DNA of 64,000 nucleotides from an uncultured Gemmiger sp. (GTDB taxonomy: Bacteria > Bacillota > Clostridia > Oscillospirales > Ruminococcaceae): NCBI GenBank assembly GCA_944388245.1, contig CALXIA010000002.1, forward strand, positions 28,414-92,413. The letters are read 5' to 3'. The position numbers and the translations under genes were made by a program. This document shows positions 1 through 64,000 of the stretch, one piece after another (the stretch's first letter is position 1; every line of letters starts with the position of its first letter). A model generated the notes under the pieces. That model did not search any database. It was given only the letters and a program-made list of their open reading frames with translations, and was not told the DNA's origin.

Positions 1-994
1 CGGAGTAGGGGAACACGTGTACCTTCAAAAAGCCGAAAGATTCCACAAACGCCAGGCTCTGGGCAAATTCCTCCTCCGTTTCGCCGGGAAAGCCCACGAT
101 CACGTCGGTGGTGAAACTCACATTCCCGCCAAAAGCCGCCCGCAGCTTGTCCGCCACGGTCACATACTGGGCGGTGTCGTAGATCCGGCGCATCCGCCGC
201 AGGGTGGCGTCGCAGCCGCTCTGCAGCGAGAGGTGAAACTGGGGGCACAGGCTCTTTACCCCCGCCAGAATTTCGATCTCGCTGTCGGTCATCAGGTCCG
301 GCTCCAGGCTGCCCAGCCGGATGCGCCGGATGCCCTCCACCTGCCCGCAGGCGGCGGTCAGCCGGGCCAGGGTGGAGCCGGTGTCCTTGCCGTAGCTGGA
401 CAGATTGATGCCCGCCAGCACCGCCTCCCGATAGCCCGCGTCGGCCAGGGTGCGCAGTTCCGCCAGGATGCTGGCCTCGCTGCGGCTGCGCACCCGTCCC
501 CGCGCCCGGGGGATCACGCAGTAGGCGCACTGCCGGTCGCAGCCGTCCTCCACCTTGAGGAACGCCCGGGTGTGCCCTTCAAACCGCTCCATAGGCAGCT
601 CCTCAAAGGCCTCGCCCCGCTGGTGAGGGGCGATCTCCACCAGCCGCTCCCCGCTGTCCAGCACCCGCTGCACCTTCGCCAGCAGACCCCGCCGGTCGGT
701 GCTGCCGGTCACCAGATCGGCCTCCTCCACGGCGGCGGCCTCTTCGGGGAACGCCTGGGGATAGCAGCCGGTCAGCACTGTCACGGCGCCGGGGTTCTCC
801 CGCTTGGCCCGGCGCAGCCACTGACGGCTCTTTTTGTCGCCGCCGGCGGTCACGGTGCAGCTGTTCACGATGTACACGTCCGCCGGCTCGTCCTTGCCGG
901 CCAGGGTGTAGCCGTTCTGGCAGAACAGCTGCTGCAGGGCCCCGGTCTCGTTCTGGTTGACCTTGCAGCCCAGCGTATAAAAACTCACGCGCAT
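1..994 (-). CDS. mtaB: tRNA (t6A37) methylthiotransferase MtaB, C-terminus off the window
   Basis: Encodes the first ~331 residues of a radical-SAM methylthiotransferase; the gene runs off the left edge. The family adds a methylthio group to t6A37 of ANN-reading tRNAs using two [4Fe-4S] clusters and SAM. Visible are the N-terminal cluster cysteines at residues 10 (LGCKVNQNET), 46 (NSCTVT) and about 80 (TGCYPQ), followed by the radical-SAM motif CDRQCAYC near residue 150. The LGCKVN pattern points to MtaB rather than MiaB or RimO. The ATG at 992-994 is chosen because the conserved RVSFYTLGCKVN block follows directly. It is divergent from the downstream carboxypeptidase gene. The C-terminal TRAM part lies outside the window. 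Confidence 0.9.
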   Translation of the reverse strand, partial: MRVSFYTLGCKVNQNETGALQQLFCQNGYTLAGKDEPADVYIVNSCTVTAGGDKKSRQWLRRAKRENPGAVTVLTGCYPQAFPEEAAAVEEADLVTGSTDRRGLLAKVQRVLDSGERLVEIAPHQRGEAFEELPMERFEGHTRAFLKVEDGCDRQCAYCVIPRARGRVRSRSEASILAELRTLADAGYREAVLAGINLSSYGKDTGSTLARLTAACGQVEGIRRIRLGSLEPDLMTDSEIEILAGVKSLCPQFHLSLQSGCDATLRRMRRIYDTAQYVTVADKLRAAFGGNVSFTTDVIVGFPGETEEEFAQSLAFVESFGFLKVHVFPYS

Positions 995-1050
995 AGTGTT
1001 TCCTCGCAAAAATGGGATTTCGCCAGGTCATCCGGACCTGCGTATACCTT

Positions 1051-1079
1051 ATTATACCGAAATCCGTCCTCCGGCACAA
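1051..1079 (-). promoter_or_regulatory. Predicted sigma-A promoter for mtaB
   Basis: On the minus strand a TATAAT -10 (1051-1056) lies 17 bases downstream of TTGTGC (1074-1079), about 57 bases before the mtaB start. The -10 is perfect, the -35 is weak. Confidence 0.5.
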
Positions 1080-1154
1080 CCGTCCCCATGACTAATTTGC
1101 GGCCCTGTCCCATATACATACGGTAAAGATCAATGGGGAAGTGAGGAACGCATC

Positions 1155-2333
1155 ATGAAACAATGTATCGCGGCGCTGCTGGCGCTGCTCCTGCTGATCG
1201 GGCTGCCGGTTTCCGCCGCGGAGACCGACGCGGCGCAAACCCCGCAGCCGTTTTCCTTCGCGCAGCCGGATTTCGATGTGCCCTGCCGGGCCGCCGTGCT
1301 CATGGACCAGACCACCGGGGCCATCCTTTACGAGAAGCTGCCGGACGAGCGGCTGCCCATCGCCTCCATCACCAAGGTGATGACCCTGCTGCTCACCTTT
1401 GAGGCGCTGGAGGCCGGCCGCATCCATCTGGAAGACATCGTGCCGGTGAGCGAGCACGCCTACGATATGGGCGGCAGCCAGATCTGGCTGGAGCCGGGCG
1501 AGCAGCTCACCCTGCAGGAGATGCTCAAGGCCATCTGTGTGGCCAGCGCCAACGACGCGGCGGTGGCGGTGGCGGAGTATGTGGGCGGCAGTGAGGCGGC
1601 CTTTGTGGAGATGATGAACGCCAAAGCCCAGGAACTGGGCCTGACCGGCACCCATTTTGCCAACGCCTGCGGCCTGGACGCCAGCGGTCATCTGTCCACC
1701 GCCCGGGACGTGGCGATGCTCAGCCGGGAGATGCTCACCAAACATCCCGAGGTCACCCAGTACACCGCCATCTGGACCGACAGCCTGCGGGGCGGCCAGA
1801 CCCAGCTGGTCAACACCAACAAGCTGCTGCGCCGGTATGAGGGGATCACCGGCCTCAAGACCGGCACCACCAGCGGGGCGGGCATCTGCATCACCGCCAG
1901 CGCCACCCGGGACGGCTTGTCCCTGATCGCGGTGGTGCTGGGGGCCGCCAGCAGCGCCGACCGGTTCGCCGCCGCCACCACCCTGCTGGACTACGGCTTC
2001 GCGAACTTTGAGAGCGCCGCCGCGCCGCTGCCGGAAAACGCGCCCCTGACCCTGCCGGTGACCCTGGGGGACAGCGACCGGGTGACGCTGGCCTATCAGC
2101 TGCCCGGCGCGCTGCTGGTGCCCAAGGGCGGCGCGGCCGCTCTGCGGGCGGAACTGACCCTTCCGGAGCGGCTGGAAGCCCCGGTGGAAACGGACGCCCC
2201 GGTGGGCGCCGTGCGGCTGTTCTCCGGGGACCAGCTGCTGGGCGAGTACCCGGTGCTGACGGCCGGTCCGGTGGCCCGGCGAACCCTGTCCACCGCCTTT
2301 TTCGCCCTGCTGAAAGAGCTTTCCCGGCTGTGA
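1155..2333 (+). CDS. D-alanyl-D-alanine carboxypeptidase (DacF/PBP5 type)
   Basis: Exported serine-type peptidase that trims the terminal D-Ala from peptidoglycan stem peptides at the membrane surface. The 392-residue protein has a signal peptide (residues 1-22, MKQC then a Leu-rich core ending VSA). The penicillin-binding motifs are in order: SITK at 71-74 (nucleophile Ser71), SAN at 131-133 and KTG at 235-237. A C-terminal beta domain follows, and the last ~15 residues ([15 protein letters not shown]) look like the amphipathic anchor typical of PBP5-class enzymes. A gtgagga ribosome site lies upstream. The spore-lineage neighbourhood would fit DacF, but the motifs do not separate DacA from DacF. 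Confidence 0.92.
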
Positions 2334-2385
2334 GCGCGGCCAAAAAAGAAACTCCGCTTTTTCTGTCAAACTTGAAGCGTCTGCC

Positions 2386-2414
2386 TTGACAGTCCCCCGG
2401 CAAAACGGTATAGT
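2386..2414 (+). promoter_or_regulatory. Promoter of pgi
   Basis: TTGACA (2386-2391), 17-base spacer, TATAGT (2409-2414), 38 bases before the ATG. Near-consensus sigma-A promoter. Confidence 0.75.
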
Positions 2415-2451
2415 TATTACAAGACATCCACTGCTAAAGGGAGGCAGACGC

Positions 2452-3789
2452 ATGAGCGTAAAATTCAATGCAAAACACCTGAAAGGGTTTGTGCGTGACG
2501 AGGAGTTCGCCGCCATTTACCCCCAGGTGGAACTGGCGCACCAGATGCTGGAGAGCAAGAGCGGCCCGGGCAACGATTTTCTGGGCTGGACCGATCTCCC
2601 GGTCGCCTATGATAAAGAGGAGTTTGCCCGCATCAAGGCCGCCGCGGCCCGCATCCGGTCGGACAGCGACGTGCTGGTGGTCATCGGCATCGGCGGTTCC
2701 TATCTGGGCGCCCGCGCCGTGATCGAGGCGGTCAAGGGTATGCTGTACAACTGCACCGTGCAGGGCGGGCCCCAGATCTTCTTTGCCGGCAATTCCATCA
2801 GCCCGGCCTATCTGCAGGACATTCTGGACTGCTGCCGCGGCAAGCGGGTCAGCGTGAATGTGATCTCCAAATCCGGCACCACCACCGAGCCTGCCCTGGC
2901 CTTCCGGGTCTTCAAGAAATATCTGGAAGACACCGTGGGCGTCGAGGAGGCCCGCCGCCGGATCTACGCCACCACCGACCGGGCCCGCGGCACCCTGAAG
3001 CAGCTGGCGGACGCCCAGGGGTGGGAGACCTTCGTGGTGCCCGACGATGTGGGCGGCCGGTATTCGGTGCTCACCGCCGTGGGCCTGCTGCCCATCGCCT
3101 GCGCGGGCTGCGACATCGACGCGCTGATGAAGGGCGCGGCCGACGCCATGGCCGAGTATTCGGTCCTCAGCCCGGACAACGCCTGCTACCGCTACGCGGC
3201 GGCCCGCAACATCCTGTACCGCAAGGGCAAGGCTGTGGAACTGATGGCCTGCTATGAGCCCAACTTCACCATGATGAACGAGTGGTACAAACAGCTGTAC
3301 GGCGAGAGCGAGGGCAAGGACCAGAAGGGTCTGATGCCCACCAGCGTGGTCTTCTCCACCGACCTTCATTCCATGGGCCAGTTCGTGCAGGACGGCGCCC
3401 GCATCATGTTTGAGACGGTGGTGGATATCAAGAAGCCCGCCCGCGATCTGTTCATCGAGCGCAGCGCCGACAACTATGACGGGCTGGACTTCCTGGCGGA
3501 CCAGAACATGAGCGTGGTCAACCACAAGGCGCTGGAGGGCACCGTGCTGGCCCACACCGACGGCGGCGTGCCCAACATCCTGCTGGAGGTGGACGGCCTG
3601 TCCGAGTACGATCTGGGCGGCCTGATCTACTTCTTCGAGCGGGCCTGCGCGATCAGCGGCTATCTGCTGGGCGTGAATCCCTTTGACCAGCCCGGCGTGG
3701 AAAGCTACAAGAAAAACATGTTCGCGCTGCTGGGCAAACCCGGATATGAGGACCGCAAGGCGGAACTGGAATCCAAACTGGCAGACTGA
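2452..3789 (+). CDS. pgi: Glucose-6-phosphate isomerase
   Basis: Interconverts glucose-6-phosphate and fructose-6-phosphate in the cytoplasm. At 445 residues it matches the short Firmicutes form. Visible are the sugar-phosphate-binding [13 protein letters not shown] segment, the family signature [10 protein letters not shown], the [13 protein letters not shown] phosphate loop and the C-terminal signature block around [20 protein letters not shown]. The ATG at 2452 is preferred because GGGAGGC lies 6 bases upstream and [14 protein letters not shown] is the natural start; in-frame sequence further 5' is non-homologous leader. It has its own strong promoter and is followed after 46 bases by a P-loop protein that may be cotranscribed. 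Confidence 0.96.
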
Positions 3790-3835
3790 TCCCCCGCACT
3801 GGTTGCAGTGTGAAAATACAAGGAGGTATACCCTT

Positions 3836-4240
3836 ATGATTCAACTTATCGTCGGCACCAAAGGCTCCGGCAAGACCAAGACCCTGGTGGATATGATCAA
3901 CGCCGGCACCCGCACCACCTCCGGCAACGTGGTGGTCATCGAGAAGGGCATGCAGCTCACATACGATATCGACCACAAGGCCCGTCTGGTGGATATGGAC
4001 GAGTACCGCGTGGCCGGCGCCGACATGTTCTACGGCTTTGTCGCGGGCGTGCTGGCCGGGAACTACGACATCACCGAACTGTATATCGACGGCGTGCTGA
4101 AGGTGCTGGACCATGACGTGGCCGCTCTGGGCAAGGTGCTGGATCAGCTGAACGCCATCGCGGGCGAGAGCCTGAAGCTGGTGGTCACCGTTTCGGCCGA
4201 CCGCGATTCTCTGCCGGAGAGCGTTTCCAAGTATCTGTAA
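3836..4240 (+). CDS. Small P-loop ATP-binding protein, function unknown
   Basis: A 134-residue protein that opens with a Walker A motif (IVGTKGSGKTKT, residues 4-15). A hydrophobic strand later on (ELYIDGVLKV) could be the Walker B region, but no clear catalytic Asp/Glu pair is visible. Such short proteins are often labelled PilT-like ATP-binding proteins in Clostridia; that name does not establish a function. AGGAGGT at 3821-3827 fixes the ATG at 3836. It follows pgi by 46 bases without a terminator between them, so cotranscription is likely. Confidence 0.75.
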   Translation: MIQLIVGTKGSGKTKTLVDMINAGTRTTSGNVVVIEKGMQLTYDIDHKARLVDMDEYRVAGADMFYGFVAGVLAGNYDITELYIDGVLKVLDHDVAALGKVLDQLNAIAGESLKLVVTVSADRDSLPESVSKYL

Positions 4241-4264
4241 TCTGCCGCAGGGCAGACCATGGGC

Positions 4265-4290
4265 GGCGGGGGCCGGATCTGGCCCCCGCC
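4265..4290. other. Perfect GC-rich hairpin after the P-loop gene
   Basis: GGCGGGGGCC (4265-4274) is perfectly complementary to GGCCCCCGCC (4281-4290) with a six-base loop. No T-run follows, so it is not a standard intrinsic terminator. It may protect the 3' end of the pgi transcript. Confidence 0.5.
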
Positions 4291-4378
4291 GTATCCGTAT
4301 GCCGGCCCGGAAAGCGGGAATTCCGGCTTTATTTCGGAAGAAAATGCCAAAAAAGTTGATTTCCGCTGGATTTTATGG

Positions 4379-4407
4379 TTGACAAACCATTGTACAGTGG
4401 GTATAAT
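4379..4407 (+). promoter_or_regulatory. Promoter of the DUF177-rpmF operon
   Basis: Consensus TTGACA (4379-4384), 17-base spacer, TATAAT (4402-4407), 26 bases before the DUF177 ATG. One of the strongest promoters in the window, as expected for a ribosomal-protein transcript. Confidence 0.85.
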
Positions 4408-4432
4408 TGATAAGCGGCCTTTGAGGTAGACT

Positions 4433-4936
4433 ATGCAATTTGATCTGAAACAGTTCCTGCACAACGGGCGGGAGCCCTGGCGGCAATCCTTTACGGTGGA
4501 TCTGCGGCATGCGGATTTTCCGGGATATACGGTGGACGCGCCGGCGTCGGCACAGTTCGCGGCCTATCCCGGCCAGGCGGATGTGGAACTGGTGCTCCGG
4601 GTGGAGTCGCAGGTCTGCGCATCCTGTGCCCGATGCCTGGCGCCTGTGCGCCAGCCGGTGTGTTTTGAGCGCCGGTGGCTGGTCCGGCCATCCGATCCTG
4701 ACAGCGAGGAGTTCGAGCTTCCCCTGGCGGAGAACGGTGCGCTGGATCTGGACGAGCTGGTGTATCAGGAACTGGTGCTGGAGGTCGAGCCCGTGCTGCT
4801 GTGCAGCCCGGATTGTCAGGGACTTTGCCCCGTATGCGGACAACCAAAAGCGGCAGGCTGTGCCTGTCAGCGGCAGGCCGGCGATGATGCCCCCGCAGAC
4901 GCAAGGCTGAGTATATTGAAACAACTGCTTCAATGA
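4433..4936 (+). CDS. DUF177/YceD family protein
   Basis: A 167-residue member of the YceD family, which in E. coli is needed for normal 23S rRNA accumulation and sits next to rpmF across many bacteria. The protein carries CASCARC in the centre and a C-terminal cysteine cluster (LCSPDCQGLCPVCG plus a later C-A-C) typical of the family and likely to bind metal. It lies 28 bases upstream of rpmF, the conserved arrangement, and shares its promoter. The ATG at 4433 is the only start that keeps the family N-terminus (QFDLKQFL). Confidence 0.88.
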   Translation: MQFDLKQFLHNGREPWRQSFTVDLRHADFPGYTVDAPASAQFAAYPGQADVELVLRVESQVCASCARCLAPVRQPVCFERRWLVRPSDPDSEEFELPLAENGALDLDELVYQELVLEVEPVLLCSPDCQGLCPVCGQPKAAGCACQRQAGDDAPADARLSILKQLLQ

Positions 4937-4964
4937 CAGAATTCCATCGAGGAGGTGCTTAAAG

Positions 4965-5147
4965 ATGGCAGTACCCAAGAGAAAGGTTTCCAAGGCACGG
5001 CGTGACAAGCGTCGCTCCTCTGTGTGGAAGCTGGAGGCCCCCGCTCTGGTCAAGTGCGAACAGTGCGGCGAGTACAAACTCCCCCACCAGGTATGCGGCA
5101 ACTGCGGCTACTACAAGGGCAAGGAAATCGTCAAGAAGGAAGCCTGA
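4965..5147 (+). CDS. rpmF: 50S ribosomal protein L32
   Basis: A 60-residue ribosomal protein of the large subunit. It begins MAVPKRKVSKARRDKRRS, the family hallmark, and carries the zinc-ribbon cysteines CEQC...CGNC, so this is the C+ (zinc-binding) version rather than the zinc-free paralogue. GAGGAGGTG lies 8 bases before the ATG. It closes the DUF177-rpmF operon and is followed by an intrinsic terminator. Confidence 0.97.
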   Translation: MAVPKRKVSKARRDKRRSSVWKLEAPALVKCEQCGEYKLPHQVCGNCGYYKGKEIVKKEA

Positions 5148-5163
5148 TTCAGGTTTTCAGTGC

Positions 5164-5191
5164 AAAGGGGAGGGCTTGCCTTCCCCTTTTT
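5164..5191 (+). terminator. Terminator after rpmF
   Basis: Inverted repeat AAAGGGGAGGG / CCTTCCCCTTT with a CTTG loop and a T5 tract, starting 16 bases after the rpmF stop. Confidence 0.75.
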
Positions 5192-5223
5192 GCTTTGTTT
5201 ATCCCACAGGAGGTTGACCGATT

Positions 5224-6534
5224 ATGGCGGTGCGCGTACAGCAGGTGGAAAAGGGCTCGGCGGCCGAGCGGCTGGGCATCCGGCCCGGTTCAGTGCTTCT
5301 CTCGGCGGACGGCAACGAACTCAACGATATGCTGGACTACCAGTTCTATACCTCCGGCGCGTCCTTTCAGCTGGCGGTCTCCACCGAGGGCCATCTGGAC
5401 TATCTCCAGGTGGACAAGACCGAGTATGAGCCGCTGGGCTGCGGATTTGAGACCTATCTGATCGACCAGAAACATTCCTGCGCCAACCACTGCATGTTCT
5501 GCTTTATCGATCAGCTGCCTCCCGGTATGCGGGATACCCTCTATTTCAAGGACGACGATGAGCGGTTGAGTTTTCTGTTCGGCAACTACGTCACCCTGAC
5601 CAATCTCAGCCCCCATGAGGTGGAGCGGATCAAGGCCATGCACATCAGCCCCATCAACATCTCGGTGCACACCACCAACCCGCAGCTGCGGGTGCGGATG
5701 ATGGCCAACAAGCGGGCGGGGGAGGTGCTGGACTACCTGCCCCAGTTCGCCGCCGCGGGCATTGAGATGAACTGCCAGCTGGTGCTCTGCCGCGGCGTCA
5801 ACGACGGGGACGAGTTGCGCCGGACCCTGCGGGATCTGAAGGCGCTGGCTCCCCATGTGAAGAGCATCGCGGCGGTGCCCAGCGGCCTGACCCGCTATCG
5901 GGACAAACTTTATAAACTGACCCCCTACGACCCGGCCAGCGCCGCCCAGGTGCTGGATATCCTGGAATCCTTCGGCAGCGAGTGCCGGGATGAACTGGGT
6001 ACCCGCCTGGTCTACCCGGGGGACGAATGGTATCTGCTGGCCGGCCGGCCCATTCCTTCCGCGGATTTCTATGAGGAGTATCCCCAGCTGGAGAACGGGG
6101 TGGGCATGTGGCGCAAGTTCCACGATGAATTTCTGGACGAGTTGTTCCGGCCCCGCCGGGTCTGGCTGCCCCGCCGGATGGACGTGGTCACCGGCACCCT
6201 GGCCGCGCCGCTGATCCACCGGCTCATGGAAGAGTTGAACCGGAAATTTCCGGCGGTGAAGGTGGCGGTGCATCCGATCCAGAACGATTTCTTCGGTGGG
6301 AACGTGAGCGTGGCCGGCCTTGTGACCGCCACCGATATCCTGGCCCAGTGCAAGGGCAAGCTGACCAGCCGGGTGCTGGGCGTGCCGGACGTTATGCTGC
6401 GGGACGAAAAGGATATGTTCCTGGACAGCATCACCATTTCGCAGCTGGAAAAGCGGCTGGGGGCGCGCATCAAGATCCTTCCCTCGGACGGTGCGGGCAC
6501 GCTGCGCGCTGTGCTGGGGGAAAAGACCAACTGA
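5224..6534 (+). CDS. DUF512 family protein, PDZ plus radical-SAM-like Fe-S domain
   Basis: A 436-residue conserved Firmicutes protein of unknown reaction. Residues 1-45 look like a PDZ segment (VEKGSAAERLGIRPGSVLLSADG). Then comes CANHCMFCFIDQLP with Cys86, Cys90 and Cys93 in CX3CX2C spacing, the pattern of radical-SAM Fe-S sites, followed by a TIM-barrel-like stretch and the DUF512 C-terminal domain. It sits between rpmF and der, a common clostridial order. AGGAGG 11 bases upstream supports ATG 5224. It ends 22 bases before der, so the two are probably cotranscribed. A radical-SAM activity is inferred from the motif only. Confidence 0.85.
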   Translation: MAVRVQQVEKGSAAERLGIRPGSVLLSADGNELNDMLDYQFYTSGASFQLAVSTEGHLDYLQVDKTEYEPLGCGFETYLIDQKHSCANHCMFCFIDQLPPGMRDTLYFKDDDERLSFLFGNYVTLTNLSPHEVERIKAMHISPINISVHTTNPQLRVRMMANKRAGEVLDYLPQFAAAGIEMNCQLVLCRGVNDGDELRRTLRDLKALAPHVKSIAAVPSGLTRYRDKLYKLTPYDPASAAQVLDILESFGSECRDELGTRLVYPGDEWYLLAGRPIPSADFYEEYPQLENGVGMWRKFHDEFLDELFRPRRVWLPRRMDVVTGTLAAPLIHRLMEELNRKFPAVKVAVHPIQNDFFGGNVSVAGLVTATDILAQCKGKLTSRVLGVPDVMLRDEKDMFLDSITISQLEKRLGARIKILPSDGAGTLRAVLGEKTN

Positions 6535-6556
6535 ACCAAAGGAGGAGGCGACTGCT

Positions 6557-7888
6557 ATGCCGAAACCGATCGTGGCGGTGGTGGGGCGGCCCAACGTGGG
6601 CAAATCCACCCTGTTCAACAAGCTGATCGGCCAGCGTCTGGCCATCGTGGAGGATACTCCCGGCGTCACCCGGGACCGGATCTTCGGGGACTGCGAGTGG
6701 CAGAACCAGAAGTTCTTGCTGGTGGACACCGGCGGCCTGGAGCCTAATGTGGACGACGGGATGCTGCTGCACATGCGCCAGCAGGCCCAGCTGGCCATCG
6801 ACTCGGCCGACTGTATCATCATGGTCACCGACCTGCGCGCCGGGGTCACCGCCCTGGATCAGGATGTGGCCAGCCTGCTCATGCGCAGCGGCAAGCCGGT
6901 GGTGCTGGCGGTCAACAAGTGCGACAAAGTGGGCGAGCCCCCCATGGAACTGTACGATTTCTATTCCCTGGGCCTGGGTGAGGTGATCCCGGTATCCGCC
7001 GTGCATGGCCACGGCACCGGCGATCTGCTGGACGCGGTCTGCGCCCATCTGCCCAAGGGCGAGGAAACCGCGGAGGAGGACGACCGCATCCCGGTGGCGG
7101 TGATCGGCCGGCCCAACGTGGGCAAATCCAGCCTGGTGAACTATATCCTGGGCGAAAACCGGATGATCGTGGCCAATGAGGCTGGCACCACCCGGGACGC
7201 TATCGACAGCCCGGTGGAGAACCAGTACGGCAAGTTTATCTTTACCGATACCGCCGGTTTGCGCAAGAAGGCCAAGGTGGAGGACGGCGTGGAGCGGTAC
7301 AGCGTGCTGCGCAGCCTGGCCGCGGTGGAGCGAAGCCGGGTCTGTGTGATCCTGATCGACGCCACCGAGGGCTTCACCGAGCAGGACAGCAAGGTGGCCG
7401 GCTATGCCCATGAACAGGGCAAGGGCTGCATCATCGCGGTCAACAAGTGGGACGCGGTGGAAAAGGACGACAAGACCATGGACGCCATGCGCAAAAAGCT
7501 CATGGACGATTTCAGCTTCATGTCCTACGCGCCCATCATCTTTATCAGCGCCCGCACCGGCCAGCGGGTGGACCGGCTCATGGAACTGATCCGGTACGTG
7601 GACGGGCAGAACGCCCTCCGGGTGACCACCGGCGTGCTGAACGAGCTGCTGGCCCGGGCCACCGCCCGGGTGCAGCCCCCCAGCGACAAGGGACGGCGGC
7701 TCAAGATCTTCTATATGACCCAGGCCTCCACCCGGCCGCCCACGTTCGTCTGCTTTGTCAACCGGGCGGACCTGTTCCACTTCTCCTACCAGCGGTATAT
7801 CGAGAACCAGATCCGGGAGACCTTCGGGCTGGAGGGCACCCCGGTGCGGCTGCTCGTGCGGGAACGGGGCGACGGCAAGACCCGTTGA
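6557..7888 (+). CDS. der: Ribosome-assembly GTPase Der (EngA)
   Basis: A 443-residue double GTPase needed for 50S subunit maturation. Both G domains are complete: first P-loop GRPNVGKSTLFNKL at residues 10-23, second GRPNVGKSSLVNYI near 185, each with DTAG/DTGG and NKxD motifs (NKCD, NKWD). A KH-like C-terminal domain ends in the usual basic tail. The ATG at 6557 follows GGAGGAGG and starts directly at PKPIVAVVGRPNVGK; longer in-frame starts would overlap the DUF512 gene. It is followed 27 bases later by plsY. Confidence 0.97.
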   Translation: MPKPIVAVVGRPNVGKSTLFNKLIGQRLAIVEDTPGVTRDRIFGDCEWQNQKFLLVDTGGLEPNVDDGMLLHMRQQAQLAIDSADCIIMVTDLRAGVTALDQDVASLLMRSGKPVVLAVNKCDKVGEPPMELYDFYSLGLGEVIPVSAVHGHGTGDLLDAVCAHLPKGEETAEEDDRIPVAVIGRPNVGKSSLVNYILGENRMIVANEAGTTRDAIDSPVENQYGKFIFTDTAGLRKKAKVEDGVERYSVLRSLAAVERSRVCVILIDATEGFTEQDSKVAGYAHEQGKGCIIAVNKWDAVEKDDKTMDAMRKKLMDDFSFMSYAPIIFISARTGQRVDRLMELIRYVDGQNALRVTTGVLNELLARATARVQPPSDKGRRLKIFYMTQASTRPPTFVCFVNRADLFHFSYQRYIENQIRETFGLEGTPVRLLVRERGDGKTR

Positions 7889-7915
7889 CCTTCATCACCT
7901 GAGGAGGTATCAGTC

Positions 7916-8641
7916 ATGTACAATGCGATCCTGTCTGTTGGCGTCATCGGCGGGGCGGACGGTCCCACCCAGGTGTATGTGAGCGGTGCGTCGGTGGGAT
8001 GGATCATCCTGCTCACGGCGGTCTGCCTGGCGCAGGCGTATCTGCTGGGCAGCATTGACTTCGGCGTGGTGGTCAGCCGGCTGCTGTTCCAGGAGGACGT
8101 GCGCAGCAAAGGCAGCGGCAACGCGGGCACCACCAACATCCTGCGCACCTATGGCAAAAAGGCCGCCGCGCTGACCCTGGCCGGGGATATGGGCAAGGGT
8201 GTGGCGGCGGTCCTGATCGGCCGGCTGCTCTTCGGGCTTTTCCTGCCGGTGCCGGACGCGACGGTGTACGGGGCCCATCTGGCCGCTATCGCCGCCACCT
8301 GCGGCCATCTGTGGCCGGTCTGGTTCGGCTTCAAGGGCGGCAAAGGGGTGGCCGTGGCCGCCGGCGCCATCCTGGCCAGTCAGCCGGTGGTGGTGGCGGG
8401 CCTGGTGGTGGTCTTCTTCACCCTGGCCTTCGCGACCCGGATCGTCAGCCTGGCCAGCATTACCGTGGCGGTGCTCTATCCGGTTTTTACCGCCCTCTGG
8501 TGCTGGTATCGGGGCGGCGTGATCTGGTTTCCCACCCTCTGCGCCGCCATCATGGGGGTGCTGGTGATCTGGATGCACCGGGCCAATATCCGGCGTCTGT
8601 GCAACGGCACCGAGTATAAATTCGGTCAGAAGAAACCCTGA
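7916..8641 (+). CDS. plsY: Glycerol-3-phosphate acyltransferase PlsY with an IGGADGPT N-terminal extension
   Basis: Membrane enzyme that transfers an acyl group from acyl-phosphate to glycerol-3-phosphate, the first step of phospholipid synthesis. The core is standard: GSGNAGTTN at residues 66-74, GDMGKG at 90-95 and a later FKGGKGVA motif, between about six hydrophobic segments. At 241 residues it is longer than the usual ~200. The extra ~25 N-terminal residues contain GVIGGADGPTQVYVSG (9-24), a motif known from the beta subunit of Na+-pumping decarboxylases and not part of PlsY. GAGGAGGT at 7901-7908 places translation firmly at ATG 7916, so the extension is translated. Downstream is a terminator. 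Confidence 0.93.
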   Translation: MYNAILSVGVIGGADGPTQVYVSGASVGWIILLTAVCLAQAYLLGSIDFGVVVSRLLFQEDVRSKGSGNAGTTNILRTYGKKAAALTLAGDMGKGVAAVLIGRLLFGLFLPVPDATVYGAHLAAIAATCGHLWPVWFGFKGGKGVAVAAGAILASQPVVVAGLVVVFFTLAFATRIVSLASITVAVLYPVFTALWCWYRGGVIWFPTLCAAIMGVLVIWMHRANIRRLCNGTEYKFGQKKP

Positions 8642-8659
8642 CGGCAATACTAAGGATAC

Positions 8660-8692
8660 GGGACCCGGAAATTCTTTCCGGGTCCCTCTTTC
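8660..8692 (+). terminator. Terminator after plsY
   Basis: Perfect 12-base stem GGGACCCGGAAA (8660-8671) / TTTCCGGGTCCC (8675-8686), loop TTC, followed by a T-rich stretch. Confidence 0.85.
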
Positions 8693-8787
8693 TTTGCGTG
8701 GGACAGATTTCTGCGGGCGGTTGATTGAAACAGCTGTTCTGTGCCTATACTCCGTGCGTAAACTTTTGGCATCGGAGGGCAAAAGGT

Positions 8788-11058
8788 ATGCAGTTGTATC
8801 GGGGATATTCCCAGTCAGCGGCGCGGGCGCTGCGGCAGGCGCTGGCACTGGCCGGGCGGCAAGGGTTGACCCAGGCGGGAACCGGCCATCTTCTGGCGGC
8901 GATCCTGCAGCAGGGGCCGGGGCCGGCCACCGCGTTTCTGCGGGCCCATCGGATCACCGCCGAAGCGGTGGATCGGCGGGTGCAGGCACTGGCCGCGCCC
9001 GGCGCTTCGACGGTGCGCAGCGCCCCCGCGCCGGAACTGCGCAAGACAATGGAGTTCGCCAAGGTGGGCGCGCGCAGCGCCCATATCAAATATGTGCAGA
9101 CGGAACATCTGCTCTGTGCCATGCTGGAAGACCCGGGTTGTACCGCCTGTTTGTGGCTGGGCCAGATGGGGGTGGAGACCGCCGAGGCCGCCCGGGAGTG
9201 CCGGCAGCTGTCCGGCCAGCTGGTGCTGCCGCTGCCGCCGCCGCGCGCGGTGGCCCCGGTGCGGTCCGGCCGGGCAAGCGACAAATACGGCCAGGACCTG
9301 ACCCGCATGGCAGCGGAAGGCTCGCTGGACCCGGTGTTCTGCCGGGAGGACGAACTGGCCCGCATGGAGGAGATCCTCTGCCGCCGCCGCAAGAACAACC
9401 CCTGCCTGGTGGGGGAGCCGGGGGTGGGCAAGACTGCGCTGGCGGAGGCGCTGGCCCAGCGTATCGCCTCCGGCACCGCGCCGCTGGCCCTGCGCGGGCG
9501 GCGGGTGATCAGCCTGGATATGGGCGCGCTGGTGGCCGGCACAAAATACCGGGGCGATTTTGAGGAGCGGTTCAAGAACCTGTTGGATGAATTGAGCCGG
9601 GACAAGAACGCGATCCTGTTTATCGACGAGATCCATGTGATCGTGGGCGCAGGGGCGGCGGAGGGCGCCATCGACGCGGCCAACATCCTGAAACCGCTTC
9701 TGGCCCGGGGGGAACTGCAGCTGATCGGGGCCACGACCCAGGAGGAATACCGCCGCTGTATCCAAAAAGACGCGGCGCTGGAACGGCGGTTCGGCACCGT
9801 GACGGTGGAGGAACCCACCCCGGAGCAGGCATGCCGCATCCTGCGGGGCCTTGTGCCCCGGTATGAGGGCTACCACCGGGTTATCATCCCGCCCGAGGCG
9901 GTGGAGGCGGCGGTGCGCCTGTCGGTTCGGTATATGCCGGGGCGCTTTTTGCCCGACAAGGCCATTGACCTGCTGGACGAAGCGGCGGCCGCCGCGCGGA
10001 TCCGCGCCTCGGACGCCGCCGACGCAAAGCCGACCCTCACCACCGAGGACATTGCGCAGGTGGTATCCCGCATCAGCGGGGTGCCGGCGCAGCGGGTGGG
10101 GGAGGAGCAGCGCGCCCGGTTGGAGCGGCTGGAAAAGGAACTGGCCGGTCAGGTGGTGGGCCAGCCCCGGGCGGTGGCGGCGGTGGCTGGGGCGATCCGG
10201 CGCAGCCGCACCGGTCTTCGGGAGAGCGGCCGTCCCATCGGCGCCATGCTGTTTCTGGGCCCCACCGGCGTGGGCAAGACCCATCTGGCCCGGATGCTGG
10301 CGGCCAGCTGGTTCGGCAGCGAGAAGGCCCTTCTCCGCTTTGATATGAGCGAGTACGCCGAGGCCCATTCCGCCGCCCGGCTGCTGGGTTCTCCGCCGGG
10401 GTACGTGGGCCACGGAGAGGGCGGCCAGCTGACCGAGGCGGTGCGCCGTCGTCCCTACAGCGTGGTACTGTTCGATGAGATGGAAAAGGCTCACCCGGAC
10501 CTGCAAAACCTGCTGCTGCAGATCCTGGAGGACGGCTGCCTGACCGACAGTATGGGCCGCAAGGCGGATTTCACCAACACCATTGTGCTGATCACCTCCA
10601 ATCTGGGGGCGCGGTTTTTGTCCGGGCAGACCGGCCCGGTAGGCTTTGGCGCCGGGCCGGAGGCCACGCTGGCCCGCCAGAAGGAACAGGCGCTGGAAGA
10701 GGCCCGTCGTTTCTTCCGGCCGGAACTGCTGGGCCGTATGGACGAAACGGTGGTGTTCGAGCCGTTGGGGGCCCGGTCGCTGGAGGCCATCGCGGACCGG
10801 CTGCTCTGCCAGCTGGAGGAGCGGGCCGGCCGCAGCGGATATACGCTGCACCATACGCCGCAGGTGGCCCAGGTGCTGGCCGGGCAGGCGAAACCCGGCT
10901 ACGGCGCGCGGGAGCTGCGCCGCCAGGTGAGCCGCGCGGTGGAGCAGGCCCTGGCGGACCGGATCGCCGCGGGGCAGGCCGCGCCCGGCGCCAGCTTTAC
11001 CGCCCAGGTGGGGGAGAGCGGCATCGAACTGCGGGCGGATCATCCCGCGCTGGTGTAA
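8788..11058 (+). CDS. ClpC-like AAA+ unfoldase, without the middle domain
   Basis: A 756-residue Hsp100 ATPase that should unfold proteins and feed them to ClpP. It has an N-terminal double-Clp-N region (1-150), a first AAA module with Walker A GEPGVGKT (209-216) and ILFIDEIH, and a second with GPTGVGKT (491-498) and VVLFDEMEKAHPD. VGF at 618-620 sits in the loop that contacts ClpP in ClpA/C/X. Between the AAA modules the sequence passes directly from the end of module one to LEKELAGQVVGQ, leaving no room for the coiled-coil middle (UVR) domain through which ClpC binds adaptors such as MecA. ATG 8788 follows GGAGGG. Monocistronic, between two terminators. Confidence 0.9.
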   Translation: MQLYRGYSQSAARALRQALALAGRQGLTQAGTGHLLAAILQQGPGPATAFLRAHRITAEAVDRRVQALAAPGASTVRSAPAPELRKTMEFAKVGARSAHIKYVQTEHLLCAMLEDPGCTACLWLGQMGVETAEAARECRQLSGQLVLPLPPPRAVAPVRSGRASDKYGQDLTRMAAEGSLDPVFCREDELARMEEILCRRRKNNPCLVGEPGVGKTALAEALAQRIASGTAPLALRGRRVISLDMGALVAGTKYRGDFEERFKNLLDELSRDKNAILFIDEIHVIVGAGAAEGAIDAANILKPLLARGELQLIGATTQEEYRRCIQKDAALERRFGTVTVEEPTPEQACRILRGLVPRYEGYHRVIIPPEAVEAAVRLSVRYMPGRFLPDKAIDLLDEAAAAARIRASDAADAKPTLTTEDIAQVVSRISGVPAQRVGEEQRARLERLEKELAGQVVGQPRAVAAVAGAIRRSRTGLRESGRPIGAMLFLGPTGVGKTHLARMLAASWFGSEKALLRFDMSEYAEAHSAARLLGSPPGYVGHGEGGQLTEAVRRRPYSVVLFDEMEKAHPDLQNLLLQILEDGCLTDSMGRKADFTNTIVLITSNLGARFLSGQTGPVGFGAGPEATLARQKEQALEEARRFFRPELLGRMDETVVFEPLGARSLEAIADRLLCQLEERAGRSGYTLHHTPQVAQVLAGQAKPGYGARELRRQVSRAVEQALADRIAAGQAAPGASFTAQVGESGIELRADHPALV

Positions 11059-11104
11059 GCGAACGGTGTTGCAGACGGCCGAAACGACGGTATCGACCGC
11101 CTGA

Positions 11105-11132
11105 GCGAGGGAACATCTTCCCTCGCTTTTTT
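11105..11132 (+). terminator. Terminator after the clpC-like gene
   Basis: Perfect 9-base stem GCGAGGGAA (11105-11113) / TTCCCTCGC (11118-11126), loop CATC, then T6. Confidence 0.92.
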
Positions 11133-11163
11133 GCATATACTGGCAGCAAACGGAGGGCTGCCC

Positions 11164-12732
11164 ATGCAAAAACCAACGCTGTATCTGAAAAACGCCATGC
11201 TCCTCACCCTGAGCGGATTTGTTCTGCGCGGAGTGGGGATGTTGTTCCGGGTCTGGCTGGCGGCCTGGATCGGGGCCGAGGGGATGGGCTTGTATCAGCT
11301 GGCCCTTTCGGTCTACAATCTGGCGGTCACCTTTGCGACCGCCGGCATCTCGGTGGCGGCCACCCGCCTGGTGGCGGAGGAACTGGCCGGCGAACAGCCG
11401 GGCCGGGCGGCGGGGGCGTTGGGGCGGGTGGCCCGCACCGGCGCGCTGCTGGGGGCTGCTGCGGGCGCATTGCAGTTTTTAGGGGCGTATCCCGCCGCCC
11501 GGTATCTGCTGGGGGACGCCCGCGCGGAACTGTCGCTGCGGCTGTTGGCTCCCAGCCTGCCGTTTATGGCGGTGGCCGCCGCCTTGCGCGGATATTTCCT
11601 GGCTCGCCGGCGGGTGGCCCCCTCGGTGGAAAGCCAGATGGTGGAACAACTGCTGCGCATCGGGCTGATCGTCTGGCTGCTGCGCCAGGTGGACGGATGG
11701 GGCGTGGGCTGGTCCTGTGCCGCGGTCATGCTGGGCAGCACAGCCGGGGAAATTGTCTCCTGCCTGCTCATGGGCTGGTTCTGGCTGCGGGATCGCCGCC
11801 GCCTGCCCGCGGGGGAGCGCACCGCCCCACCGGATATTGGTCCGCGTATGTGGCGCATCCTGCTGCCGCTGGAGGGCAGCCGCTGCCTGGCCAGCGGGCT
11901 GGTCGCGGCGGAAAACGCCCTGGTGCCCGCCTGCCTGGCCTTGTATACCGGCTCCCGGGCCGAGGCGCTGGCCCAGTACGGGGCGCTCAAGGGGATGGCG
12001 CTGCCGGTGCTGTTTTTTCCTTTTTCCATTCTGGGCGCGCTGGCCACCCTGCTGCTGCCGGAGATCACCGAAGCCCACATCCGGGCGCGAACCGGCCAGC
12101 TGCAACGGCTCTTGAGCCGGATGCTGCTGCTCACGGTGACCTTCTCGCTGCTGGGCGGCGGTATGTTCACCCTCTATGCCCGGCCGCTGGGGCAGCTGCT
12201 CTACGGCAGCAGTGAGGTGGGGCTGTACCTGACGGTGCTGGGCCCGCTCACCCCGCTGATGTATCTGGAAAGCATGGTGGACGGGGCGCTCAAGGGGGTC
12301 GGCCAGCAGATGGCCACCTTCCGCTACAGCCTGCAGGATTCGGTGCTGCGCATCCTGCTGATCCTGCTGGCGCTGCCCCGGCTGGGCATCGGGGGCTTTC
12401 TGGGGGTGATGGCCTTCTCCAACGCCTTTACCTGCCTGATGAATCTGCGCCGCCTGCTGCAGGTGGCCGGTATGCGGTTTCAACCCTTCGCCTGGGTGCT
12501 GCGGCCGGCAGCAAGCCTGGTGCCCGCGCTGTGGCTGGCCTGGCAGATCTCCGGCCATCTGCCTGCCTGGGGCCTGATCGCGCAGATCGGCGCTGGCGGC
12601 GCGGCGGGCGCGCTGCTGTATCTGGCGCTCATGTGGCCCGGCGCGCTGCGGCCCGCGCTGTATGGGATGCGCGAGGGGCGAAAAAAGGAGCCTGCTTCGA
12701 TTTCTGTCACAAAATCCGGCAAAAACTCTTGA
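11164..12732 (+). CDS. SpoVB-like polysaccharide/lipid flippase (MATE/MVF superfamily)
   Basis: A 522-residue polytopic membrane protein with about 14 hydrophobic segments and the start MQKPTLYLKNAMLLTLSGFVLR, typical of the stage V sporulation protein B / oligosaccharide flippase group. Relatives move lipid-linked cell-wall or spore-cortex precursors across the membrane. The sequence carries the family's conserved GLYQLALSVYNLAVTFATAG segment near residue 40. ATG 11164 follows GGAGGG. The gene stands alone, and its stop codon lies inside the -35 box of the tRNA-Ser promoter. The exact substrate is unknown, and the name SpoVB does not prove that this organism sporulates. Confidence 0.85.
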   Translation: MQKPTLYLKNAMLLTLSGFVLRGVGMLFRVWLAAWIGAEGMGLYQLALSVYNLAVTFATAGISVAATRLVAEELAGEQPGRAAGALGRVARTGALLGAAAGALQFLGAYPAARYLLGDARAELSLRLLAPSLPFMAVAAALRGYFLARRRVAPSVESQMVEQLLRIGLIVWLLRQVDGWGVGWSCAAVMLGSTAGEIVSCLLMGWFWLRDRRRLPAGERTAPPDIGPRMWRILLPLEGSRCLASGLVAAENALVPACLALYTGSRAEALAQYGALKGMALPVLFFPFSILGALATLLLPEITEAHIRARTGQLQRLLSRMLLLTVTFSLLGGGMFTLYARPLGQLLYGSSEVGLYLTVLGPLTPLMYLESMVDGALKGVGQQMATFRYSLQDSVLRILLILLALPRLGIGGFLGVMAFSNAFTCLMNLRRLLQVAGMRFQPFAWVLRPAASLVPALWLAWQISGHLPAWGLIAQIGAGGAAGALLYLALMWPGALRPALYGMREGRKKEPASISVTKSGKNS

Positions 12733-12757
12733 CAAGTCGCCGTAAATCGTTTATAGT
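12729..12757 (+). promoter_or_regulatory. Promoter of tRNA-Ser
   Basis: TTGACA (12729-12734), 17-base spacer, TATAGT (12752-12757), 20 bases before the tRNA. The -35 overlaps the flippase stop codon TGA (12730-12732). Confidence 0.9.
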
Positions 12758-12777
12758 ATATAAGCGCCTTGCGGCAT

Positions 12778-12869
12778 GGAGAGATGGCTGAGCTGGTCTA
12801 AGGCGCACGACTGGAAATCGTGTGTGCCCCATAAAGGCACCGAGGGTTCGAATCCCTCTCTCTCCGCCA
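12778..12869 (+). tRNA. tRNA-Ser (anticodon GGA)
   Basis: Acceptor stem GGAGAGA (12778-12784) pairs with TCTCTCC (12859-12865); discriminator G12866 and an encoded CCA (12867-12869). The anticodon arm CACGA-CTGGAAA-TCGTG gives anticodon GGA for UCC/UCU serine codons. A long variable arm (class II tRNA) precedes the T arm GAGGG-TTCGAAT-CCCTC. The tRNA is transcribed singly from its own promoter into a strong terminator. Confidence 0.98.
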
Positions 12870-12875
12870 GGAAAA

Positions 12876-12908
12876 ACGGTGTGACCGAACAGGTCACACC
12901 GTTTTTTT
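12876..12908 (+). terminator. Terminator after tRNA-Ser
   Basis: Perfect 11-base stem ACGGTGTGACC (12876-12886) / GGTCACACCGT (12892-12902), loop GAACA, T7. Confidence 0.93.
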
Positions 12909-12960
12909 GTGCAACGCAACGCTTCACCGGGGGGAGGGTACTGCCTGAAAAAACAGCACG

Positions 12961-12992
12961 AAAAAACCGGCCGCCAACAGGCAGCCGGTTTA
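12961..12992 (-). terminator. Terminator of rpmB
   Basis: On the minus strand a stem ACCGGCTGCC / GGCGGCCGGT (one wobble pair) with a TGTT loop is followed by T6. It lies about 27 bases beyond the rpmB stop. Confidence 0.8.
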
Positions 12993-13018
12993 TCTCTCTC
13001 GGTTTACTTTACGCCGGA

Positions 13019-13207
13019 TCAGATCGCGCGGGTGACCTTGCCCGAGCGCAGGCAACGGGTGCAGGCGTAAATATACTTGGGAGAACCGTCAACGATCGCC
13101 TTCACGCGCTTCACGTTGGGCTTCCAGGTACGGTTGCTCCGACGATGGGAGTGGGACACCTGAATGCCGAAAGCGACGCCTTTACCACAACAATCACACT
13201 TTGCCAT
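13019..13207 (-). CDS. rpmB: 50S ribosomal protein L28
   Basis: A 62-residue large-subunit protein. It begins MAKCDCCGKGVAFG with a CX2C pair and has a second pair (CTRC) near the end, so it is the zinc-binding form. The middle SHSHRRSNRTWKPN is the family core. The ATG at 13205-13207 is preferred to the in-frame GTG three codons upstream because AGGAGG lies 9 bases before the ATG and the GTG overlaps it. The gene is transcribed opposite to its neighbours, with a terminator towards tRNA-Ser. Confidence 0.96.
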   Translation of the reverse strand: MAKCDCCGKGVAFGIQVSHSHRRSNRTWKPNVKRVKAIVDGSPKYIYACTRCLRSGKVTRAI

Positions 13208-13308
13208 TTGCTGCACCTCCTCGTAATCAAGTCGCTAAATTATACTAGCAGAAATCAAGCCAAAATGCAAGGGTTTTTTGAAAAAAATCCCGTAAATCCT
13301 GTTTTGGC

Positions 13309-13337
13309 TTGTCACTGCGCCGCCAAACCGGTATAAT
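13309..13337 (+). promoter_or_regulatory. Promoter of the M50 protease-scpAB operon
   Basis: TTGTCA (13309-13314), 17-base spacer, perfect TATAAT (13332-13337), 33 bases before the protease start. Confidence 0.75.
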
Positions 13338-13369
13338 AATACGGTATATAAACGCGGGGAGGTCGGCGG

Positions 13370-14032
13370 ATGGATTACGGGATGCTGGTGGTGTATCTGA
13401 CCCGGTTGCTGGCGATGGGGCTGGTGCTGCCGGTGCACGAGGCGGCGCACGCGCTGGCGGCCGACCGGTTGGGGGACCCCACCGCCCGGCAGCAGGGGCG
13501 GCTGACCCTGTCTCCCCGCGCGCATCTGGACGTGTGGGGCTCGATCTGTATGCTGATCGCCGGGATCGGCTGGGCGCGCCCGGTGCCGGTGGACCCCCGT
13601 TACTTCAAAAACCCCAAGTGGGGCATGGCGTTCAGCGCGGCGGCGGGGCCGCTGTCCAATCTGGTCATGGCATGGCTCAGCGCGGTGGGTATGCAGATAT
13701 GTGCGGGGCTGGCGCAGGGCGGCGCGGGGCTGCCGCTGGTGATCGCGCTGCTGTTTTTCCAGACCCTGTTTTACCTGAACCTGAATCTGGCAATCTTCAA
13801 CCTGCTGCCCATCCCGCCCTTTGACGGCAGCCGCATCCTGCTGGTGGTGCTGCCGCAGAAGTGGTACTTCCAGGTCATGCGGCGGGAGCGGCTGTTGCTC
13901 CTGGTAATCTTTTTACTGTTGATCCTGGGCGTGTTTGATCCGGTCCTCGTCTGGCTGGATACCCACCTGGCTCGTTTTTTTCTCTGGTCCACCGGGTTTG
14001 TGGGCCTGTTTTTCGGATCGTTTGCAAACTGA
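13370..14032 (+). CDS. M50 site-2-protease-like membrane metalloprotease
   Basis: A 220-residue intramembrane zinc protease of the site-2 family. The zinc motif HEAAH is at residues 23-27 in the first helix, and the third ligand region NLLPIPPFDGSRIL lies near residue 145. Five to six hydrophobic segments are visible and no PDZ domain, as in the short SpoIVFB/YwhC-type clade. Its substrate is unknown. It heads a tight operon: scpA begins 10 bases after its stop. The pairing of this protease with scpAB is conserved in many Firmicutes. Confidence 0.88.
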   Translation: MDYGMLVVYLTRLLAMGLVLPVHEAAHALAADRLGDPTARQQGRLTLSPRAHLDVWGSICMLIAGIGWARPVPVDPRYFKNPKWGMAFSAAAGPLSNLVMAWLSAVGMQICAGLAQGGAGLPLVIALLFFQTLFYLNLNLAIFNLLPIPPFDGSRILLVVLPQKWYFQVMRRERLLLLVIFLLLILGVFDPVLVWLDTHLARFFLWSTGFVGLFFGSFAN

Positions 14033-14041
14033 GAGGGATCT

Positions 14042-14758
14042 ATGGAAACCATAACCTTTAAGCTGGAAGAGTTCGAGGGCCCGATGGATCTTCTGCTCTA
14101 TCTTGTCAGTAAGAACAAGATGAGCATTTACGAGATCCCCATTCTGGACCTGATCGACCAGTATACCCACATCATCAACAGCCTGCAGCAGGACCGCATG
14201 GAGGTGGCCAGCGAATTTATCGAGATGGCCGCGCGCCTGGTGCAGATGAAGAGCTTTCTGCTGCTGCCCCGCAGCCCGGAGGCGGAGCGCATGCGGGAGG
14301 AACTGACCGGTCAGCTGATCGAGTACAGCCTGTGCAAAAAGATCGCGGGCAAACTGGGCCGTATGGCGGGCACGGCGTTTGTGTCGGTGCGCAAACCGAT
14401 GGAGGTGGAGCAGGACGCCACCTACACCCTGCAGCACGACCCGGCATTGCTGGAACAGGCCTGGAACAGCCTGATGGGGCGCAGTTTGCGCCGCCGGGTT
14501 CCGGCTCAGGAGCAGTTTGAACCGCTGGTGGCGGCGCCGTTTGTCTCGGTGGCCTCCCGGGTGGTGCATGTGCTGCGGGGGCTGATCACCGGCAAGGTCA
14601 AGCGGCTGCGCCAGCTGTTTACGCCGCGGGACAGCCGCGGCCAGACGGTGGCCACCTTTCTGGCGGTGCTGGAACTGGTCCGGGCCGGCCGGATCACCAT
14701 TGATGAGGACGGCGCGCTGGCGGTGCGCCGAACCAGAACTTCACGGCGGGAGGGATAA
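14042..14758 (+). CDS. scpA: Segregation and condensation protein A
   Basis: Kleisin subunit of the bacterial condensin (Smc-ScpA-ScpB), which compacts and segregates the chromosome. The 238-residue protein shows the kleisin N-terminus FKLEEFEGPMDLLLYLVSKNKM (Smc-neck binding) and a C-terminal winged-helix domain (TVATFLAVLELVRAGRI) that binds the Smc head. A Gln/Glu-rich linker joins them. GAGAGGG precedes the ATG. Six bases separate it from scpB. The smc gene is not in the window. Confidence 0.95.
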   Translation: METITFKLEEFEGPMDLLLYLVSKNKMSIYEIPILDLIDQYTHIINSLQQDRMEVASEFIEMAARLVQMKSFLLLPRSPEAERMREELTGQLIEYSLCKKIAGKLGRMAGTAFVSVRKPMEVEQDATYTLQHDPALLEQAWNSLMGRSLRRRVPAQEQFEPLVAAPFVSVASRVVHVLRGLITGKVKRLRQLFTPRDSRGQTVATFLAVLELVRAGRITIDEDGALAVRRTRTSRREG

Positions 14759-14764
14759 AACCGG

Positions 14765-15343
14765 ATGGATTTGAAGGAATACAAAGCCGCGGTGGAGGCT
14801 ATGCTTTTTGCCCATGGAGAGCCGGTCAGCGCCTCCCGGATCGCCCAGATCCTGGAGATCGAGACGGTGGTGGTGGAACGGCTGCTGCAAACCCTGCGGG
14901 ATGACTACGACGCCGGAGACCGGGGCCTGACCCTGTTGCAGATGGAGGACCGCTGGCAGCTGGCCACCAAGCCCCGGTTTGGCGAGCCGGTGCGCAAGCT
15001 GCTGGATACCCGCCGCAATACCCCCTTGTCCCAGGCGGCGCTGGAGGTGCTGGCGGTGATCGCCTATAACCAGCCGGTGTCCCGCTCATTTATTGAGCAG
15101 GTGCGCGGTGTGGATTCTTCCTCCACCGTCACCACCCTGATGGAGAAGGGGCTGATTGAAGAGGCGGGCCGCCTGGACCTGCCGGGCCGTCCGGTCAGTT
15201 TCCGCACCACCGACGCGTTCCTGCGCACCTTTGGCCTGGAAAGCCTGACCCAGCTGCCGCCCCTGCACGGGGACGATCTGCCGCTGGAACAGGTGGCCGA
15301 CAACGGCGGTCAGTTGCCGGACGAGGATCCGGCGGAAAACTGA
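14765..15343 (+). CDS. scpB: Segregation and condensation protein B
   Basis: A 192-residue partner that dimerises on the ScpA linker. It consists of two tandem winged-helix domains: residues ~5-85 (AAVEAMLFAHGEPVS...) and ~90-165 (SQAALEVLAVIAYNQPVSRSFIEQVRGVDS...). The RPVSFRTTDAFLRTFGL block is characteristic. GGGAGG lies within the end of scpA. Its stop TGA touches the ATG of the next gene, so translation is probably coupled. The last ~20 residues are acidic and variable. Confidence 0.95.
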   Translation: MDLKEYKAAVEAMLFAHGEPVSASRIAQILEIETVVVERLLQTLRDDYDAGDRGLTLLQMEDRWQLATKPRFGEPVRKLLDTRRNTPLSQAALEVLAVIAYNQPVSRSFIEQVRGVDSSSTVTTLMEKGLIEEAGRLDLPGRPVSFRTTDAFLRTFGLESLTQLPPLHGDDLPLEQVADNGGQLPDEDPAEN

Positions 15344-16039
15344 ATGGCGGCCCTTCTGCTGGCGCTGAAGGCGCTGGGGATCCTGCTCGCGGTGCTGCTG
15401 ATCCTGATTCTGCTGGCATTGCTGGTGCCGGTCACGGTACAGCTGCAATATGCGAAGGAACAGTTTACTGTGCGGCTGCGGATCCTGTTCTATACCCGGC
15501 AGCTTTGGCCGGAACCGCCGCCCCGCCCGGCCAAAAAACGCCGCGCGCCCAAACGCCGGCGCCGCCCGGCGGACGCGGCCCCACCGGCTCCGGAACACCG
15601 GCCGGAACACGGACCGGCCCCGGCGCAAACGCCGCCTGCCGGCGGGCCGGCCCCCAAGAAGGAGATTGCGGTAGCGGGCGTGCCGCTGCGGCAAATCCTG
15701 GACCTGCTTCCCACGGTGGGGGCGGTGGGCCGGCGCATCCTGGCCGGATTGCGGGTCCATGCCGTGCGGCTCTACTGGCCGATCCAGGGGCAGGACGCCG
15801 CCGATACCGCCCTGCGTTACGGGGCTTTCTGCGCGGCCTGGGGCAATGCGGCCGCGCTGGTGCAGAACCTGGTGCGCCTTCAGTGCGACCGGGTGCAGCC
15901 GGTGGCGGATTATCTGGGCGAACACACGGGCGAAGAACATTTTTCTTGTAAAATCACCGCCCGGGTGTTTATAATGGTAACAGCGGCTGTGTACGGGCTA
16001 TTCCGTCTGCGGCAGCTGGCCGAGACACACTCACAATAA
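15344..16039 (+). CDS. DUF2953 family membrane protein
   Basis: A 231-residue protein with a strong N-terminal membrane segment (Leu/Ile-rich residues 3-28). A positively charged, Pro/Ala-rich linker (~60-105, many Arg and Lys) is followed by the conserved DUF2953 C-terminal part. In Bacillus and clostridial genomes DUF2953 genes lie immediately upstream of ytfJ, as here, suggesting a role in the sporulation or germination programme; the function is unknown. The ATG abuts the scpB stop. Confidence 0.82.
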   Translation: MAALLLALKALGILLAVLLILILLALLVPVTVQLQYAKEQFTVRLRILFYTRQLWPEPPPRPAKKRRAPKRRRRPADAAPPAPEHRPEHGPAPAQTPPAGGPAPKKEIAVAGVPLRQILDLLPTVGAVGRRILAGLRVHAVRLYWPIQGQDAADTALRYGAFCAAWGNAAALVQNLVRLQCDRVQPVADYLGEHTGEEHFSCKITARVFIMVTAAVYGLFRLRQLAETHSQ

Positions 16040-16051
16040 GGAGGGCTGCTC

Positions 16052-16450
16052 ATGGCGGAACATCCGATTCAGGGCCTGATGGGCGTTACAATGGAGAAGA
16101 TCCGGGAGATGGTGGACGCTGACACCATCGTGGGTGCCCCGATCCAGGCGGCGGAGGGCGTGACCATTCTGCCCATTTCCAAGGTCACCTTCGGGTTTGC
16201 CTCCGGCGGTTCGGATATCGGCAGCAAAACCAGCAAGGACCTGTTCGGCGGCGGCGGCGGGGCCGGGGTCTCCATCTCGCCCATCGCCTTTCTGGTCATC
16301 CAGAACGGCAACGTGCGCACCATTCAGCTGGCGGACCATGCCAGCACGGTGGACCGGGCACTGAATCTGTTGCCGGAACTGGTGGACAAACTCAGCGAAC
16401 TGCTCAAGAAAAACAAGGAAGAGAACCCGGGTACAGAGGCGGCCGAGTGA
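16052..16450 (+). CDS. ytfJ: GerW/YtfJ family sporulation protein
   Basis: A 132-residue member of the GerW family, which in Bacillus is a forespore protein needed for efficient germination. Visible are the family start PIQGLMGVTMEKIREMVDADTIVG, the core ILPISKVTFGFASGGSD and the glycine run (GGGGGAGVSISPIAFLVI). A charged C-terminal tail follows. AAGGAGGG precedes the ATG. It lies 12 bases after DUF2953. The gene is also kept in many clostridia that have not been seen to sporulate. Confidence 0.92.
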   Translation: MAEHPIQGLMGVTMEKIREMVDADTIVGAPIQAAEGVTILPISKVTFGFASGGSDIGSKTSKDLFGGGGGAGVSISPIAFLVIQNGNVRTIQLADHASTVDRALNLLPELVDKLSELLKKNKEENPGTEAAE

Positions 16451-16523
16451 CCGGCCGGCAGGCGTATTCCGCTTGCCGGCGGGGCTTTCCGCCCCTTTTC
16501 CCTACATGAGGACGGAGTAGACT

Positions 16524-17369
16524 ATGGCATTGACGAGGATTCAGAAGGTGCTGTCCGAGCAGGGATACTGTTCCCGCCGGGCGGCGGAGCAGATCATCCG
16601 GGAGGGCCGGGTCAAGGTGAACGGCCACCCGGCCGGTCTTGGGGACAAGATGGACCCGAACCGGGACGTGCTCAGCGTGGACGGTCAGCGGGTCTGGCTG
16701 CAAAAAAAGCAGGAGCTGTGCTATCTGATGCTGCACAAGCCCCGGGGCTATGTGACCACCACCAGCGACGAACTGGGGCGCAAAACGGTCATGGACCTGG
16801 TGGCGGACTATCCGGTGCGGGTGTTCCCGGTGGGCCGTCTGGACAAGGACAGTGAGGGCATGATCCTGCTGACCAACGACGGCACCTTTGCCAATTTGAT
16901 GATGCATCCCTCCCACGGGGTCAGCAAGCTGTACCGGGTCACGGTGCACCCCCGGGCCACCGAGGAACAGGTGGTGGCCCTGAGCGAGGGCGTGGTGCTG
17001 GACGACGGTGTGCGCACCCAGCCCGCCGTCATCAACGTGGTCACCGACGAGCCCGGCCGCACGGTGCTGGAGATGACTATTAAGGAGGGCAAAAACCGCC
17101 AGATCCGCCGCATGTGTGAGGCGGTGGGGCTGGAGGTGGTGCGGCTGCGCCGCAGCGCCATGGGCGCGGTCAAGCTGGGGATGTTGCAGCCGGGCCAATA
17201 CCGGGAACTCACCCGCAGCGAGGTGAACGCCTTGCGGGCCGCCGCGGTCAAGGGCCAGGCAAGGGCCCGCACCCAGGCCAGCCAGGCCCGCGCCGCCGCC
17301 CGCACCCAGGGCGCCAGACGCCCTGCCCGCCCGGGCCACTCCACGCCGCGGAAAGGAGAATCCCGATGA
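16524..17369 (+). CDS. RsuA/RluB-family rRNA pseudouridine synthase
   Basis: A 281-residue enzyme that isomerises a uridine of ribosomal RNA. An N-terminal S4 RNA-binding domain (residues 1-60, RIQKVLSEQGYCSRRAAEQIIREGRVKVNG) precedes the catalytic domain with VGRLDKDSEG around the nucleophilic Asp, KLYRVTVHP and EGKNRQIRRM. The last ~40 residues are an Ala/Arg/Gln-rich basic tail, probably flexible and RNA-contacting. Gene order after scpAB-ytfJ matches that of rluB in many Firmicutes, but rsuA, rluB and rluE cannot be separated by motif alone. Its stop overlaps the next ATG (ATGA). Confidence 0.92.
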   Translation: MALTRIQKVLSEQGYCSRRAAEQIIREGRVKVNGHPAGLGDKMDPNRDVLSVDGQRVWLQKKQELCYLMLHKPRGYVTTTSDELGRKTVMDLVADYPVRVFPVGRLDKDSEGMILLTNDGTFANLMMHPSHGVSKLYRVTVHPRATEEQVVALSEGVVLDDGVRTQPAVINVVTDEPGRTVLEMTIKEGKNRQIRRMCEAVGLEVVRLRRSAMGAVKLGMLQPGQYRELTRSEVNALRAAAVKGQARARTQASQARAAARTQGARRPARPGHSTPRKGESR

Positions 17370-17710
17370 TCCGGATGATCCCGGTGGAGGAGCCGCAGGT
17401 GCTGGACAGCCTGGTGCAGGGCCGGTTTTCCGGCGATGTGCGGGGATATGTGATCCTGGACGGGCCGGAATACCGGGGCCATTGCCTGTACGCGGTGGAG
17501 CCGGGTCTGACCCGCGTGCTGGAGGTTCGGCTCAGCGATCCCTCCCTGCTGGACGGCGCGGTGCGCGCCGCTGTAGCGGCGGGGGAGAACGCGGGCGCGT
17601 CCGCCTTCACGGTGGCGGATCAGCCGGAGCTGCTCGGGTGGCGGGATGCCCGGTTCCGGGGCTGCCCGGACCCGATCCCCAACGACCGGCTTTTTCATTT
17701 CTGCGGATGA
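17366..17710 (+). CDS. Small hypothetical protein downstream of the pseudouridine synthase
   Basis: A 114-residue protein whose ATG overlaps the stop of the preceding gene by ATGA, with GGAAAGGAG as ribosome site, so it is almost certainly translated and coupled. The alternating strand-helix pattern (RGYVILDG, HCLYAVEP, RVLEVRL, then a helix LLDGAVRAAVAAGENAG) would suit a reduced GNAT-like fold, but no acetyl-CoA loop (RxxGxG/A) is visible. I do not recognise the family. It ends the scpAB operon and a new promoter starts just after it. Confidence 0.7.
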   Translation: MIRMIPVEEPQVLDSLVQGRFSGDVRGYVILDGPEYRGHCLYAVEPGLTRVLEVRLSDPSLLDGAVRAAVAAGENAGASAFTVADQPELLGWRDARFRGCPDPIPNDRLFHFCG

Positions 17711-17746
17711 TTTTTGCTTGTTTTGCCGCAAATTGTCAAAATCCTC

Positions 17747-17775
17747 TTGTGAGGCATTTGACGAAGTAGTATAAT
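17747..17775 (+). promoter_or_regulatory. Promoter of the carboxyltransferase operon
   Basis: TTGTGA (17747-17752), 17-base spacer, TATAAT (17770-17775), 38 bases before the first gene. Confidence 0.7.
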
Positions 17776-17813
17776 AGAACCAATTTGGATTATTTTTAGC
17801 AGGAGGGCTGTTT

Positions 17814-19142
17814 ATGGCTTCTAAAACTTTTGGCAAAGAGCAGATCCTTGCATCGTTTTTTGACGAAGGCGCCTACTCGGTCCTGTTTGCCCGCAGCGCG
17901 GTGAGTGCCGCGTTTGGCAGTGCGAACGGGCAGCCGGTGTATGCCATTTGTCAGGACGGTGAGGCCGTTACCGTGGCCGACGTGGACAAGTGCGTCAAGG
18001 TGCTGGATATGGCCGCCAAGACCGGCAACCCGGTGGTCACCTTCTACGATTCTACCGGCGCCTGCCTGTCCGAGGGGCTTGCTGTGCTGACCGCGCAGGC
18101 CCGCTGGGCGGAGAAGATCGCCCAGATCTCCGGCGTTGTGCCTCAGCTGGCGGTCGTGACCGGCGTGTGCGGCGCTTCCAGCGCGCTGGCCGCCGCCGCT
18201 GCCGATGTGTGCATTGCCGCCGAGGGCTGCGAGATCTTCTTCACCGCGCCCTTCACCAGCGCCGCCGCCGGCGATAAGGTGGAAGGCGCCGGCTCTGCGG
18301 AACTGGCCGCCAAGGCCGGTGTGGCCGCTGTCGTGGCCAAGGATGGCGCGGAGGCCGTTTCTCTGGCTGCCCGCCTGGTGGCTATGCTGCCTGCCAACAA
18401 CCTGTCCGCTCCCGCTATGTTTGATATGGCCGAACCCGCTGCCGCGCTGGATCTGAACAAGTACACCGCCGCCGGCGCCGCCGCCGCTGTGGTGGACGCG
18501 GACAGCGCTGTAGAGCTGTTCGCCGGTTTCGGCAAGAATGTGTATACCGCTCTGGCCACCGTGGCCGGCAATCCGGTGGGCGTCGTGGCCACCGAGCCGG
18601 GCACCCTGTGCCATGTCTGCGTTTCCAAAGCCGCCCGCTTCGTGCGCCTGTGCGACGCTTTCAGCCTGCCGGTCGTGACCCTGGTCAACAGCGAGGGCTT
18701 TACCGCTTCGGTCAGCGAGGATGTGGCCGGCGCGATCCGTGAGGCCGCCCGTCTGGCCGGCACCTACGCCGACGCCACCACCGCCCGCGTGGCGGTGCTC
18801 ACCGGCAAGGCGGTGGGCCCGGTGTATACCGCTCTGGCCAACGCCGATTTGACCATCGCCCTGGAGGGCTGCACCGTGTCCGCTGTGGACCCGAAGGTCG
18901 CGGTCACCGTTCTGTATAAGGACGAGCTGGATGCCAGCGACAACATTGTGAAAGCCACCGCCGCCAAGGCTGCCGCCTATGCCGCCGAGAATTGCGGCGC
19001 CGACGCGGCTCTGAACGCCGGTGTGGCCGACTTTGCCGTGGCCCCGGCCCAGCTGCGCGGGACCCTGGCCGCCGCGCTGGATATGCTGGCTACCAAGCGC
19101 ACCCAGCGCCTGCCCAAGAAGCACGGCAATATGGCGCTGTGA
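17814..19142 (+). CDS. Divergent acyl-CoA carboxyltransferase subunit (12S/MmdA-like)
   Basis: A 442-residue member of the crotonase-fold carboxyltransferase family that moves CO2 between biotin and an acyl-CoA. Two homologous halves are visible: residues ~20-215 (FYDSTGACLSEG, GVVPQLAVVTGVCGASSA, FFTAPF, AMLPANN) and ~235-440 (TLVNSEGFTAS, AVLTGKAVGPVY, LEGCTVSAV, RTQRLPKKHGNMAL). The canonical oxyanion motif DSGGARIQEG reads DSTGACLSEG, and the protein is about 75 residues shorter than classical MmdA, so it is a divergent type with unusually high Ala content. It heads the operon with a biotin carrier and a 5S-like subunit. The acyl-CoA substrate cannot be told. Confidence 0.82.
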   Translation: MASKTFGKEQILASFFDEGAYSVLFARSAVSAAFGSANGQPVYAICQDGEAVTVADVDKCVKVLDMAAKTGNPVVTFYDSTGACLSEGLAVLTAQARWAEKIAQISGVVPQLAVVTGVCGASSALAAAAADVCIAAEGCEIFFTAPFTSAAAGDKVEGAGSAELAAKAGVAAVVAKDGAEAVSLAARLVAMLPANNLSAPAMFDMAEPAAALDLNKYTAAGAAAAVVDADSAVELFAGFGKNVYTALATVAGNPVGVVATEPGTLCHVCVSKAARFVRLCDAFSLPVVTLVNSEGFTASVSEDVAGAIREAARLAGTYADATTARVAVLTGKAVGPVYTALANADLTIALEGCTVSAVDPKVAVTVLYKDELDASDNIVKATAAKAAAYAAENCGADAALNAGVADFAVAPAQLRGTLAAALDMLATKRTQRLPKKHGNMAL

Positions 19143-19194
19143 TCGCCCTCAACCGCTATACATGGATCGAACCGATTAAAAGGAGGCCATTCTC

Positions 19195-19572
19195 ATGAAA
19201 TACTACAATATTACCGTTAACGGCACCACCTACAGCGTCGCAGTGGAAGAGGCCGGCGGCGCCGCTCCTGCCGCCGCTCCCGTGGCCGCGCCTGCCGCTG
19301 CCCCGGCTCCCGCTGCTGCTCCGGCGGCCGCTCCTGCCGCCGCGCCCGCCGCGGCCGGCTCTGTCAAGGTGACCGCTCCCATGCCCGGCACCATCCTGGA
19401 TGTGAAGGTGGCGGCCGGCGCCTCTGTGAAGGCCGGTGATATTCTGCTCATCCTGGAAGCCATGAAGATGGAGAACGAGATCGTTGCCCCGCAGGACGGC
19501 ACCGTGGCCGGCGTGCATGTGAACAAGGGCGACAGCGTCAACTCCGGCGACCTGCTTGTGAGCATGAACTAA
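19195..19572 (+). CDS. Biotin carboxyl carrier protein
   Basis: A 125-residue carrier. Residues 1-20 form a short structured N-terminus, 23-55 are a mobile Ala/Pro linker, and 57-125 are the biotinyl domain with EAMKMENE; Lys91 is the biotinylation site. It carries carboxyl groups between the upstream carboxyltransferase and the downstream 5S-like subunit, corresponding to the 1.3S subunit of transcarboxylase or the gamma/biotin part of Na+-pump decarboxylases. AAAAGGAGG lies 8 bases before the ATG. The repetitive GCC/GCT linker codons should not be read as a repeat element. Confidence 0.95.
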   Translation: MKYYNITVNGTTYSVAVEEAGGAAPAAAPVAAPAAAPAPAAAPAAAPAAAPAAAGSVKVTAPMPGTILDVKVAAGASVKAGDILLILEAMKMENEIVAPQDGTVAGVHVNKGDSVNSGDLLVSMN

Positions 19573-19593
19573 GAGAAACGTGAGGTGAATCAC

Positions 19594-20994
19594 ATGGCAA
19601 AGCCTGTTAAGATTACGGAAGTCGCCCTGCGTGACGCCCATCAGTCGCTGATTGCCACCCGGATGACCATGGACGAGATGCGGCCTATCCTCCCCGCGAT
19701 GAACGAGGTGGGCTACTACTCGGTGGAATGTTGGGGCGGCGCGACCTTTGACGCCTGCATCCGTTTCCTGGACGAGGATCCCTGGGATCGTCTGCGCATC
19801 CTGCGCAAGGAAATGCCCGACACCAAGCTGCAGATGCTGTTCCGCGGCCAGAACATGCTGGGTTACCGTCATTACGCCGACGACGCGGTGGAATACTTCG
19901 TGCAGAAATCCGTTGCCAACGGCATCGATATCCTGCGTATCTTTGACGCGCTGAACGATCCCCGCAACCTGGAGACCGCCATCAAGGCGGCCATCAAGGA
20001 GAAGGCCCACGTGCAGGGCTGCATCAGCTATACCCTGAGCCCGGTGCACTCCAATGAATACTTCGCCAAGTACGCCAAGACCCTGGAGGAGATGGGCGCC
20101 AACTCCATCTGCATCAAGGATATGGCCGGCTTGCTGACCCCCTACGCCGCCTCGGAGCTGGTGAAGGAGCTGAAAGCCACCATCTCCATCCCGGTGGATA
20201 TCCACAGCCACTACACCTCGGGTCTGGCTTCCATGTCCATCCTGAAGGGCATCGAGGCCGGCGCGGATATCATCGACACCGCGATCAGCCCGCTGGCTCT
20301 GGGCACCTCCCACATGCCCACCGAGAGCCTGGTGGCGGCGCTGCAGGGCACCGAGTACGATACCGGTCTGGACCTGAAGAAACTGAACGTGGTGCGCGCG
20401 CACTTCGCCAAGCTGCGTGAGAAGTATCTGGCCAGCGGCCAGCTGAGCCCCAAGATGCTGGGCGTGGACGCCAACACCCTGCTCTACCAGGTGCCGGGCG
20501 GTATGCTGTCCAACCTGCTCAAGCAGCTGAAGGACGCCGGCAAGGAGGATATGCTGGACGACGTGCTGCAGGAGATCCCCCGCGTTCGGAAAGACTCCGG
20601 CTATCCGCCGCTGGTTACCCCCACCAGCCAGATCGTGGGTACCCAGGCGGTGTTCAACGTGATCCTGGGCGAGCGGTACAAGATGGTCACCAAGGAGTTC
20701 AAGGGCCTGGTGCACGGCGATTACGGCCGTACCCCCGCCCCCATCAGCGCCGAGTTCACCAAGCAGATCCTGGGCGACGAGCAGCCCATCACCTGCCGTC
20801 CGGCCGACCTGCTGCAGCCCGAGATGGAGAAGCTCAAGAAAGAGGCCGAGAAGTGGTCCATCCAGGAGGAGGACGCCCTCACCTACGCTATGTTCCCGCA
20901 GGTAGCGCCCAAGTTCTTCGAGACCCGCAACAACAAGCTGGCCGGTGTGGACGGCGACCATGTGAACTTCGCCAACAAGTCTCACCCGGTTTGA
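19594..20994 (+). CDS. Oxaloacetate decarboxylase alpha / pyruvate carboxyltransferase (5S-like) subunit
   Basis: A 466-residue protein of the carboxylase TIM-barrel family that exchanges CO2 between biotin and pyruvate/oxaloacetate. Metal and substrate motifs are intact: EVALRDAHQSL at residues 7-17, ECWGGATFDACIRFL, ICIKDMAG, DIHSHYTSG (two His metal ligands) and DTAISPLALGTS. A conserved carboxylase C-terminal domain follows, with no biotin domain of its own; the separate carrier gene upstream supplies it. ATG 19594 is chosen over the GTG at 19585 because GAGGTG falls at 19582-19587. It ends the operon before a double hairpin. Confidence 0.93.
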   Translation: MAKPVKITEVALRDAHQSLIATRMTMDEMRPILPAMNEVGYYSVECWGGATFDACIRFLDEDPWDRLRILRKEMPDTKLQMLFRGQNMLGYRHYADDAVEYFVQKSVANGIDILRIFDALNDPRNLETAIKAAIKEKAHVQGCISYTLSPVHSNEYFAKYAKTLEEMGANSICIKDMAGLLTPYAASELVKELKATISIPVDIHSHYTSGLASMSILKGIEAGADIIDTAISPLALGTSHMPTESLVAALQGTEYDTGLDLKKLNVVRAHFAKLREKYLASGQLSPKMLGVDANTLLYQVPGGMLSNLLKQLKDAGKEDMLDDVLQEIPRVRKDSGYPPLVTPTSQIVGTQAVFNVILGERYKMVTKEFKGLVHGDYGRTPAPISAEFTKQILGDEQPITCRPADLLQPEMEKLKKEAEKWSIQEEDALTYAMFPQVAPKFFETRNNKLAGVDGDHVNFANKSHPV

Positions 20995-21043
20995 TTGTCG
21001 GCTGTCACGGCTTAGCGCATATTCCGCTATAAGAAACAATCCG

Positions 21044-21084
21044 CTCCCCGCATAGAGGACACTGTCCTGTATGCGGGGAGTTTT
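21044..21084 (+). terminator. Terminator of the carboxyltransferase operon
   Basis: Perfect 11-base stem CTCCCCGCATA (21044-21054) / TATGCGGGGAG (21070-21080), enclosing a second stem AGGAC/GTCCT, followed by T4. Confidence 0.85.
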
Positions 21085-21120
21085 GCTTTCCCCCCCTGAT
21101 ATGGCTTATAGAGCAAAACG

Positions 21121-21172
21121 GCAGAAAACCGCCTTCCCGGCGACAAACATCGTGGGAAAGGCGGTTTTCTGC
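21121..21172. terminator. Long hairpin between convergent operons
   Basis: GCAGAAAACCGCCTTCCC (21121-21138) pairs with GGGAAAGGCGGTTTTCTGC (21154-21172) with one bulge. It lies between convergent genes and probably stops transcription of the minus-strand pair that ends at 21239. T-runs on either side are poor. Confidence 0.6.
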
Positions 21173-21238
21173 TGTTACAAAGAGGATTGACAGAAGCGAC
21201 GAACGGCCCGTCCAGGTCACCCGTCGCGGGAGGATAGC

Positions 21239-21619
21239 TTACAGATCGATGGCCTCCAGGTCCAGATTCTCCAGAACCGGAAGCAGCTTGGTAACGCCGC
21301 AGGTAAAGAAGATCATTCGGATCACTTCGCAGATCTCATCCACCGAGGCGCCGTATTTCTGGGCCAGATTGGCATGCACGGTAAAGGTGGTGGTGGTGCC
21401 GGTGGCCATGCCGATCGCCATGACGATCAGTTCCCGGTATTTGCGGGGAATTCCCGTATCCGCCGCATTTTCCCGGTACTGATTCAAAAACATCTGCGCC
21501 AAATGCGGGTCGTTTCCCATCTGATGGTGGCTGTCCAGCAGCGTGCCGCCGCGGGCCTCTTTCAAAGCCGCCAGAATCTGCCGGCTCTGGGCCAGCTTGT
21601 CGGGATTTTCCTGTTTCAT
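21239..21619 (-). CDS. Carboxymuconolactone decarboxylase (AhpD-like) family protein without the CxxC pair
   Basis: A 126-residue all-helical protein. The family block is clear: KYRELIVMAIGMATG followed by a His (HANLAQKYGAS) and EICEVIRMIFFTCG. Peroxidase members have CxxC ahead of that His; here the stretch reads TTTFTVH, so the redox cysteines are missing and AhpD activity is unlikely. The one Cys near the end (FFTCG) is outside the motif. Its start lies only 3 bases after the stop of the truncated decarboxylase gene, with GAGG as ribosome site, so the two formed an operon. The reaction is unknown. Confidence 0.82.
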   Translation of the reverse strand: MKQENPDKLAQSRQILAALKEARGGTLLDSHHQMGNDPHLAQMFLNQYRENAADTGIPRKYRELIVMAIGMATGTTTTFTVHANLAQKYGASVDEICEVIRMIFFTCGVTKLLPVLENLDLEAIDL

Positions 21620-21622
21620 GAT

Positions 21623-22340
21623 TCAGGCCTCGTGTCCGTATTTCTTTTTCAGATAGTCCACCGCGATGGTGGGGAAGAGGGCATAGGTCAACACGTCCTC
21701 GTCGTTGTGAGCCAGATCCCAGATCTCCGCCTTGGCCTTTTCCCAGCCAGGTTCCAGAAGATCCGCCGGACGGCAGGTGATGGGGGATTCCCCCTCCAGC
21801 GCCCGCTTCATCAGTTCCGGTGCGATCTGGCCCGGCGGTGTTCCGTACATGCCGCGGCAGTAGTCCCGCATTTCCTTGCTCACCATCTTGTATCGCTGGC
21901 CGGTCAGCACGTTTGTGGTGGCCTGTGCGCCGCACATCTGGCTGCTGGGGGTGGCCAGCGGGGGATAGCCCATATCCGCTCGGATACGGGTCACCTCCTG
22001 CAGTACGTCGGGCAGGCGCTCCAGCGCGTTCATGGCGCGCAGCTGATTCTCCAGATTGGTCAGCATACCACCAGGGATCTGATGCTGCAGGCAGCCCACG
22101 TCCACCCCGATCAACCGGCTCTCATAGGCGGCGTACCGCTTGCGCATGTACTGAAACGCGGTATTCAGCGAAGCAAACTGCCCCACGTCGATGCCCGGGT
22201 CCCGCGGCGTGCCCTTCAGGCCGGCAACAAAGCTTTCAATGGGCGGGTGCCCCGGCCCCAGTCCCAGGCTGGAAACGCATACGTCCAGCCCGTCCACGCC
22301 GGCCCGGACCGCCTCCCAATAGCACATTCCCGCCGACACC
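21623..22340 (-). pseudogene. 5'-truncated oxaloacetate decarboxylase alpha / PycB-like gene
   Basis: The C-terminal ~240 residues of a second 5S-like subunit, homologous along its length to the intact copy at 19594-20994. Recognisable blocks: AGMCYWEAVRAGVDGLDV, SLGLGPGHPPIES, PGGMLTNLENQL, GYPPLATPSSQ, ITCRPADLLEP, EDVLTYALFP. The N-terminal ~210 residues, including LRDAHQS and the two-His metal site expected just before SAGM, are absent. Homology ends abruptly near 22340, where the opposite strand becomes nifJ. The open frame runs on to 22429, but that part is antisense nifJ. Either a real rearrangement or an assembly chimera. Confidence 0.85.
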
Positions 22341-24602
22341 GTCAGCTGCAAGTTCTGGGGCCTGGGGTCCGACGGCACGGTGGGCGCCAACAAAAACTCC
22401 ATCAAGATCATCGGTGACCACACCGGCAAATACGTGCAGGCCTACTTTGAGTACGACGGCAAGAAATCCGGCGGCGTCACCAGAAGCCACCTGCGGTTCG
22501 GGGATTCGCCCATCCGCGCCACCTATCTGGTGAGCAACGCGGATTTTGTGGCCTGCCACAACGAGGCCTATATCGGCAAGTACGATCTGACCGGCGATCT
22601 GAAGGACGGCGGCAGCCTGCTGCTGGCCAGCGAGTGGACCACGCCGGAGGCCCTGACCGAACATCTGCCGGCCGCCATGCGCCGGGACATCGCCCGCCGC
22701 CACATCCATCTGTATGTGATCGACAGCGTACATATCGGGGAACGGCTGGGCCTTGGCACCCGTACCAACACCATCCTGCAGGCCGCCTTCTTCAAAATCA
22801 CCGGCATCATCCCCATCGAGAAGGCCGTGGAGTACATGAAGGCCGCCATCGTCAAGAGCTACGGCAAAAAGGGCGAGAAGGTCGTCAACATGAACTACGC
22901 CGCCGTGGAGGCGGGCGTTCAGTCGGTGGTGGCGGTGGATGTGCCCGCGGACTGGGCCGACGCGCCGGACGCGCCTGCCGCCCCCGCGGTGAACAAGCCG
23001 CACTTTATCGAGAAGATCCTGGAGCCGGTCAACGCCATGAAGGGCGACAGCATCCCGGTGTCCGATTTCCTGCCCTATGTGGACGGCACCTTCCCGCAGG
23101 AGACCTCCAAGTGGGAAAAGCGCGGCACTGCCGTCAAGGTTCCCAGCTGGGACGCGAGCAAGTGCATCCAGTGCAACCAGTGCTCCTATGTGTGCCCCCA
23201 CGCCTCGATCCGGCCTTTCCTGCTGAGCGAGAGCGAAGTGGCCGGCGCGCCGGCGGGCCTGTCGGTGGCCGAGACCCGGCCCAAGGCCAGCGAGTACAAG
23301 TTCACCATGGGAGTGTCGGTGCTGGATTGCCAGGGCTGCGGCAGCTGTGTGAACGTCTGCCCGGCCAAGGCCATTGAGATGCAGCCGCTGCACACCCAGC
23401 TGGAGAAGGCCGACCAGTGGACCTGGCTGGACAGCCTGCCCCAGCTGCGCAACCCCTACGGCGTGGCTACCGTGAAGGGCAGCCAGTTCCAGGAGCCCCT
23501 GCTCCAGTTCAACGGCGCCTGCGCGGGCTGCGGCGAAACGCCCTACACCAAGCTGGTCGCCCAGCTGTTCGGGGACCGGATGTATGTGGCCACCGCCACC
23601 GGCTGCAGCCAGGTGTGGGCCACCAGCTTCCCCAGCTTCCCCTACACCAAGAACAAGGAGGGCCATGGCCCGGCGGTCTCCGGTTCACTGTTTGAGAACA
23701 ACGCCGAGTTCGGCATGGGCATCTATCTGGGGGCTGAGCAGCAGCGCAGCGCCCTGTACGGAAAGGTCACCGAGCTGATCGACGCCACCTCTGACGAGAC
23801 GCTGAAAGCGGCGCTGGAGGACTGGGTCAAGGCCTACGGGGACGGCGAAGCCAGCAAGGACGCCGCCCGGAAGGTCAAACAGGCACTGGCCGCTACCACC
23901 GACGACAGCGAACTGTGCGCCTGGGTCAAGGACCGCACCGAGCATCTGGTGAAAAAGTCGGTCTGGATGTTCGGCGGCGACGGCTGGGCCTATGACATCG
24001 GCTACGGCGGCCTGGACCATGTGATCGCTACCGGCGAGAATGTGAACCTGATGGTGTTCGACGCCGAGGTCTACTCCAACACCGGCGGCCAGGCCAGCAA
24101 GGCCACCCCCACCGCGGCGGTAGCCCAGTTCGCCGCCGCCGGCAAGCGCACCAAGAAAAAGGATCTGGGCACGATGGCCATGAGCTACCGCAACGTGTAT
24201 GTGGCGCAGGTGGCCATGGGCGCGAACCCCAACCAGCTGCTCAAAGCGGTGCGGGAGGCGGAAGGCTACAACGGCCCCTCCCTGATCATCTGCTACGCCC
24301 CCTGTATCAACCACGGCCTGCGCTGCGGCATGGCCGACGTGATGGGGGAGATGAAGCGGGCGGTGGAAGCCGGTTACTGGCAGCTGTACCGCTATGACCC
24401 CCGGCTGGCGGACGCCGGCAAGAACCCCTTCCAGCTGGACAGCAAGGAGCCTGTCGGCAGCTATCAGGACTTTTTGCGGGGCGAAGTGCGTTACTCCTCC
24501 CTGGAGCGCACCTTCCCCGAAGAAGCCGAGCGGCTGTTCCGGCAGAGCGAAGCCGAAGCAAAAGCCCGCTATGCCCAGTACAAACGGCTGGCGGAAGAAT
24601 AA
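22341..24602 (+). pseudogene. nifJ: 5'-truncated pyruvate:ferredoxin oxidoreductase (NifJ)
   Basis: The last ~750 residues of a normally ~1175-residue enzyme that oxidatively decarboxylates pyruvate to acetyl-CoA and reduces ferredoxin. Homology starts abruptly at CKFWGLGSDGTVGANKNS (from 22347); an in-frame stop lies at 22320. Missing are the pyrimidine-binding and transketolase-like N-terminal domains. Present are the CoA-binding middle region, two ferredoxin clusters (CIQCNQCSYVCPH and CQGCGSCVNVCPAKA) and the TPP-binding domain (ACAGCGETPY, GDGWAYDIGYGG). A GTG at 22380 could start a remnant but has no ribosome site. The original gene was surely intact in this lineage. It abuts a head-to-head truncated decarboxylase gene. 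Confidence 0.9.
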
Positions 24603-24614
24603 AGGAGGTCTACC

Positions 24615-25736
24615 ATGTCAACCTTTGTGGAAACAATGCTGGGCGCCCCGGCCGGACAACCGGCCCGGATCACGCCGGATCTGGTCGTGGTGAACGACGG
24701 GATCTGCCACACCGCCGTGGAGATGGCCGGCATGGTCCGCTCCCCGGCCAAGGTGCGGGTCATCTTTGACCACGACGTGCCCACCGGCCAGCCGGAGGCA
24801 GCCCGGGCGTTCGGTGAGATCCGCCGGTTCGCCAAATCCAACGGTATGCGGTTCATCCAGGCCCAGGGCGTGGGCTACCAGTATCTGCTGGAACAGGAGG
24901 TCCGCCCAGGCATGATCGTGGTTCAGGGCGGCAGCCACGCCTCGATCTACGGCAGCGTGGGGGCGCTGGGCATCAACGTCAGCGCCACCGAATTGGCCCG
25001 GGTGCTGGAACACGACTACTACAACGCCATTGTCCCCGAAACGGTGACCGTCCGGGTGGAGGGCACTCTGCCGGCAGGAACCACCATGATGGACGCGGCG
25101 ATGGTTTTCCTCAGTGACAACCCCTGCCTGGCGGGCAAGTCCGTGGAGTTTTCCGCCCCCACCCTGGATGCGCACCAGAAAGCGGTGCTCTGTTCCATGG
25201 CCTGCGAGACCGGCGCGTTCTGCGCGGCGGTGACCGACACTGAGGGCCGGGATGTGACCCTGGATTTGAGCCAGGTCGTGCCGATGGTCACCACCATGCC
25301 CTGCCCGAGCCGGGATGTGCAGAAGGACGCGGTGCGCCAGCCCAAAGAGGTGCTGCAGGGCATGAAGCTGCAGGCCGGCCAGATCGGCGGCTATACCGGC
25401 GGCACCATCGAGGATCTGCGTCTGGCAGCCTCCCTGATCGAGGGCAAGACTCTGGCCCGCGGCTTCCGGCTCACCATCGCCCCCGCCACCTCCGCCGATT
25501 ATCTGAAGGCCCTGGATGAAGGGCTGATCGAGCGGTTCATCGACTTCGGCGCCCAGATCAGCGCGGTGGGGGACCACAGCGTTGTCACCCAGGGCGCGGG
25601 GGTGATCGGCAAGGGGGAGAAATTGCTCACCACCGGTCTGTACACCTACGCCGGCTGCATGGGCGTGGAGGACAGCGAAGTATACACCGGATCGGTGCCC
25701 AGTGTCATGGCCGCGGCCGTGACCGGGCAGGTGTAA
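24615..25736 (+). CDS. Aconitase-superfamily protein lacking all Fe-S cysteines
   Basis: A 373-residue protein collinear with the large subunit of 3-isopropylmalate dehydratase (LeuC). Retained features: VVVNDGICH (25-32), IFDHDVPTG (50-58), the SH pair in GGSHASIYG (106-113) and the end of the fold (IEDLRLAASLIEGK, TIAPATSADY). The cluster ligands are gone: the GSCTNG of LeuC reads GGYTGG (258-263), and the HPCCGLCCG block reads AVGDHSVVT (317-325). The GEGICH histidine is also lost. It therefore cannot hold the usual [4Fe-4S] cluster. AAAGGAGG precedes the ATG, 12 bases after nifJ, and an intact LeuC-type domain is encoded immediately downstream. Probably a non-catalytic or repurposed partner. 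Confidence 0.75.
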   Translation: MSTFVETMLGAPAGQPARITPDLVVVNDGICHTAVEMAGMVRSPAKVRVIFDHDVPTGQPEAARAFGEIRRFAKSNGMRFIQAQGVGYQYLLEQEVRPGMIVVQGGSHASIYGSVGALGINVSATELARVLEHDYYNAIVPETVTVRVEGTLPAGTTMMDAAMVFLSDNPCLAGKSVEFSAPTLDAHQKAVLCSMACETGAFCAAVTDTEGRDVTLDLSQVVPMVTTMPCPSRDVQKDAVRQPKEVLQGMKLQAGQIGGYTGGTIEDLRLAASLIEGKTLARGFRLTIAPATSADYLKALDEGLIERFIDFGAQISAVGDHSVVTQGAGVIGKGEKLLTTGLYTYAGCMGVEDSEVYTGSVPSVMAAAVTGQV

Positions 25737-25745
25737 GGAGGCGGA

Positions 25746-27559
25746 ATGATGGAAACTGTATTTAGCGGTAAGGTCTGGAAATTCGGCAACGACATCGAAA
25801 CCGATACCATTATCCCGGGCAAGCGGGGCACCATCCCCACCATCGGGAGATGAAAAAGTACGCCTTTGAACTGCTGAAACCGGAGTTTGCCTCCACGGTG
25901 CAGCCGGGCGACATCCTGGTGGCGGGCACCAACTTCGGCTGCGGCTCCTCCCGGGAACAGGCGGCCACCGTGCTCTCGGGCAACGGGGTGCGCTGCATCA
26001 TCGCCAAGAGTTTTGCCCGCATCTTCTTCCGCAACGCCTTCAACTCCGGCATCCTGCTGATCACCTGCGACGGCATTCGGGATGTGTGCGAGGGCGGGGA
26101 CATGGTCACGGTGAACCTGGACACCCATCAGGTCCAGGCAAACGGGCACAGCTTTTCCTTCGGGGCCATCCCGGAGAACCTGCTGCAGATCGTGGAGAAC
26201 GGCGGCCTGATCGAGGACACCAAAAAGCGGGTGGCGGCCGGGCTGCATCCCAGCCCCTGCCAGAAGCTGGACGAGACCGCCCGGCGCAAAAAGGGCTTCA
26301 CCATGGCGGAAAAGCTGCTGCGCAACAACGCCGGCGTGGACGCGATCAAGCCCGGCGACATCGTGATCACCCATCCGGATATGTTCATGATCCACGACAT
26401 CTATACCCCCTATCTGCTGGACACCCTGCAGAAGATGGGGGTGGAAAAGATCGCGGATCCGGATAAGGTCACCATCATCTTTGATCACTGCATGCCCACC
26501 GCTGTGGCCAAGAACGATTCCGCCCACTACGACGCCGGCCTGGCGCTGAGCGACAAGTACGGCATCACCAAGCTGCATGTGGGCGAGGGCATTTGCCACA
26601 GCATCATGCACGAGATGCGGTGCGCCAAACCCGGCGAGGTGGCCACCGCCACCGACAGCCACACCATCACCTACGGCGGCGCGGGCAACTTCTGCAGCGG
26701 CATCGGCACCGCCGAGATGGCGGCGGCCCTGGCCACCGGGGAACTGTGGTTCAAGGTGCCGGAGGCGATCAAGATCGTGCTGAACGGCCATCTGCCCGAC
26801 GGGGTGCTCAGCAAGGACGTGATCCTGAAGATCCTGGGCGACATCAAGGCCGACGGCGGCCAGTACAAGAGCCTGGAATTCACCGGCCCCGCCGCCCATG
26901 AGATGAGCATGCTGGCCCGGTTCACCGTATCCAACATGGCGCTGGAGGCGGGCGCGAAATGCGGCCTGTTCGAGGCGGATGAAAAGACCGCCGCCTACTA
27001 CGATATGCCGCTGAGCGAGATCGACTGGGTCTGCGTGGACGAGGATGCCCACTATGAAAAGGTTCTGACCTATAATGTGAATGAACTGGAGCCGCAGCTG
27101 TCCTGCCCGCAGGGAGTGGACAACGTGCATCCTATCAGCGAGGTGGTCGGCACCCCCATCGACGAGGTCTACCTGGGCAGCTGCACCAACGGCAACCTGG
27201 AGGACCTGGCCATTGCCGCCCGCTATATGAAGGGCAAGCATGTGCCGGACGATATGCGGTTCATCGTGGTGCCCGCCACCAACAAGGTGTACAAGGACGC
27301 GATCCGCCTGGGATATATCCGGATCTTCGTGGAGGCCGGCGCGGTCATCAGCCATCCCTGCTGCGGCTTGTGCTGCGGCATGCCCTATGGCCTGATGTAC
27401 GATGACGAGCGCATCCTCTCCACCGCGAACCGGAACTTCATTGGCCGTCAGGGCACCAAAAAGACCCTGAGTTATCTGTGCAGCCCCGCCGTGGCCGCCG
27501 TGACCGCCCTGACCGGGCGGGTGGCCGATCCCCGGGACTTTGCGACCGAGGATGTGTGA
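25746..27559 (+). CDS. LeuD-LeuC fusion dehydratase, interrupted by a frameshift at ~25845
   Basis: Encodes an aconitase-type hydro-lyase in which the small swivel domain precedes the large cluster domain in one frame. The first 35 codons (from ATG 25746, METVFSGKVWKFGNDIETDTIIPGK) are LeuD-like and end at TGA 25851 after a frame change in the GGG at 25845-25847; the frame then continues from 25850 (MKKYAFELLKPEFA, TNFGCGSSREQA). The LeuD part ends near 26300 and LeuC begins at MAEKLLRNN (26303) without a stop between, giving a 569-residue frame. LeuC motifs are intact (DSHTITYGGAG, GSCTNG, HPCCGLCCG). Substrate unknown: isopropylmalate, citramalate-like or dimethylmalate-like acids are possible. 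The frameshift may be a sequencing or assembly error. Confidence 0.8.
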
Positions 27560-27571
27560 GGTGTTGTATCT

Positions 27572-27976
27572 ATGCTGAAAAACTTTGAACAGATGAAGGA
27601 GATGCTCCGGGCAAAGCCGGTCAAGCGCCGGGTGGCGGTGGCGACGGCCCAGGACGAGCACACGCTGCAGGCGGTGGTCGCCGCCGCCCGGGACGGGCTG
27701 GTCACGCCGGTCCTGATCGGGCAGGAGGCCAGGATCCGGGAACTGCTTGACGGTATGGAATTCGACGCCCGGCAGGCGGAGATCCTGAACGAAGAGGACC
27801 CCGCGACCTGCGCCCAGATCGCCGCCGACCTGGCCCGGGAAGGCAAGGCGGACTGCATCATGAAGGGCAAGCTGGAGACCGGCACCCTGATGAAGGTGCT
27901 GGTCAACCGGGAGCGGGGCATCCGCAAGAACGACGTGATGAGCCTGGTGGCCTTCTTTGAAAGCCCCTATTACCAC
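27572..27976 (+). pseudogene. ptb: 3'-truncated phosphate butyryltransferase
   Basis: The first 135 residues of a normally ~300-residue enzyme that converts butyryl-CoA and phosphate to butyryl-phosphate. Recognisable: RRVAVATAQDEHTLQAV, TPVLIGQE, ADCIMKGKLETGTLMKVLVNRERGIR, VMSLVAFFESPYYH. After that point the frame becomes unrelated (QRRHPHPGLGRD) and stops at 28096, while another frame takes up the end of a metallo-beta-lactamase-fold protein. The lost C-terminal half contains most of the phosphate and CoA site, so the product as written is non-functional. Its partner buk follows at 28407. Confidence 0.85.
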
Positions 27977-28376
27977 CAACGACGGCACCCGCATCCTGGT
28001 CTGGGCCGGGATGACCTCGCCGGACCAGAAACACCGGCTGGCAGGGCTGTGCCCGGATATCGCGCTGATGCATGTAAGCCCCAAACAGGACTTTGAGGAG
28101 TTCGCCGCCCTGAACGCGGCGATCGGCTCCAAGGTAGTGATCCCGCACCACTACGATTTTACCGAAAGTTTTTTCAAGGCGGTACCTGCCGCGCTGCAGG
28201 ATATGAGCGAAGAGAACCGCCGGCTGTTCGTGCGGAATGGCGAGTTTGATTTTGCCGCCTATATGCGGGCACTGGAAGAAGCCTGCCGCCGCAAAGCCCC
28301 CGGCATGGCGCTGCTGACGCCGGAACACCACAAATGGTACTGGTTCGGCTTCTGCGCCTCCGGCCCTCTGGAATGA
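27966..28376 (+). pseudogene. C-terminal fragment of a metallo-beta-lactamase-fold hydrolase
   Basis: About 135 residues in the +1 frame relative to ptb: ITTNDGTRILVWAGMTSPDQ, LCPDIALMHVSPKQDFEEFA, KVVIPHHYDF, PEHHKWYWFGFCASGPLE. The pattern, with a late PHHYD histidine pair and a TNDGTRIL segment, matches the tail of MBL-fold metal hydrolases of the UlaG type. The HxHxDH metal site of the N-terminal half is missing. The join to ptb falls in AGCCCCTATTACCACC (27961-27976), which can be read in both proteins. No ribosome site serves this frame. Confidence 0.7.
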
Positions 28377-28406
28377 GCGGCCGGCCACAAACGAAAGGAG
28401 TTTTTC

Positions 28407-29507
28407 ATGAAGATATTTGCCATCAATCCCGGTTCCACCTCCACCAAGATCGCCCTGTTTGAGGACGACAAGATGGTGTTCAGCCGCAATGTGTCCCACG
28501 ACGCGGAGGAGCTGAAAAAGTTCAAGGAGATCCGGGATCAGTTCCCCTACCGGAAAGAGACCATTCTGAAAGAACTGGCCGAAGCCGGCCAGACCCTGGA
28601 GGGCACCGACGCCTTTGTTGGCCGGGGCGGCGGGCTGGTGAACATTGTCGGCGGTACATACACGGTAAACGACAAGCTGCTGGAGCACGCCCGCATCGGA
28701 TTCACCGTCAAACATCCCGCCACACTGGGCGCGCAGCTGGCCTGCGATTTTGCCCAGACATACGGCGGTCAGGCGTTTGTGGTAAATCCCCCGGACGTGG
28801 ATGAGTTCTGCGACGAGGCCCGGGTCACCGGCCTGAAAGGGGTGTACCGGGAGAGCAAGATCCACGCGCTGAACCAGAAGGAGATCGGTATCCGCTATGC
28901 GGCCGCCCACGGGAAAAAGTATGCCGACATGAACCTGATCATCTGCCACATCGGCGGCGGCATCTCGGTCACCGCCCATCAGAAGGGCAAGATGGTGGAT
29001 TCCAACGACATTGCCCAGGGCGACGGCCCGATGGCCCCCACCCGCTGCGGCGCCCTGCCGGTCAAGGATGTGGTAAAAATGTGCTTCTCCGGCCAGTTTA
29101 CCGAGCGGGAGATGTACGACAAGATCACCAAGACCGGCGGCCTGGTGGACCATCTGGGCACCAGCGACGCGCGGCAGGTCAGCCGCATGATCGAGCAGGG
29201 CAGCGCCTACGCCAAGCTGATCTACGACGCCATGATCTACCAGATCGCCAAGACGGCGGGCAGCATGGCCGCGGTGCTCTGTAGCCAGGTGGACGGCATT
29301 GTGCTCGCCGGCGGGATTGCCCACGACGAGTACCTGGTGCAGCAGCTGACCCGCCGGCTGCAGTTTATCGCTCCCATCACCGTGATGGCCGGCGAGTTTG
29401 AGATGGAGGCGCTGGCCGCCGGCGCCCGCCGGGTGCTGCTGGGAGAAGAGCCCGCGCTGGAGTATACCGGTAAGCCGGTCTGGAGCGGGTTTGACACCAG
29501 CCTGTGA
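28407..29507 (+). CDS. buk: Butyrate kinase
   Basis: A 366-residue acetate-kinase-family enzyme making ATP and butyrate from butyryl-phosphate. It shows the sugar-kinase/Hsp70 fold motifs: FAINPGSTSTKIALF at the start, FVGRGGGL, HPATLGAQLA, ICHIGGGISVTAH (phosphate loop) and DGIVLAGGIAHDEYL (adenosine). GAAAGGAG precedes the ATG. It lies 30 bases after the MBL fragment and normally pairs with ptb, which here is truncated. The next gene starts 12 bases after its stop. Butyrate formation is an inference from family knowledge; branched acyl-phosphates are possible substrates. Confidence 0.95.
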   Translation: MKIFAINPGSTSTKIALFEDDKMVFSRNVSHDAEELKKFKEIRDQFPYRKETILKELAEAGQTLEGTDAFVGRGGGLVNIVGGTYTVNDKLLEHARIGFTVKHPATLGAQLACDFAQTYGGQAFVVNPPDVDEFCDEARVTGLKGVYRESKIHALNQKEIGIRYAAAHGKKYADMNLIICHIGGGISVTAHQKGKMVDSNDIAQGDGPMAPTRCGALPVKDVVKMCFSGQFTEREMYDKITKTGGLVDHLGTSDARQVSRMIEQGSAYAKLIYDAMIYQIAKTAGSMAAVLCSQVDGIVLAGGIAHDEYLVQQLTRRLQFIAPITVMAGEFEMEALAAGARRVLLGEEPALEYTGKPVWSGFDTSL

Positions 29508-29518
29508 GGAGGACGCCT

Positions 29519-30187
29519 ATGCGAACCAAGGCTCTTTTGGCCCGGATCGGGCTGTATGCGCTGGGGTTATTGCTGATGGCGTTCGGTGTGGTGCTGTTGG
29601 TCAATTCCGGCCTGGGCGTTTCCCCGATCAACTCTCTGCCGTATGTGCTGCCGCTGATTCTGGGGGTGGACCTGGGCAGCTGTGTGACCGGGGTATTCTG
29701 CGTCTATATTCTGGTGCAGATCGCCATTTTAAGGCGGAAATTCCGCCTGCTCGACCTGACCCAGCTGGTGTTTTCCACCCTGTTCGGGTATTTTGTCAAT
29801 CTGGCCAAGTGGCTGGTGCGGGACTGGGTGCTGCCGGGCTATCCGGGGCAGCTGCTTTTGCTGGCCGTCAGCATTTTGTTCGTGGCGGCGGGTGTGGGCC
29901 TGTACATGGATACCCGTCTGGTGAATATGCCGATGGAGGGCATGACCCACGCGATCAGTTCGCAGCTGGTCCACCGGCCGTTCCACCAGGTCAAGATCGT
30001 GGTGGACTGCGGCAGCGTGGCGCTGGCCGCGGTGCTGTCCCTGCTGTTTTTGCACCGGATCGACGGCCTGCGGGAGGGCACGGTGCTCTGCGCGGTGCTG
30101 GTGGCGCCGCTGATGCCCTGGATCCAGAAGCTGCTTCGCACGGTGTTCGGGCGCTGGCTGCCCGCCGCCCGCGTAGCCGAGCAATGA
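29519..30187 (+). CDS. YczE/YitT-like integral membrane protein
   Basis: A 222-residue protein with five to six membrane segments and the family start LYALGLLLMAFGVVLLVNSGLGVSPINSLPYVL, as in YczE-type proteins. The function of this family is unknown. ATG 29519 is chosen because GAGGAGGA overlaps the buk stop, 5-12 bases upstream; the longer in-frame start would overlap buk. It ends in a short basic tail. No terminator is obvious before the SGNH gene, which has its own promoter. Confidence 0.8.
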   Translation: MRTKALLARIGLYALGLLLMAFGVVLLVNSGLGVSPINSLPYVLPLILGVDLGSCVTGVFCVYILVQIAILRRKFRLLDLTQLVFSTLFGYFVNLAKWLVRDWVLPGYPGQLLLLAVSILFVAAGVGLYMDTRLVNMPMEGMTHAISSQLVHRPFHQVKIVVDCGSVALAAVLSLLFLHRIDGLREGTVLCAVLVAPLMPWIQKLLRTVFGRWLPAARVAEQ

Positions 30188-30216
30188 GGCCGATTCGCCG
30201 CCGCGCCGCTTCTTGA

Positions 30217-30245
30217 TTGAAAAATACCCGGGTTTCTGCTACAAT
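30217..30245 (+). promoter_or_regulatory. Promoter of the SGNH hydrolase gene
   Basis: TTGAAA (30217-30222), 17-base spacer, TACAAT (30240-30245), leaving a ~75-base leader. Confidence 0.65.
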
Positions 30246-30321
30246 TTGGGCAATCGGCCCGCATCCCGCCAAAAAAACAACGCGACGCGGGCAGCCATGT
30301 GACAGGAAACGGGGGAGAAAA

Positions 30322-30969
30322 ATGAACAAAGCACAAACCAAAATCGTGGTCATGGGGGATTCCATCTCCGATTGCGGCCGCGCAAAACCGGTGGGCGAAG
30401 GACTTTTCGGCGCGCTGGGGCGGGGCTATGTCAGTTTGTTTGACGCCATGGCCCAGGTAGATCATCCGGAATGGGGATTACGGGTGGTGAATATGGGGAT
30501 CGACGGCAACACTTCCCGGGATCTGCTGGCCCGTTGGGAGACCGACGTCAACGCCCAGGCCCCCGATCTGGTGGCGGTGCTGATCGGGATCAACGACGTC
30601 TGGCGCCAGTTCGACAGCCCGTTCCAGCCCGAGACCCATGTGCTGCCGGATGAGTATGCCGCCAATCTGCGGCAGATCGCCCGGCAGCAGGCGCAGCATT
30701 CCTATCGTCTGGTGTTTCTGTCCCCGTTTTTCCTGGAATCCAACCCGCAGGAGCCCATGCGCGCCCGCATGGACGAGTACGGCGCTCTTATGCGGGAGGT
30801 AGCCACGGAAAACGGCATCCCGTTTGTGGATCTGCAGCAGGCGTTTGCCGGTCTGCTGCAAAACTTCTATCCGGGTTATTTGACCTGGGACCGGGTCCAT
30901 CCCAGTGAGCCGGGCCAGCTGGTGATCGCCCGGAAGCTGATGGGGGCGGTGGAATCGCTGCGGGGGTGA
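30322..30969 (+). CDS. SGNH/GDSL-family hydrolase
   Basis: A 215-residue cytoplasmic esterase/lipase of the SGNH type. All four blocks are present: GDSISDCGR (block I, nucleophile Ser in GDS), GIDGNTSRD (block II Gly), GINDVW (block III Asn) and WDRVHPSEPG (block V Asp-His). It has no signal peptide, so it acts inside the cell, probably removing acyl or acetyl groups from a sugar. GGGGGAG upstream sets ATG 30322. Similar stand-alone intracellular SGNH proteins often work in carbohydrate deacetylation; the substrate is not visible here. Confidence 0.9.
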   Translation: MNKAQTKIVVMGDSISDCGRAKPVGEGLFGALGRGYVSLFDAMAQVDHPEWGLRVVNMGIDGNTSRDLLARWETDVNAQAPDLVAVLIGINDVWRQFDSPFQPETHVLPDEYAANLRQIARQQAQHSYRLVFLSPFFLESNPQEPMRARMDEYGALMREVATENGIPFVDLQQAFAGLLQNFYPGYLTWDRVHPSEPGQLVIARKLMGAVESLRG

Positions 30970-30976
30970 CCGGACC

Positions 30977-31004
30977 TTGCTTTTGCGGGCTGCCGCGCTA
31001 TAAT
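30977..31004 (+). promoter_or_regulatory. Promoter of the nitroreductase gene
   Basis: TTGCTT (30977-30982), 16-base spacer, TATAAT (30999-31004), 29 bases before the ATG. Confidence 0.65.
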
Positions 31005-31033
31005 GGAAGAAAAACACATAAGGGGGAGATCCT

Positions 31034-31555
31034 ATGAACGAAGTTCTCAATGCCATCCTGACCCGGCGCAGCGTGCGCAGCTACAAGCCGGATCCCATCC
31101 CGCAGGAGGCGCTGGATCGTATCCTCCAGGCAGGGCAGTACGCGGCCACCGGCATGAACCGGCAGAGCCCCATCATCCTGGCGGTCACCGACAAGGCTAC
31201 CCGGGACGAACTCTCCCGGATGAACGCCGCTATTATGGGAACCGACAAAGACCCCTTCTACGGCGCGCCGGTGGTGCTGGTGGTGTTGGCGGACCGGTCC
31301 GTGCCCACCCATGTATACGACGGCAGCCTGGTCATGGGCAATCTGATGCTGGCCGCCCACGCCGAGGGGCTGGGCAGCTGCTGGATCCACCGGGCCAAAG
31401 AGGAGTTCGAGAGCGAAGAGGGCAAGGCGCTGCTGCGCAAGCTGGGCATCACCGGGGACTATGAGGGCATCGGCCATTGTATCCTGGGCTATGCGGCCGA
31501 CGAGCCAAAGGCCGCCGCGCCCCGCAAGGCCGACTATGTGTACCCGATCCGCTGA
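31034..31555 (+). CDS. Nitroreductase-family flavoprotein
   Basis: A 173-residue FMN-dependent oxidoreductase of the short nitroreductase group. The N-terminal FMN-binding motif TRRSVRSYKPDPIPQEAL (10-27), the central ATGMNRQSP, and GAPVVLVV, DGSLVMGNLMLAAHAEGLGSCWI and GHCILGYAADEP blocks are all present. It probably reduces quinones or nitro compounds with NAD(P)H; the physiological substrate is unknown. AGGGGGAG lies just before the ATG, behind its own promoter. Confidence 0.92.
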   Translation: MNEVLNAILTRRSVRSYKPDPIPQEALDRILQAGQYAATGMNRQSPIILAVTDKATRDELSRMNAAIMGTDKDPFYGAPVVLVVLADRSVPTHVYDGSLVMGNLMLAAHAEGLGSCWIHRAKEEFESEEGKALLRKLGITGDYEGIGHCILGYAADEPKAAAPRKADYVYPIR

Positions 31556-31659
31556 ACCCGCTCTTGCCGGAAAACATTGGCATGGCCGGCGGGGTTGACC
31601 GCCCGGCGATACTGTGCCATTCTGGAATCAGAAATTTATAAACAAGCCGCGAATCGGGT

Positions 31660-32785
31660 CATCGGATCCGATTCCACCCTGCGTGCCCGGGGGCAGGATC
31701 GGGAAGCGGCCGGCGTGTTCAGCCTGGCGCTCGGGTGCGCGCTGGCGGCAGGGACGGCCTGCGCGCTGGTCGGGCTGCTGTTCTCCCGGCAGCTCTTGGT
31801 CTGGCTGGGGGCGAATGAGGACACCTTTGTTTTCTGCAATACCTATCTGCGCACCATCCTTTGTCTGGCGCCCGCCTTTATCCTGAACCACCTGCTCATG
31901 GCCTTTGTACGCAACGACGGCAACCCCGGCCTCGCCATGCGGGCCATGACCCTGGGCAGCCTGACCAATATCGTGCTGGACTATCTGTTTTTGTACCCGC
32001 TGGAGATGGGGATCTTCGGCGCGGCCATTGCCACCGGCATTGCGGCGCTGCTCAGCATCGGGCTGTGCTCGCTGCATATCCTGTCCGACCGCTGCCATCT
32101 GCGTCTTGTCCGGCAAAGGCCGTCGGCCGGTGGCCTGGCTCGGGTAGCGGCGGGCGGCTGGTCCGCCTTCATTACGGAACTCTCCTCCGGTGTGGTGCTG
32201 GTGGTGTTCAACCGGCTGATCCTGGACGCGGCCGGCACGGTGGGGGTGGCGGCCTACGGGGTGGTAGCCAACCTGGCCCTGATGGTCCTGGCGGTCATGA
32301 ACGGCATTGCCCACGGCGTGCAGCCGCTCATCAGCCGTGCTCATGGCGGGGGAGACAATCGGACCGCCGCCTGCCTGTACGCGAAAGGGACGCGCCTTAC
32401 CCTGGCGATCGGCGCGGGCGTGTTTGCGGGCGCTTTTTGGTTTGCGCCCGCGCTGACGGGCTGGTTCAACGCCGCGGGCGATCCGCAGCTGCAGTCCCTG
32501 GCGGAAAACGGTCTGCGCTTATATTTCACGGGCTTTTTCTTTGTGGGTTGTAACTATCTCACGGCAGCGTATTGCAGCGCGGTGGAACAGCCCCGCCGGG
32601 CTTTTCTGGTGGCTTTGTTCCGGGGCTGCGTGGGCATCACGGCAGCGGCCTGCCTGCTGGCGGCGCTGTTCGGCATGACCGGGATCTGGCTTGCCTTTCC
32701 GGTGGTGGAACTCATTACCCTGTTGTTGCGCCGCCTGCCCCGCAAAAAAACACTTGCGGTGAAAGGTGAATCTATGGTAGTCTGA
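31660..32785 (+). pseudogene. 5'-truncated MATE efflux transporter
   Basis: The C-terminal ~375 residues of a MATE transporter: LRARGQDREAAGVFSLAL, FILNHLLMAFVRNDGNPGLA, NIVLDYLFLYPLEMGIFGAA, FNRLILDAAGTVGVAAYGVV, MNGIAHGVQPLISRAHGGG. Members normally have ~75 more residues with the first two helices ahead of the RGxGD motif. Here the open frame continues upstream to 31577 as non-hydrophobic sequence with no homology and no ribosome site. The break lies between about 31620 and 31680. A complete MATE gene is present at 43041-44423. Confidence 0.75.
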
Positions 32786-32812
32786 ATGTGAAATAAATCG
32801 TGAAATTTGCAG

Positions 32813-33988
32813 ATGAAAAATGGAAAGAGAGGGATTTTTTTGGCACAGGAAAAAACGCTGTCCTGCCGTTTGAGCGCGGTGTATGTGCTGTACTATGCGG
32901 GATATATGGCCTGCTTTTCCTTTCTTTCGGTCTATCTGAGCGGGCGGGGCTTCACCGCCGGGCAGATCGCGGCGGTCAACACTGGCACCGCGCTGGTAAA
33001 CTTCGCCAGCCAGTTCTGGATGGGGCCGCTGGCCGCCCGCCGTTCGCCCCGTTGGGTGCTGCGGCTGTGTATGGCGGCCGCGCTGCCCTTTGGGCTGCTG
33101 CTGGGGTTGGCTCCGGCGCGGCTGGAAACGGTGCTGGCGGCTGTGCTGCCCCTGACCCTGTTTGATTTCACCTCGCTGGGCCAGCTGGACGCGCTGACCT
33201 TGCGGTTGAATCGCCTGGATTCCCGTATCCAGTACAGCCGGATGCGGGCGCTGGGTGGCCTGAGCGGCGCGGTGTTGTCCGCCGGGCTGGGGGAGATTCT
33301 GGCGCGGGCGGGTATGGGCGCCATGTTCGGGTTTCACACCGGGGCGCTGGCCCTGGCGCTGCTTTTGGTACGGACGCTGCCGGACGGGAACGCCGTCTCG
33401 CCGCAAAAGACAGAACGACCAGGGGCGGGCCCTCTGTCGCTGCTGCGCCTGCTGCCGGCCGGGATCTTGCTGTTTGCCGGCTGGCGGGTGGTGCTGGCTT
33501 TTCTACCGCTGCTGTTGGTGGAACAAGGGGGCGGCAGCCGGCAGCAGGGGGTGGCCATGGCCCTGATCAGCGTCAGCACCATTCCGGTGTTAGCAGCCTG
33601 GCCCCGGCTGCGCCGCCGGTTCTCCCTGCGGGCCCTGATGGGATTCGGCGCGGCGGCCATGGTCTTGCGGCTGGCCGGCATGGCGCTGCCGCTGAACGCC
33701 TGGGAGCTGGCGGTATTGCAGCTGGCCGAAGGGCTCAGCTACGGGCTGCTGCAGCCCGGTGTGATGGAACTGATCGGCCGCTGTGGCGGCGCGGGGCAGG
33801 CCCGGGCCACGGCCGTCTGGAACGGGGTGCAGATGGCCTTCTGCTCCCTGCTGGCCAATGGGCTGTTGGCGGTCTGGCCGGGCTTGCTGCGCCAGGCGTT
33901 CGTGCCGGCGGCGGCGCTGGCAGCGGTGGGCGGGGTCTGGCTGACGATGACCCTTTCCCGGAACGATACAACAGAGCAGGAGGTGTGA
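32813..33988 (+). CDS. MFS transporter
   Basis: A major-facilitator permease of about 390 residues with 12 hydrophobic segments and Arg-rich cytoplasmic loops (MGPLAARRSPRW after helix 2, the usual loop-2/3 position). The overall pattern resembles the LacY/nucleoside:H+ symporter-like MFS group; the substrate is unknown. The start is uncertain: ATG 32813 has no ribosome site, while TTG 32840 follows GAGAGGG by six bases and begins the first helix region more naturally. It ends 1 base before the LacI gene, indicating an operon in which the regulator may sense the transported compound. Confidence 0.8.
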   Translation: MKNGKRGIFLAQEKTLSCRLSAVYVLYYAGYMACFSFLSVYLSGRGFTAGQIAAVNTGTALVNFASQFWMGPLAARRSPRWVLRLCMAAALPFGLLLGLAPARLETVLAAVLPLTLFDFTSLGQLDALTLRLNRLDSRIQYSRMRALGGLSGAVLSAGLGEILARAGMGAMFGFHTGALALALLLVRTLPDGNAVSPQKTERPGAGPLSLLRLLPAGILLFAGWRVVLAFLPLLLVEQGGGSRQQGVAMALISVSTIPVLAAWPRLRRRFSLRALMGFGAAAMVLRLAGMALPLNAWELAVLQLAEGLSYGLLQPGVMELIGRCGGAGQARATAVWNGVQMAFCSLLANGLLAVWPGLLRQAFVPAAALAAVGGVWLTMTLSRNDTTEQEV

Positions 33989-33989
33989 T

Positions 33990-35027
33990 ATGGCGCGATA
34001 CGGTGCGATCAAGATGAGCGAAGTGGCCCGCCGGGCGGGGGTGTCCGGCGCGGCGGTGTCCCGCTACCTGAACGACAGTGGGTATCTTTCCGAGGAAAAA
34101 CGGGAGGCCATCCACCAGGCTATCGAGGAACTGGGCTTTATTCCTCCAGCGGACCACGCCAGCCGGTATCCCCGGCACAAGACCTTTGGAATTTTGCTGC
34201 CACCCTTTACCCACAACAGCTACGGCGTGGAGATCAAGGCGGAGTTTACCCGCCAGGCGGAGCGGGCTGGCTACAATGTGCTGGACCACTACGCCGATCT
34301 GAGCCGCACGCCGCTGTGCCCTGTGCTGGACGAGATGCGCCGCAGCCGGGTGTGCGGGATCTTTGTGCCCATGCTGCCCATGATGACCCTTACCGAGGAC
34401 GAGGTAGCCTACCTGCGGGACAGCGAGGTGCCTGTGGTGCTGATCTCGGAATTTGCCCGTTCTTACCCCCAGATCAACTGCATCCATCTGGAAAACGGAG
34501 AGGGAGCGGTCATAGCGGTGCGTCGTCTGTTGGCGGCGGGCTGCCGTCACCTGGCCTATCTGGGCCCTCCGCCGGACCGGAACAAAGCCTCTGCCCAGAA
34601 ACTGGCCGGTTTCCTGGCCGAGATCGAGCGGGCGGGCCTGCCGGCCGACCAGTGTCTCACAGCTTTTGAACCGCTTCCGCCGGGCAACGTCCCTTTTGCC
34701 GAGGCGGGGTATCGGGCCGCGCGGGAGGCGTTTGACCGTATGCCGGAGATCGATGGGCTGCTGGGATGGAGCGACGCCTACCTGGCCGGTGTGCTGTGGC
34801 GCCTGGCGGAACTGGACAAGCGGGTGCCCCAGGATGTGAAGGTGATCGCGTTTCATAGCGAGTATTCGCCGTTCCTCTGCCCGCCGGTCACCTCGGTGGA
34901 GGTCCCCAACGCGCAGGAGTGCGCCTCGGCGGTGGAACTGTTGATCCGCCTGCAGGACCCGGCCGAGCGGATGATTCCCCGGCAGGTGCATCTGTGCCCG
35001 GCCTTGACAGAGCGGGCCTCTGTGTAA
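33990..35027 (+). CDS. LacI-family transcriptional regulator
   Basis: A 345-residue repressor. The N-terminal helix-turn-helix and hinge (IKMSEVARRAGVSGAAVSRYLNDSGYLSEEKREAI, residues 7-41) are typical, followed by a periplasmic-binding-protein-like sensor domain with FGILLPPF, GIFVPML, ECASAVELL. The hinge region carries no standard LPxxAR-type minor-groove Leu and reads PADHASRYPRHKT instead. It starts 1 base after the MFS gene and is followed by a terminator. Palindromes at 35079-35118 downstream could be its operators. Ligand unknown. Confidence 0.9.
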   Translation: MARYGAIKMSEVARRAGVSGAAVSRYLNDSGYLSEEKREAIHQAIEELGFIPPADHASRYPRHKTFGILLPPFTHNSYGVEIKAEFTRQAERAGYNVLDHYADLSRTPLCPVLDEMRRSRVCGIFVPMLPMMTLTEDEVAYLRDSEVPVVLISEFARSYPQINCIHLENGEGAVIAVRRLLAAGCRHLAYLGPPPDRNKASAQKLAGFLAEIERAGLPADQCLTAFEPLPPGNVPFAEAGYRAAREAFDRMPEIDGLLGWSDAYLAGVLWRLAELDKRVPQDVKVIAFHSEYSPFLCPPVTSVEVPNAQECASAVELLIRLQDPAERMIPRQVHLCPALTERASV

Positions 35028-35028
35028 G

Positions 35029-35075
35029 AAATTGCCGATACTTTCCCACTACATGGAAAGATATCGGCAATTTTT
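35029..35075 (+). terminator. Terminator of the MFS-LacI operon
   Basis: AAATTGCCGATA (35029-35040) pairs perfectly with TATCGGCAATTT (35062-35073), with an inner CTTTCC/GGAAAG stem, then a T-run. Confidence 0.88.
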
Positions 35076-35078
35076 ATA

Positions 35079-35118
35079 TGAAAATTTTCACAATCAAACC
35101 GTTCGTTTTTCATGAAAA
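35079..35118. promoter_or_regulatory. Two operator-like palindromes upstream of the hydrolase gene
   Basis: TGAAAATTTTCA (35079-35090) and TTTTCATGAAAA (35107-35118) are both perfect 12-base palindromes built from the same half-site TTTTCA, with centres 28 bases apart, just upstream of the promoter at 35138. They suit a dimeric repressor or activator, perhaps the LacI-type protein encoded upstream. Confidence 0.5.
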
Positions 35119-35137
35119 TCCTTGGTGGGATTGCGAA

Positions 35138-35166
35138 TTGTTCCCGTCGTTTCTCCCGCGTATAAT
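35138..35166 (+). promoter_or_regulatory. Promoter of the membrane hydrolase gene
   Basis: TTGTTC (35138-35143), 17-base spacer, perfect TATAAT (35161-35166); ATG at 35248 gives an ~75-base leader. Confidence 0.6.
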
Positions 35167-35247
35167 GAAACCAGATCCCCGGATAGGGGCGCATGTAAGC
35201 CGGCCGGCATATTGCGACGATTTTCACAAAGCAGGAGGAGACGCATC

Positions 35248-37005
35248 ATGAAACAATCCGGAATTTCCCGGCGCGCCATCGCGCTGCTGGCCGCGCTGGC
35301 GGTTTTTGCGGTCAGTATGCTGGTGCTGGCCGCGACCCTGACCAGTGGGTTCTCGGTGGAGACCCGTGCCGTCAACTGGATTACCGACGAGGGGGTGAAC
35401 CTGTCGGGCACCCTGTTTGTGCCGGCAAACGCGACCGCCGAAACCCCGGCCGCCGGCGTGCTGGTCTGCCCGGGCGGCAACACCCCGCACACCTTCTATG
35501 CCAGCTATTCGCTGGAATTGGCCCGGCGGGGCTATGTGGTGCTGGCCTACGACTATTACGGCACCGTCAATTCGGACTTTACTGCCGAGGGCAACTCCGG
35601 CGCCACCGCCGCCATGAAGTATCTGACCAGCCTGTCCTTTGTGGATACCAGCCGTCTGGCCGCGACCGGCCATTCCAACGGCGGCGGTCAGGCATCGGCG
35701 GCCATCACCAGTGAGTACGCGGCCCAGGCTACCGTCCGCAGTGTGCTGTTCATCGGCTGCGGCGTGGCCAGCGAGGACCCGACCGTGTACGATGGAATCA
35801 ACGTGGGCGCGGTCTGGGGAATCCTGGACGAGTGCGGCCAGGGCGTTTTCTGGGATGTGTTCCACACCGACGCGCTGAACTACGGCGCCATGCCCGCGCT
35901 GGCCGGTGTGACCAACGAGGAATTCCAGCCCGGCGTCCTGTATGGCGACGCGGCGGACAACTCCGCCCGCATTGTCTACACCCCCAACACCTTCCATAGT
36001 CTGTCCAACATCATGCCGGGTTCGGTCACCGATATCCTGGGCTACATCGACGCCACCGTGGGCGGCAATGTGAGCGGCCTGGCCCCCTCCAGCCACATCT
36101 ATCTGTGGCAGGAACTGGCTGTGCTGGTCGCGGCCATCAGCCTGTGTGTGATGCTGTTCCCCATGGGCAGCATCCTGCTGGACACCCGCTTCTTCGCCCC
36201 GCTGCGCCGGGAGGTGCCCGCCCCCGCTGCCAAGGCCGACGTCAAGTTCTGGGTCTTTCTGCTGGTGCCGGGTATCCTGTCCGCCCTGATCGTAAAAACC
36301 ACGATCATGCAGGGCCAGACCCTGATGGGCCTGCTGCCCAACCTGTTCCCGGTGCAGAGCACCAACGGCTTTATCTGGTGGTTCTTCCTGTCGGCGCTGA
36401 TCGGCGTGGTGTTCTACCTGATCCGTATGGCCGTAGACAAGACCATCGACCGGTCGGCAGCGCTGGCTCGTCTGCGCACCACCCCCGCCGACCTGGGCCG
36501 GGCGGTGCTGTTCGGGCTGGCGGTCATCGCGATCCCCTATGCCTGTACCGTGGTGGGGGAGCGCACCGTGGGCTGGTACGGCCGGGTGTTCCAGACCTAT
36601 TTTGCCTCGGTCGGCGCGGACCGGCTGGTCAGCTATCTGGTCTATTTCGTACTCTTTGCGGTTCTGTTCAGCGTCTATGCCTTTATCCAGGCGGACGGGT
36701 TGCGTCTGCAACAGGAGAGATCCGGTGTGACCTATCTGCTCACCCTGGTGGCTAACGCCCTGCCGGCGGTGCTTTTCCTGGGCGCGTTGTATGGCGAGCT
36801 GATCCTGACCCATGTGACCCCGATCACCGGGCGGGAGATGTCCCGCGCCCAGGGCGCCATGATGGGTATGCTGCTGCTCTACTTTGTCATCGCCAAGGTC
36901 GTGACCTTCTTCTACAAAAAGACCGGCAATATCTATGTAATTGCCATGGTCAACGCCGCGTTCATCACCTGGCTGTCGGTCAATACCCAGCAGCTGGTGG
37001 TCTGA
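35248..37005 (+). CDS. Membrane-anchored alpha/beta hydrolase with a multi-helix C-terminal domain
   Basis: A 585-residue two-part protein. An N-terminal membrane segment (residues 10-32) is followed by an extracytoplasmic alpha/beta-hydrolase domain (about 40-270): the first strand GVLVCPGGN, the nucleophile elbow GHSNGG with Ser143, and a late TFHS that may give the catalytic His. From residue ~285 on there are seven or more hydrophobic helices up to the C-terminus. The reaction is unknown, although dienelactone-hydrolase-like or acyl-transfer activity on the outer membrane face is conceivable. GCAGGAGGAG precedes the ATG. Monocistronic, closed by a strong terminator. Confidence 0.82.
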   Translation: MKQSGISRRAIALLAALAVFAVSMLVLAATLTSGFSVETRAVNWITDEGVNLSGTLFVPANATAETPAAGVLVCPGGNTPHTFYASYSLELARRGYVVLAYDYYGTVNSDFTAEGNSGATAAMKYLTSLSFVDTSRLAATGHSNGGGQASAAITSEYAAQATVRSVLFIGCGVASEDPTVYDGINVGAVWGILDECGQGVFWDVFHTDALNYGAMPALAGVTNEEFQPGVLYGDAADNSARIVYTPNTFHSLSNIMPGSVTDILGYIDATVGGNVSGLAPSSHIYLWQELAVLVAAISLCVMLFPMGSILLDTRFFAPLRREVPAPAAKADVKFWVFLLVPGILSALIVKTTIMQGQTLMGLLPNLFPVQSTNGFIWWFFLSALIGVVFYLIRMAVDKTIDRSAALARLRTTPADLGRAVLFGLAVIAIPYACTVVGERTVGWYGRVFQTYFASVGADRLVSYLVYFVLFAVLFSVYAFIQADGLRLQQERSGVTYLLTLVANALPAVLFLGALYGELILTHVTPITGREMSRAQGAMMGMLLLYFVIAKVVTFFYKKTGNIYVIAMVNAAFITWLSVNTQQLVV

Positions 37006-37025
37006 ACCGCCTGCATATCAGCAAG

Positions 37026-37072
37026 AGGCTCCGCCTGTCTGTTTCGGCAGACAGGCGGAGCCTTCCTTTTTG
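37026..37072 (+). terminator. Terminator after the membrane hydrolase gene
   Basis: Perfect 16-base stem AGGCTCCGCCTGTCTG (37026-37041) / CAGACAGGCGGAGCCT (37048-37063), loop TTTCGG, then TCCTTTTT. Confidence 0.9.
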
Positions 37073-37198
37073 CACACGAAATAGCCTGTGTGTCGCCGCA
37101 TGGCTGTGATCAACGGCAATGAAATCTTTATTTTGAACAAAAAGTACAGAAGTTTATACACAAATTGAACAAATTTATTGACAAACCCGATTTTCCTC

Positions 37199-37227
37199 TT
37201 GACTGTTTGGGAAAAACAGGGTACACT
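37199..37227 (+). promoter_or_regulatory. Promoter of the first sugar ABC operon
   Basis: TTGACT (37199-37204), 17-base spacer, TACACT (37222-37227). A second TTGACA lies at 37178-37183. Transcription should start near 37234, directly before the operator pair. Confidence 0.7.
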
Positions 37228-37240
37228 GGCATTGTCGAAC

Positions 37241-37264
37241 GGAAACGTTTCCAGAAACGTTTCC
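37241..37264. promoter_or_regulatory. Tandem LacI-type operators of the sugar ABC operon
   Basis: GGAAACGTTTCC (37241-37252, perfect palindrome) is followed without gap by AGAAACGTTTCC (37253-37264). Both have the AAACGTTT core with central CG recognised by LacI/GalR-family repressors and CcpA. Lying just after the predicted start site, they would block transcription when occupied, most plausibly by the LacI protein encoded at 40454-41464. Confidence 0.75.
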
Positions 37265-37308
37265 AAACAATCGGAAATCTAGTACATCAATCAGGAGGGA
37301 AATACAGG

Positions 37309-38649
37309 ATGAAACGCAAACTTCTTGCTTTGGGGATGGCGGCTGCCATGTCCGTTTCACTGCTGGCCGGCTGTAGCGGAGCCGGCTCGTCCGCAGCTCC
37401 GGGAAGCACCGCAGGGGGCAGCAGCAGCACCGCCGGCGGCGACGCGGCAGCCAGCGGTTCGGTCTACTATCTAAACTTCAAGCCGGAGGCGGACGCTCAG
37501 TGGCAGGCCCTGGCCCAGCAGTACACCGAGGAGACCGGTGTGCCGGTCACCGTGGTCACCGCCGCGTCCGGCAACTATGAGACCATGCTGAAATCCGAGA
37601 TGGCCAAGACCGACGCGCCCACCCTGTTCCAGGTCAACGGTCCGGTGGGTCTGGCCAGCTGGAGCGACTACTGCTACGATCTGACCGGCAGCGATTTTGC
37701 CAACGAACTGACCAGCGATGACTTCAAGCTGATGGACGGCGACAAGCTGGCCGGCGTGGCGTATGTGTACGAGGGCTACGGCATCATCGTCAACACCGCG
37801 CTGCTGCAGGAGGCGGGCTACACCACCGCGGACATCACCGACTTCGCTTCTCTGAAATCGGTGGTGGAGGACATCACCGCCCGCAAGGACGAACTGGGCT
37901 TCTCCGCCTTCACCTCCGCCGGTATGGACGGCTCTTCCGACTGGCGCTTCAAGACCCACCTGGCCAACATGCCCCTGTACTACGAGTTCCGGGATGAGGG
38001 TTACGAGGGCACTCCTGCCGCCATCAAGGGCACCTATCTGGACAACTACCGCCAGATCTGGGACCTGTATGTGAACAACGCCACCTGTGAGCCCTCGCTG
38101 CTGTCCTCCAAGACCGCGGACGACGCCACCGCCGAGTTCCTGACCGGCGCCGCCGTGTTCTATCAGAACGGTACCTGGGAGTACACCAACATCGCGGATC
38201 TGGGCGATGAGAATCTGGATATCCTGCCCATCTACATCGGCGTGGAAGGGGAAGAGAACCAGGGCCTGTGCATCGGCACCGAGAACTACTGGTGTGTCAA
38301 TGCCAAGGCGTCCGAAGAGGACATCCAGGCTACGCTGGACTTCATGTACTGGTGCGTGACCTCCGAGGCCGGCACCACCTCCATGGCGCAGGACATGGGC
38401 TTTATCTGCCCCTTCAAGAGCGCCAAAGAGACCGCCAACGTGCTGAACAACAAGATGAATGAGTCCGTTTCCTCCGGCAAGTACGCCGTGTCCTGGACCT
38501 TCAACTACATCCCCTCGGAAGAGTGGAAGAACGGCGTTGGCTCCGCGCTGACCACCTACGCCGCCGACCAGACCGACGCCAACTGGAATGCGGTCGTCAC
38601 CGCGTTCGTGGATGGCTGGGCCACCGAGGCGGCCGCGGTCAACGGCTGA
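37309..38649 (+). CDS. Sugar ABC transporter substrate-binding lipoprotein
   Basis: A 446-residue extracellular solute-binding protein (family 1, maltose/oligosaccharide type). The signal peptide ends in the lipobox LLAGC, so Cys at residue ~22 is lipidated. A Ser/Gly/Ala-rich linker (23-50) tethers the ligand-binding part, with SVYYLNFKPEAD, EETGVPVTVVTAASGNYETMLKSEMAK, DFASLKSVVEDITARKDELG and YWCVTSEAGTTSMAQDMGFI. TCAGGAGGG precedes ATG 37309. It is the first gene of an operon with two permeases; a ~70-base gap after it may allow excess expression of the binding protein. Confidence 0.92.
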   Translation: MKRKLLALGMAAAMSVSLLAGCSGAGSSAAPGSTAGGSSSTAGGDAAASGSVYYLNFKPEADAQWQALAQQYTEETGVPVTVVTAASGNYETMLKSEMAKTDAPTLFQVNGPVGLASWSDYCYDLTGSDFANELTSDDFKLMDGDKLAGVAYVYEGYGIIVNTALLQEAGYTTADITDFASLKSVVEDITARKDELGFSAFTSAGMDGSSDWRFKTHLANMPLYYEFRDEGYEGTPAAIKGTYLDNYRQIWDLYVNNATCEPSLLSSKTADDATAEFLTGAAVFYQNGTWEYTNIADLGDENLDILPIYIGVEGEENQGLCIGTENYWCVNAKASEEDIQATLDFMYWCVTSEAGTTSMAQDMGFICPFKSAKETANVLNNKMNESVSSGKYAVSWTFNYIPSEEWKNGVGSALTTYAADQTDANWNAVVTAFVDGWATEAAAVNG

Positions 38650-38736
38650 TTTGATCGAACATGATCCGACGGAACGGCGGGCGGGACCTCTTACCCGCCC
38701 GCCGTCCCTCTCTGTTAGGAAAGGAGGTCGCCCAGC

Positions 38737-39579
38737 GTGCAAAAAGCCATTAAACGGTATTTCCCGATTTTTGTGCTGCCCACGGTGCTGGCGTTTCTCA
38801 TTGGTTTCATCGTACCCTTTCTGATGGGCATCGGCCTGTCCTTCTGTGAGTTCACCACCGTCACCGACGCCACCTTTGTGGGAATCTCCAACTACGTCAA
38901 GGCCGTCCAGGATACGGTGTTCCTCCACGCGTTCTGGTATACCGCCGCCTTCGCCGTTGTGTCGCTGGTGGTCATCAACGTGCTGGCGTTTGCCATCGCT
39001 TTGGCCCTTACCCAGAACATGCGGGGCACCAATCTGTTCCGCACCGTGTTCTTCATGCCCAACCTGATCGGCGGCATCGTGCTGGGCTATATCTGGCAGC
39101 TGATCTTCAACGGTGTGCTGGCGCCCTTCTCCACCACCCTGAACCTGAACGAATGGTACGGTTTCTGGGGCCTGATCATCCTGGTCTCCTGGCAGCAGAT
39201 CGGGTATATGATGATCATCTACATCGCGGGGCTCCAGTCCATCCCGGGGGACGTGCTGGAGGCGGCGGCCATCGACGGGGCCAGCGGCCCTCAGCGCCTG
39301 TTCAAGGTCACCATCCCCATGATGATGCCCTCCATCACCATCTGCACCTTCCTGACCATGGTCAACGGCTTCAAGCTGTTTGACCAGAACCTGTCCCTGA
39401 CCGCCGGCGAACCCGCCAAAATGTCGGAGATGCTGGCGCTGAACATCTACAATACCTTCTACGGCCGAACCGGCTGGGAGGGTGTCGGTCAGGCCAAGGC
39501 GGTCCTGTTCTTTATCCTGGTCGTGGCGCTGGGCCTGATACAGCTGCGACTGACACGCTCGAAGGAGGTGCAGCAATGA
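38737..39579 (+). CDS. Sugar ABC transporter permease, MalF type
   Basis: A 280-residue inner-membrane permease with six helices. The EAA loop that docks the ATPase is clear: EAAAIDGASGPQRLFKVTIPMMMP. It starts with GTG after AAAGGAGGT. It probably forms a heterodimer with the next product, whose ATG overlaps its stop by 4 bases (39576-39579). No ATP-binding subunit is encoded in this operon; a shared MsmX/MalK-type ATPase elsewhere in the genome is expected. Confidence 0.93.
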   Translation: MQKAIKRYFPIFVLPTVLAFLIGFIVPFLMGIGLSFCEFTTVTDATFVGISNYVKAVQDTVFLHAFWYTAAFAVVSLVVINVLAFAIALALTQNMRGTNLFRTVFFMPNLIGGIVLGYIWQLIFNGVLAPFSTTLNLNEWYGFWGLIILVSWQQIGYMMIIYIAGLQSIPGDVLEAAAIDGASGPQRLFKVTIPMMMPSITICTFLTMVNGFKLFDQNLSLTAGEPAKMSEMLALNIYNTFYGRTGWEGVGQAKAVLFFILVVALGLIQLRLTRSKEVQQ

Positions 39580-40415
39580 GCCGCCGCAAAACGCTCGTCA
39601 GCCATCTGGGCACGGTGTTCTTCAGCCTGGTCAGCGTGCTGTACATCCTGCCGATCTTTATCGTGCTCTTCAATTCCTTCAAAAAGAAATCCTTCATCAA
39701 TCTGCAGCCCTTCACCCTGCCCGACAAGATGACCTTTAACGGGCTGGAAAACTACACCGCCGCCATCGACCAGTACGGTTTTCTGGACGCGGTGGGCTGG
39801 ACGGTCTTCATCACGGTGGGCAGTGTGCTGGCGATTTTGATCTGCACCTCCATGTGCGCCTGGTTCATCACCCGGGTCAACAACGCCGTCACCCGCGGCA
39901 TCTACCTGCTGTGCGTGTTCTCGATGGTGGTGCCCTTCCAGATGGTCATGTTCACCCTGTCCCTGGTCACCGACCGGCTGGGCCTGGGCACCCCCTGGGG
40001 GCTGATCATCATCTATCTGGGATTTGGCGCGGGGCTGGCGGTGTTCATGTTCTGTGGCTTCGTCAAATCGATCCCCATCGAGATCGAGGAGGCCGCCCTG
40101 ATCGACGGCTGCTCGCCGCTCCGGACATTCTTCTCGGTGGTACTGCCGATCATGCAGCCCACCTATATCTCGGTGGGCATCCTGGAAACCATGTGGATCT
40201 GGAACGACTTCCTGCTGCCCTACCTGACCCTGGACATCAAGTCCTACAAAACCATCTCCATCATTATTCAATATATGAAAGGTTCCTACGGGCGGGTGGA
40301 TATGGGCGCCATCATGGCGGCGCTGATCATGGCGATCATTCCGGTCGTGGTGTTCTATCTGGCCTGCCAGAAACACATCATCAAGGGTGTTGCCGCCGGC
40401 GCGGTAAAAGGGTAA
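39576..40415 (+). CDS. Sugar ABC transporter permease, MalG type
   Basis: A 279-residue permease with six helices and the EAA loop EEAALIDGCSPLRTFFSVVLPIMQP. The MalG-type ending (a short cytoplasmic tail, QKHIIKGVAAGAVKG) is typical. It overlaps the upstream permease gene by four bases, so translation is coupled. GAAGGAGG serves as ribosome site. It is followed after 38 bases by the LacI gene. Confidence 0.93.
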   Translation: MSRRKTLVSHLGTVFFSLVSVLYILPIFIVLFNSFKKKSFINLQPFTLPDKMTFNGLENYTAAIDQYGFLDAVGWTVFITVGSVLAILICTSMCAWFITRVNNAVTRGIYLLCVFSMVVPFQMVMFTLSLVTDRLGLGTPWGLIIIYLGFGAGLAVFMFCGFVKSIPIEIEEAALIDGCSPLRTFFSVVLPIMQPTYISVGILETMWIWNDFLLPYLTLDIKSYKTISIIIQYMKGSYGRVDMGAIMAALIMAIIPVVVFYLACQKHIIKGVAAGAVKG

Positions 40416-40453
40416 AATAAAACCAGAATTTCCATGCAAGGAGGGCGCTGTCC

Positions 40454-41464
40454 ATGACAATCAAAGACATTGCCCGTCTCTCCGGTTATGGGGTGGGAAC
40501 GGTGTCCCGGGTGCTGAACCATCATCCGGACGTGAGCGACGCCGCGCGGGAACGGGTCATGGCTGTGGTCCGGCAATACGGTTTTGAGCCCAACTCCAAC
40601 GCGCGGCACCTGAAATCCCAGACCCTCTCCTCGGTGACCGTGTTGGTCAAAGGCACCCAGAACATGCTGTTTGCCGACCTGTTGGAACGGGTGCAGTCAC
40701 TGTTGCTGGACAGCGGCGAAGAGGTCTTTGTCACCTATCTGGACGAGGACGCGGACGAGGTGACCTACGCGGCCCAGCTGTGCCGGCTGCGCCGGCCCAA
40801 GGGCCTGATCTTCCTGGGCGGCGACCTGGAGTTGTTCCGCAGCAAGTTTGCTCAGATCACCGTGCCCAGCGTGCTGCTGACCAACAGCGCCGCGCAGCTG
40901 GGATTCGGCAATCTGTCCAGCTTCACCACCGACGATTCGGCCGCGGCGGCCTGCGTGGTGGAGTATCTGGTCAGCCGGGGCCATACCCGGATCGGCCTGA
41001 TCGGCGGCAATCTTTCCGGCGAGCAGATCAGTTCCCGCCGTATTCGCGGCGCGAGCGCGGCAATGGAGAGCCACGGCCTGGCCTTTTCGCTGAAAAGCGG
41101 GTATGAGCCCTGCCGTTTCTCATTGCCGGACGGATACGCGGCGGCCCAGCGGCTGCTGCGGCGCCAGCCGGATTTGACCGCCATCTTCTGCATGGGCGAT
41201 GTGATCGCGTTCGGCGCGATGCGGGCCGCGCGGGATCTGGGATTGCGGATCCCGGAGGATCTTTCCCTGATCGGCTACGACGGCATCGTCTGGACACGAT
41301 ACAGCGCCCCTCGCCTGACCACGGTGCGCCAGGACACCGAAGCGCTTGCCGCCCGCGGTGTGAGCACGCTGCTGAAAACCCTTCATTATGACACAGCGCC
41401 GGTCCATGAGGTGATTCCGTTTCAGCTGCTGGAACAGGAGAGCGTGCTGGCGCTGAACGGCTGA
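40454..41464 (+). CDS. LacI-family regulator of the sugar ABC/malQ operon
   Basis: A 336-residue repressor with the canonical helix-turn-helix MTIKDIARLSGYGVGTVSRVLNHHPDVSDAARERV (1-35) and hinge segment NSNARHLKS. The sensor domain includes TTDDSAAAACVVEYLVSRGHTRIGLIGG and the C-terminal LSLIGYDGIVWTRYSAPRLTTVRQD. AAGGAGGG precedes the ATG. Lying between the permease gene and malQ, it should be controlled with them and probably binds the tandem palindromes at 37241-37264. An alpha-glucan oligosaccharide is the likely inducer, inferred from malQ next door. Confidence 0.93.
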   Translation: MTIKDIARLSGYGVGTVSRVLNHHPDVSDAARERVMAVVRQYGFEPNSNARHLKSQTLSSVTVLVKGTQNMLFADLLERVQSLLLDSGEEVFVTYLDEDADEVTYAAQLCRLRRPKGLIFLGGDLELFRSKFAQITVPSVLLTNSAAQLGFGNLSSFTTDDSAAAACVVEYLVSRGHTRIGLIGGNLSGEQISSRRIRGASAAMESHGLAFSLKSGYEPCRFSLPDGYAAAQRLLRRQPDLTAIFCMGDVIAFGAMRAARDLGLRIPEDLSLIGYDGIVWTRYSAPRLTTVRQDTEALAARGVSTLLKTLHYDTAPVHEVIPFQLLEQESVLALNG

Positions 41465-41492
41465 TATTTTCCACAGAAAGGATGAATCCAGT

Positions 41493-42983
41493 ATGAGAAG
41501 CGCCGGAATTTTGCTGCCGGTCACCTCGCTGCCCTCCCCCTGGGGGGTGGGCACAATGGGGGCGGCCGCGCGCGAGTTTGTGGACTTTCTGCATCGTTCC
41601 GGGCAGTCTTATTGGCAGATCCTCCCGATATGCCCCACCGGGTACGGCAATTCGCCCTACCAGTCCTTTTCCTCCTTCGCGGGCAATCCCTACCTGATCG
41701 ATCTGGACGCCCTGGCCGGCGCCGGCCTTCTGCGGCCGGAGGAGTACCGGGAGCGGGATTGGGGCTCCGACCCGGCCAAGGTGGACTACGGTCTGCTGTA
41801 CAAGAATCGGTACGAGGTGCTGCGGATCGCCGCGGGCCGGTATGAGCAGCGGTATCCCGACCGGCTGGCGGATTTCTGCCGGGAACAGGCAGCCTGGCTG
41901 GAAGACTACGCCCTGTTCATGGCACTGAAAGACCATTTCCACGGCGCGCCCTGGAGCGAGTGGAGCGAACCGCTTCGCCGCCGCGAACCCCAGGCACTGG
42001 ACGATGCCCGCCGACAGCTGGCGGAGGATGTCCGGTTCTGGCGCTGTGTGCAGGCCATCTTCTTTGAACAGTGGGAGAGCCTCAAGGCCTTCGCCAACCA
42101 GAAGGGTGTGCGGATCATCGGGGATCTGCCGTTTTATGTCTCGGGCGACAGTGCCGATGTCTGGGCCGACCCGGGCCAGTTCCAGCTGGACGGGGGTCTG
42201 CGCCCGGTGGAGGTGGCGGGCTGCCCGCCGGACGGATTCGCGGCCGGGGGCCAGCTGTGGGGCAACCCGCTGTTCGCCTGGGATCGGATGAAGGCGGAGG
42301 GCTATGCCTGGTGGATGCGCCGGATCGCCTTCCAGCTTCGGATCTACGACGTTCTGCGCATCGACCATTTCCGCGGTTTTGATTCCTACTATGCCATTCC
42401 CCGGGACGCCGCGGACGCGCGGGGCGGGCGCTGGCGTCCCGGCCCGGGGATCGACTTTTTCCGGGAGATGGAGCGCCGGATGGGCCGCCAGAACATCATC
42501 GCGGAGGATCTGGGTTTCCTGACCCCCTCGGTGCGCACCCTCCTGGCACGGACAGGGTATCCGGGCATGAAGGTGCTGGAACTGGCCTTTGACTCCCGGG
42601 ATACCGGCTCCGGTTATCTGCCGCATACCTATCCCCGCAACTGCGTGGTGTATACCGGCACCCACGACAACGATACGGTGCTGGGGTGGATGGCCCACGC
42701 CCCCCAGACGGACGTGGCGCAGGCGGTCGCCTATCTGCGCCTGAACGAGGCGGAAGGGTATCACTGGGGCATGATGCGCAGCGCCTGGGCCAGCGTGGGG
42801 GACCTGGCGATCATGCAGCTGCAGGACCTGCTGGGGCTGGGCAGCGAAGCGCGGATCAACACCCCCTCCACCATCGGGGACAACTGGACCTGGCGCTGTG
42901 CGCCCGGGATTTTCACCCAGGAACTGGCCGCCCGGCTGCGGGCGGAGACCGCCCTGTATGAGCGGTTGCCCGCACAGAACTGA
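41493..42983 (+). CDS. malQ: 4-alpha-glucanotransferase (amylomaltase)
   Basis: A 496-residue GH77 enzyme that transfers maltodextrin segments between alpha-1,4-glucans and releases glucose in the cytoplasm. Start motif RSAGILLPVTSLPSPWGVGTMG and SYWQILPICPTGYGNSPYQ are diagnostic. The catalytic residues read Asp291 (LRIDHFRGF), Glu338 (IIAEDLGF) and Asp392 (TGTHDNDT). It follows the LacI gene by 28 bases with a GAAAGGA ribosome site and is the last gene before a strong terminator. Together with the ABC transporter this suggests uptake of malto-oligosaccharides. Confidence 0.97.
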   Translation: MRSAGILLPVTSLPSPWGVGTMGAAAREFVDFLHRSGQSYWQILPICPTGYGNSPYQSFSSFAGNPYLIDLDALAGAGLLRPEEYRERDWGSDPAKVDYGLLYKNRYEVLRIAAGRYEQRYPDRLADFCREQAAWLEDYALFMALKDHFHGAPWSEWSEPLRRREPQALDDARRQLAEDVRFWRCVQAIFFEQWESLKAFANQKGVRIIGDLPFYVSGDSADVWADPGQFQLDGGLRPVEVAGCPPDGFAAGGQLWGNPLFAWDRMKAEGYAWWMRRIAFQLRIYDVLRIDHFRGFDSYYAIPRDAADARGGRWRPGPGIDFFREMERRMGRQNIIAEDLGFLTPSVRTLLARTGYPGMKVLELAFDSRDTGSGYLPHTYPRNCVVYTGTHDNDTVLGWMAHAPQTDVAQAVAYLRLNEAEGYHWGMMRSAWASVGDLAIMQLQDLLGLGSEARINTPSTIGDNWTWRCAPGIFTQELAARLRAETALYERLPAQN

Positions 42984-42990
42984 TACAAAA

Positions 42991-43024
42991 AACTCCCGGA
43001 AACGCAGGTTTCCGGGAGTTTTTT
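42991..43024 (+). terminator. Terminator after malQ
   Basis: Perfect 13-base stem AACTCCCGGAAAC (42991-43003) / GTTTCCGGGAGTT (43008-43020), loop GCAG, T-run. It may act in both directions, as a convergent MATE gene ends at 43041. Confidence 0.9.
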
Positions 43025-43040
43025 ATAGGTATAGGAAGAC

Positions 43041-44423
43041 TTATTCCTTGCCGTCTTCTGCGTGCGCCGGGTAGCGCTTGTCGGCAATGTGAAAATCCAG
43101 CCAGTTGCCGTGGGTGTAGTACCAGAAAAAGGCCAGCGAACTCAAGCTCCAGGTCAGGGGATAGACCCAGTAGACCATCTGGATGCTGTGGGTCAGGGGC
43201 ACGGTGATCATCAGGAAAGTGACCCGGATCAGGCACCAGCAGACCATCATGACCAGCATGGGGATCATGGATTTGCCCGCGCCCCGCAGCACCGCCGCGA
43301 TGGAATGGGAGTAGGCCAGCAAAAAGTAGAACAGCACCGAGGTGCGGGCCTTGTCGGTGCCGAACCGCACCACCTCGGGCGTGGCGTCAAAGGCGGCGAT
43401 CAGCTGCGGCGCCAGCAGAAAGATCAGAACGCCGATGGCCTCCGCCATGGAAACCGCGGCCAGCACCCCGAAGCGCACCCCCTTGCGGGTGCGTTCGTAT
43501 TCCCTGGCGCCCAGATTCTGACTTACAAAGGTGGTCAGCGCCATGGTAAAACTATTGATAGGAAGAAATCCGAAACCCTCTACCTTGGAATAGGCCCCGT
43601 AGCCGGCCATGGCCATCTCGCCAAAGGCGTTCACATTGGATTGCACCAGCACATTGGCAAAGGCGATAATGGAGTTCTGCACGCCGGAGGGCAGACCGAT
43701 CTGGATGATCTGCCGCAGATACAGCGGGTCAAAACAAAGTTTGCGCAGATTCAGCTTATAACACTCCCGGCTGCGCAGCAGATGCAGCAGACACAGCAGC
43801 GCGCTGATGGCCTGGGAGATCACGGTGGCCAGGGCAGCGCCGCCCACATCGGTGTGGAAAAACCGGATAAAGGTCACGTCCAGCACCAGATTGACCACCG
43901 AGGAAACGATCAGATAGTACAGGGGATGGCGGCTGTCGCCCACGGCCTGCAGGATGCCCACCAGGATGTTGTACATTACAAACCAGAGCGAGCCGGAAAA
44001 ATAGATGGTCAGATAGCTGGTCGACTGGGGCAGCACGCTGTCCGGGGTGCCCATCCAGCGCAGGATCTGGGGCGAGAGCAGCATGCCCAGCACCGTCATC
44101 AGGGTCCCGGCCACCAGGCCGAAGGCGGCGGTCGTGTGCACCGCCCGCTGAACGGCTGCCTCATCGCCGGCGCCATACAGCCGGGCGATCACCACGCCGG
44201 CGCCGCCGGCAGTGCCGCTCAAAAAGCCGATCAGCATGAAGATCAGGCTGCCGGAAGAACTCACCGCGGCCAGCGCGCTGCTCCCCAGAAAATTCCCCAC
44301 GATCAGCGAGTCTACCGTGTTGTAAAGCTGCTGAAACAGATTGCCCAGAAACAAAGGGAACGCAAAAAAGACCATCCGTTTCCAGATGGTACCGCTCGTC
44401 ATGGGTGCTACCGTTTTTGTCAT
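43041..44423 (-). CDS. MATE family efflux transporter
   Basis: A complete 460-residue MATE protein with 12 helices: IWKRMVFFAFPLFLGNLFQQLYNTVDSLIVGNFLG at the start, GAGVVIARLYGAGDE, PLYYLIVSSVVNLVLDVTF, GLPSGVQNSIIAFANVLVQSNVNAFG. Such proteins export cationic drugs or metabolites using an ion gradient; the substrate is unknown. The start at 44423 follows GGAAG. It stands alone, convergent with malQ. Unlike the MATE gene at 31660, the N-terminal helices are present. Confidence 0.93.
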   Translation of the reverse strand: MTKTVAPMTSGTIWKRMVFFAFPLFLGNLFQQLYNTVDSLIVGNFLGSSALAAVSSSGSLIFMLIGFLSGTAGGAGVVIARLYGAGDEAAVQRAVHTTAAFGLVAGTLMTVLGMLLSPQILRWMGTPDSVLPQSTSYLTIYFSGSLWFVMYNILVGILQAVGDSRHPLYYLIVSSVVNLVLDVTFIRFFHTDVGGAALATVISQAISALLCLLHLLRSRECYKLNLRKLCFDPLYLRQIIQIGLPSGVQNSIIAFANVLVQSNVNAFGEMAMAGYGAYSKVEGFGFLPINSFTMALTTFVSQNLGAREYERTRKGVRFGVLAAVSMAEAIGVLIFLLAPQLIAAFDATPEVVRFGTDKARTSVLFYFLLAYSHSIAAVLRGAGKSMIPMLVMMVCWCLIRVTFLMITVPLTHSIQMVYWVYPLTWSLSSLAFFWYYTHGNWLDFHIADKRYPAHAEDGKE

Positions 44424-44470
44424 TTCTCATCTTCCTTCCGCGTGTGCGCCGGATCAGGGCGACTTTTTCA

Positions 44471-44674
44471 TTATACGACCTTTTTCCCTTTGGCGCAAGA
44501 CGGTTTTCCCTTGCGGGACCGCGAAAATTTCCTGTCCGGCATGGGCGCCATCAGGCCGCACAGCAGCCAGAAATAGGGGGCCACGTCGATGACGCTGATG
44601 TTGAAAAAAGCCTGCGCCAGATATCCGATCGGGCACGCGATCTGCAGCGGCAGCGAGAGGCTGAACAGGAGCGG
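44471..44674 (-). pseudogene. C-terminal remnant of an O-antigen-ligase-like membrane protein
   Basis: About 67 residues ending at the stop 44471: PLLFSLSLPLQIACPIGYLA, QAFFNISVIDVAPYFWLLCG, then a basic tail. The pattern GYLAQAFFNISVxxVAPxFW is characteristic of the end of O-antigen ligase/polymerase (Wzy-like) proteins in clostridia. Upstream, another frame (about 44675-44780) could continue the protein as LYEFGPLSAVVIAIAFLF, so the gene seems both frameshifted and cut. No start or ribosome site serves the fragment. Confidence 0.45.
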
Positions 44675-44893
44675 CCCCTGAAAGGGTCGTTCGTATGGCG
44701 CGGCACAGTACAGAATAGGAACGCTATGGCAATGACAACGGCGGAGAGCGGACCAAATTCGTACAGGTGACCCGCGGCGCAGCCTTAGAATCCGATGTGC
44801 GGGAGGATGTGGGCTCTGGTGCGGCGGCCGATACGCAGGCCTCGGTCGAAATAGTGCGCAAGGGTGCGCGGACGGTACAGCCGCTGCGGACAA
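44675..44893. other. Gene-free stretch with possible coding remnants
   Basis: No intact gene is visible. On the minus strand scattered frames resemble pieces of a membrane protein continuing the O-antigen-ligase remnant, broken by an in-frame stop. The terminator of the GntR gene begins at 44894. Confidence 0.5.
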
Positions 44894-44944
44894 CAAAAAA
44901 TGAACCCGCCGAAACGGAAGATCCCCTTTCGGCGGGCTCATTTC
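44894..44944 (-). terminator. Terminator of the first GntR gene
   Basis: Read on the minus strand: ATGAGCCCGCCGAAA pairs with TTTCGGCGGGTTCAT (one wobble), followed by T6G. It lies about 38 bases beyond the GntR stop. Confidence 0.88.
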
Positions 44945-44982
44945 ATAACAGTTTTTCGGGGCATCCGCCCGCAGGCTGCAGC

Positions 44983-45648
44983 TTACGCCTCCGCTTCATC
45001 GGATGGGGTACACAGCGCCAGCATATCCTCGGTGCTGCGCATGACATGCAGATACATGCGCTGCGAGGCCTGCTCCCCGTCCCGGGCCTCGAGCGCCTGG
45101 AGCAAGATCGTGTGGTCCTGTAGAGAGACCTGCGGAAATTCGGCGGCAGCGTTGTCGATACCCACCGACAGGCCGTTCCAGAGTTCGGCGGCCATATTGC
45201 ACAGCCGGGTGTTTCCGCAGGCCTCCCAGATGGCGCGGTGGAATTGCTGGTTGCGGTTGCAATACTCCTGGGAATCGCCCGCCTGTACACACTTCACAGC
45301 GGCCTCGTGCGCGGCAAGAATCTCCGACAGATCCGCTTCTTTTTCGCAGATCAGCCGGCAGGCGGCGCTTTCCAGAATGGCCCGCAGTTCGTAATGGTCC
45401 TGGACCAGGGTTTCCTGTACACCCAGCACAACGGCGCCCTTGTTGGGGCGCAGGGCGAGAAATCCGTCCCGGGCCAGGATCTGGAATGCCTCCCGCACCG
45501 GTGTGATCGAAACGCCCAGTTGTTCGGCGGTGGCCTCCAGCGTCAGCACATCGCCTTCTTTCACATCCTGGGAAAAGATCGCTTTGCGCAGGGCCAGGGC
45601 TACGCGCTCCCGGGTGGGCAGCAGCTTGATCGGATGCAGATTGTTCAT
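44983..45648 (-). CDS. GntR-family regulator (FadR/FCD type)
   Basis: A 221-residue transcription factor. The winged helix-turn-helix at the N-terminus (TRERVALALRKAIFSQDVKEGD, LEATAEQLGVSITPVREAFQILARDGFLALRPNKGAVV) precedes an all-helical FCD ligand domain with ELRAILESAACRLICEKE, FHRAIWEACGNTRL and DHTILLQALEARDGEQA, which includes His/Asp/Glu metal-binding positions. Effectors of this class are usually small carboxylic acids. The start at 45648 follows AAAGGGAAC. Its relative lies 45 bases upstream in the same orientation; they may form one transcript. Confidence 0.92.
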   Translation of the reverse strand: MNNLHPIKLLPTRERVALALRKAIFSQDVKEGDVLTLEATAEQLGVSITPVREAFQILARDGFLALRPNKGAVVLGVQETLVQDHYELRAILESAACRLICEKEADLSEILAAHEAAVKCVQAGDSQEYCNRNQQFHRAIWEACGNTRLCNMAAELWNGLSVGIDNAAAEFPQVSLQDHTILLQALEARDGEQASQRMYLHVMRSTEDMLALCTPSDEAEA

Positions 45649-45693
45649 GGTAGGTTCCCTTTCGCGACAGGATCGGCTAGCACAACCCGCCGC

Positions 45694-46305
45694 TTATGTG
45701 TCGTTCCGGGGCAGATTTTGGATCAGGCTGTCCCCCATGGCGCGGCAGTGTTCCTGCAACGCATGGCGGCAACCCGCCAGATCCTTCTGTGCCAGCGCCA
45801 GCAGATACTGGCGGAATCCTTCGGTGCAGCGTGTGTCGGGCGCGCGGAGCCCAACACGGACAAAACATTCCACCATATCGGTCACAAGCGCATGCAGATA
45901 TGCACAGGAGACCGATTGGGCTAATGTGCGGTGAAAACGCAGCATGGTATCCGCTGTAATCCGGGAGGGGATTGTTTCGGTAAATCGCTGCCAGGCGGCA
46001 GGATCTTGCGCCAGATCCTCCAGACACTGCGCCTGGCACAGGGCGATCATCGCAAAAATTTGCAGCACATGCGCGCCGGTGATCGGGCTGACCCGAACGT
46101 GCCGGTTGGGAAGACGCTCCAAAAGACCCCGCCGCTCCAGGCGGGAAATTGCGTCCCGCACCGGCATGCGGGATACCCCGAAGGTCTCTGCCAGTTCCTC
46201 CTGCGTAAGTTCAGAGCCGCCCGGCAGATCGCCGGACAGAATGGTTTCGGTAAGTTGGATCACAATGGACTGACTGATGGACAGAGACTTTTCCAATGGC
46301 TGCAT
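45694..46305 (-). CDS. Second GntR-family regulator (FCD type)
   Basis: A 203-residue paralogue of the neighbouring regulator with the winged-helix domain (LTETILSGDLPGGSELTQEELAETFGVSRMPVRDAISRLERRGLLERL) and a reduced FCD domain (HRTLAQSVSCAYLHALVTDMVECFVRVG, RQYLLALAQKDLAGCRHALQEHC). Similarity between the two is of family level, so this is an old duplication or independent recruitment. GGAG lies before the ATG at 46305. No transporter or enzyme gene sits directly beside it, so its target is unclear; the cupin gene upstream is a candidate. Confidence 0.9.
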   Translation of the reverse strand: MQPLEKSLSISQSIVIQLTETILSGDLPGGSELTQEELAETFGVSRMPVRDAISRLERRGLLERLPNRHVRVSPITGAHVLQIFAMIALCQAQCLEDLAQDPAAWQRFTETIPSRITADTMLRFHRTLAQSVSCAYLHALVTDMVECFVRVGLRAPDTRCTEGFRQYLLALAQKDLAGCRHALQEHCRAMGDSLIQNLPRNDT

Positions 46306-46462
46306 GTGCGACTGCTCCAGAACCTGTATGAATTTTCGTGCGCCGCAAGGGCTCCGAATTTACAGATTTAGTTTACCATTTTTTTGACAAAATGGCAACC
46401 CTGACCAAACACAGCGCACCAAATGGCCTGGACCAGCGAGAAAACAGGCTGATCCGAGGGGA

Positions 46463-46900
46463 TTATCTCAGCCGGTCGTATTCCTCGTCGCTCACCGGCT
46501 CCAGCCATTCGTTGGCGGTCTCCTCGCCGGGCACCTCCACCGCGATATGGGAAAACCAGGAGTCCCGGGCGGCCCCGTGCCAGTGTTTGACATTGGCCGG
46601 GATGGTAACGACGGTGCCGGGCGTCAGGCGCTGCGCCGGCTTGCCTTCCTCCTGGTACCATCCCTCTCCGGCGGTGCCGAGCAGAAGCTGGCCGCCGCCA
46701 TGCTTGGCCCGATGAATATGCCAGTTGTTCCGGCAGCCCGGCTCAAAGGTCACGTTGGCAAGAAATACCGGGCACTGGCCGGGAACGGTCAGCGGATTCA
46801 GGTAGGAGTTGCCCACAAAATACCGGGCGTAGGCACTGTTCTCCTGCCCCAGCCCAAACAGATTCTGTCGGTCAAATTCGGATGCATCCATTGTTTTCAT
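46463..46900 (-). CDS. Cupin-domain protein
   Basis: A 145-residue single-domain cupin. The two metal motifs are visible: NNWHIHRAKHGGGQLLLGTAGEGWYQ (motif 1, with the His pair) and PGTVVTIPANVKHWHGAARD (motif 2 with His). Small proteins of this form often accompany carboxymuconolactone-decarboxylase-like proteins and LysR regulators in clostridia; the reaction is not known. ATG 46900 is preferred because GAGGAAT lies upstream and the longer frame starts in charged, non-conserved sequence. It lies downstream of the LysR gene on the same strand but is separated by a hairpin. Confidence 0.88.
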   Translation of the reverse strand: MKTMDASEFDRQNLFGLGQENSAYARYFVGNSYLNPLTVPGQCPVFLANVTFEPGCRNNWHIHRAKHGGGQLLLGTAGEGWYQEEGKPAQRLTPGTVVTIPANVKHWHGAARDSWFSHIAVEVPGEETANEWLEPVSDEEYDRLR

Positions 46901-46999
46901 ACGATTCCTCGCTTTCTCTCGGCTCTTTTCTTTGGCGTTGGGGCGGCGTTGGAAGACGCGCATCCCGGAAACGGATCAGTTGATTGTGTCGCTGTGACA

Positions 47000-47034
47000 A
47001 CAATAAAAGCGCCCCGGTGGGACGCTTTTATTGT
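47000..47034. terminator. Terminator between LysR and cupin genes
   Basis: ACAATAAAAGCG (47000-47011) pairs with CGCTTTTATTGT (47023-47034), with further inner GC pairs. On the minus strand the run TTTTATTGTT follows, so it terminates the LysR transcript. Confidence 0.75.
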
Positions 47035-47062
47035 AAACCAGAACAGAAGCTATGTCGAATAC

Positions 47063-47950
47063 CTACTTTGTATCGCCAGGAATAGCCGTAAGGCATTGGT
47101 GGACATGATCCAGCAAGGCCGAAAAAGCGGGCGGAAAAGTTTCGGCTTTTTTCCAGGCGAGGACGGTGCCGGCCTCCAGCGGCGGGGAAAGGGGAAGAAA
47201 CCGCAGCCCTTCGTAGCTGCACCGAAGCCGGATCGTCAGAAAAGCGCCCATGCCCTCCCGTGCCAGCAGCGCCATGTTGTAGGGGAGATTCCCGGTGGCC
47301 ACTGCCCGAAGGTTCGCGGCATAGGGCCCAAACCAGCGCTCCAGTTCTTTTTGCACTATGCCGCGCTCGGTAAAGATCAGGGGCAAATTGGCCAGATCCT
47401 GGGCGGTGACGGCCTCTTTCTGCGCCAGCGGAGAGTCTTCCGGCAGATGCACGCCCCATTGTTCCCGAACCGGCAGCCGCAGAATGTCATACCGGCTGAT
47501 ATCCACCGGTTCCAGCAGCAGGCCCAGGTCCAGCGTGCCGTTTTCCAGCCGCTCCTTGGTGTGGTCGGCGTTGCCGCTGGAGATGCGATAGGTGATCCGG
47601 GGATGCTGCTTTTGAAAGGAGGCCAGCCATCCGGCCAGCAGATGCATCCCCTCCAGATCGCCGCTGCCGATCGCGATCTCGCCCCGCAGTTCTGGATCCC
47701 GCCGGAATTCCCGCTCGGTCTTTTCCGCCAGGTCCACCAGTTCCTGCGCCCGCCGGCGCAGCAGCATCCCGTCGTCGGTTAGAACGATACGGTACCGGCT
47801 GCGGTAAAAAAGCTGTACGCCCAGTTCCTCTTCCAGCTGCATCAGCTGCCGGGAGAGGGTGGGCTGTGTCAGGTGAAGCAGCGCGGCGGCCCGGGTGATG
47901 TTCTCCTCCCGGGCTACCGCCAGAAAATATTTCAGTACCCGCAGTTCCAT
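47063..47950 (-). CDS. LysR-family transcriptional regulator
   Basis: A 295-residue regulator. The N-terminal helix-turn-helix MELRVLKYFLAVAREENITRAAALLHLTQPTLSRQLMQLEEELGVQLFYR is fully conserved, and the effector domain follows (GEIAIGSGDLEGMHLLAGWLASFQKQHPRI and a C-terminal AREGMGAFLTIR). The ATG at 47950 is chosen over upstream in-frame starts because AGGAGG precedes it and the conserved domain begins there. It is divergent from rnhA. A role in controlling the downstream cupin gene is possible, although a hairpin separates them. Confidence 0.93.
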   Translation of the reverse strand: MELRVLKYFLAVAREENITRAAALLHLTQPTLSRQLMQLEEELGVQLFYRSRYRIVLTDDGMLLRRRAQELVDLAEKTEREFRRDPELRGEIAIGSGDLEGMHLLAGWLASFQKQHPRITYRISSGNADHTKERLENGTLDLGLLLEPVDISRYDILRLPVREQWGVHLPEDSPLAQKEAVTAQDLANLPLIFTERGIVQKELERWFGPYAANLRAVATGNLPYNMALLAREGMGAFLTIRLRCSYEGLRFLPLSPPLEAGTVLAWKKAETFPPAFSALLDHVHQCLTAIPGDTK

Positions 47951-48063
47951 GGCGGCAGCACCTCCTGTCTGTATCCTATCACACCAGCGGAATGGCAGCA
48001 AGAGAAAAATGCCTCTCGGCTATATATGAGAGGATAAAATGCCGATTGTGTGAAATGCCGCTC

Positions 48064-48092
48064 TTGCCCCGGCCGGCCTAAACCGATATAAT
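48064..48092 (+). promoter_or_regulatory. Promoter of rnhA
   Basis: TTGCCC (48064-48069), 17-base spacer, TATAAT (48087-48092), 51 bases before the ATG. Confidence 0.65.
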
Positions 48093-48143
48093 ACAAGAGA
48101 TACGGGCGCACGGCCCATTATATCCGATGCAAAGGAGAACGCC

Positions 48144-48593
48144 ATGAAACAGATCGAGATTTTTACCGACGGGGCTTGCAGCGGCAATCCCGGCCCGGGA
48201 GGCTGGGGCGCCGTGCTGCGGTATCGGGGCGTGGAAAAGGAGCTGAGCGGGGGCGAAGCCCAGACCACCAATAACCGCATGGAACTGACCGCCCTGATCG
48301 AGGCGCTGGCGGTGCTCAAAGAACCCTGCGAGATCCTTCTGTGCAGCGACAGCAAGTACGTGATCGACGGGCTGCAGAAAGGATGGGCCAAGGGCTGGAA
48401 GGCCCGGGGCTGGAAAAAGGCGGATAAATCCCCGGCGCTGAACCCCGATCTGTGGGATCGGCTTTTGACCCTGGCGCAACCGCACACCATCCGGTACCAG
48501 TGGATCAAGGGGCATGCCGGCCACCCGGAGAATGAGCGCTGCGACCGGCTGGCGGTGGAACAGAGCCGCCGGTACGGGGGGCGGCAGGGCTGA
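48144..48593 (+). CDS. rnhA: Ribonuclease HI
   Basis: A 149-residue type 1 RNase H that cuts RNA in RNA:DNA hybrids. The DEDD metal-binding residues fall in [17 protein letters not shown] (Asp9), [13 protein letters not shown] (Glu), [13 protein letters not shown] (Asp) and [12 protein letters not shown] (Asp). The basic protrusion [18 protein letters not shown] is present as in the E. coli enzyme. AAAGGAG lies before the ATG. Monocistronic, with a new promoter following. Confidence 0.96.
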
Positions 48594-48619
48594 TCGGCGC
48601 ATTTTTTGTCCGCAGGGTC

Positions 48620-48648
48620 TTGCAATCTACACCAAAAAGGTATATATT
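48620..48648 (+). promoter_or_regulatory. Promoter of the cysteine desulfurase operon
   Basis: TTGCAA (48620-48625), 17-base spacer, TATATT (48643-48648), about 57 bases before the ATG. No IscR-like or other operator is obvious. Confidence 0.65.
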
Positions 48649-48705
48649 AGTTTCAGCGGAGGCCGCGGGCTGTCCGCAATTCTAGCAAAGCAAGGTGACG
48701 CACTT

Positions 48706-49881
48706 ATGGAGCGTATCGTTTATTTGGATAACGCCGCCACCACCCCGGTAGATCCGCTGGTGGTGCAGGCGATGTTGCCGGTGCTGCAGGGGCCGGGCGG
48801 CAACCCCAGCAGCCATTACAGCATCGGTTATGAGGCCAAGGAGCAGTTGGATACAGCCCGCGCCCGGGTGGCGGCGGTGCTGAATTGTCTGCCTGGTGAG
48901 GTCTACTTCACCGGGGGCGGTTCGGAGGCAGACAACTGGGCCATCAAGGGCACGGCCCGCAAACTGGCCCGGCAGGGAAAGAAGCATCTGATCACCAGCG
49001 CCTTTGAGCACCATGCGGTGGTACATGCCATGCAGGCGCTGGAGAAGGACGGCTTTGAGGTGACCTGGCTGCCGGTGACCACCGACGGCTTTGTGAAGCC
49101 CGAGGATGTGGCGGCCGCCATCCGGCCGGACACCGCGCTGGTCAGCGTGATGCTGGCCAACAACGAGATCGGCACCATCCAGCCGATCAAGGAGATCGCG
49201 GCGATATGCCGGGAAAAGAAGGTCTGGTGCCACACCGACGCGGTGCAGGCGGTGGGGGCCATTCCGGTGGATGTGAAGGACCTGGGCGTGGATATGCTCA
49301 GCCTGAGCGGCCATAAATTCAACGGCCCCAAGGGCGTGGGCGCGCTGTACATCCGACGCGGCGTGCTGCCGGACAACCTGATCGACGGCGGCGGGCAGGA
49401 ATCCCGGCGCCGGGCGGGCACCGAGAATGTGGCGGGCATCGTGGGCCTGGGCGCGGCCATTGAACTGGCTGCCGCCCGCATGGAGGACAAGCGGGCCCAT
49501 CTGGTCCAGCTGCGGGATTATGTGATCCAGCGGGTGCTGGCCAATATTCCCCAGACACGCCTGAACGGCGACGCGAAGAACCGTCTGCCCGGCAACGCGA
49601 ACATCAGCTTCGCGGGCCTGGAAGGGGAGACCATCCTGCTGGATCTGGATATGCGCGGGATCTGCGCCTCCACCGGCTCGGCCTGCAACAGCGATAGCCT
49701 GGACCCCAGCCATGTGCTGCTGGCGATCGGGCTTCCGCACGAAGCGGCCCACGGAACCATGCGGTTCAGCTTTGGCCCGCAGAATACAATGGAAGACGCA
49801 GAGTATCTGTGCAGCGCACTGGAAGAGATCATTCCGCAGCGCCGGGCCATGAGCCCCGTTTGGAAGCCGCTGCAGCGATAA
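48706..49881 (+). CDS. Cysteine desulfurase (NifS/IscS family)
   Basis: A 391-residue PLP enzyme that takes sulfur from cysteine for Fe-S clusters and tRNA thiolation. It has YLDNAATTPVDP at the start, the PLP Lys204 in SGHKFNGPKG, and the sulfur-accepting Cys327 in the mobile loop STGSACNSDSLDPSHVL, typical of group I (IscS/NifS) enzymes. The ATG at 48706 follows AAGGTG. The next two genes are the scaffold and MnmA, so the operon supplies sulfur both to cluster assembly and to 2-thiouridine in tRNA. Confidence 0.95.
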   Translation: MERIVYLDNAATTPVDPLVVQAMLPVLQGPGGNPSSHYSIGYEAKEQLDTARARVAAVLNCLPGEVYFTGGGSEADNWAIKGTARKLARQGKKHLITSAFEHHAVVHAMQALEKDGFEVTWLPVTTDGFVKPEDVAAAIRPDTALVSVMLANNEIGTIQPIKEIAAICREKKVWCHTDAVQAVGAIPVDVKDLGVDMLSLSGHKFNGPKGVGALYIRRGVLPDNLIDGGGQESRRRAGTENVAGIVGLGAAIELAAARMEDKRAHLVQLRDYVIQRVLANIPQTRLNGDAKNRLPGNANISFAGLEGETILLDLDMRGICASTGSACNSDSLDPSHVLLAIGLPHEAAHGTMRFSFGPQNTMEDAEYLCSALEEIIPQRRAMSPVWKPLQR

Positions 49882-49905
49882 GGAACAATAAGGAGGCACA
49901 ACGCC

Positions 49906-50352
49906 ATGGGAATGTATAGTGAAAAGGTAATGGATCATTTTGCCCATCCCCGCAATGTGGGGGAATTGCCTGACGCCAACGGTGTGGGCGAGGTGGGCAA
50001 CGCCAAGTGCGGCGATATTATGCGGATGTATCTCAAGGTGGAGAACGGCCGCATTGAGGACGTCAAGTTCATGACCTTTGGCTGCGGTGCGGCCATCGCC
50101 ACCAGCAGCATGGCCACCGAACTGATCAAGGGCCGCACCATTGAGGAAGCCCTGGGGCTCACCAACAAAGCGGTGGTGGAGGCGCTGGACGGGCTGCCCC
50201 CGGTCAAGGTTCACTGCAGTGTTCTGGCCGAACAGGCGGTTAAGGCGGCTTTGAGCGATTACTACCGTCGTCAGGGCGTGGACCCGGAGCCCATTGTGGG
50301 CAAACTGACCGAAGATTGTCATGCCTGCGAGGGGGGACACTGCGGTGTCTGA
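49906..50352 (+). CDS. Fe-S cluster scaffold protein (NifU/IscU N-terminal type)
   Basis: A 148-residue scaffold on which Fe-S clusters are built with sulfur from the upstream desulfurase. The three conserved cluster cysteines are in GNAKCGDIM, FGCGAAIA and KVHCSVLAEQA. Beyond the normal ~125-residue IscU fold it has a tail, EPIVGKLTEDCHACEGGHCGV, with three extra Cys and two His. AAGGAGG precedes the ATG, 25 bases after the desulfurase gene. Its end overlaps the start of mnmA. Confidence 0.95.
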   Translation: MGMYSEKVMDHFAHPRNVGELPDANGVGEVGNAKCGDIMRMYLKVENGRIEDVKFMTFGCGAAIATSSMATELIKGRTIEEALGLTNKAVVEALDGLPPVKVHCSVLAEQAVKAALSDYYRRQGVDPEPIVGKLTEDCHACEGGHCGV

Positions 50353-51394
50353 GGCGGGTTTTTCCACCTTTGAGCAGCAGGACGGAATTCTGGTGGCCTT
50401 GAGCGGCGGCGTGGACAGCAGCGTGTGCGTGCGGATCCTGCAGCAGCAGGGCTTTGCCGTACAGGCGGCGGTGATCCGGTTTTCACCCGCTCATGAGAGT
50501 GCGGTGCAGGCAGCCCGCCAGGCGGCCGACCAGCTGGGCGTGCCGCTGCATGTCATCGACGCCCAGGAGGAGTTTGACCGGCTGGTGATCACCCCGTTTT
50601 GTGAGAGTTATTGCCGGGGCGAGACACCCAATCCCTGCATCCGGTGCAATCCGGCGCTTAAATTCCGACTTCTTGTGCAGCAGGCCGATCGATTGGGCAT
50701 TGAACTGATCGCCACCGGGCATTATGCCCGGGTCGTGGAGGACGAAGACGGGCTTTGCCGTGTGCATCGCCCTTTGAGCGAAGCCCGCGACCAAAGCTAT
50801 ATGCTGTATCGGCTGGGGCAGGATATTCTGCGCCGGCTGGTGCTGCCGTTGGGCGAGTTTGAAAAGGACGATATCCGGGTAATGGCCCGGGAGAGCGGCC
50901 TTTCCTGCGCCGACGCGCCGGACAGCATGGAGATCTGCTTTATCCCTGACGGGGATTATACGGCTTTCATCCGTGCCCGCGGCATGACCGATCGTCCCGG
51001 CCGGTTCATAGGCCCAGAAGGGCAGGACCTGGGCGCCCATAAGGGCGTGGCCAGCTACACGGTGGGGCAGCGCCGGGGCCTGGGCATCGCGTTGGGCGAG
51101 CCGGTGTTTGTGCAGCGTATTCTGCAAAACGGCGACATCCAGCTGGGCCGGGCCGGGCAGGAGTTTGCCCGCCGGGTCCGTTTGCGGGATTGGGCGGGCC
51201 CGTCCGCTATGCCCCCCGCGGGCAGTTATCAGGCCCGCATACGCAGTGCGGCCCGTCCGGCGCCCTGCCGGTTTGACGGGGCGGAATGGCTGGAATTTGA
51301 CGATCCGGTGCGGGCCCCTGCCCCCGGTCAGAGCGCGGTGCTCTATGCGGGCGGCGCGGTGCTGGGCGGCGGCGTGATCAAGGATTTTGCCTGA
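50345..51394 (+). CDS. mnmA: tRNA-specific 2-thiouridylase MnmA
   Basis: A ~349-residue enzyme that replaces the oxygen at C2 of U34 in Glu, Gln and Lys tRNAs with sulfur from the desulfurase. The PP-loop ALSGGVDSSV activates the tRNA. The catalytic cysteines lie in NPCIRCNPALKF and in DSMEICFIPDGDY, and GVASYTVGQRRGLGIA is the family core. GTG 50345 is favoured: a GAGGGGGG ribosome site lies ~8 bases before it and the conserved part starts soon after. ATG 50321, in-frame and overlapping the scaffold gene, is the alternative. The 8-base overlap suggests coupled translation. A terminator follows. Confidence 0.93.
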   Translation: MSEAGFSTFEQQDGILVALSGGVDSSVCVRILQQQGFAVQAAVIRFSPAHESAVQAARQAADQLGVPLHVIDAQEEFDRLVITPFCESYCRGETPNPCIRCNPALKFRLLVQQADRLGIELIATGHYARVVEDEDGLCRVHRPLSEARDQSYMLYRLGQDILRRLVLPLGEFEKDDIRVMARESGLSCADAPDSMEICFIPDGDYTAFIRARGMTDRPGRFIGPEGQDLGAHKGVASYTVGQRRGLGIALGEPVFVQRILQNGDIQLGRAGQEFARRVRLRDWAGPSAMPPAGSYQARIRSAARPAPCRFDGAEWLEFDDPVRAPAPGQSAVLYAGGAVLGGGVIKDFA

Positions 51395-51435
51395 GAACGG
51401 ATATTCACAACCGAAAGATTCTTTCAACAGACGAT

Positions 51436-51486
51436 AAAAGGGCGGTTCGCCACGGATTCATTCCGCGACGAACCGCCCTTTTCCTT
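51436..51486 (+). terminator. Terminator after mnmA
   Basis: Perfect 14-base stem AAAAGGGCGGTTCG (51436-51449) / CGAACCGCCCTTTT (51469-51482) with a T-rich continuation. Confidence 0.9.
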
Positions 51487-51570
51487 TACGGCTGCGCTTT
51501 TCGATTGCCGGACATGCGGTATCATGGAAAGGTAGCTGACGCTGCAAACCAGCGGGAAAGGAAGTTGAAA

Positions 51571-51876
51571 ATGAAACACAGAATAACTCGGAAGGATATT
51601 GCGCGTTTTGAACAGGATTTGTTCGCACGGGAACGAGCGGGAAACACAATCGAGCGGTACCCGGCGCAGATCACGCAGTTTGCGGATTGGGCAAAGGGCG
51701 GACTGGTGGACAAAGAGAGGGTCGTGCAGTACAAACAGTGGTTGATGGAACGCTATTCCCCGGCCAGCGTCAATGTAACCCTTGCGGCCTTGAACAGCTT
51801 TTTCCGATTCAAAGGTTGGCAGGAGTGCTGTGTGCGGCCGGTGAAGGTACAGAGAAAATACTATAGACTCTTATAG
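51571..51876 (+). pseudogene. N-terminal (core-binding) stub of a tyrosine recombinase
   Basis: A 101-residue product matching only the SAM-like arm/core-binding domain of XerC/phage-type integrases: ITRKDIARFEQDLFARERAGNTIERYPAQITQFADWA, VVQYKQWLMERYSPASVNVTLAALNSFFRFKGW. The catalytic domain (R-K-HxxR-H-Y) is absent; the frame stops shortly after VKVQRKYY. A GGAAAGGAAG ribosome site precedes the ATG. It marks the edge of an AT-richer, gene-poor region after mnmA and is probably the remains of a mobile element, although a stand-alone SAM-like protein cannot be excluded. Confidence 0.7.
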
Positions 51877-52321
51877 TGTGGCAGAGTTTTTCTTCCTTGG
51901 CAAGGCGCCGGTTTATTTTACGCTTACGTTCATGTATTAGCTAGACATACTGTTTCTCCTTTTCTAATAATAAAATGAAAAAGCCATCTTGCATTTCCTG
52001 AACAAAACAGTTCGGGCACAAGATGGCTTTTGCTTTAAGAAAGCAAAAAAACCATTTCGAGCCGGGATTTACGGAACTCGAAATGGGTCTTTTATTCTTT
52101 CCATGGCTAGATAATACGACAAACCCGAACGAAAGTCAATACTTTATTTTGCGTCCGGGACCAAAAATCAAAAAGCTGCCCCGAAAAGTTAGATTGGCGG
52201 GGAATCAGTAAAAGCGGATGGCGGCAAAATGCCCTATGCGCCCGTATCGGAATGGCGGCTGGCAAAATGGGTAAAACGGTTCAGCGCCGGCTGCGGGCCT
52301 TCTATTCTGCCGATAAGCAAG
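51877..52321. other. 445-base intergenic stretch with two consecutive hairpins
   Basis: No gene is visible. AAAAGCCATCTTG (51979-51991) pairs perfectly with CAAGATGGCTTTT (52019-52031), enclosing an inner CCTGAAC/GTTCGGG stem; then ACCATTTCGAG (52051-52061) pairs with CTCGAAATGGGT (52077-52088), followed by a T-rich tract. These look like two terminators in series on the + strand, perhaps from a lost operon end. The rest shows no homology I recognise. Confidence 0.55.
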
Positions 52322-53263
52322 CTACGCCTGCTTGTTTAACTGACATATATATTCTCCTTGGCTCCGTATCCACATGTCAATTCCGCTGCCAAAAACCTCG
52401 GCTTCGATCCAACTGCCGGAACTGTCTGGCAAGGTCTCAACAACCCGAGCCGTGGGCAGTCGATCCAGCACAGCCTCCAGGCTGGGGCCGGTATACAAAA
52501 AACGGATTTTTTGCAACTTTCCACCGTACATGAACTGGATACGCTTGCGCATTTCGCCTTCTTGAAACCGATCTCGATAAGGCACAGAGAAATGTTCGTC
52601 GGTCAGGTGATAAGTTTCTATTTTGTCTACTCGATAAATCGTGGGGGATTTGTCTTCCGGATTATCATACTGTGTTTGCCGGTCAATGCCTTCGATGAAA
52701 GCTGCCAGATAGAAATAGTATTCGCTGAACAGGATGCCAACGGGCTGTAACCGGCGATGGCGTACAGAGTGGTCATGCGTGCCGCGATACTCAATTTCTA
52801 CCACTTGATGGTGCTGGATAGCCTGGCCCAGGTCCCAGAGTTTGTTCACAAACTTGCGGCCATGATGGGGCGGAACATAGTGGAAACGCTCGTTTGCCAC
52901 CAGTTCTTCTACGGCCTTCATGCTGGCGCGGGGAGAACAGCAGGCAATAAGTTTGTCCAGGATAGGGTCTATCTCGGCTTCTACCATAGAACGGCTTTCC
53001 AACAGTATTTTGCAAACGGCCAGAATTTCGCTGTTGGTCAGCCGCATGGCATCAGTGTCTGTTAGTTTGTAACCGTCCACACTTCGGTCGTAGGACAGAT
53101 CTTTTCCGTTTTCGCTGTAATATCCACGAAGCGTATTAATATCCCGCTGAACGGTCTTTAGGGTGATGGAAAAACGTTCTGCGCACTGACGTTTGTAAAG
53201 AATGCCGTTCTCGATGAGTTTTTGCTGCATCCACAGCAAACGATCCATACGACTGACAGACAC
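52322..53263 (-). CDS. WYL-domain transcriptional regulator
   Basis: A ~313-residue regulator of the HTH-WYL type. The N-terminal winged helix-turn-helix is RMDRLLWMQQKLIENGILYKRQCAERFSITLKTVQRDINTLRGYY. A central helical part follows (LTNSEILAVCKILLESRSM), then the WYL domain around HQVVEIEYRG and RRLQPVGILFSEYYFYLAAFIEG, and a C-terminal WCX-like extension. GTG 53263 is chosen because GGAGGAG lies 5-11 bases upstream; a TTG at 53314 is an alternative. WYL proteins sense nucleic-acid-like ligands and often sit in defence or CRISPR loci; a CRISPR-like repeat pair lies 1.8 kb away, but no cas gene is present. Confidence 0.9.
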   Translation of the reverse strand: MSVSRMDRLLWMQQKLIENGILYKRQCAERFSITLKTVQRDINTLRGYYSENGKDLSYDRSVDGYKLTDTDAMRLTNSEILAVCKILLESRSMVEAEIDPILDKLIACCSPRASMKAVEELVANERFHYVPPHHGRKFVNKLWDLGQAIQHHQVVEIEYRGTHDHSVRHRRLQPVGILFSEYYFYLAAFIEGIDRQTQYDNPEDKSPTIYRVDKIETYHLTDEHFSVPYRDRFQEGEMRKRIQFMYGGKLQKIRFLYTGPSLEAVLDRLPTARVVETLPDSSGSWIEAEVFGSGIDMWIRSQGEYICQLNKQA

Positions 53264-53399
53264 GTTGACTCCTCCGCTTCCTTTGTGTAAACGAAATACC
53301 TGAATAGAAACCAATCACTCATCCAGCATGTTTATTATACTTCTCCTCCGACAGGGGTTTCAACGTAAAGCCATAATTTTTGTTGGCGGCCCATAAAAG

Positions 53400-54692
53400 T
53401 TATATTGCTTTATGGTACAAGGCGTATACCGCCCCCATATCATCCAACAAGGCAACCGTTTGCTCCGCTGCGTCATATCGGGCGGTTTCGTACCAGCCGT
53501 CCGGCGCCACACTCTGGAAGAATCTGTAGGTCTGGTCGGCAAGTTGTTCGAGTTCGGTGTAGAGATAACCGCCAAACTGATACGCATCAATGGAGAGAGT
53601 GCCTGCAGCCGCTCCGGAGGAGTCGCTGGCGAGAGTATAAATTCCCCACCAGTCCCGAGGAAGGGAAGCGCCATCAGGAGCATCGGGCCGGGAATAGCTG
53701 GCTAAATAAGTCCCGGCAGCATCATACTCTTCCAGCGTTGTGCCATCCGCTGAGCAAATGTATTGAGCGAAAAGAGAATTATCATAATTGTCGGTTTGAC
53801 GGATCTGATAGCTTCCGTCTTCCAGTTGCTGGGCCTGTTCACTGCAATAGTTCAGGCTTTCCTCATAGGTGAACCGATAGCCACGCACAGGGTCCTGCCA
53901 CACACCGTACCAGGGCGTTTCGGCGGGTGCTACCACATAGTCGTTTGGCATGATTGCAGCGCTGGTGATGAATGCGCCCTCGCCCCATCCATCTTGCGGC
54001 AGGGCCTCCTGCTCGGTGTAAGACGGCAAGCCTTGCAGCTCATCCGCCCATTGTGCCATGGCAAGGGAATATCCCAGCCGGCTGCTGCCCCCTACTGCCA
54101 CAGCCAAAAGGACACAGCCAAGCACCACGGAGAGCGGAGACGCCGGGATCACGTCGGCATTGCCGCCTGTCTGCTTGTACAAAGCATGGACATAGTTCTT
54201 CCCATTCAAAATGGCCACGGCTAAGCCCCAAAAAAGCCCGATACCGTTCAGCACAAGGGATAGGGTCAGCAGTGTGGGGTCAAAAGTCAAGCCCGCATAG
54301 GCGGACAGGCCGGAGTCGACCACAAGCAACAGGATAACCGGCAGATAGGTTTTGGCGAAAAGGGGATAGCTTTTATGGTAAAGCTGCTGGAACGGACCAA
54401 AAACGATAGAAAACAGGCTGTATTTGAAATCCAGGGGCTTGCCTGTCTGGATGCGTGAAAACTGCTCGCGAAAATGCTGATTCTTCAAAGGAGGTACACC
54501 GGCAGGGGATGCCGGCCTTGGGCGATCCTCCTTCTGGACCTGCTCCATCTCAGGCGTAATTTCCAAAAATCTTTTGATTTTCCCCTCGGTGCTCATAGGT
54601 GCTTCCTGGACCGGAGCAACGGGTTGCCCGCAAACAGGGCAGAACCGTGCCGTGTCTTCCAGTTTAGAACCACAGTGCTGGCAAAAAGACAT
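53400..54692 (-). CDS. Zinc-ribbon membrane protein of unknown function
   Basis: A 430-residue protein starting with a zinc ribbon (MSFCQHCGSKLEDTARFCPVCGQP, CX2C...CX2C). A charged linker leads to a membrane region with three helices (about 115-215: YLPVILLLVVDSGLSAYAGL, LSLVLNGIGLFWGLAVAIL, PLSVVLGCVLLAVAVGG). The C-terminal ~210 residues are Tyr/Asp-rich and appear extracytoplasmic, with two similar segments (VRGYRFTYEESLNYC and GYLYTELEQLADQTYRFFQ). GGAGGAACTATTAT-ATG is a good start. It lies upstream of the WYL gene on the same strand, 136 bases away. Function unknown. Confidence 0.75.
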   Translation of the reverse strand: MSFCQHCGSKLEDTARFCPVCGQPVAPVQEAPMSTEGKIKRFLEITPEMEQVQKEDRPRPASPAGVPPLKNQHFREQFSRIQTGKPLDFKYSLFSIVFGPFQQLYHKSYPLFAKTYLPVILLLVVDSGLSAYAGLTFDPTLLTLSLVLNGIGLFWGLAVAILNGKNYVHALYKQTGGNADVIPASPLSVVLGCVLLAVAVGGSSRLGYSLAMAQWADELQGLPSYTEQEALPQDGWGEGAFITSAAIMPNDYVVAPAETPWYGVWQDPVRGYRFTYEESLNYCSEQAQQLEDGSYQIRQTDNYDNSLFAQYICSADGTTLEEYDAAGTYLASYSRPDAPDGASLPRDWWGIYTLASDSSGAAAGTLSIDAYQFGGYLYTELEQLADQTYRFFQSVAPDGWYETARYDAAEQTVALLDDMGAVYALYHKAI

Positions 54693-55041
54693 ATAATAGT
54701 TCCTCCTTTTACAGGGAAAACGCTGTCCCTGTGTGTATAAGAGTACTGTACCACGATGCCTTGGACAGACGAGTGTCCATCAAAAAAGATATTCAGGATT
54801 GGTGTTCAAATATCGCCGCTAAATTGATGGGCGCGCTGGAGAGTCTCTTTCACGCGAAAGGGAAAGTAAACGCGGAGATTCAAAAAATGACCGGCAACTA
54901 ACGTTTGCCGGCCGAGAAAATATTAGGATTTTCGATGAATCCGGAACGATGCGCGAGTTTGTACAAAAAAATCGATTTCTTTTGGGGATGGGAATTGGGC
55001 GCACCACGATCCAAGCGTTTTTAACCTTATGAAATGAAATA
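54693..55041. other. Gene-poor stretch with a C-terminal protein remnant
   Basis: No complete gene. On the + strand an open frame ending at TAA 54899-54901 reads LDRRVSIKKDIQDWCSNIAA, KLMGALESLF, then HAKGKVNAEIQKMTGN, which looks like a genuine amphipathic protein end but has no start or ribosome site and no family I recognise. A second open stretch after it (NIRIFDESGTMREFVQKNRF, up to 55029) is similarly orphaned. Both fit decayed mobile-element cargo. Confidence 0.4.
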
Positions 55042-55143
55042 TTACTGTCCCCGTGAGGGGAGTAAGATGCATCAAGTAGGCTGCGGCTCCGGGCCATTGT
55101 CCATCCGGTTACTGTCCCCGTGAGGGGAGTAAGATGCATCAAC
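55041..55143. CRISPR. Two-copy CRISPR-like repeat with one spacer
   Basis: A 34-base sequence (TTACTGTCCCCGTGAGGGGA, then GTAAGATGCATCAA) occurs exactly at 55042-55075 and 55109-55142, separated by 33 bases of unrelated sequence (55076-55108). If the copy at 55108-55143 is the complete unit, the repeat is 36 bases, begins GTT and ends AAC, and the spacer is 31 bases. The centre CCCC-GTGA-GGGG forms a hairpin, as in many CRISPR repeats. One period upstream and downstream no third copy is visible, and no cas gene lies in the window. It could be an array edge cut by the assembly or a dispersed palindromic repeat. Confidence 0.45.
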
Positions 55144-55421
55144 GGGTAGCCACCGTGGAGGTGGCCGCCGACGGCCTGGCCAAGCTGCCGCTGGAACACT
55201 GCTCTGTCTACTACCTGGTAGTGGAGGAGGCCCCGATCAACGAGCCGGCGCCGGAAGTTGAGCAGGAAGCCCCTGCCCCGGCGGATCCGGATCCTGTGCA
55301 GTCTCAGCAGGAGGCTTCTGCCCAGGGCGGCTCTTCGGCTGTGCCCCTGGTCCTTGGTGGCCTGGTGCTGGTCGTCGTGATCGTGGCGGTGTTCTTCATC
55401 GCCCGCCGTCGCAAGGAGTAA
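55134..55421 (+). pseudogene. C-terminal remnant of a membrane-anchored surface protein
   Basis: About 93 residues: a short structured piece (VATVEVAADGLAKLPLEHCS, VYYLVVEEAP), an acidic Pro/Glu/Gln-rich linker, then one membrane helix (VPLVLGGLVLVVVIVAVFFI) and a basic end RRRKE. The layout resembles the tail of the starch-binding protein encoded at 55766. The apparent start ATGCATCAA lies inside the second CRISPR-like repeat and has no proper ribosome site, so the recognisable protein begins right at the repeat edge (~55143). The gene is therefore truncated, its front replaced by the repeats. Confidence 0.6.
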
Positions 55422-55439
55422 TCCCAACATAAACTTATG

Positions 55440-55481
55440 CAACGCGCCCCTTCCGGTCCAAACACCGGGAGGGGCGCGTTG
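55440..55481 (+). terminator. Hairpin after the surface-protein remnant
   Basis: CAACGCGCCCCTTCCGG (55440-55456) pairs with CCGGGAGGGGCGCGTTG (55465-55481), one wobble pair; followed by CGCTTTGC, a weak T tract. Confidence 0.65.
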
Positions 55482-55765
55482 CGCTTTGCATGGTTCGTTT
55501 TGTGGATGCCGATTGCGGTAGGCAAGTGAGAAACTGATTCTCAATTTTTCGCTTAGAAGATTACAATTTTATTACATGCCGGGATTTTCCCTTGAAATCC
55601 CGGTTAAACTTGTGATTTATCCTGGTTTTATTTGTATTTTTTATACAAGAAGCCAGGAAACCGGTTTATTACTTTGCCATTGCATACTGCCGCTCACAAT
55701 GGTACGCTTAAAACACAGAGGATGCGCTTCCGAAAACAAAAATGCAAGGCAAAGGAGAATACGGT
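55482..55765 (+). promoter_or_regulatory. Leader of the starch operon with operator-like palindrome AAACCGGTTT
   Basis: The AT-rich 55500-55660 region should hold the operon promoter; no clear 17-spaced pair stands out (TTGTGA at 55610 with TTGTAT at 55632 is the best, weak). A hairpin CCGGGATTT/AAATCCCGG sits at about 55580-55603. AAACCGGTTT (55658-55667) is a perfect 10-base palindrome with a central CG, as in LacI/MalR-type operators, and is the natural site for the LacI protein encoded at 61740-62744. Confidence 0.45.
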
Positions 55766-56926
55766 ATGAGCAGATTCAAACGATGGACCGCCGCGCTTCT
55801 GGCGCTTCTGTTTCTCTTCGTGATGGCTCCCGCCGCCGCGTTTGCAGAGGGAGAGGATCACATCCTGATCTATGCCCAGGTGCCTGAGGACTGGCAGGCT
55901 CCCCATATCTGGGCCTGGGCCGACGACGGCACCAACGCCTTCGCCGCCTGGCCGGGCGAGGCCATGGAAGCGGACCCCGACAACCCCGGCTGGTACCGAT
56001 GCTGGGTACCGGCTGCGGCTACCAACATCATCATCAACGCCAGCGAGGGCACGGTGCAGACCACCGACCAGAAAATCGAAGCCAAAAATACCTGGTTCAC
56101 CATCGCCGGTCCGGAGGAGGTAACGGTCAGTTACGACCAGCAGACCCAGGGCGAACTGCCGGAATATGTGGCGACTTTCAAAATTCACGCCCAGGTTCCG
56201 GAAAGCTGGCAGGACGTAGGACTGTGGGCCTGGCTGGATCCGGACGGCACCAATGCCTTTGATCCCTGGCCCGGCAAGGCGATGGCGGCTGGGGAGGACG
56301 GCTGGTATACCGCCTCCGCGCCGGTGTGGGTCAACCGCATCATCGTGAACGGAAATGGCGGCGAGGTGCAGACCGAAGACCTTTCCATTGATCCGGCGGA
56401 GATCTGGGTCACGGTGGCCGAGGACGGCAGCGCCGAGTTCACCTACAACGACCCCAACGCCCCGGTGGCCGAGGACATCACCGTGCGGGTGAAAGCCCCC
56501 GCCGACTGGGCCGGCCCCTGCCTGTGGGCCTGGTCTGCCCCGGACGGTACCAACGCATTCACCGCCTGGCCCGGCGAACCGCTGGAAGATACCGGCGACG
56601 GCTGGCTGACCCTGACGGTTCCCGGCTGGGTGAACAGCCTGATCGTGAACGGCAGCGAGGGCTCGGTGCAGACGGGTGATCTGTCGGTGGAACCGGGCAA
56701 GGATGTGTGGATCGTGGTGACCGACGCCGAGAACGCAGCGGTAAGCTATGAGGAACCGGCGGACGCGGCGTCCGCCCCGGACAGCGCCGCGGCGCCCGCG
56801 GCCGAACCGGAGGCGCCGGCGGAAGAAACGGGCGGCATGGCTGCCGGCGGGATCGTGGCCATTGTGGTGGTGGTGATCCTGGTTGCGGGCGGTGTGTTCC
56901 TGGCTATGAAGAAAAAGAAATCGTAA
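55766..56926 (+). CDS. Membrane-anchored starch-binding protein with three CBM26-like modules
   Basis: A 386-residue exported protein with no catalytic domain. A signal peptide (1-28, ending AAAFA) is followed by three tandem ~90-residue modules at about 32-123, 137-227 and 237-328. Each repeats the pattern P-E/A-D/S-W...WAW...DGTNAF..WPG..M...W...N..(I/V)IVN...VQT.D, characteristic of starch-binding module 26. An Ala/Pro/Glu linker leads to one membrane helix (361-380) and KKKKS, so the modules face outward. AAAGGAG sets ATG 55766. It is followed by maltodextrin ABC genes, suggesting it holds starch chains at the surface for other hydrolases or for the transporter. Confidence 0.85.
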   Translation: MSRFKRWTAALLALLFLFVMAPAAAFAEGEDHILIYAQVPEDWQAPHIWAWADDGTNAFAAWPGEAMEADPDNPGWYRCWVPAAATNIIINASEGTVQTTDQKIEAKNTWFTIAGPEEVTVSYDQQTQGELPEYVATFKIHAQVPESWQDVGLWAWLDPDGTNAFDPWPGKAMAAGEDGWYTASAPVWVNRIIVNGNGGEVQTEDLSIDPAEIWVTVAEDGSAEFTYNDPNAPVAEDITVRVKAPADWAGPCLWAWSAPDGTNAFTAWPGEPLEDTGDGWLTLTVPGWVNSLIVNGSEGSVQTGDLSVEPGKDVWIVVTDAENAAVSYEEPADAASAPDSAAAPAAEPEAPAEETGGMAAGGIVAIVVVVILVAGGVFLAMKKKKS

Positions 56927-57009
56927 ACCCGCGGCGGCGCAGGCGTGCCTATGTCTGCGCCGCCTGACGCGGTTCACCCCCGCATCGCGGGACGCAAGGG
57001 AGGTATTGT

Positions 57010-58221
57010 ATGAAACGCTTGTTCGCAGCCCTGTTGAGCCTGTGCCTGGCGGCCGCGCTGCTGACCGCCTGCGGGGCCCCTGCCGCCGACCCGGACGGTC
57101 CGGTGACCATCACCATCTGGCACGACAAGGAGGACGAGGTGGCCGCGGTGCTGCAGGAGGAACTGGATCAGCTGGCTCCGGAGATCCAGGTAAAGCTGGA
57201 GCGCAAGGACGGCCTGACCGACTCCCTCAAGATGGTGGGCAACGACCCAAACGCCGCGCCGGACATGTACTTCTTTGCGCATGACAAGATCGGCGTGTTT
57301 GCCGAGATGGGGATTCTGGCGCCTATTACCGATTTCGTGGACGAAGAAACCCTGACCGGGTATCTGCCCATGACCATAGAAGCCGCCACCTATAAGGGAG
57401 AGATCTACCAACTGCCGCTGTATTTTGAGACCCTGCTGTACATGTACAACCGCCTGTATATGAGCGACGACGAGGTGCCCGCCACCACCGAGGAACTGTA
57501 CGCCTACATGGAGCAGACCACCCAGGGCGGTCACTACGGCTTTGTGGAACAGCACAGCACCGCCTATTACGCCGCGGGCTGGCTGCACGCCTTCGGCGGC
57601 TACATTCTGAACAGCGAAGGCCAGCCCGGCCTGGATGACCCGAACACGGTCCGGGCGCTGGAATACCACAAGAAATTTGTTTCCCTCATGCCTACCGAAG
57701 GGGAATATGCCACCGTCAACACCCTGTTCCGGGAGGGGAAAGCCCACTCCACCATCGGCGGGCCCTGGCTGGTGCCCACCGCCCGGGAAGCGGGCATCGA
57801 TCTGGGGATCGCTCCCATGCCGGTGGTGGATGAAACCGGAAATCCCATCGCGCCCTATTCCGGCGTGCAGGGGATACATGTGCTGAAGGTGGCGGCGGAG
57901 CGCAAGCACGACGCCATCCTCAAGGTGCTGGACGTGCTGACCGGCGACAGCGTAGGCACGGCCATTGCCGCCGCCAGCGGCTGCGCTCCCGCCCGGGAAA
58001 GCTGTTACGAGGATCCGGCGGTGGCGGAAGACGAGATGGTCATGGCCATGTACGAGACCGCCCAAAACGCGGTGCCCATGCCCAACGTGCCGGAGATGGA
58101 TGTGATGTGGACGGTGAGCGAAAACCTGCTGGTGGAGGTCAACATGCAGGGCGCGGACCCGCAGACCAGCGCGGCAGCCGCCCAGCAGCAGGCGTTGAGC
58201 CTGATCGAACAGATGCAGTGA
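57010..58221 (+). CDS. Maltose/maltodextrin ABC transporter substrate-binding lipoprotein
   Basis: A 403-residue family 1 binding protein, closest in layout to MalE. The signal peptide ends in the lipobox LLTAC (Cys ~21). The typical start of the mature protein VTITIWHDKEDEVAAVLQEELDQLAPEIQVK, APDMYFFAHDKIGVFAEMGILAPI, GEIYQLPLYFETLLYMYNRLYM and STIGGPWLVPTAREAG are all MalE-like, with aromatic residues that stack on glucose rings. GGGAGG lies before the ATG. It lies between the starch-binding protein and two permeases. Confidence 0.93.
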   Translation: MKRLFAALLSLCLAAALLTACGAPAADPDGPVTITIWHDKEDEVAAVLQEELDQLAPEIQVKLERKDGLTDSLKMVGNDPNAAPDMYFFAHDKIGVFAEMGILAPITDFVDEETLTGYLPMTIEAATYKGEIYQLPLYFETLLYMYNRLYMSDDEVPATTEELYAYMEQTTQGGHYGFVEQHSTAYYAAGWLHAFGGYILNSEGQPGLDDPNTVRALEYHKKFVSLMPTEGEYATVNTLFREGKAHSTIGGPWLVPTAREAGIDLGIAPMPVVDETGNPIAPYSGVQGIHVLKVAAERKHDAILKVLDVLTGDSVGTAIAAASGCAPARESCYEDPAVAEDEMVMAMYETAQNAVPMPNVPEMDVMWTVSENLLVEVNMQGADPQTSAAAAQQQALSLIEQMQ

Positions 58222-58253
58222 CAGCCGGGATCAGCCCGGTGGAAGGGGGAGCC

Positions 58254-59141
58254 ATGAAACAACGGAAAATGACCTTTTACAGCTGGCTGTGCAGCGCCCC
58301 GTCGCTGCTGCTGATCCTGCTCATCGTGGTGTTTCCCATTCTCTATACCGCGTATATCTCGGTCACAAACATGAACGTTTACCACTGGTTCAACTTCTCC
58401 TTTGTGGGGATGGAGAACTACCGGGATGCTCTGTTCGTGTTTGATTCCGGCTTTTTGGCGGCGCTGGGGCGCACGGTGGTCTGGACAGCGCTGAATATGG
58501 CTCTGCAGCTGGTTCTCGCCTTTGTGCTGGCCAGCCTGCTGAATATCCGGGAATTCCGGGGCCGCAAGCTCTACAAGACCATCCTGATGGTGCCCTGGGC
58601 AATTCCGGGGTACGTGTCCATCCTGCTGTGGAAGACCGGGATGTTCAACTCCCAGTTCGGGCTGCTGAACCAGTGGATGGAGGGCTTGGGCCTGCAGGCG
58701 GTGCGCTGGCTGGCAAACGATGTTTCCGCCTTCCTGTGCTGCACGGTGGTGAACCTGTGGCTGGCGCTGCCCTTCATGCTCATGATCATGGACGGCGCGC
58801 TGCAGGCGGTGGACAAAAGCTTTTACGAGAGCGCGATCCTGGACGGGGCCACCTGGCTGCAGCGGGCGGTGCACATTACCATCCCCGAGATCCGGGGCAT
58901 CATTGGTCCGGCGGTCCTGATCACCCTGTTTACCACCTTCAAACAGTTCGATGTGATCTATCTGCTGACCCAGCAGGCAGGGGCCCGTACCGGGGCCAAC
59001 ATCCACACCATCCTGACCTATGCGTACGAGAACGCCTTTATTACCAACAACTACGGGTATAGTTCGGCGGTGTCCATGATCATCTTCGCCGTGCTCGTTC
59101 TCTTCTCCACCGCGGTGAATCGCCGCAAAAAGGAGGGCTGA
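58254..59141 (+). CDS. Maltodextrin ABC permease, MalF type
   Basis: A 295-residue permease with six helices and the ATPase-docking loop ESAILDGATWLQRAVHITIPEIRG. ATG 58254 is chosen because GGAAGGGGGA lies just before it and a hydrophobic helix (WLCSAPSLLLILLIVVFPIL) begins soon after; longer in-frame starts overlap the binding-protein gene. It ends 3 bases before the next permease. As in the first sugar system, no ATPase gene is present. Confidence 0.94.
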   Translation: MKQRKMTFYSWLCSAPSLLLILLIVVFPILYTAYISVTNMNVYHWFNFSFVGMENYRDALFVFDSGFLAALGRTVVWTALNMALQLVLAFVLASLLNIREFRGRKLYKTILMVPWAIPGYVSILLWKTGMFNSQFGLLNQWMEGLGLQAVRWLANDVSAFLCCTVVNLWLALPFMLMIMDGALQAVDKSFYESAILDGATWLQRAVHITIPEIRGIIGPAVLITLFTTFKQFDVIYLLTQQAGARTGANIHTILTYAYENAFITNNYGYSSAVSMIIFAVLVLFSTAVNRRKKEG

Positions 59142-59144
59142 CCC

Positions 59145-59999
59145 ATGACAACGCGCCAACGGCGCCGGGCACGGCGCGGCCTTGCGCAGCTGCTGCTCCA
59201 TCTGCTGTTTCTGGCAATCTGTTTTGCCACGCTGGTGCCCATTCTGTATGCGGTATCGGTATCCCTCAACGCCGACAACAGCCTGCTCAGTTCCAACTTC
59301 CGGTTTATCCCGGAGCGGTTCACCCTGCACAACTACCAGGCCGTCTTTACCCAGGAACCGGTAATGCTCTGGCTGGGCAACACCCTGCTCCTGGCGCTGA
59401 GCACGGTGGCCATCTGTCTGGCGGTGTCGGTGCCCGCGGCCTATGTCTTTTCCCGCATGCGCTTTCGGGGCCGCCGCCCGGTGCTGCGGCTGCTGATCCT
59501 GCTCTACTCCTTCCCCTCAGTGCTGTCCATGTTTGCCATCTACCGGCTGCTCAGCCCGATGGGGCTGGTGAACAGCCGGTTGGGGCTTATCCTGATCTAT
59601 ACCGGCACCATGGCGGAGTTCGGCCTTTTGAACATGAAAGGGTACTTTGACACCATTCCGGTGGAGATCGAGGAGGCGGCCGCCATCGACGGCGCCTCCC
59701 GCGCCCAAATCGTGCTGCGGGTGGTGCTGCCCCTGGCGCGGCCCAGCATCCTGGTTACCGCGGTGCAGGTGCTGATCTATGTGTGGAATGAATATCTCTT
59801 TGCCACCACCTTCATGACCGGCGCAGAACACTACACCCTGGCGGCGGGGCTCTACTCCCTGCAGGCCACCGAGATCAGCGGCAGCTGGCCGGTATTCGCC
59901 GCCGCGTCGCTGGTGGTGAGCCTGCCGATCTTGGTGGTATTCTTTGCCGTCCAGCGGCACATGACCTCCGGCCTGACCGCCGGCGGGGTAAAGGGATGA
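59145..59999 (+). CDS. Maltodextrin ABC permease, MalG type
   Basis: A 284-residue permease with six helices and the EAA loop EEAAAIDGASRAQIVLRVVLPLARP. The ending MTSGLTAGGVKG is typical of MalG-like subunits. AAAAAGGAGGG overlaps the end of the malF-like gene, so the two are coupled. It pairs with the upstream permease to form the membrane channel. Confidence 0.94.
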   Translation: MTTRQRRRARRGLAQLLLHLLFLAICFATLVPILYAVSVSLNADNSLLSSNFRFIPERFTLHNYQAVFTQEPVMLWLGNTLLLALSTVAICLAVSVPAAYVFSRMRFRGRRPVLRLLILLYSFPSVLSMFAIYRLLSPMGLVNSRLGLILIYTGTMAEFGLLNMKGYFDTIPVEIEEAAAIDGASRAQIVLRVVLPLARPSILVTAVQVLIYVWNEYLFATTFMTGAEHYTLAAGLYSLQATEISGSWPVFAAASLVVSLPILVVFFAVQRHMTSGLTAGGVKG

Positions 60000-60021
60000 C
60001 CAAAAGAGAGGTGAACCAAAG

Positions 60022-61743
60022 ATGAACTATCAGACTGTGCGGCACATTCCCATGTCGCAGGACGCGCACGGCATCGACCCGGAGCATGTGGTTTTCCGGC
60101 TGCGAACCGGCCGGGATGACTGCAGGCGCTGCACCCTGTTTTATGCCGACCGCGCCTGCCGGGTAACGCCGGTGACCTTTTCTTCGGTGGATATGAAAAA
60201 AGAAGCGCAGGACGCGTGGTTTGACTACTACCAGGTCATCCTGAAAAGCCCCTACCGGCGTATCTGCTATTATTTTGAACTGGACGACGGTCAGACTACC
60301 TGCCTGTATTATGGCGACTTTTTTGCCCGCGAGAGGGTGGACGACCGCTCGGAATACTACCAGCTGCCCTACAACCACCCGGCGGATATCGCCGCGCCGC
60401 CTGCCTGGGTGCGGGACGCGGTGGTCTACAACATCTTTCCGGACAGCTTTGCCACCTCCCGGCGCTTTATCTCCGACACCCCCACACAGCGGGAGTGGAA
60501 AGGGCAGACCACCCACGGGAAACGGGGCGGGACCCTGCGGGGCGTGCGGGAAAATCTGGACTATCTCGAGGATCTGGGCGTCAACTGCCTGTATCTGAAT
60601 CCCATCTTTGCGGCAGGGGAGTACCACAAGTACGATCTGCTGGATTACTACCACATCGACCCCTGCTTTGGCACCGACGAGGAATTCCGCCAGCTGGTGC
60701 AGGACTGCCATGCCCGCGGGATGCGGGTCGTCATTGATGGGGTATTCAACCATGTGGGCTGGCACTTTTTTGCCTTTGAGGACGTGGTGCGCCAGGGAGA
60801 AGCCTCCCGGTACAGGGACTGGTTCTACCACCTGTCCTTTCCGGTGCGGCGGCCGGAGGACCCGGAGGCCTACCCGGATTACGAGTGCTTCGGCTACGAG
60901 CGGATGATGCCCAAAACCAACACGCAAAATCCCGAGGTGGAAGCCTATTTCTGCGACGTGGGCCGGTACTGGGTGCGGGAGTTCGGCATCGACGGCTGGC
61001 GGCTGGACGTGGCCAGCGAGATCAACGATGGATTCTGGCGGGCGTTCCGCCGGGCGGTCAAGCAGGAAAACCCGGACTGTGTGCTGATCGGTGAGGTGTG
61101 GGAGAGCGCGGGCCACTGGCTGGCCGGGGACATGTTCGACTCTACGATGAACTATGACCTGCGCAAGCACTGCCGCCGCTTTTTTGCCGAGCGCTCCATC
61201 GACGCGGCCGCCTTCGACGGGCGTGTGACCCACATGCGGATGCGCTACAAGCTGCCCATGACCTACGCCCAGCTGAATCTGCTGGACAGCCACGACGTGA
61301 GCCGGTTTTACTCCCTCTGCGGAGAGGAGGGAGCACGGATGCGGCTGGCGGTGCTGTTCCAGATGACCTTCCTCGGCGCGCCCTCGGTCTTTTACGGGGA
61401 TGAGCGGGGCATCGCCGGAATGCGGGAAGACGAGTACCGGCATCCTATGGACTGGTCCGGCGCGCCTTGTCCGCTGGCTGACTTTTACCGGCAGGCCATC
61501 CGGCTGCGCCGGGAGCAGCCGGCGCTGCGACGGGGCGGCTTTCGCACCCTCTGCGCGGAAGGCGGATTGTATGGGTATCGCCGCGCCGACGACGAGAGCG
61601 CCGTCAGTGTCTGGCTGAATAACCAGGAGCAGGAAGCCCGACTGCCCGCCGCGCCGGGCCAGCTGTTGTGGGCCCAGGGGCTGGAGAATGGGCGGCTTGC
61701 CCCCATGGGCTTCGCGATATTCCGAGAGGAGCATGCACCATGA
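60022..61743 (+). CDS. Intracellular GH13 enzyme (neopullulanase/cyclomaltodextrinase type)
   Basis: A 573-residue alpha-amylase-family hydrolase without a signal peptide, so it acts on imported dextrins. The N-terminal ~130 residues form a CBM34-like domain (residues 20-125, CTLFYADRACRVTPVTF), and the (beta/alpha)8 domain begins at WVRDAVVYNIFPDSFA. The catalytic residues are Asp329 (GWRLDVASE), Glu358 (LIGEVWE) and Asp425 (LDSHDVSRF); region I is DGVFNHVG. This layout is that of neopullulanase, maltogenic amylase and cyclomaltodextrinase. AGAGAGGTG precedes the ATG. The LacI gene overlaps its stop by four bases. Confidence 0.95.
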   Translation: MNYQTVRHIPMSQDAHGIDPEHVVFRLRTGRDDCRRCTLFYADRACRVTPVTFSSVDMKKEAQDAWFDYYQVILKSPYRRICYYFELDDGQTTCLYYGDFFARERVDDRSEYYQLPYNHPADIAAPPAWVRDAVVYNIFPDSFATSRRFISDTPTQREWKGQTTHGKRGGTLRGVRENLDYLEDLGVNCLYLNPIFAAGEYHKYDLLDYYHIDPCFGTDEEFRQLVQDCHARGMRVVIDGVFNHVGWHFFAFEDVVRQGEASRYRDWFYHLSFPVRRPEDPEAYPDYECFGYERMMPKTNTQNPEVEAYFCDVGRYWVREFGIDGWRLDVASEINDGFWRAFRRAVKQENPDCVLIGEVWESAGHWLAGDMFDSTMNYDLRKHCRRFFAERSIDAAAFDGRVTHMRMRYKLPMTYAQLNLLDSHDVSRFYSLCGEEGARMRLAVLFQMTFLGAPSVFYGDERGIAGMREDEYRHPMDWSGAPCPLADFYRQAIRLRREQPALRRGGFRTLCAEGGLYGYRRADDESAVSVWLNNQEQEARLPAAPGQLLWAQGLENGRLAPMGFAIFREEHAP

Positions 61744-62744
61744 GCGTTACCATCCGGGACGTGGCCCAGAGGGCCGGGGTCTCCAAGGCCACGGTGTCCA
61801 AGGTGCTGAACGATTCCTACTCCATCTCCCAGGCCACCAAGGACCGGGTGCGGGCTGTGATTCAGGAACTGGGCTACAGCCCCAACCGCCGGGCCCAGAG
61901 TTTCGCTACCGGCAAGACGCGGAATATCCTGTTTTTGGCCTGGATGGAGCATGGGGTGGGCTTTTCCAACCCCCATCTGTTCGAGATCCTGGCCGGGACG
62001 GAGAATGCCCTGTCCCGCAAAGGCTACGGCCTGATTCTTCGGCAGTGTACCCCGCAGGAACTCATAGAGCGCTATACGGAATTGCTCTGCAGCGAGTATG
62101 TGGACGGCGCAATCCTGCATGCCTCTGTGGTGGACAAGGCGGTGGCACGGGCCCTGATGGAGGCGCCGTTGCCCTATATTGTGGTGGGCATGCCGGACTT
62201 TGCCAATCAGCTCTGCTGGATCGACACCAACAACAGTGTGGCCGGGCAGATCGCCGCCACCCATCTGCTGGCGAAGGGGCGTGACCGGCTGGCCTTTATC
62301 GGCGGCCCCAAGGAGGACGCCATCTCTACCCACCGGCTCAGCGGATTTTTGGATCGGCTGGAGGTCAATCTGCCGGCGGGATATATCCGCAGCGGAGAAC
62401 CCACCCGGGATGGGGGCTACGCCGCCGCGCAGGCGCTGATGGCGATGCCCACGCCCCCCAACGGGATCGTCTGCGCCAACCAGTATATCGCGTATGGCTG
62501 CGTGCAGGCGCTGAAGGACGCGCGGAAGGCCATTCCCCGGGACGTGGCGGTGCTGACCTTCGACGATTTCCCCTTTTCCCAGGTGTTGGATCCGCCCCTC
62601 ACGGTGGTGAATCTGGACATGTACGATATGGGAGAACAGGCGGCGAAAATCGTCCTGCGGCGAATTCGCCGTCCGCAGTTGCTGGTGCAGTCCCAGACAA
62701 CGCTGCCCTCGCTGATCGAGCGGGCCTCCACCGCCGCGGAGTGA
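61740..62744 (+). CDS. LacI-family regulator of the starch/maltodextrin operon
   Basis: A 334-residue repressor. The helix-turn-helix MSVTIRDVAQRAGVSKATVSKVLNDSYSISQATKDRV and hinge SPNRRAQSFATGKT are canonical. The sensor domain shows IDTNNSVAGQIAATHLLAKGRDRLAFIGG and LTFDDFPFSQVLDPPLTVVNLDMYDMGEQAAKIVL. Its ATG overlaps the GH13 stop (ATGA), with GAGAGGAG as ribosome site, so it is the last gene of the operon that starts at 55766 and probably feeds back on it, perhaps at AAACCGGTTT (55658-55667). A maltose-type ligand is inferred from context. Confidence 0.94.
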   Translation: MSVTIRDVAQRAGVSKATVSKVLNDSYSISQATKDRVRAVIQELGYSPNRRAQSFATGKTRNILFLAWMEHGVGFSNPHLFEILAGTENALSRKGYGLILRQCTPQELIERYTELLCSEYVDGAILHASVVDKAVARALMEAPLPYIVVGMPDFANQLCWIDTNNSVAGQIAATHLLAKGRDRLAFIGGPKEDAISTHRLSGFLDRLEVNLPAGYIRSGEPTRDGGYAAAQALMAMPTPPNGIVCANQYIAYGCVQALKDARKAIPRDVAVLTFDDFPFSQVLDPPLTVVNLDMYDMGEQAAKIVLRRIRRPQLLVQSQTTLPSLIERASTAAE

Positions 62745-62768
62745 GCCGTCCGCAGCAGGTGCACAAAG

Positions 62769-62822
62769 AAAAACAGCGCTTTGTTTCCGGTGTGTGACGC
62801 CGAAAACAGAGCGCTGTTTTTT
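62769..62822 (+). terminator. Terminator of the starch operon
   Basis: AAAAACAGCGCT (62769-62780) pairs with AGCGCTGTTTTT (62810-62821), with a second inner stem around GTTTCCGG/CCGAAAAC and a T-run. Confidence 0.85.
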
Positions 62823-63168
62823 ATACTCCGGTAAGATGTAAGGAAGTTAATGGGATTGCCAGCAACCGTAAACGAGAGTATTGTATATAAAGAAATTTCC
62901 TTGTATGTCCCTTTTGTCGGCAGTCCGGCTGCGTGATGTTCTCCACGAATGGGATGGGCGGAATCGGGAAGGGACAAAACCCCGGCGATGACCGGGGGCT
63001 GCTGCCTGTTTTCATGCTAAAAAACTTGTAACGTTTTCCGAAGTCGCTGGTCATATAAATAGAAGGACGCAAGGGAGCCTGTTTGATGTGGCCGGATTCA
63101 CGGTTGCGGGGCTTTCCGGGCATCCCAAAGAAAGCTGCCCAAAAGCGGAAAGGAAGTGAGGTGCTGGA
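62823..63168. other. Gene-free stretch before the sigma-factor stub
   Basis: About 345 bases, less GC-rich than the surroundings. No coding sequence or RNA gene is recognisable on either strand. The last ~40 bases hold the ribosome site region of the sigma-factor remnant (GAGGTG, 63158-63163). Confidence 0.5.
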
Positions 63169-63327
63169 GTGAAAGACTTTGAATCGATCTATTCAGAGTA
63201 CTATGATGCGGTATTTCAATATACACTTTCCCTTTGCAAAGACGAGGCATGGGCGGAGGAACTCACGCAGGAGGCTTTCTTTACTGCACGGGATTTTCCT
63301 GCAAAAACTTCACAACATCATGCATGA
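63169..63327 (+). pseudogene. N-terminal stub of an ECF sigma factor
   Basis: A 52-residue frame starting with GTG after GAGGTG: VKDFESIYSEYYDAVFQYTL, SLCKDEAWAEELTQEAFF. This is the start of sigma-70 region 2 as found in ECF-type sigma factors (YSEYYDAVFQYTLSLCKDxxxAEELTQEAFFxA). Homology ends near 63289; the remaining ARDFPAKTSQHHA and the stop do not match. Regions 2.4 (-10 recognition) and 4 (-35 recognition) are missing, so the product cannot act as a sigma factor. It is another abruptly cut gene. Confidence 0.75.
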
Positions 63328-63471
63328 TACATACCTCCTGGTTCGAATGTGGGGTTTGGAATTGCAACTTTTCTCTTGCAGGATTATAATAATTCTGTAA
63401 GTATCTATTATAAAGTAAGCACTTTTTTGTGCTGTAGTTACAAAAAAGAAACGATTGGAAGGCGTGATACC

Positions 63472-63798
63472 ATGCAGCAAACAAAAGAATTACCTGCCTG
63501 CCCGGTAGAGACAACGCTTATGCTGATCGGTGATAAATGGAAGGTCCTGATCCTGCGCGACCTCATGCCGGGAACAAAGCGGTTTGGAGAGCTCAAAAAG
63601 TCCATTGGCAGCGTTTCCCAGAAAGTTCTCACTGCCCAGCTGCGGGACATGGAAGAAAAAGGGCTGGTGAGCCGCAAAGTATATGCGGAAGTTCCGCCGC
63701 GGGTGAAGTACAGCCTGACAGACCTGGGAAAAAGCCTGGAACCCATTCTGGACGCCATGCGGACATGGGGGGAGAACTATAAGGCGCAGAACATGTGA
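63472..63798 (+). CDS. HxlR-family winged-helix regulator
   Basis: A 108-residue MarR-like regulator of the HxlR group. The diagnostic ACPVETTLMLIGDKWKVLILRDLMPGTKRFGELKKSIGSVSQKVLTAQLRDMEEKGLVSRKVY covers nearly all the helix-turn-helix and wing; Cys at residue ~10 (LPACPVE) is the conserved redox/electrophile-sensing cysteine of the family. ATTGGAAGGCG precedes the ATG. Upstream is a ~140-base AT-rich region with TATAAT-like sequences around 63383-63415. HxlR proteins usually control an adjacent oxidoreductase gene; none is visible before the window ends. Confidence 0.93.
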   Translation: MQQTKELPACPVETTLMLIGDKWKVLILRDLMPGTKRFGELKKSIGSVSQKVLTAQLRDMEEKGLVSRKVYAEVPPRVKYSLTDLGKSLEPILDAMRTWGENYKAQNM

Positions 63799-63843
63799 AA
63801 AGCTGCGGGGGCAGCCTTGAAAAGGGCTGCCCCCGCAGCTTTT
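63798..63843. terminator. Terminator after the HxlR gene
   Basis: Perfect 18-base stem AAAGCTGCGGGGGCAGCC (63798-63815) / GGCTGCCCCCGCAGCTTT (63825-63842), starting at the last base of the HxlR stop. The A/T flanks would make it work in both directions. Confidence 0.92.
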
Positions 63844-64000
63844 GGCCGGTCAGAGCGGGCGGAAACATTCTGGCAGAGTGTCTTCGACGGCCTTTTTGAC
63901 AATAAGGCCCTTGAAAGCCCTGCCTATAGGACCGGACCTGTGCTATGCTTAGGATAAGCAAACCGTAATGGCTTGCGGTGAGGCAAAAATGTGCGGAACA

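Follow-up and report, generated by a model that had tools for sequence, protein, structure and literature searches.

The cfLeuC locus and its operon

The window analysed here, meaning the whole stretch of 64,000 nucleotides, encodes a cluster-ligand-free LeuC/HacA-type protein that we call cfLeuC. Orthologues are present in Gemmiger sp. An120 (G001, NZ_NFLN01000019.1; 86% identity) and in G380, a genome from another genus of the same family (59% identity), and a more distant, short paralogue is found in the genome G069. The gene lies among the following features of the window.

21239..21619, minus strand: carboxymuconolactone decarboxylase (CMD) family protein; comparable genes are found close to the loci of An120, G380 and G069
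21623..22429, minus strand: PycB/OadA-type protein, C-terminal half in the ORF, broken off at the junction 22325-22327
22380..24602, plus strand: pyruvate:ferredoxin oxidoreductase (PFOR), C-terminal 740 aa; the N-terminal part is absent here (1169 aa in An120)
24603..24609, plus strand: ribosome-binding-site-like AGGAGGT, in the 12-nt gap (24603..24614) from the PFOR stop to the cfLeuC start
24615..25736, plus strand: cfLeuC, 373 aa, by ORF, family and alignment evidence
25746..25853, plus strand: start of the LeuD domain; the frame stops at 25851-25853 and differs from that of the remaining LeuD-LeuC
25850..27559, plus strand: remainder of the LeuD-LeuC fusion, 569 aa, of the 'type B' clade, with the three cluster cysteines and catalytic motifs present
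27572..28096, plus strand: phosphate butyryltransferase (Ptb) as first part of the ORF, cut at the junction near 27976
27957..28376, plus strand: C-terminal fragment of a metal-dependent-hydrolase-like protein, matching the An120 gene, with a weak family match
28407..29507, plus strand: butyrate kinase, 366 aa (TIGR02707, 435.4 bits; cut-off 289.1)

The gene order in An120 and G380 is PFOR, cfLeuC, LeuD-LeuC, Ptb, 2HCT transporter, butyrate kinase and LeuB-like dehydrogenase, with a LacI-type regulator, a PycB/OadA-type protein and a CMD-family protein on the other side; some of these neighbours were identified by family scan in one genome and by similarity in the other. An120 has an extra metal-dependent-hydrolase-like gene between the transporter and butyrate kinase (40.6 bits; cut-off 144). 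The LeuB-like dehydrogenases score 299.4 and 309.3 bits with TIGR00169 (leuB), under the cut-off of 353.2. As the host genome encodes an ordinary LeuC and LeuB elsewhere, on contig C24, the module is probably dispensable for leucine synthesis; the assembled part of the genome holds no closer LeuB.

The small CMD-family gene (window 21239-21619, minus strand; L036 5061-5441; L067 14577-14987; L073 5875-6264) is found at the cfLeuC loci and at the G069 locus. Further upstream in the window, at 17814-20994 on the plus strand, carboxyltransferase, biotin-carrier-like and OadA/PycB-type genes lie in a row, with the second, truncated PycB-type gene alongside on the opposite strand.

Two stretches present in An120 are missing from the window. 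One, of about 3.5 kb at 22325-22327, holds the start of PycB, the LacI gene and the N-terminal portion of PFOR; the other, of about 2.5 kb at 27966-27976, holds the end of Ptb, the 2HCT transporter and the N-terminal half of the hydrolase-like gene. Both deletions are flush, with gene fragments fused across them, and LeuD is one base short near 25845, breaking its frame. The remaining five indels in the aligned stretch comprise four intergenic ones and one in-frame indel of 3 nt. The damage may be real erosion or an error of the draft assembly, which is 75.3% complete and in 64 contigs. The initial annotation had called the LeuC-type neighbour intact and an active dehydratase, a description that does not hold for this window given that the start of LeuD is out of frame in the assembly.

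Residues, orthologues and selection

cfLeuC matches the Pfam family Aconitase (PF00330; E 7.8e-31, 108 bits, above the cut-off of 28.7) and no other Pfam family at E 0.001; a better match to a different cluster-free family, the alternative raised in the initial annotation, was thus not found there. Its scores with the NCBIfam models NF001614 (E 2.8e-53, 181.1 bits) and TIGR02086 (176.7 bits) fall under the curated cut-offs of 385 and 410. The best solved relatives, 4kp1, 4nqy and 4kp2 (E 1.3e-32 to 2e-28), are large subunits of isopropylmalate/citramalate isomerase and homoaconitase. As first noted by eye, cfLeuC and the LeuC part of the downstream gene are collinear: of 417 aligned positions, 107 are identical (26%; pairwise E 3e-25), and the alignment spans cfLeuC residues 3-373.

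For residue comparison we use mitochondrial aconitase numbers, of which Cys358/421/424, Asp165, His147, His167 and Ser642 are named in PMC8184944. The counterparts of Cys358, Cys421 and Cys424 in cfLeuC are Y260, D320 and V323. GSCTNG has become GGYTGG, and the CxxC segment reads AVGDHSVVT, with Asp320 and Val323 in place of its two cysteines. The GEGICH histidine is also lost (QGVGYQ), leaving Y88 at the His147 position. These changes, together with retention of the FDHxxP and SH motifs, had been reported from the initial look and are borne out residue by residue. Two further changes had been missed: the Asp of DSHT is lost, with G106 at the Asp165 position, and NRNFxGR, which we take to bind substrate, is replaced by LYTYAGC, placing L342, Y343 and C348 at the positions of Asn446, Arg447 and Arg452. 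Of the set formed by Asp-His (100/101), Asp-Ser-His (165-167) and His147, Asp52-His53 (FDHDVP) and Ser107-His108 (GGSHA) are kept, and the counterparts of Asp165 and His147 are lost. For positions 100, 101, 258, 262, 446, 447 and 452, numbering and residue roles follow the usual assignment for the family. Given the known chemistry of the family, cfLeuC is unlikely to be an aconitase-type dehydratase.

Both orthologues lack the same residues; at the cluster positions An120 has Tyr/Asp/Val like the window and G380 has Phe/Asp/Val. A lone mutation or sequencing artefact, with homologues that bear the cysteines, had been named as the result that would undo the initial reading, and is ruled out by the losses in both orthologues. 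In an alignment of 71 rows, from which identical or contained sequences had been dropped beforehand, these three proteins lack the cysteines and the other 68 keep all three. Of 41 newly added rows, 38 span the sites and all 38 keep the cysteines; the other three are cut short where their DNA ends. The proposal that homologues always lack the cysteines therefore stands for the orthologous trio and fails for the distant homologues (tandem LeuC-A and the G069 short paralogue), which keep them. The companion proposal, that the pair is always adjacent, agrees with what was found, as a LeuD-LeuC with cluster ligands adjoins cfLeuC in all three genomes having it.

Further members were sought in overlapping sets of 61 relatives and of 396 family, 394 order, 391 class, 4 genus and 35 G380-genus genomes. 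No fourth member scored above ordinary LeuC in these sets, where a divergent member with a lower score could be missed. After the trio, the family genomes gave 156.9 bits at best; a different profile gave 178.4 bits in the order genomes and 256.7 in the class genomes, and in each case the cysteines were present. No match at E 1e-55 was found in two of the four genus genomes or in 34 of the 35 G380-genus genomes. Contigs of named genomes gave a single relative, Gemmiger sp. An120, with two short peptide patterns that may have missed others, and four scans of viral contigs gave none. Plasmids gave 323 matching records, all below 60% identity; the best eight of the 323 comprise six on genes annotated as LeuC-type and two on no annotated gene. 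Among the open-access literature matches listed, judged by titles and abstract openings, none concerned a LeuC-type protein without cluster ligands.

Purifying selection on cfLeuC, for which dN/dS had been put forward as a check, is shown by the comparison below. Values are NG86 dN/dS for window against An120, window against G380 and An120 against G380, in that order; dS is near saturation, so the ratios are rough, and YN00 values exist for the window/An120 pair only.

cfLeuC: 0.096/0.852 (about 0.11); 0.393/0.948; 0.380/1.461
LeuC part: 0.034/0.832; 0.089/0.978; 0.089/2.04
PFOR part: 0.050/0.850; 0.248/0.794; 0.238/1.357
Butyrate kinase: 0.034/1.006; 0.144/0.794; 0.129/1.216

cfLeuC is constrained, yet it is the fastest-evolving of the four genes compared. 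As its frame is open in all three genomes and its dN/dS is about 0.11 against An120 (higher against G380, where dS is near saturation), cfLeuC does not bear the marks of a pseudogene of LeuC.

The former active site is also better conserved than the remainder of the protein. Between the window cfLeuC and that of G380, 77 of 98 positions are identical in ten alignment windows, which were picked after the alignment had been inspected, against 141 of 275 elsewhere; two of 372 circular shifts reach 77 identities. With the original ten alignment windows unchanged, the counts are 72/96 and 147/280 (3/375 shifts). Cysteine-bearing control pairs show a similar contrast, with 84/96 and 85/96 inside against 205/332 and 211/332 outside for LeuC-A, and 85/96 against 193/321 for LeuC-B. 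The contrast is weaker for the LeuD-LeuC pair (90/96 against 292/349; 16/444 shifts) and for the G069 short paralogue against the window cfLeuC (31/95 against 62/252; 35/346 shifts). The cfLeuC pocket is thus maintained, and catalysis and binding fit this conservation equally.

These data bear on whether the gene is a decaying relic. On that view the A enzyme became redundant once LeuD-LeuC-B was fused, LeuC-A is on its way out by drift, and the whole operon is already eroding in the host. We consider this improbable. The two deletions and the LeuD frameshift in the window assembly would fit it, as would the missing matches in the two genus-level sets and a cfLeuC dN that exceeds the LeuC-part value about threefold against An120 and more than fourfold against G380. 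However, the frames are open and constrained, and drift would be expected to strike the abandoned active site first, the very region that is more conserved than its surroundings.

The tandem LeuC-A/LeuC-B module and the origin of cfLeuC

In phylogenetic trees the LeuC part of the window groups with the 'type B' LeuC of other genomes (clade support 100/99). In 11 genomes (G067, G166, G235, G239, G288, G333, G337, G374, G1054, G947 and G1289, the last with its B gene cut by a contig end) a second type, LeuC-A, lies directly upstream of LeuCD-B. G292 has the two types on separate contigs, its B copy at a contig start. cfLeuC occupies the LeuC-A slot, directly upstream of LeuD-LeuC. Close relatives of the An120 LeuD-LeuC (more than 1200 bits) occur in exactly the three cfLeuC genomes among the 396 family genomes, the next score being 646.7; at E 1e-130 or better the matches extend to 13 of the 396, namely the three cfLeuC genomes, G069, eight resolved A/B tandems and G292. 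These data suggest that the A and B dehydratases form a paired module.

In a tree that excludes three long rows, cfLeuC joins LeuC-A with support of 95/91. When the G069 short row is included, the grouping has 84/91 and is not starred, and the full set leaves it unresolved. Profile scores with types A and B are 182.5/148.6 bits for the An120 cfLeuC, 192.3/171.8 for that of G380 and 182.6/155.4 for the G069 short paralogue. Beyond the class, one of 199 phylum genomes has a clearly higher-scoring type-A protein (G1289, 682.3 bits; next 499.6). Local duplication of the neighbouring LeuC was rejected as the origin by the AU test (p 0.0136), which leaves standing cfLeuC with the B clade (p 0.357), with the TGG group (0.107) or with ordinary LeuC (0.0553). 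Given the LeuC-A slot and the tree that joins cfLeuC to LeuC-A, the protein that lost the iron-sulfur cluster had probably once been an active partner of LeuD-LeuC.

The tandems themselves are found at L114 6839-10580, L115 8611-12110, L068, L069, L070, L071, L075, L076 and L137, with A upstream in the 11 resolved genomes. By the look of the sequences, the L115 tandem lies beside ilvD/ilvC/ilvB-, leuB- and leuA-like genes. Among the open-access literature matches listed for tandem leuC genes, we found no explanation for a division of labour between A and B.

The short LeuC paralogue of G069 (L073:7230-8309; INTERMEDIATE) is a stand-alone protein of 359 aa whose gene immediately precedes a type-B LeuD-LeuC fusion. 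The three cluster cysteines are present in it, and the Asp and Ser of DSHT are lost (GVHA); QGxxY and GGxTGG are common to it and the cfLeuC trio. A possible series of steps would lead from tandem LeuC-A with all residues, through the G069 protein with cysteines and altered acid-base residues, to the ligand-free trio. As a lead, this single sequence on a very long branch of unsure place in the tree suggests that acid-base remodelling preceded cluster loss. The gene appears to share an operon with genes of the CMD, ketopantoate-reductase and DHDPS types and with those for fumarase-type subunits.

Possible roles of cfLeuC and comparison with known systems

cfLeuC is a genuine, rare and selected variant in a known superfamily and more than a degenerate copy; its function we infer from sequence. 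It probably has a new role, either supporting or catalytic. The initial annotation had proposed a cluster-free paralogue retained beside a dehydratase. This much stands, as the gene is under selection and adjoins a ligand-bearing LeuD-LeuC in each of its three genomes; an active neighbour in the window, where LeuD is out of frame, does not.

Our favoured reading, to which we give somewhat less than an even chance, is that cfLeuC descends from a LeuC-A that gave up both its Fe-S site and its own LeuD, and that it has been retained to partner LeuD-LeuC, binding a ligand without acting as a dehydratase. It is favoured on account of the pairing with LeuD-LeuC, the probable descent from the tandem-module partner and the conserved, remodelled pocket. 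The operon would import a 2-hydroxydicarboxylate such as citramalate or another 2-alkylmalate via the 2HCT transporter, and LeuD-LeuC would isomerise it. The LeuB-like dehydrogenase would carry out oxidative decarboxylation of the isomerised acid, PFOR would turn the 2-oxoacid into an acyl-CoA, and Ptb and butyrate kinase would yield ATP. This pathway draws on established enzyme families; the substrate we infer. The operon suggests an acid-fermentation route in gut bacteria, as yet unassigned. Least certain, cfLeuC might assemble with LeuD-LeuC through its aconitase fold, in line with the three-domain complex put forward in the initial annotation, and its remodelled pocket might bind a pathway metabolite, making it a structural or allosteric subunit and not an Fe-S dehydratase. 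Counting against a partner role are its faster evolution relative to its neighbours, the mere three members and the broken operon of the window assembly. AlphaFold2 models built with few sequences had pLDDT values of 43.0 and 37.5, too low for use.

Less probable, though worth serious attention, is that cfLeuC is a new enzyme in which an aconitase fold without Fe-S catalyses a different step of the operon, for example an epimerisation, lactone opening or lyase reaction of the imported acid. Its site might then be made up of Asp52-His53, Ser107-His108 and Asp320-His321/Cys348, the last of these newly fixed, and a mononuclear metal might take part. The altered pocket is more conserved than the remainder of the protein, Asp320, His321, Cys193 and Cys348 are invariant in the trio, and the gene has its own ribosome-binding-site-like sequence and sits among catabolic enzymes. 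Aconitase X also departs from its family at both the cluster and substrate sites, according to PMC8184944. However, the pathway read from the neighbouring genes leaves no apparent gap to fill. Nor does cfLeuC have a dedicated LeuD-type domain, the presumed source of the family's catalytic serine (Ser642 of the mitochondrial enzyme). More speculative still, and rather doubtful, is the scenario that, of two dehydratases in one module, one lost its cluster secondarily on the LeuC branch and became an enzyme that works without it. Asp320-His321 and a pocket rich in tyrosine would form its new active site, serving the fermentation of an alkylmalate-type acid in gut Oscillospiraceae. A selected LeuC-type protein without cluster ligands and with a conserved pocket would reveal the scope of the scaffold without them.

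In PMC8184944 a catalytic Fe-S cluster is given as a feature of the aconitase superfamily. Aconitase X (cis-3-hydroxyproline dehydratase and mevalonate 5-phosphate dehydratase) has altered cluster and substrate sites relative to the aconitase family and holds its cluster on different cysteines, with Cys273 of AtAcnX at the His147 position (PMC8184944). It is similar to cfLeuC in belonging to the superfamily with both sites altered and differs in keeping the cluster. By analogy, a relocated Fe-S cluster or metal could be bound by the trio-invariant cysteines 171, 193, 197, 230 and 348, making the term cluster-free wrong. Three of these five (171, 230 and 348) align with no Cys in LeuC-A, and Cys348 replaces Arg452. 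However, each of the five LeuC-A rows has Cys193 and two of them have Cys197, so that neither is new; the old site has no CxxC or CxC, and Tyr88 stands where aconitase X has Cys. We give this reading only a small chance. That cfLeuC is itself an aconitase X we reject, given that tyrosine at the His147 position and the match to PF00330 only.

AcoB of Aspergillus is an inactive Aco2-type aconitase that is transcribed and keeps virtually all active-site residues, as reported in PMC3556520; loss of activity is invisible in the AcoB sequence, unlike in cfLeuC. The paper also describes two fungal aconitase-family enzymes that split the two halves of homocitrate isomerisation (PMC3556520).

The G069 short paralogue is like cfLeuC in being short, stand-alone and upstream of a type-B fusion, in the loss of the DSHT Asp and in having CMD nearby; it differs in its retained cysteines, 28% identity and fumarase-type dehydratase and ketopantoate-reductase-type neighbours. 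With the LeuC/HacA large subunits (NF001614, TIGR02086, TIGR01343; PF00330) cfLeuC has in common a collinear fold, FDHxxP and SH, and the PAT and GVIG-type segments. Unlike them, it is about 40 residues shorter and has no LeuD of its own (the neighbouring LeuD being fused to the other LeuC); it also has other residues at the three cluster-cysteine positions, at those of His147 and Asp165, and in place of NRNFxGR. The best match by both profile and tree is the tandem LeuC-A of Oscillospiraceae and other Bacillota (G288, G166, G1054, G947 and others), which has the NDG, DH..P and GVIG..E signatures in common with cfLeuC but, at 30-32% identity, has all cysteines and catalytic residues and its own LeuD-A.
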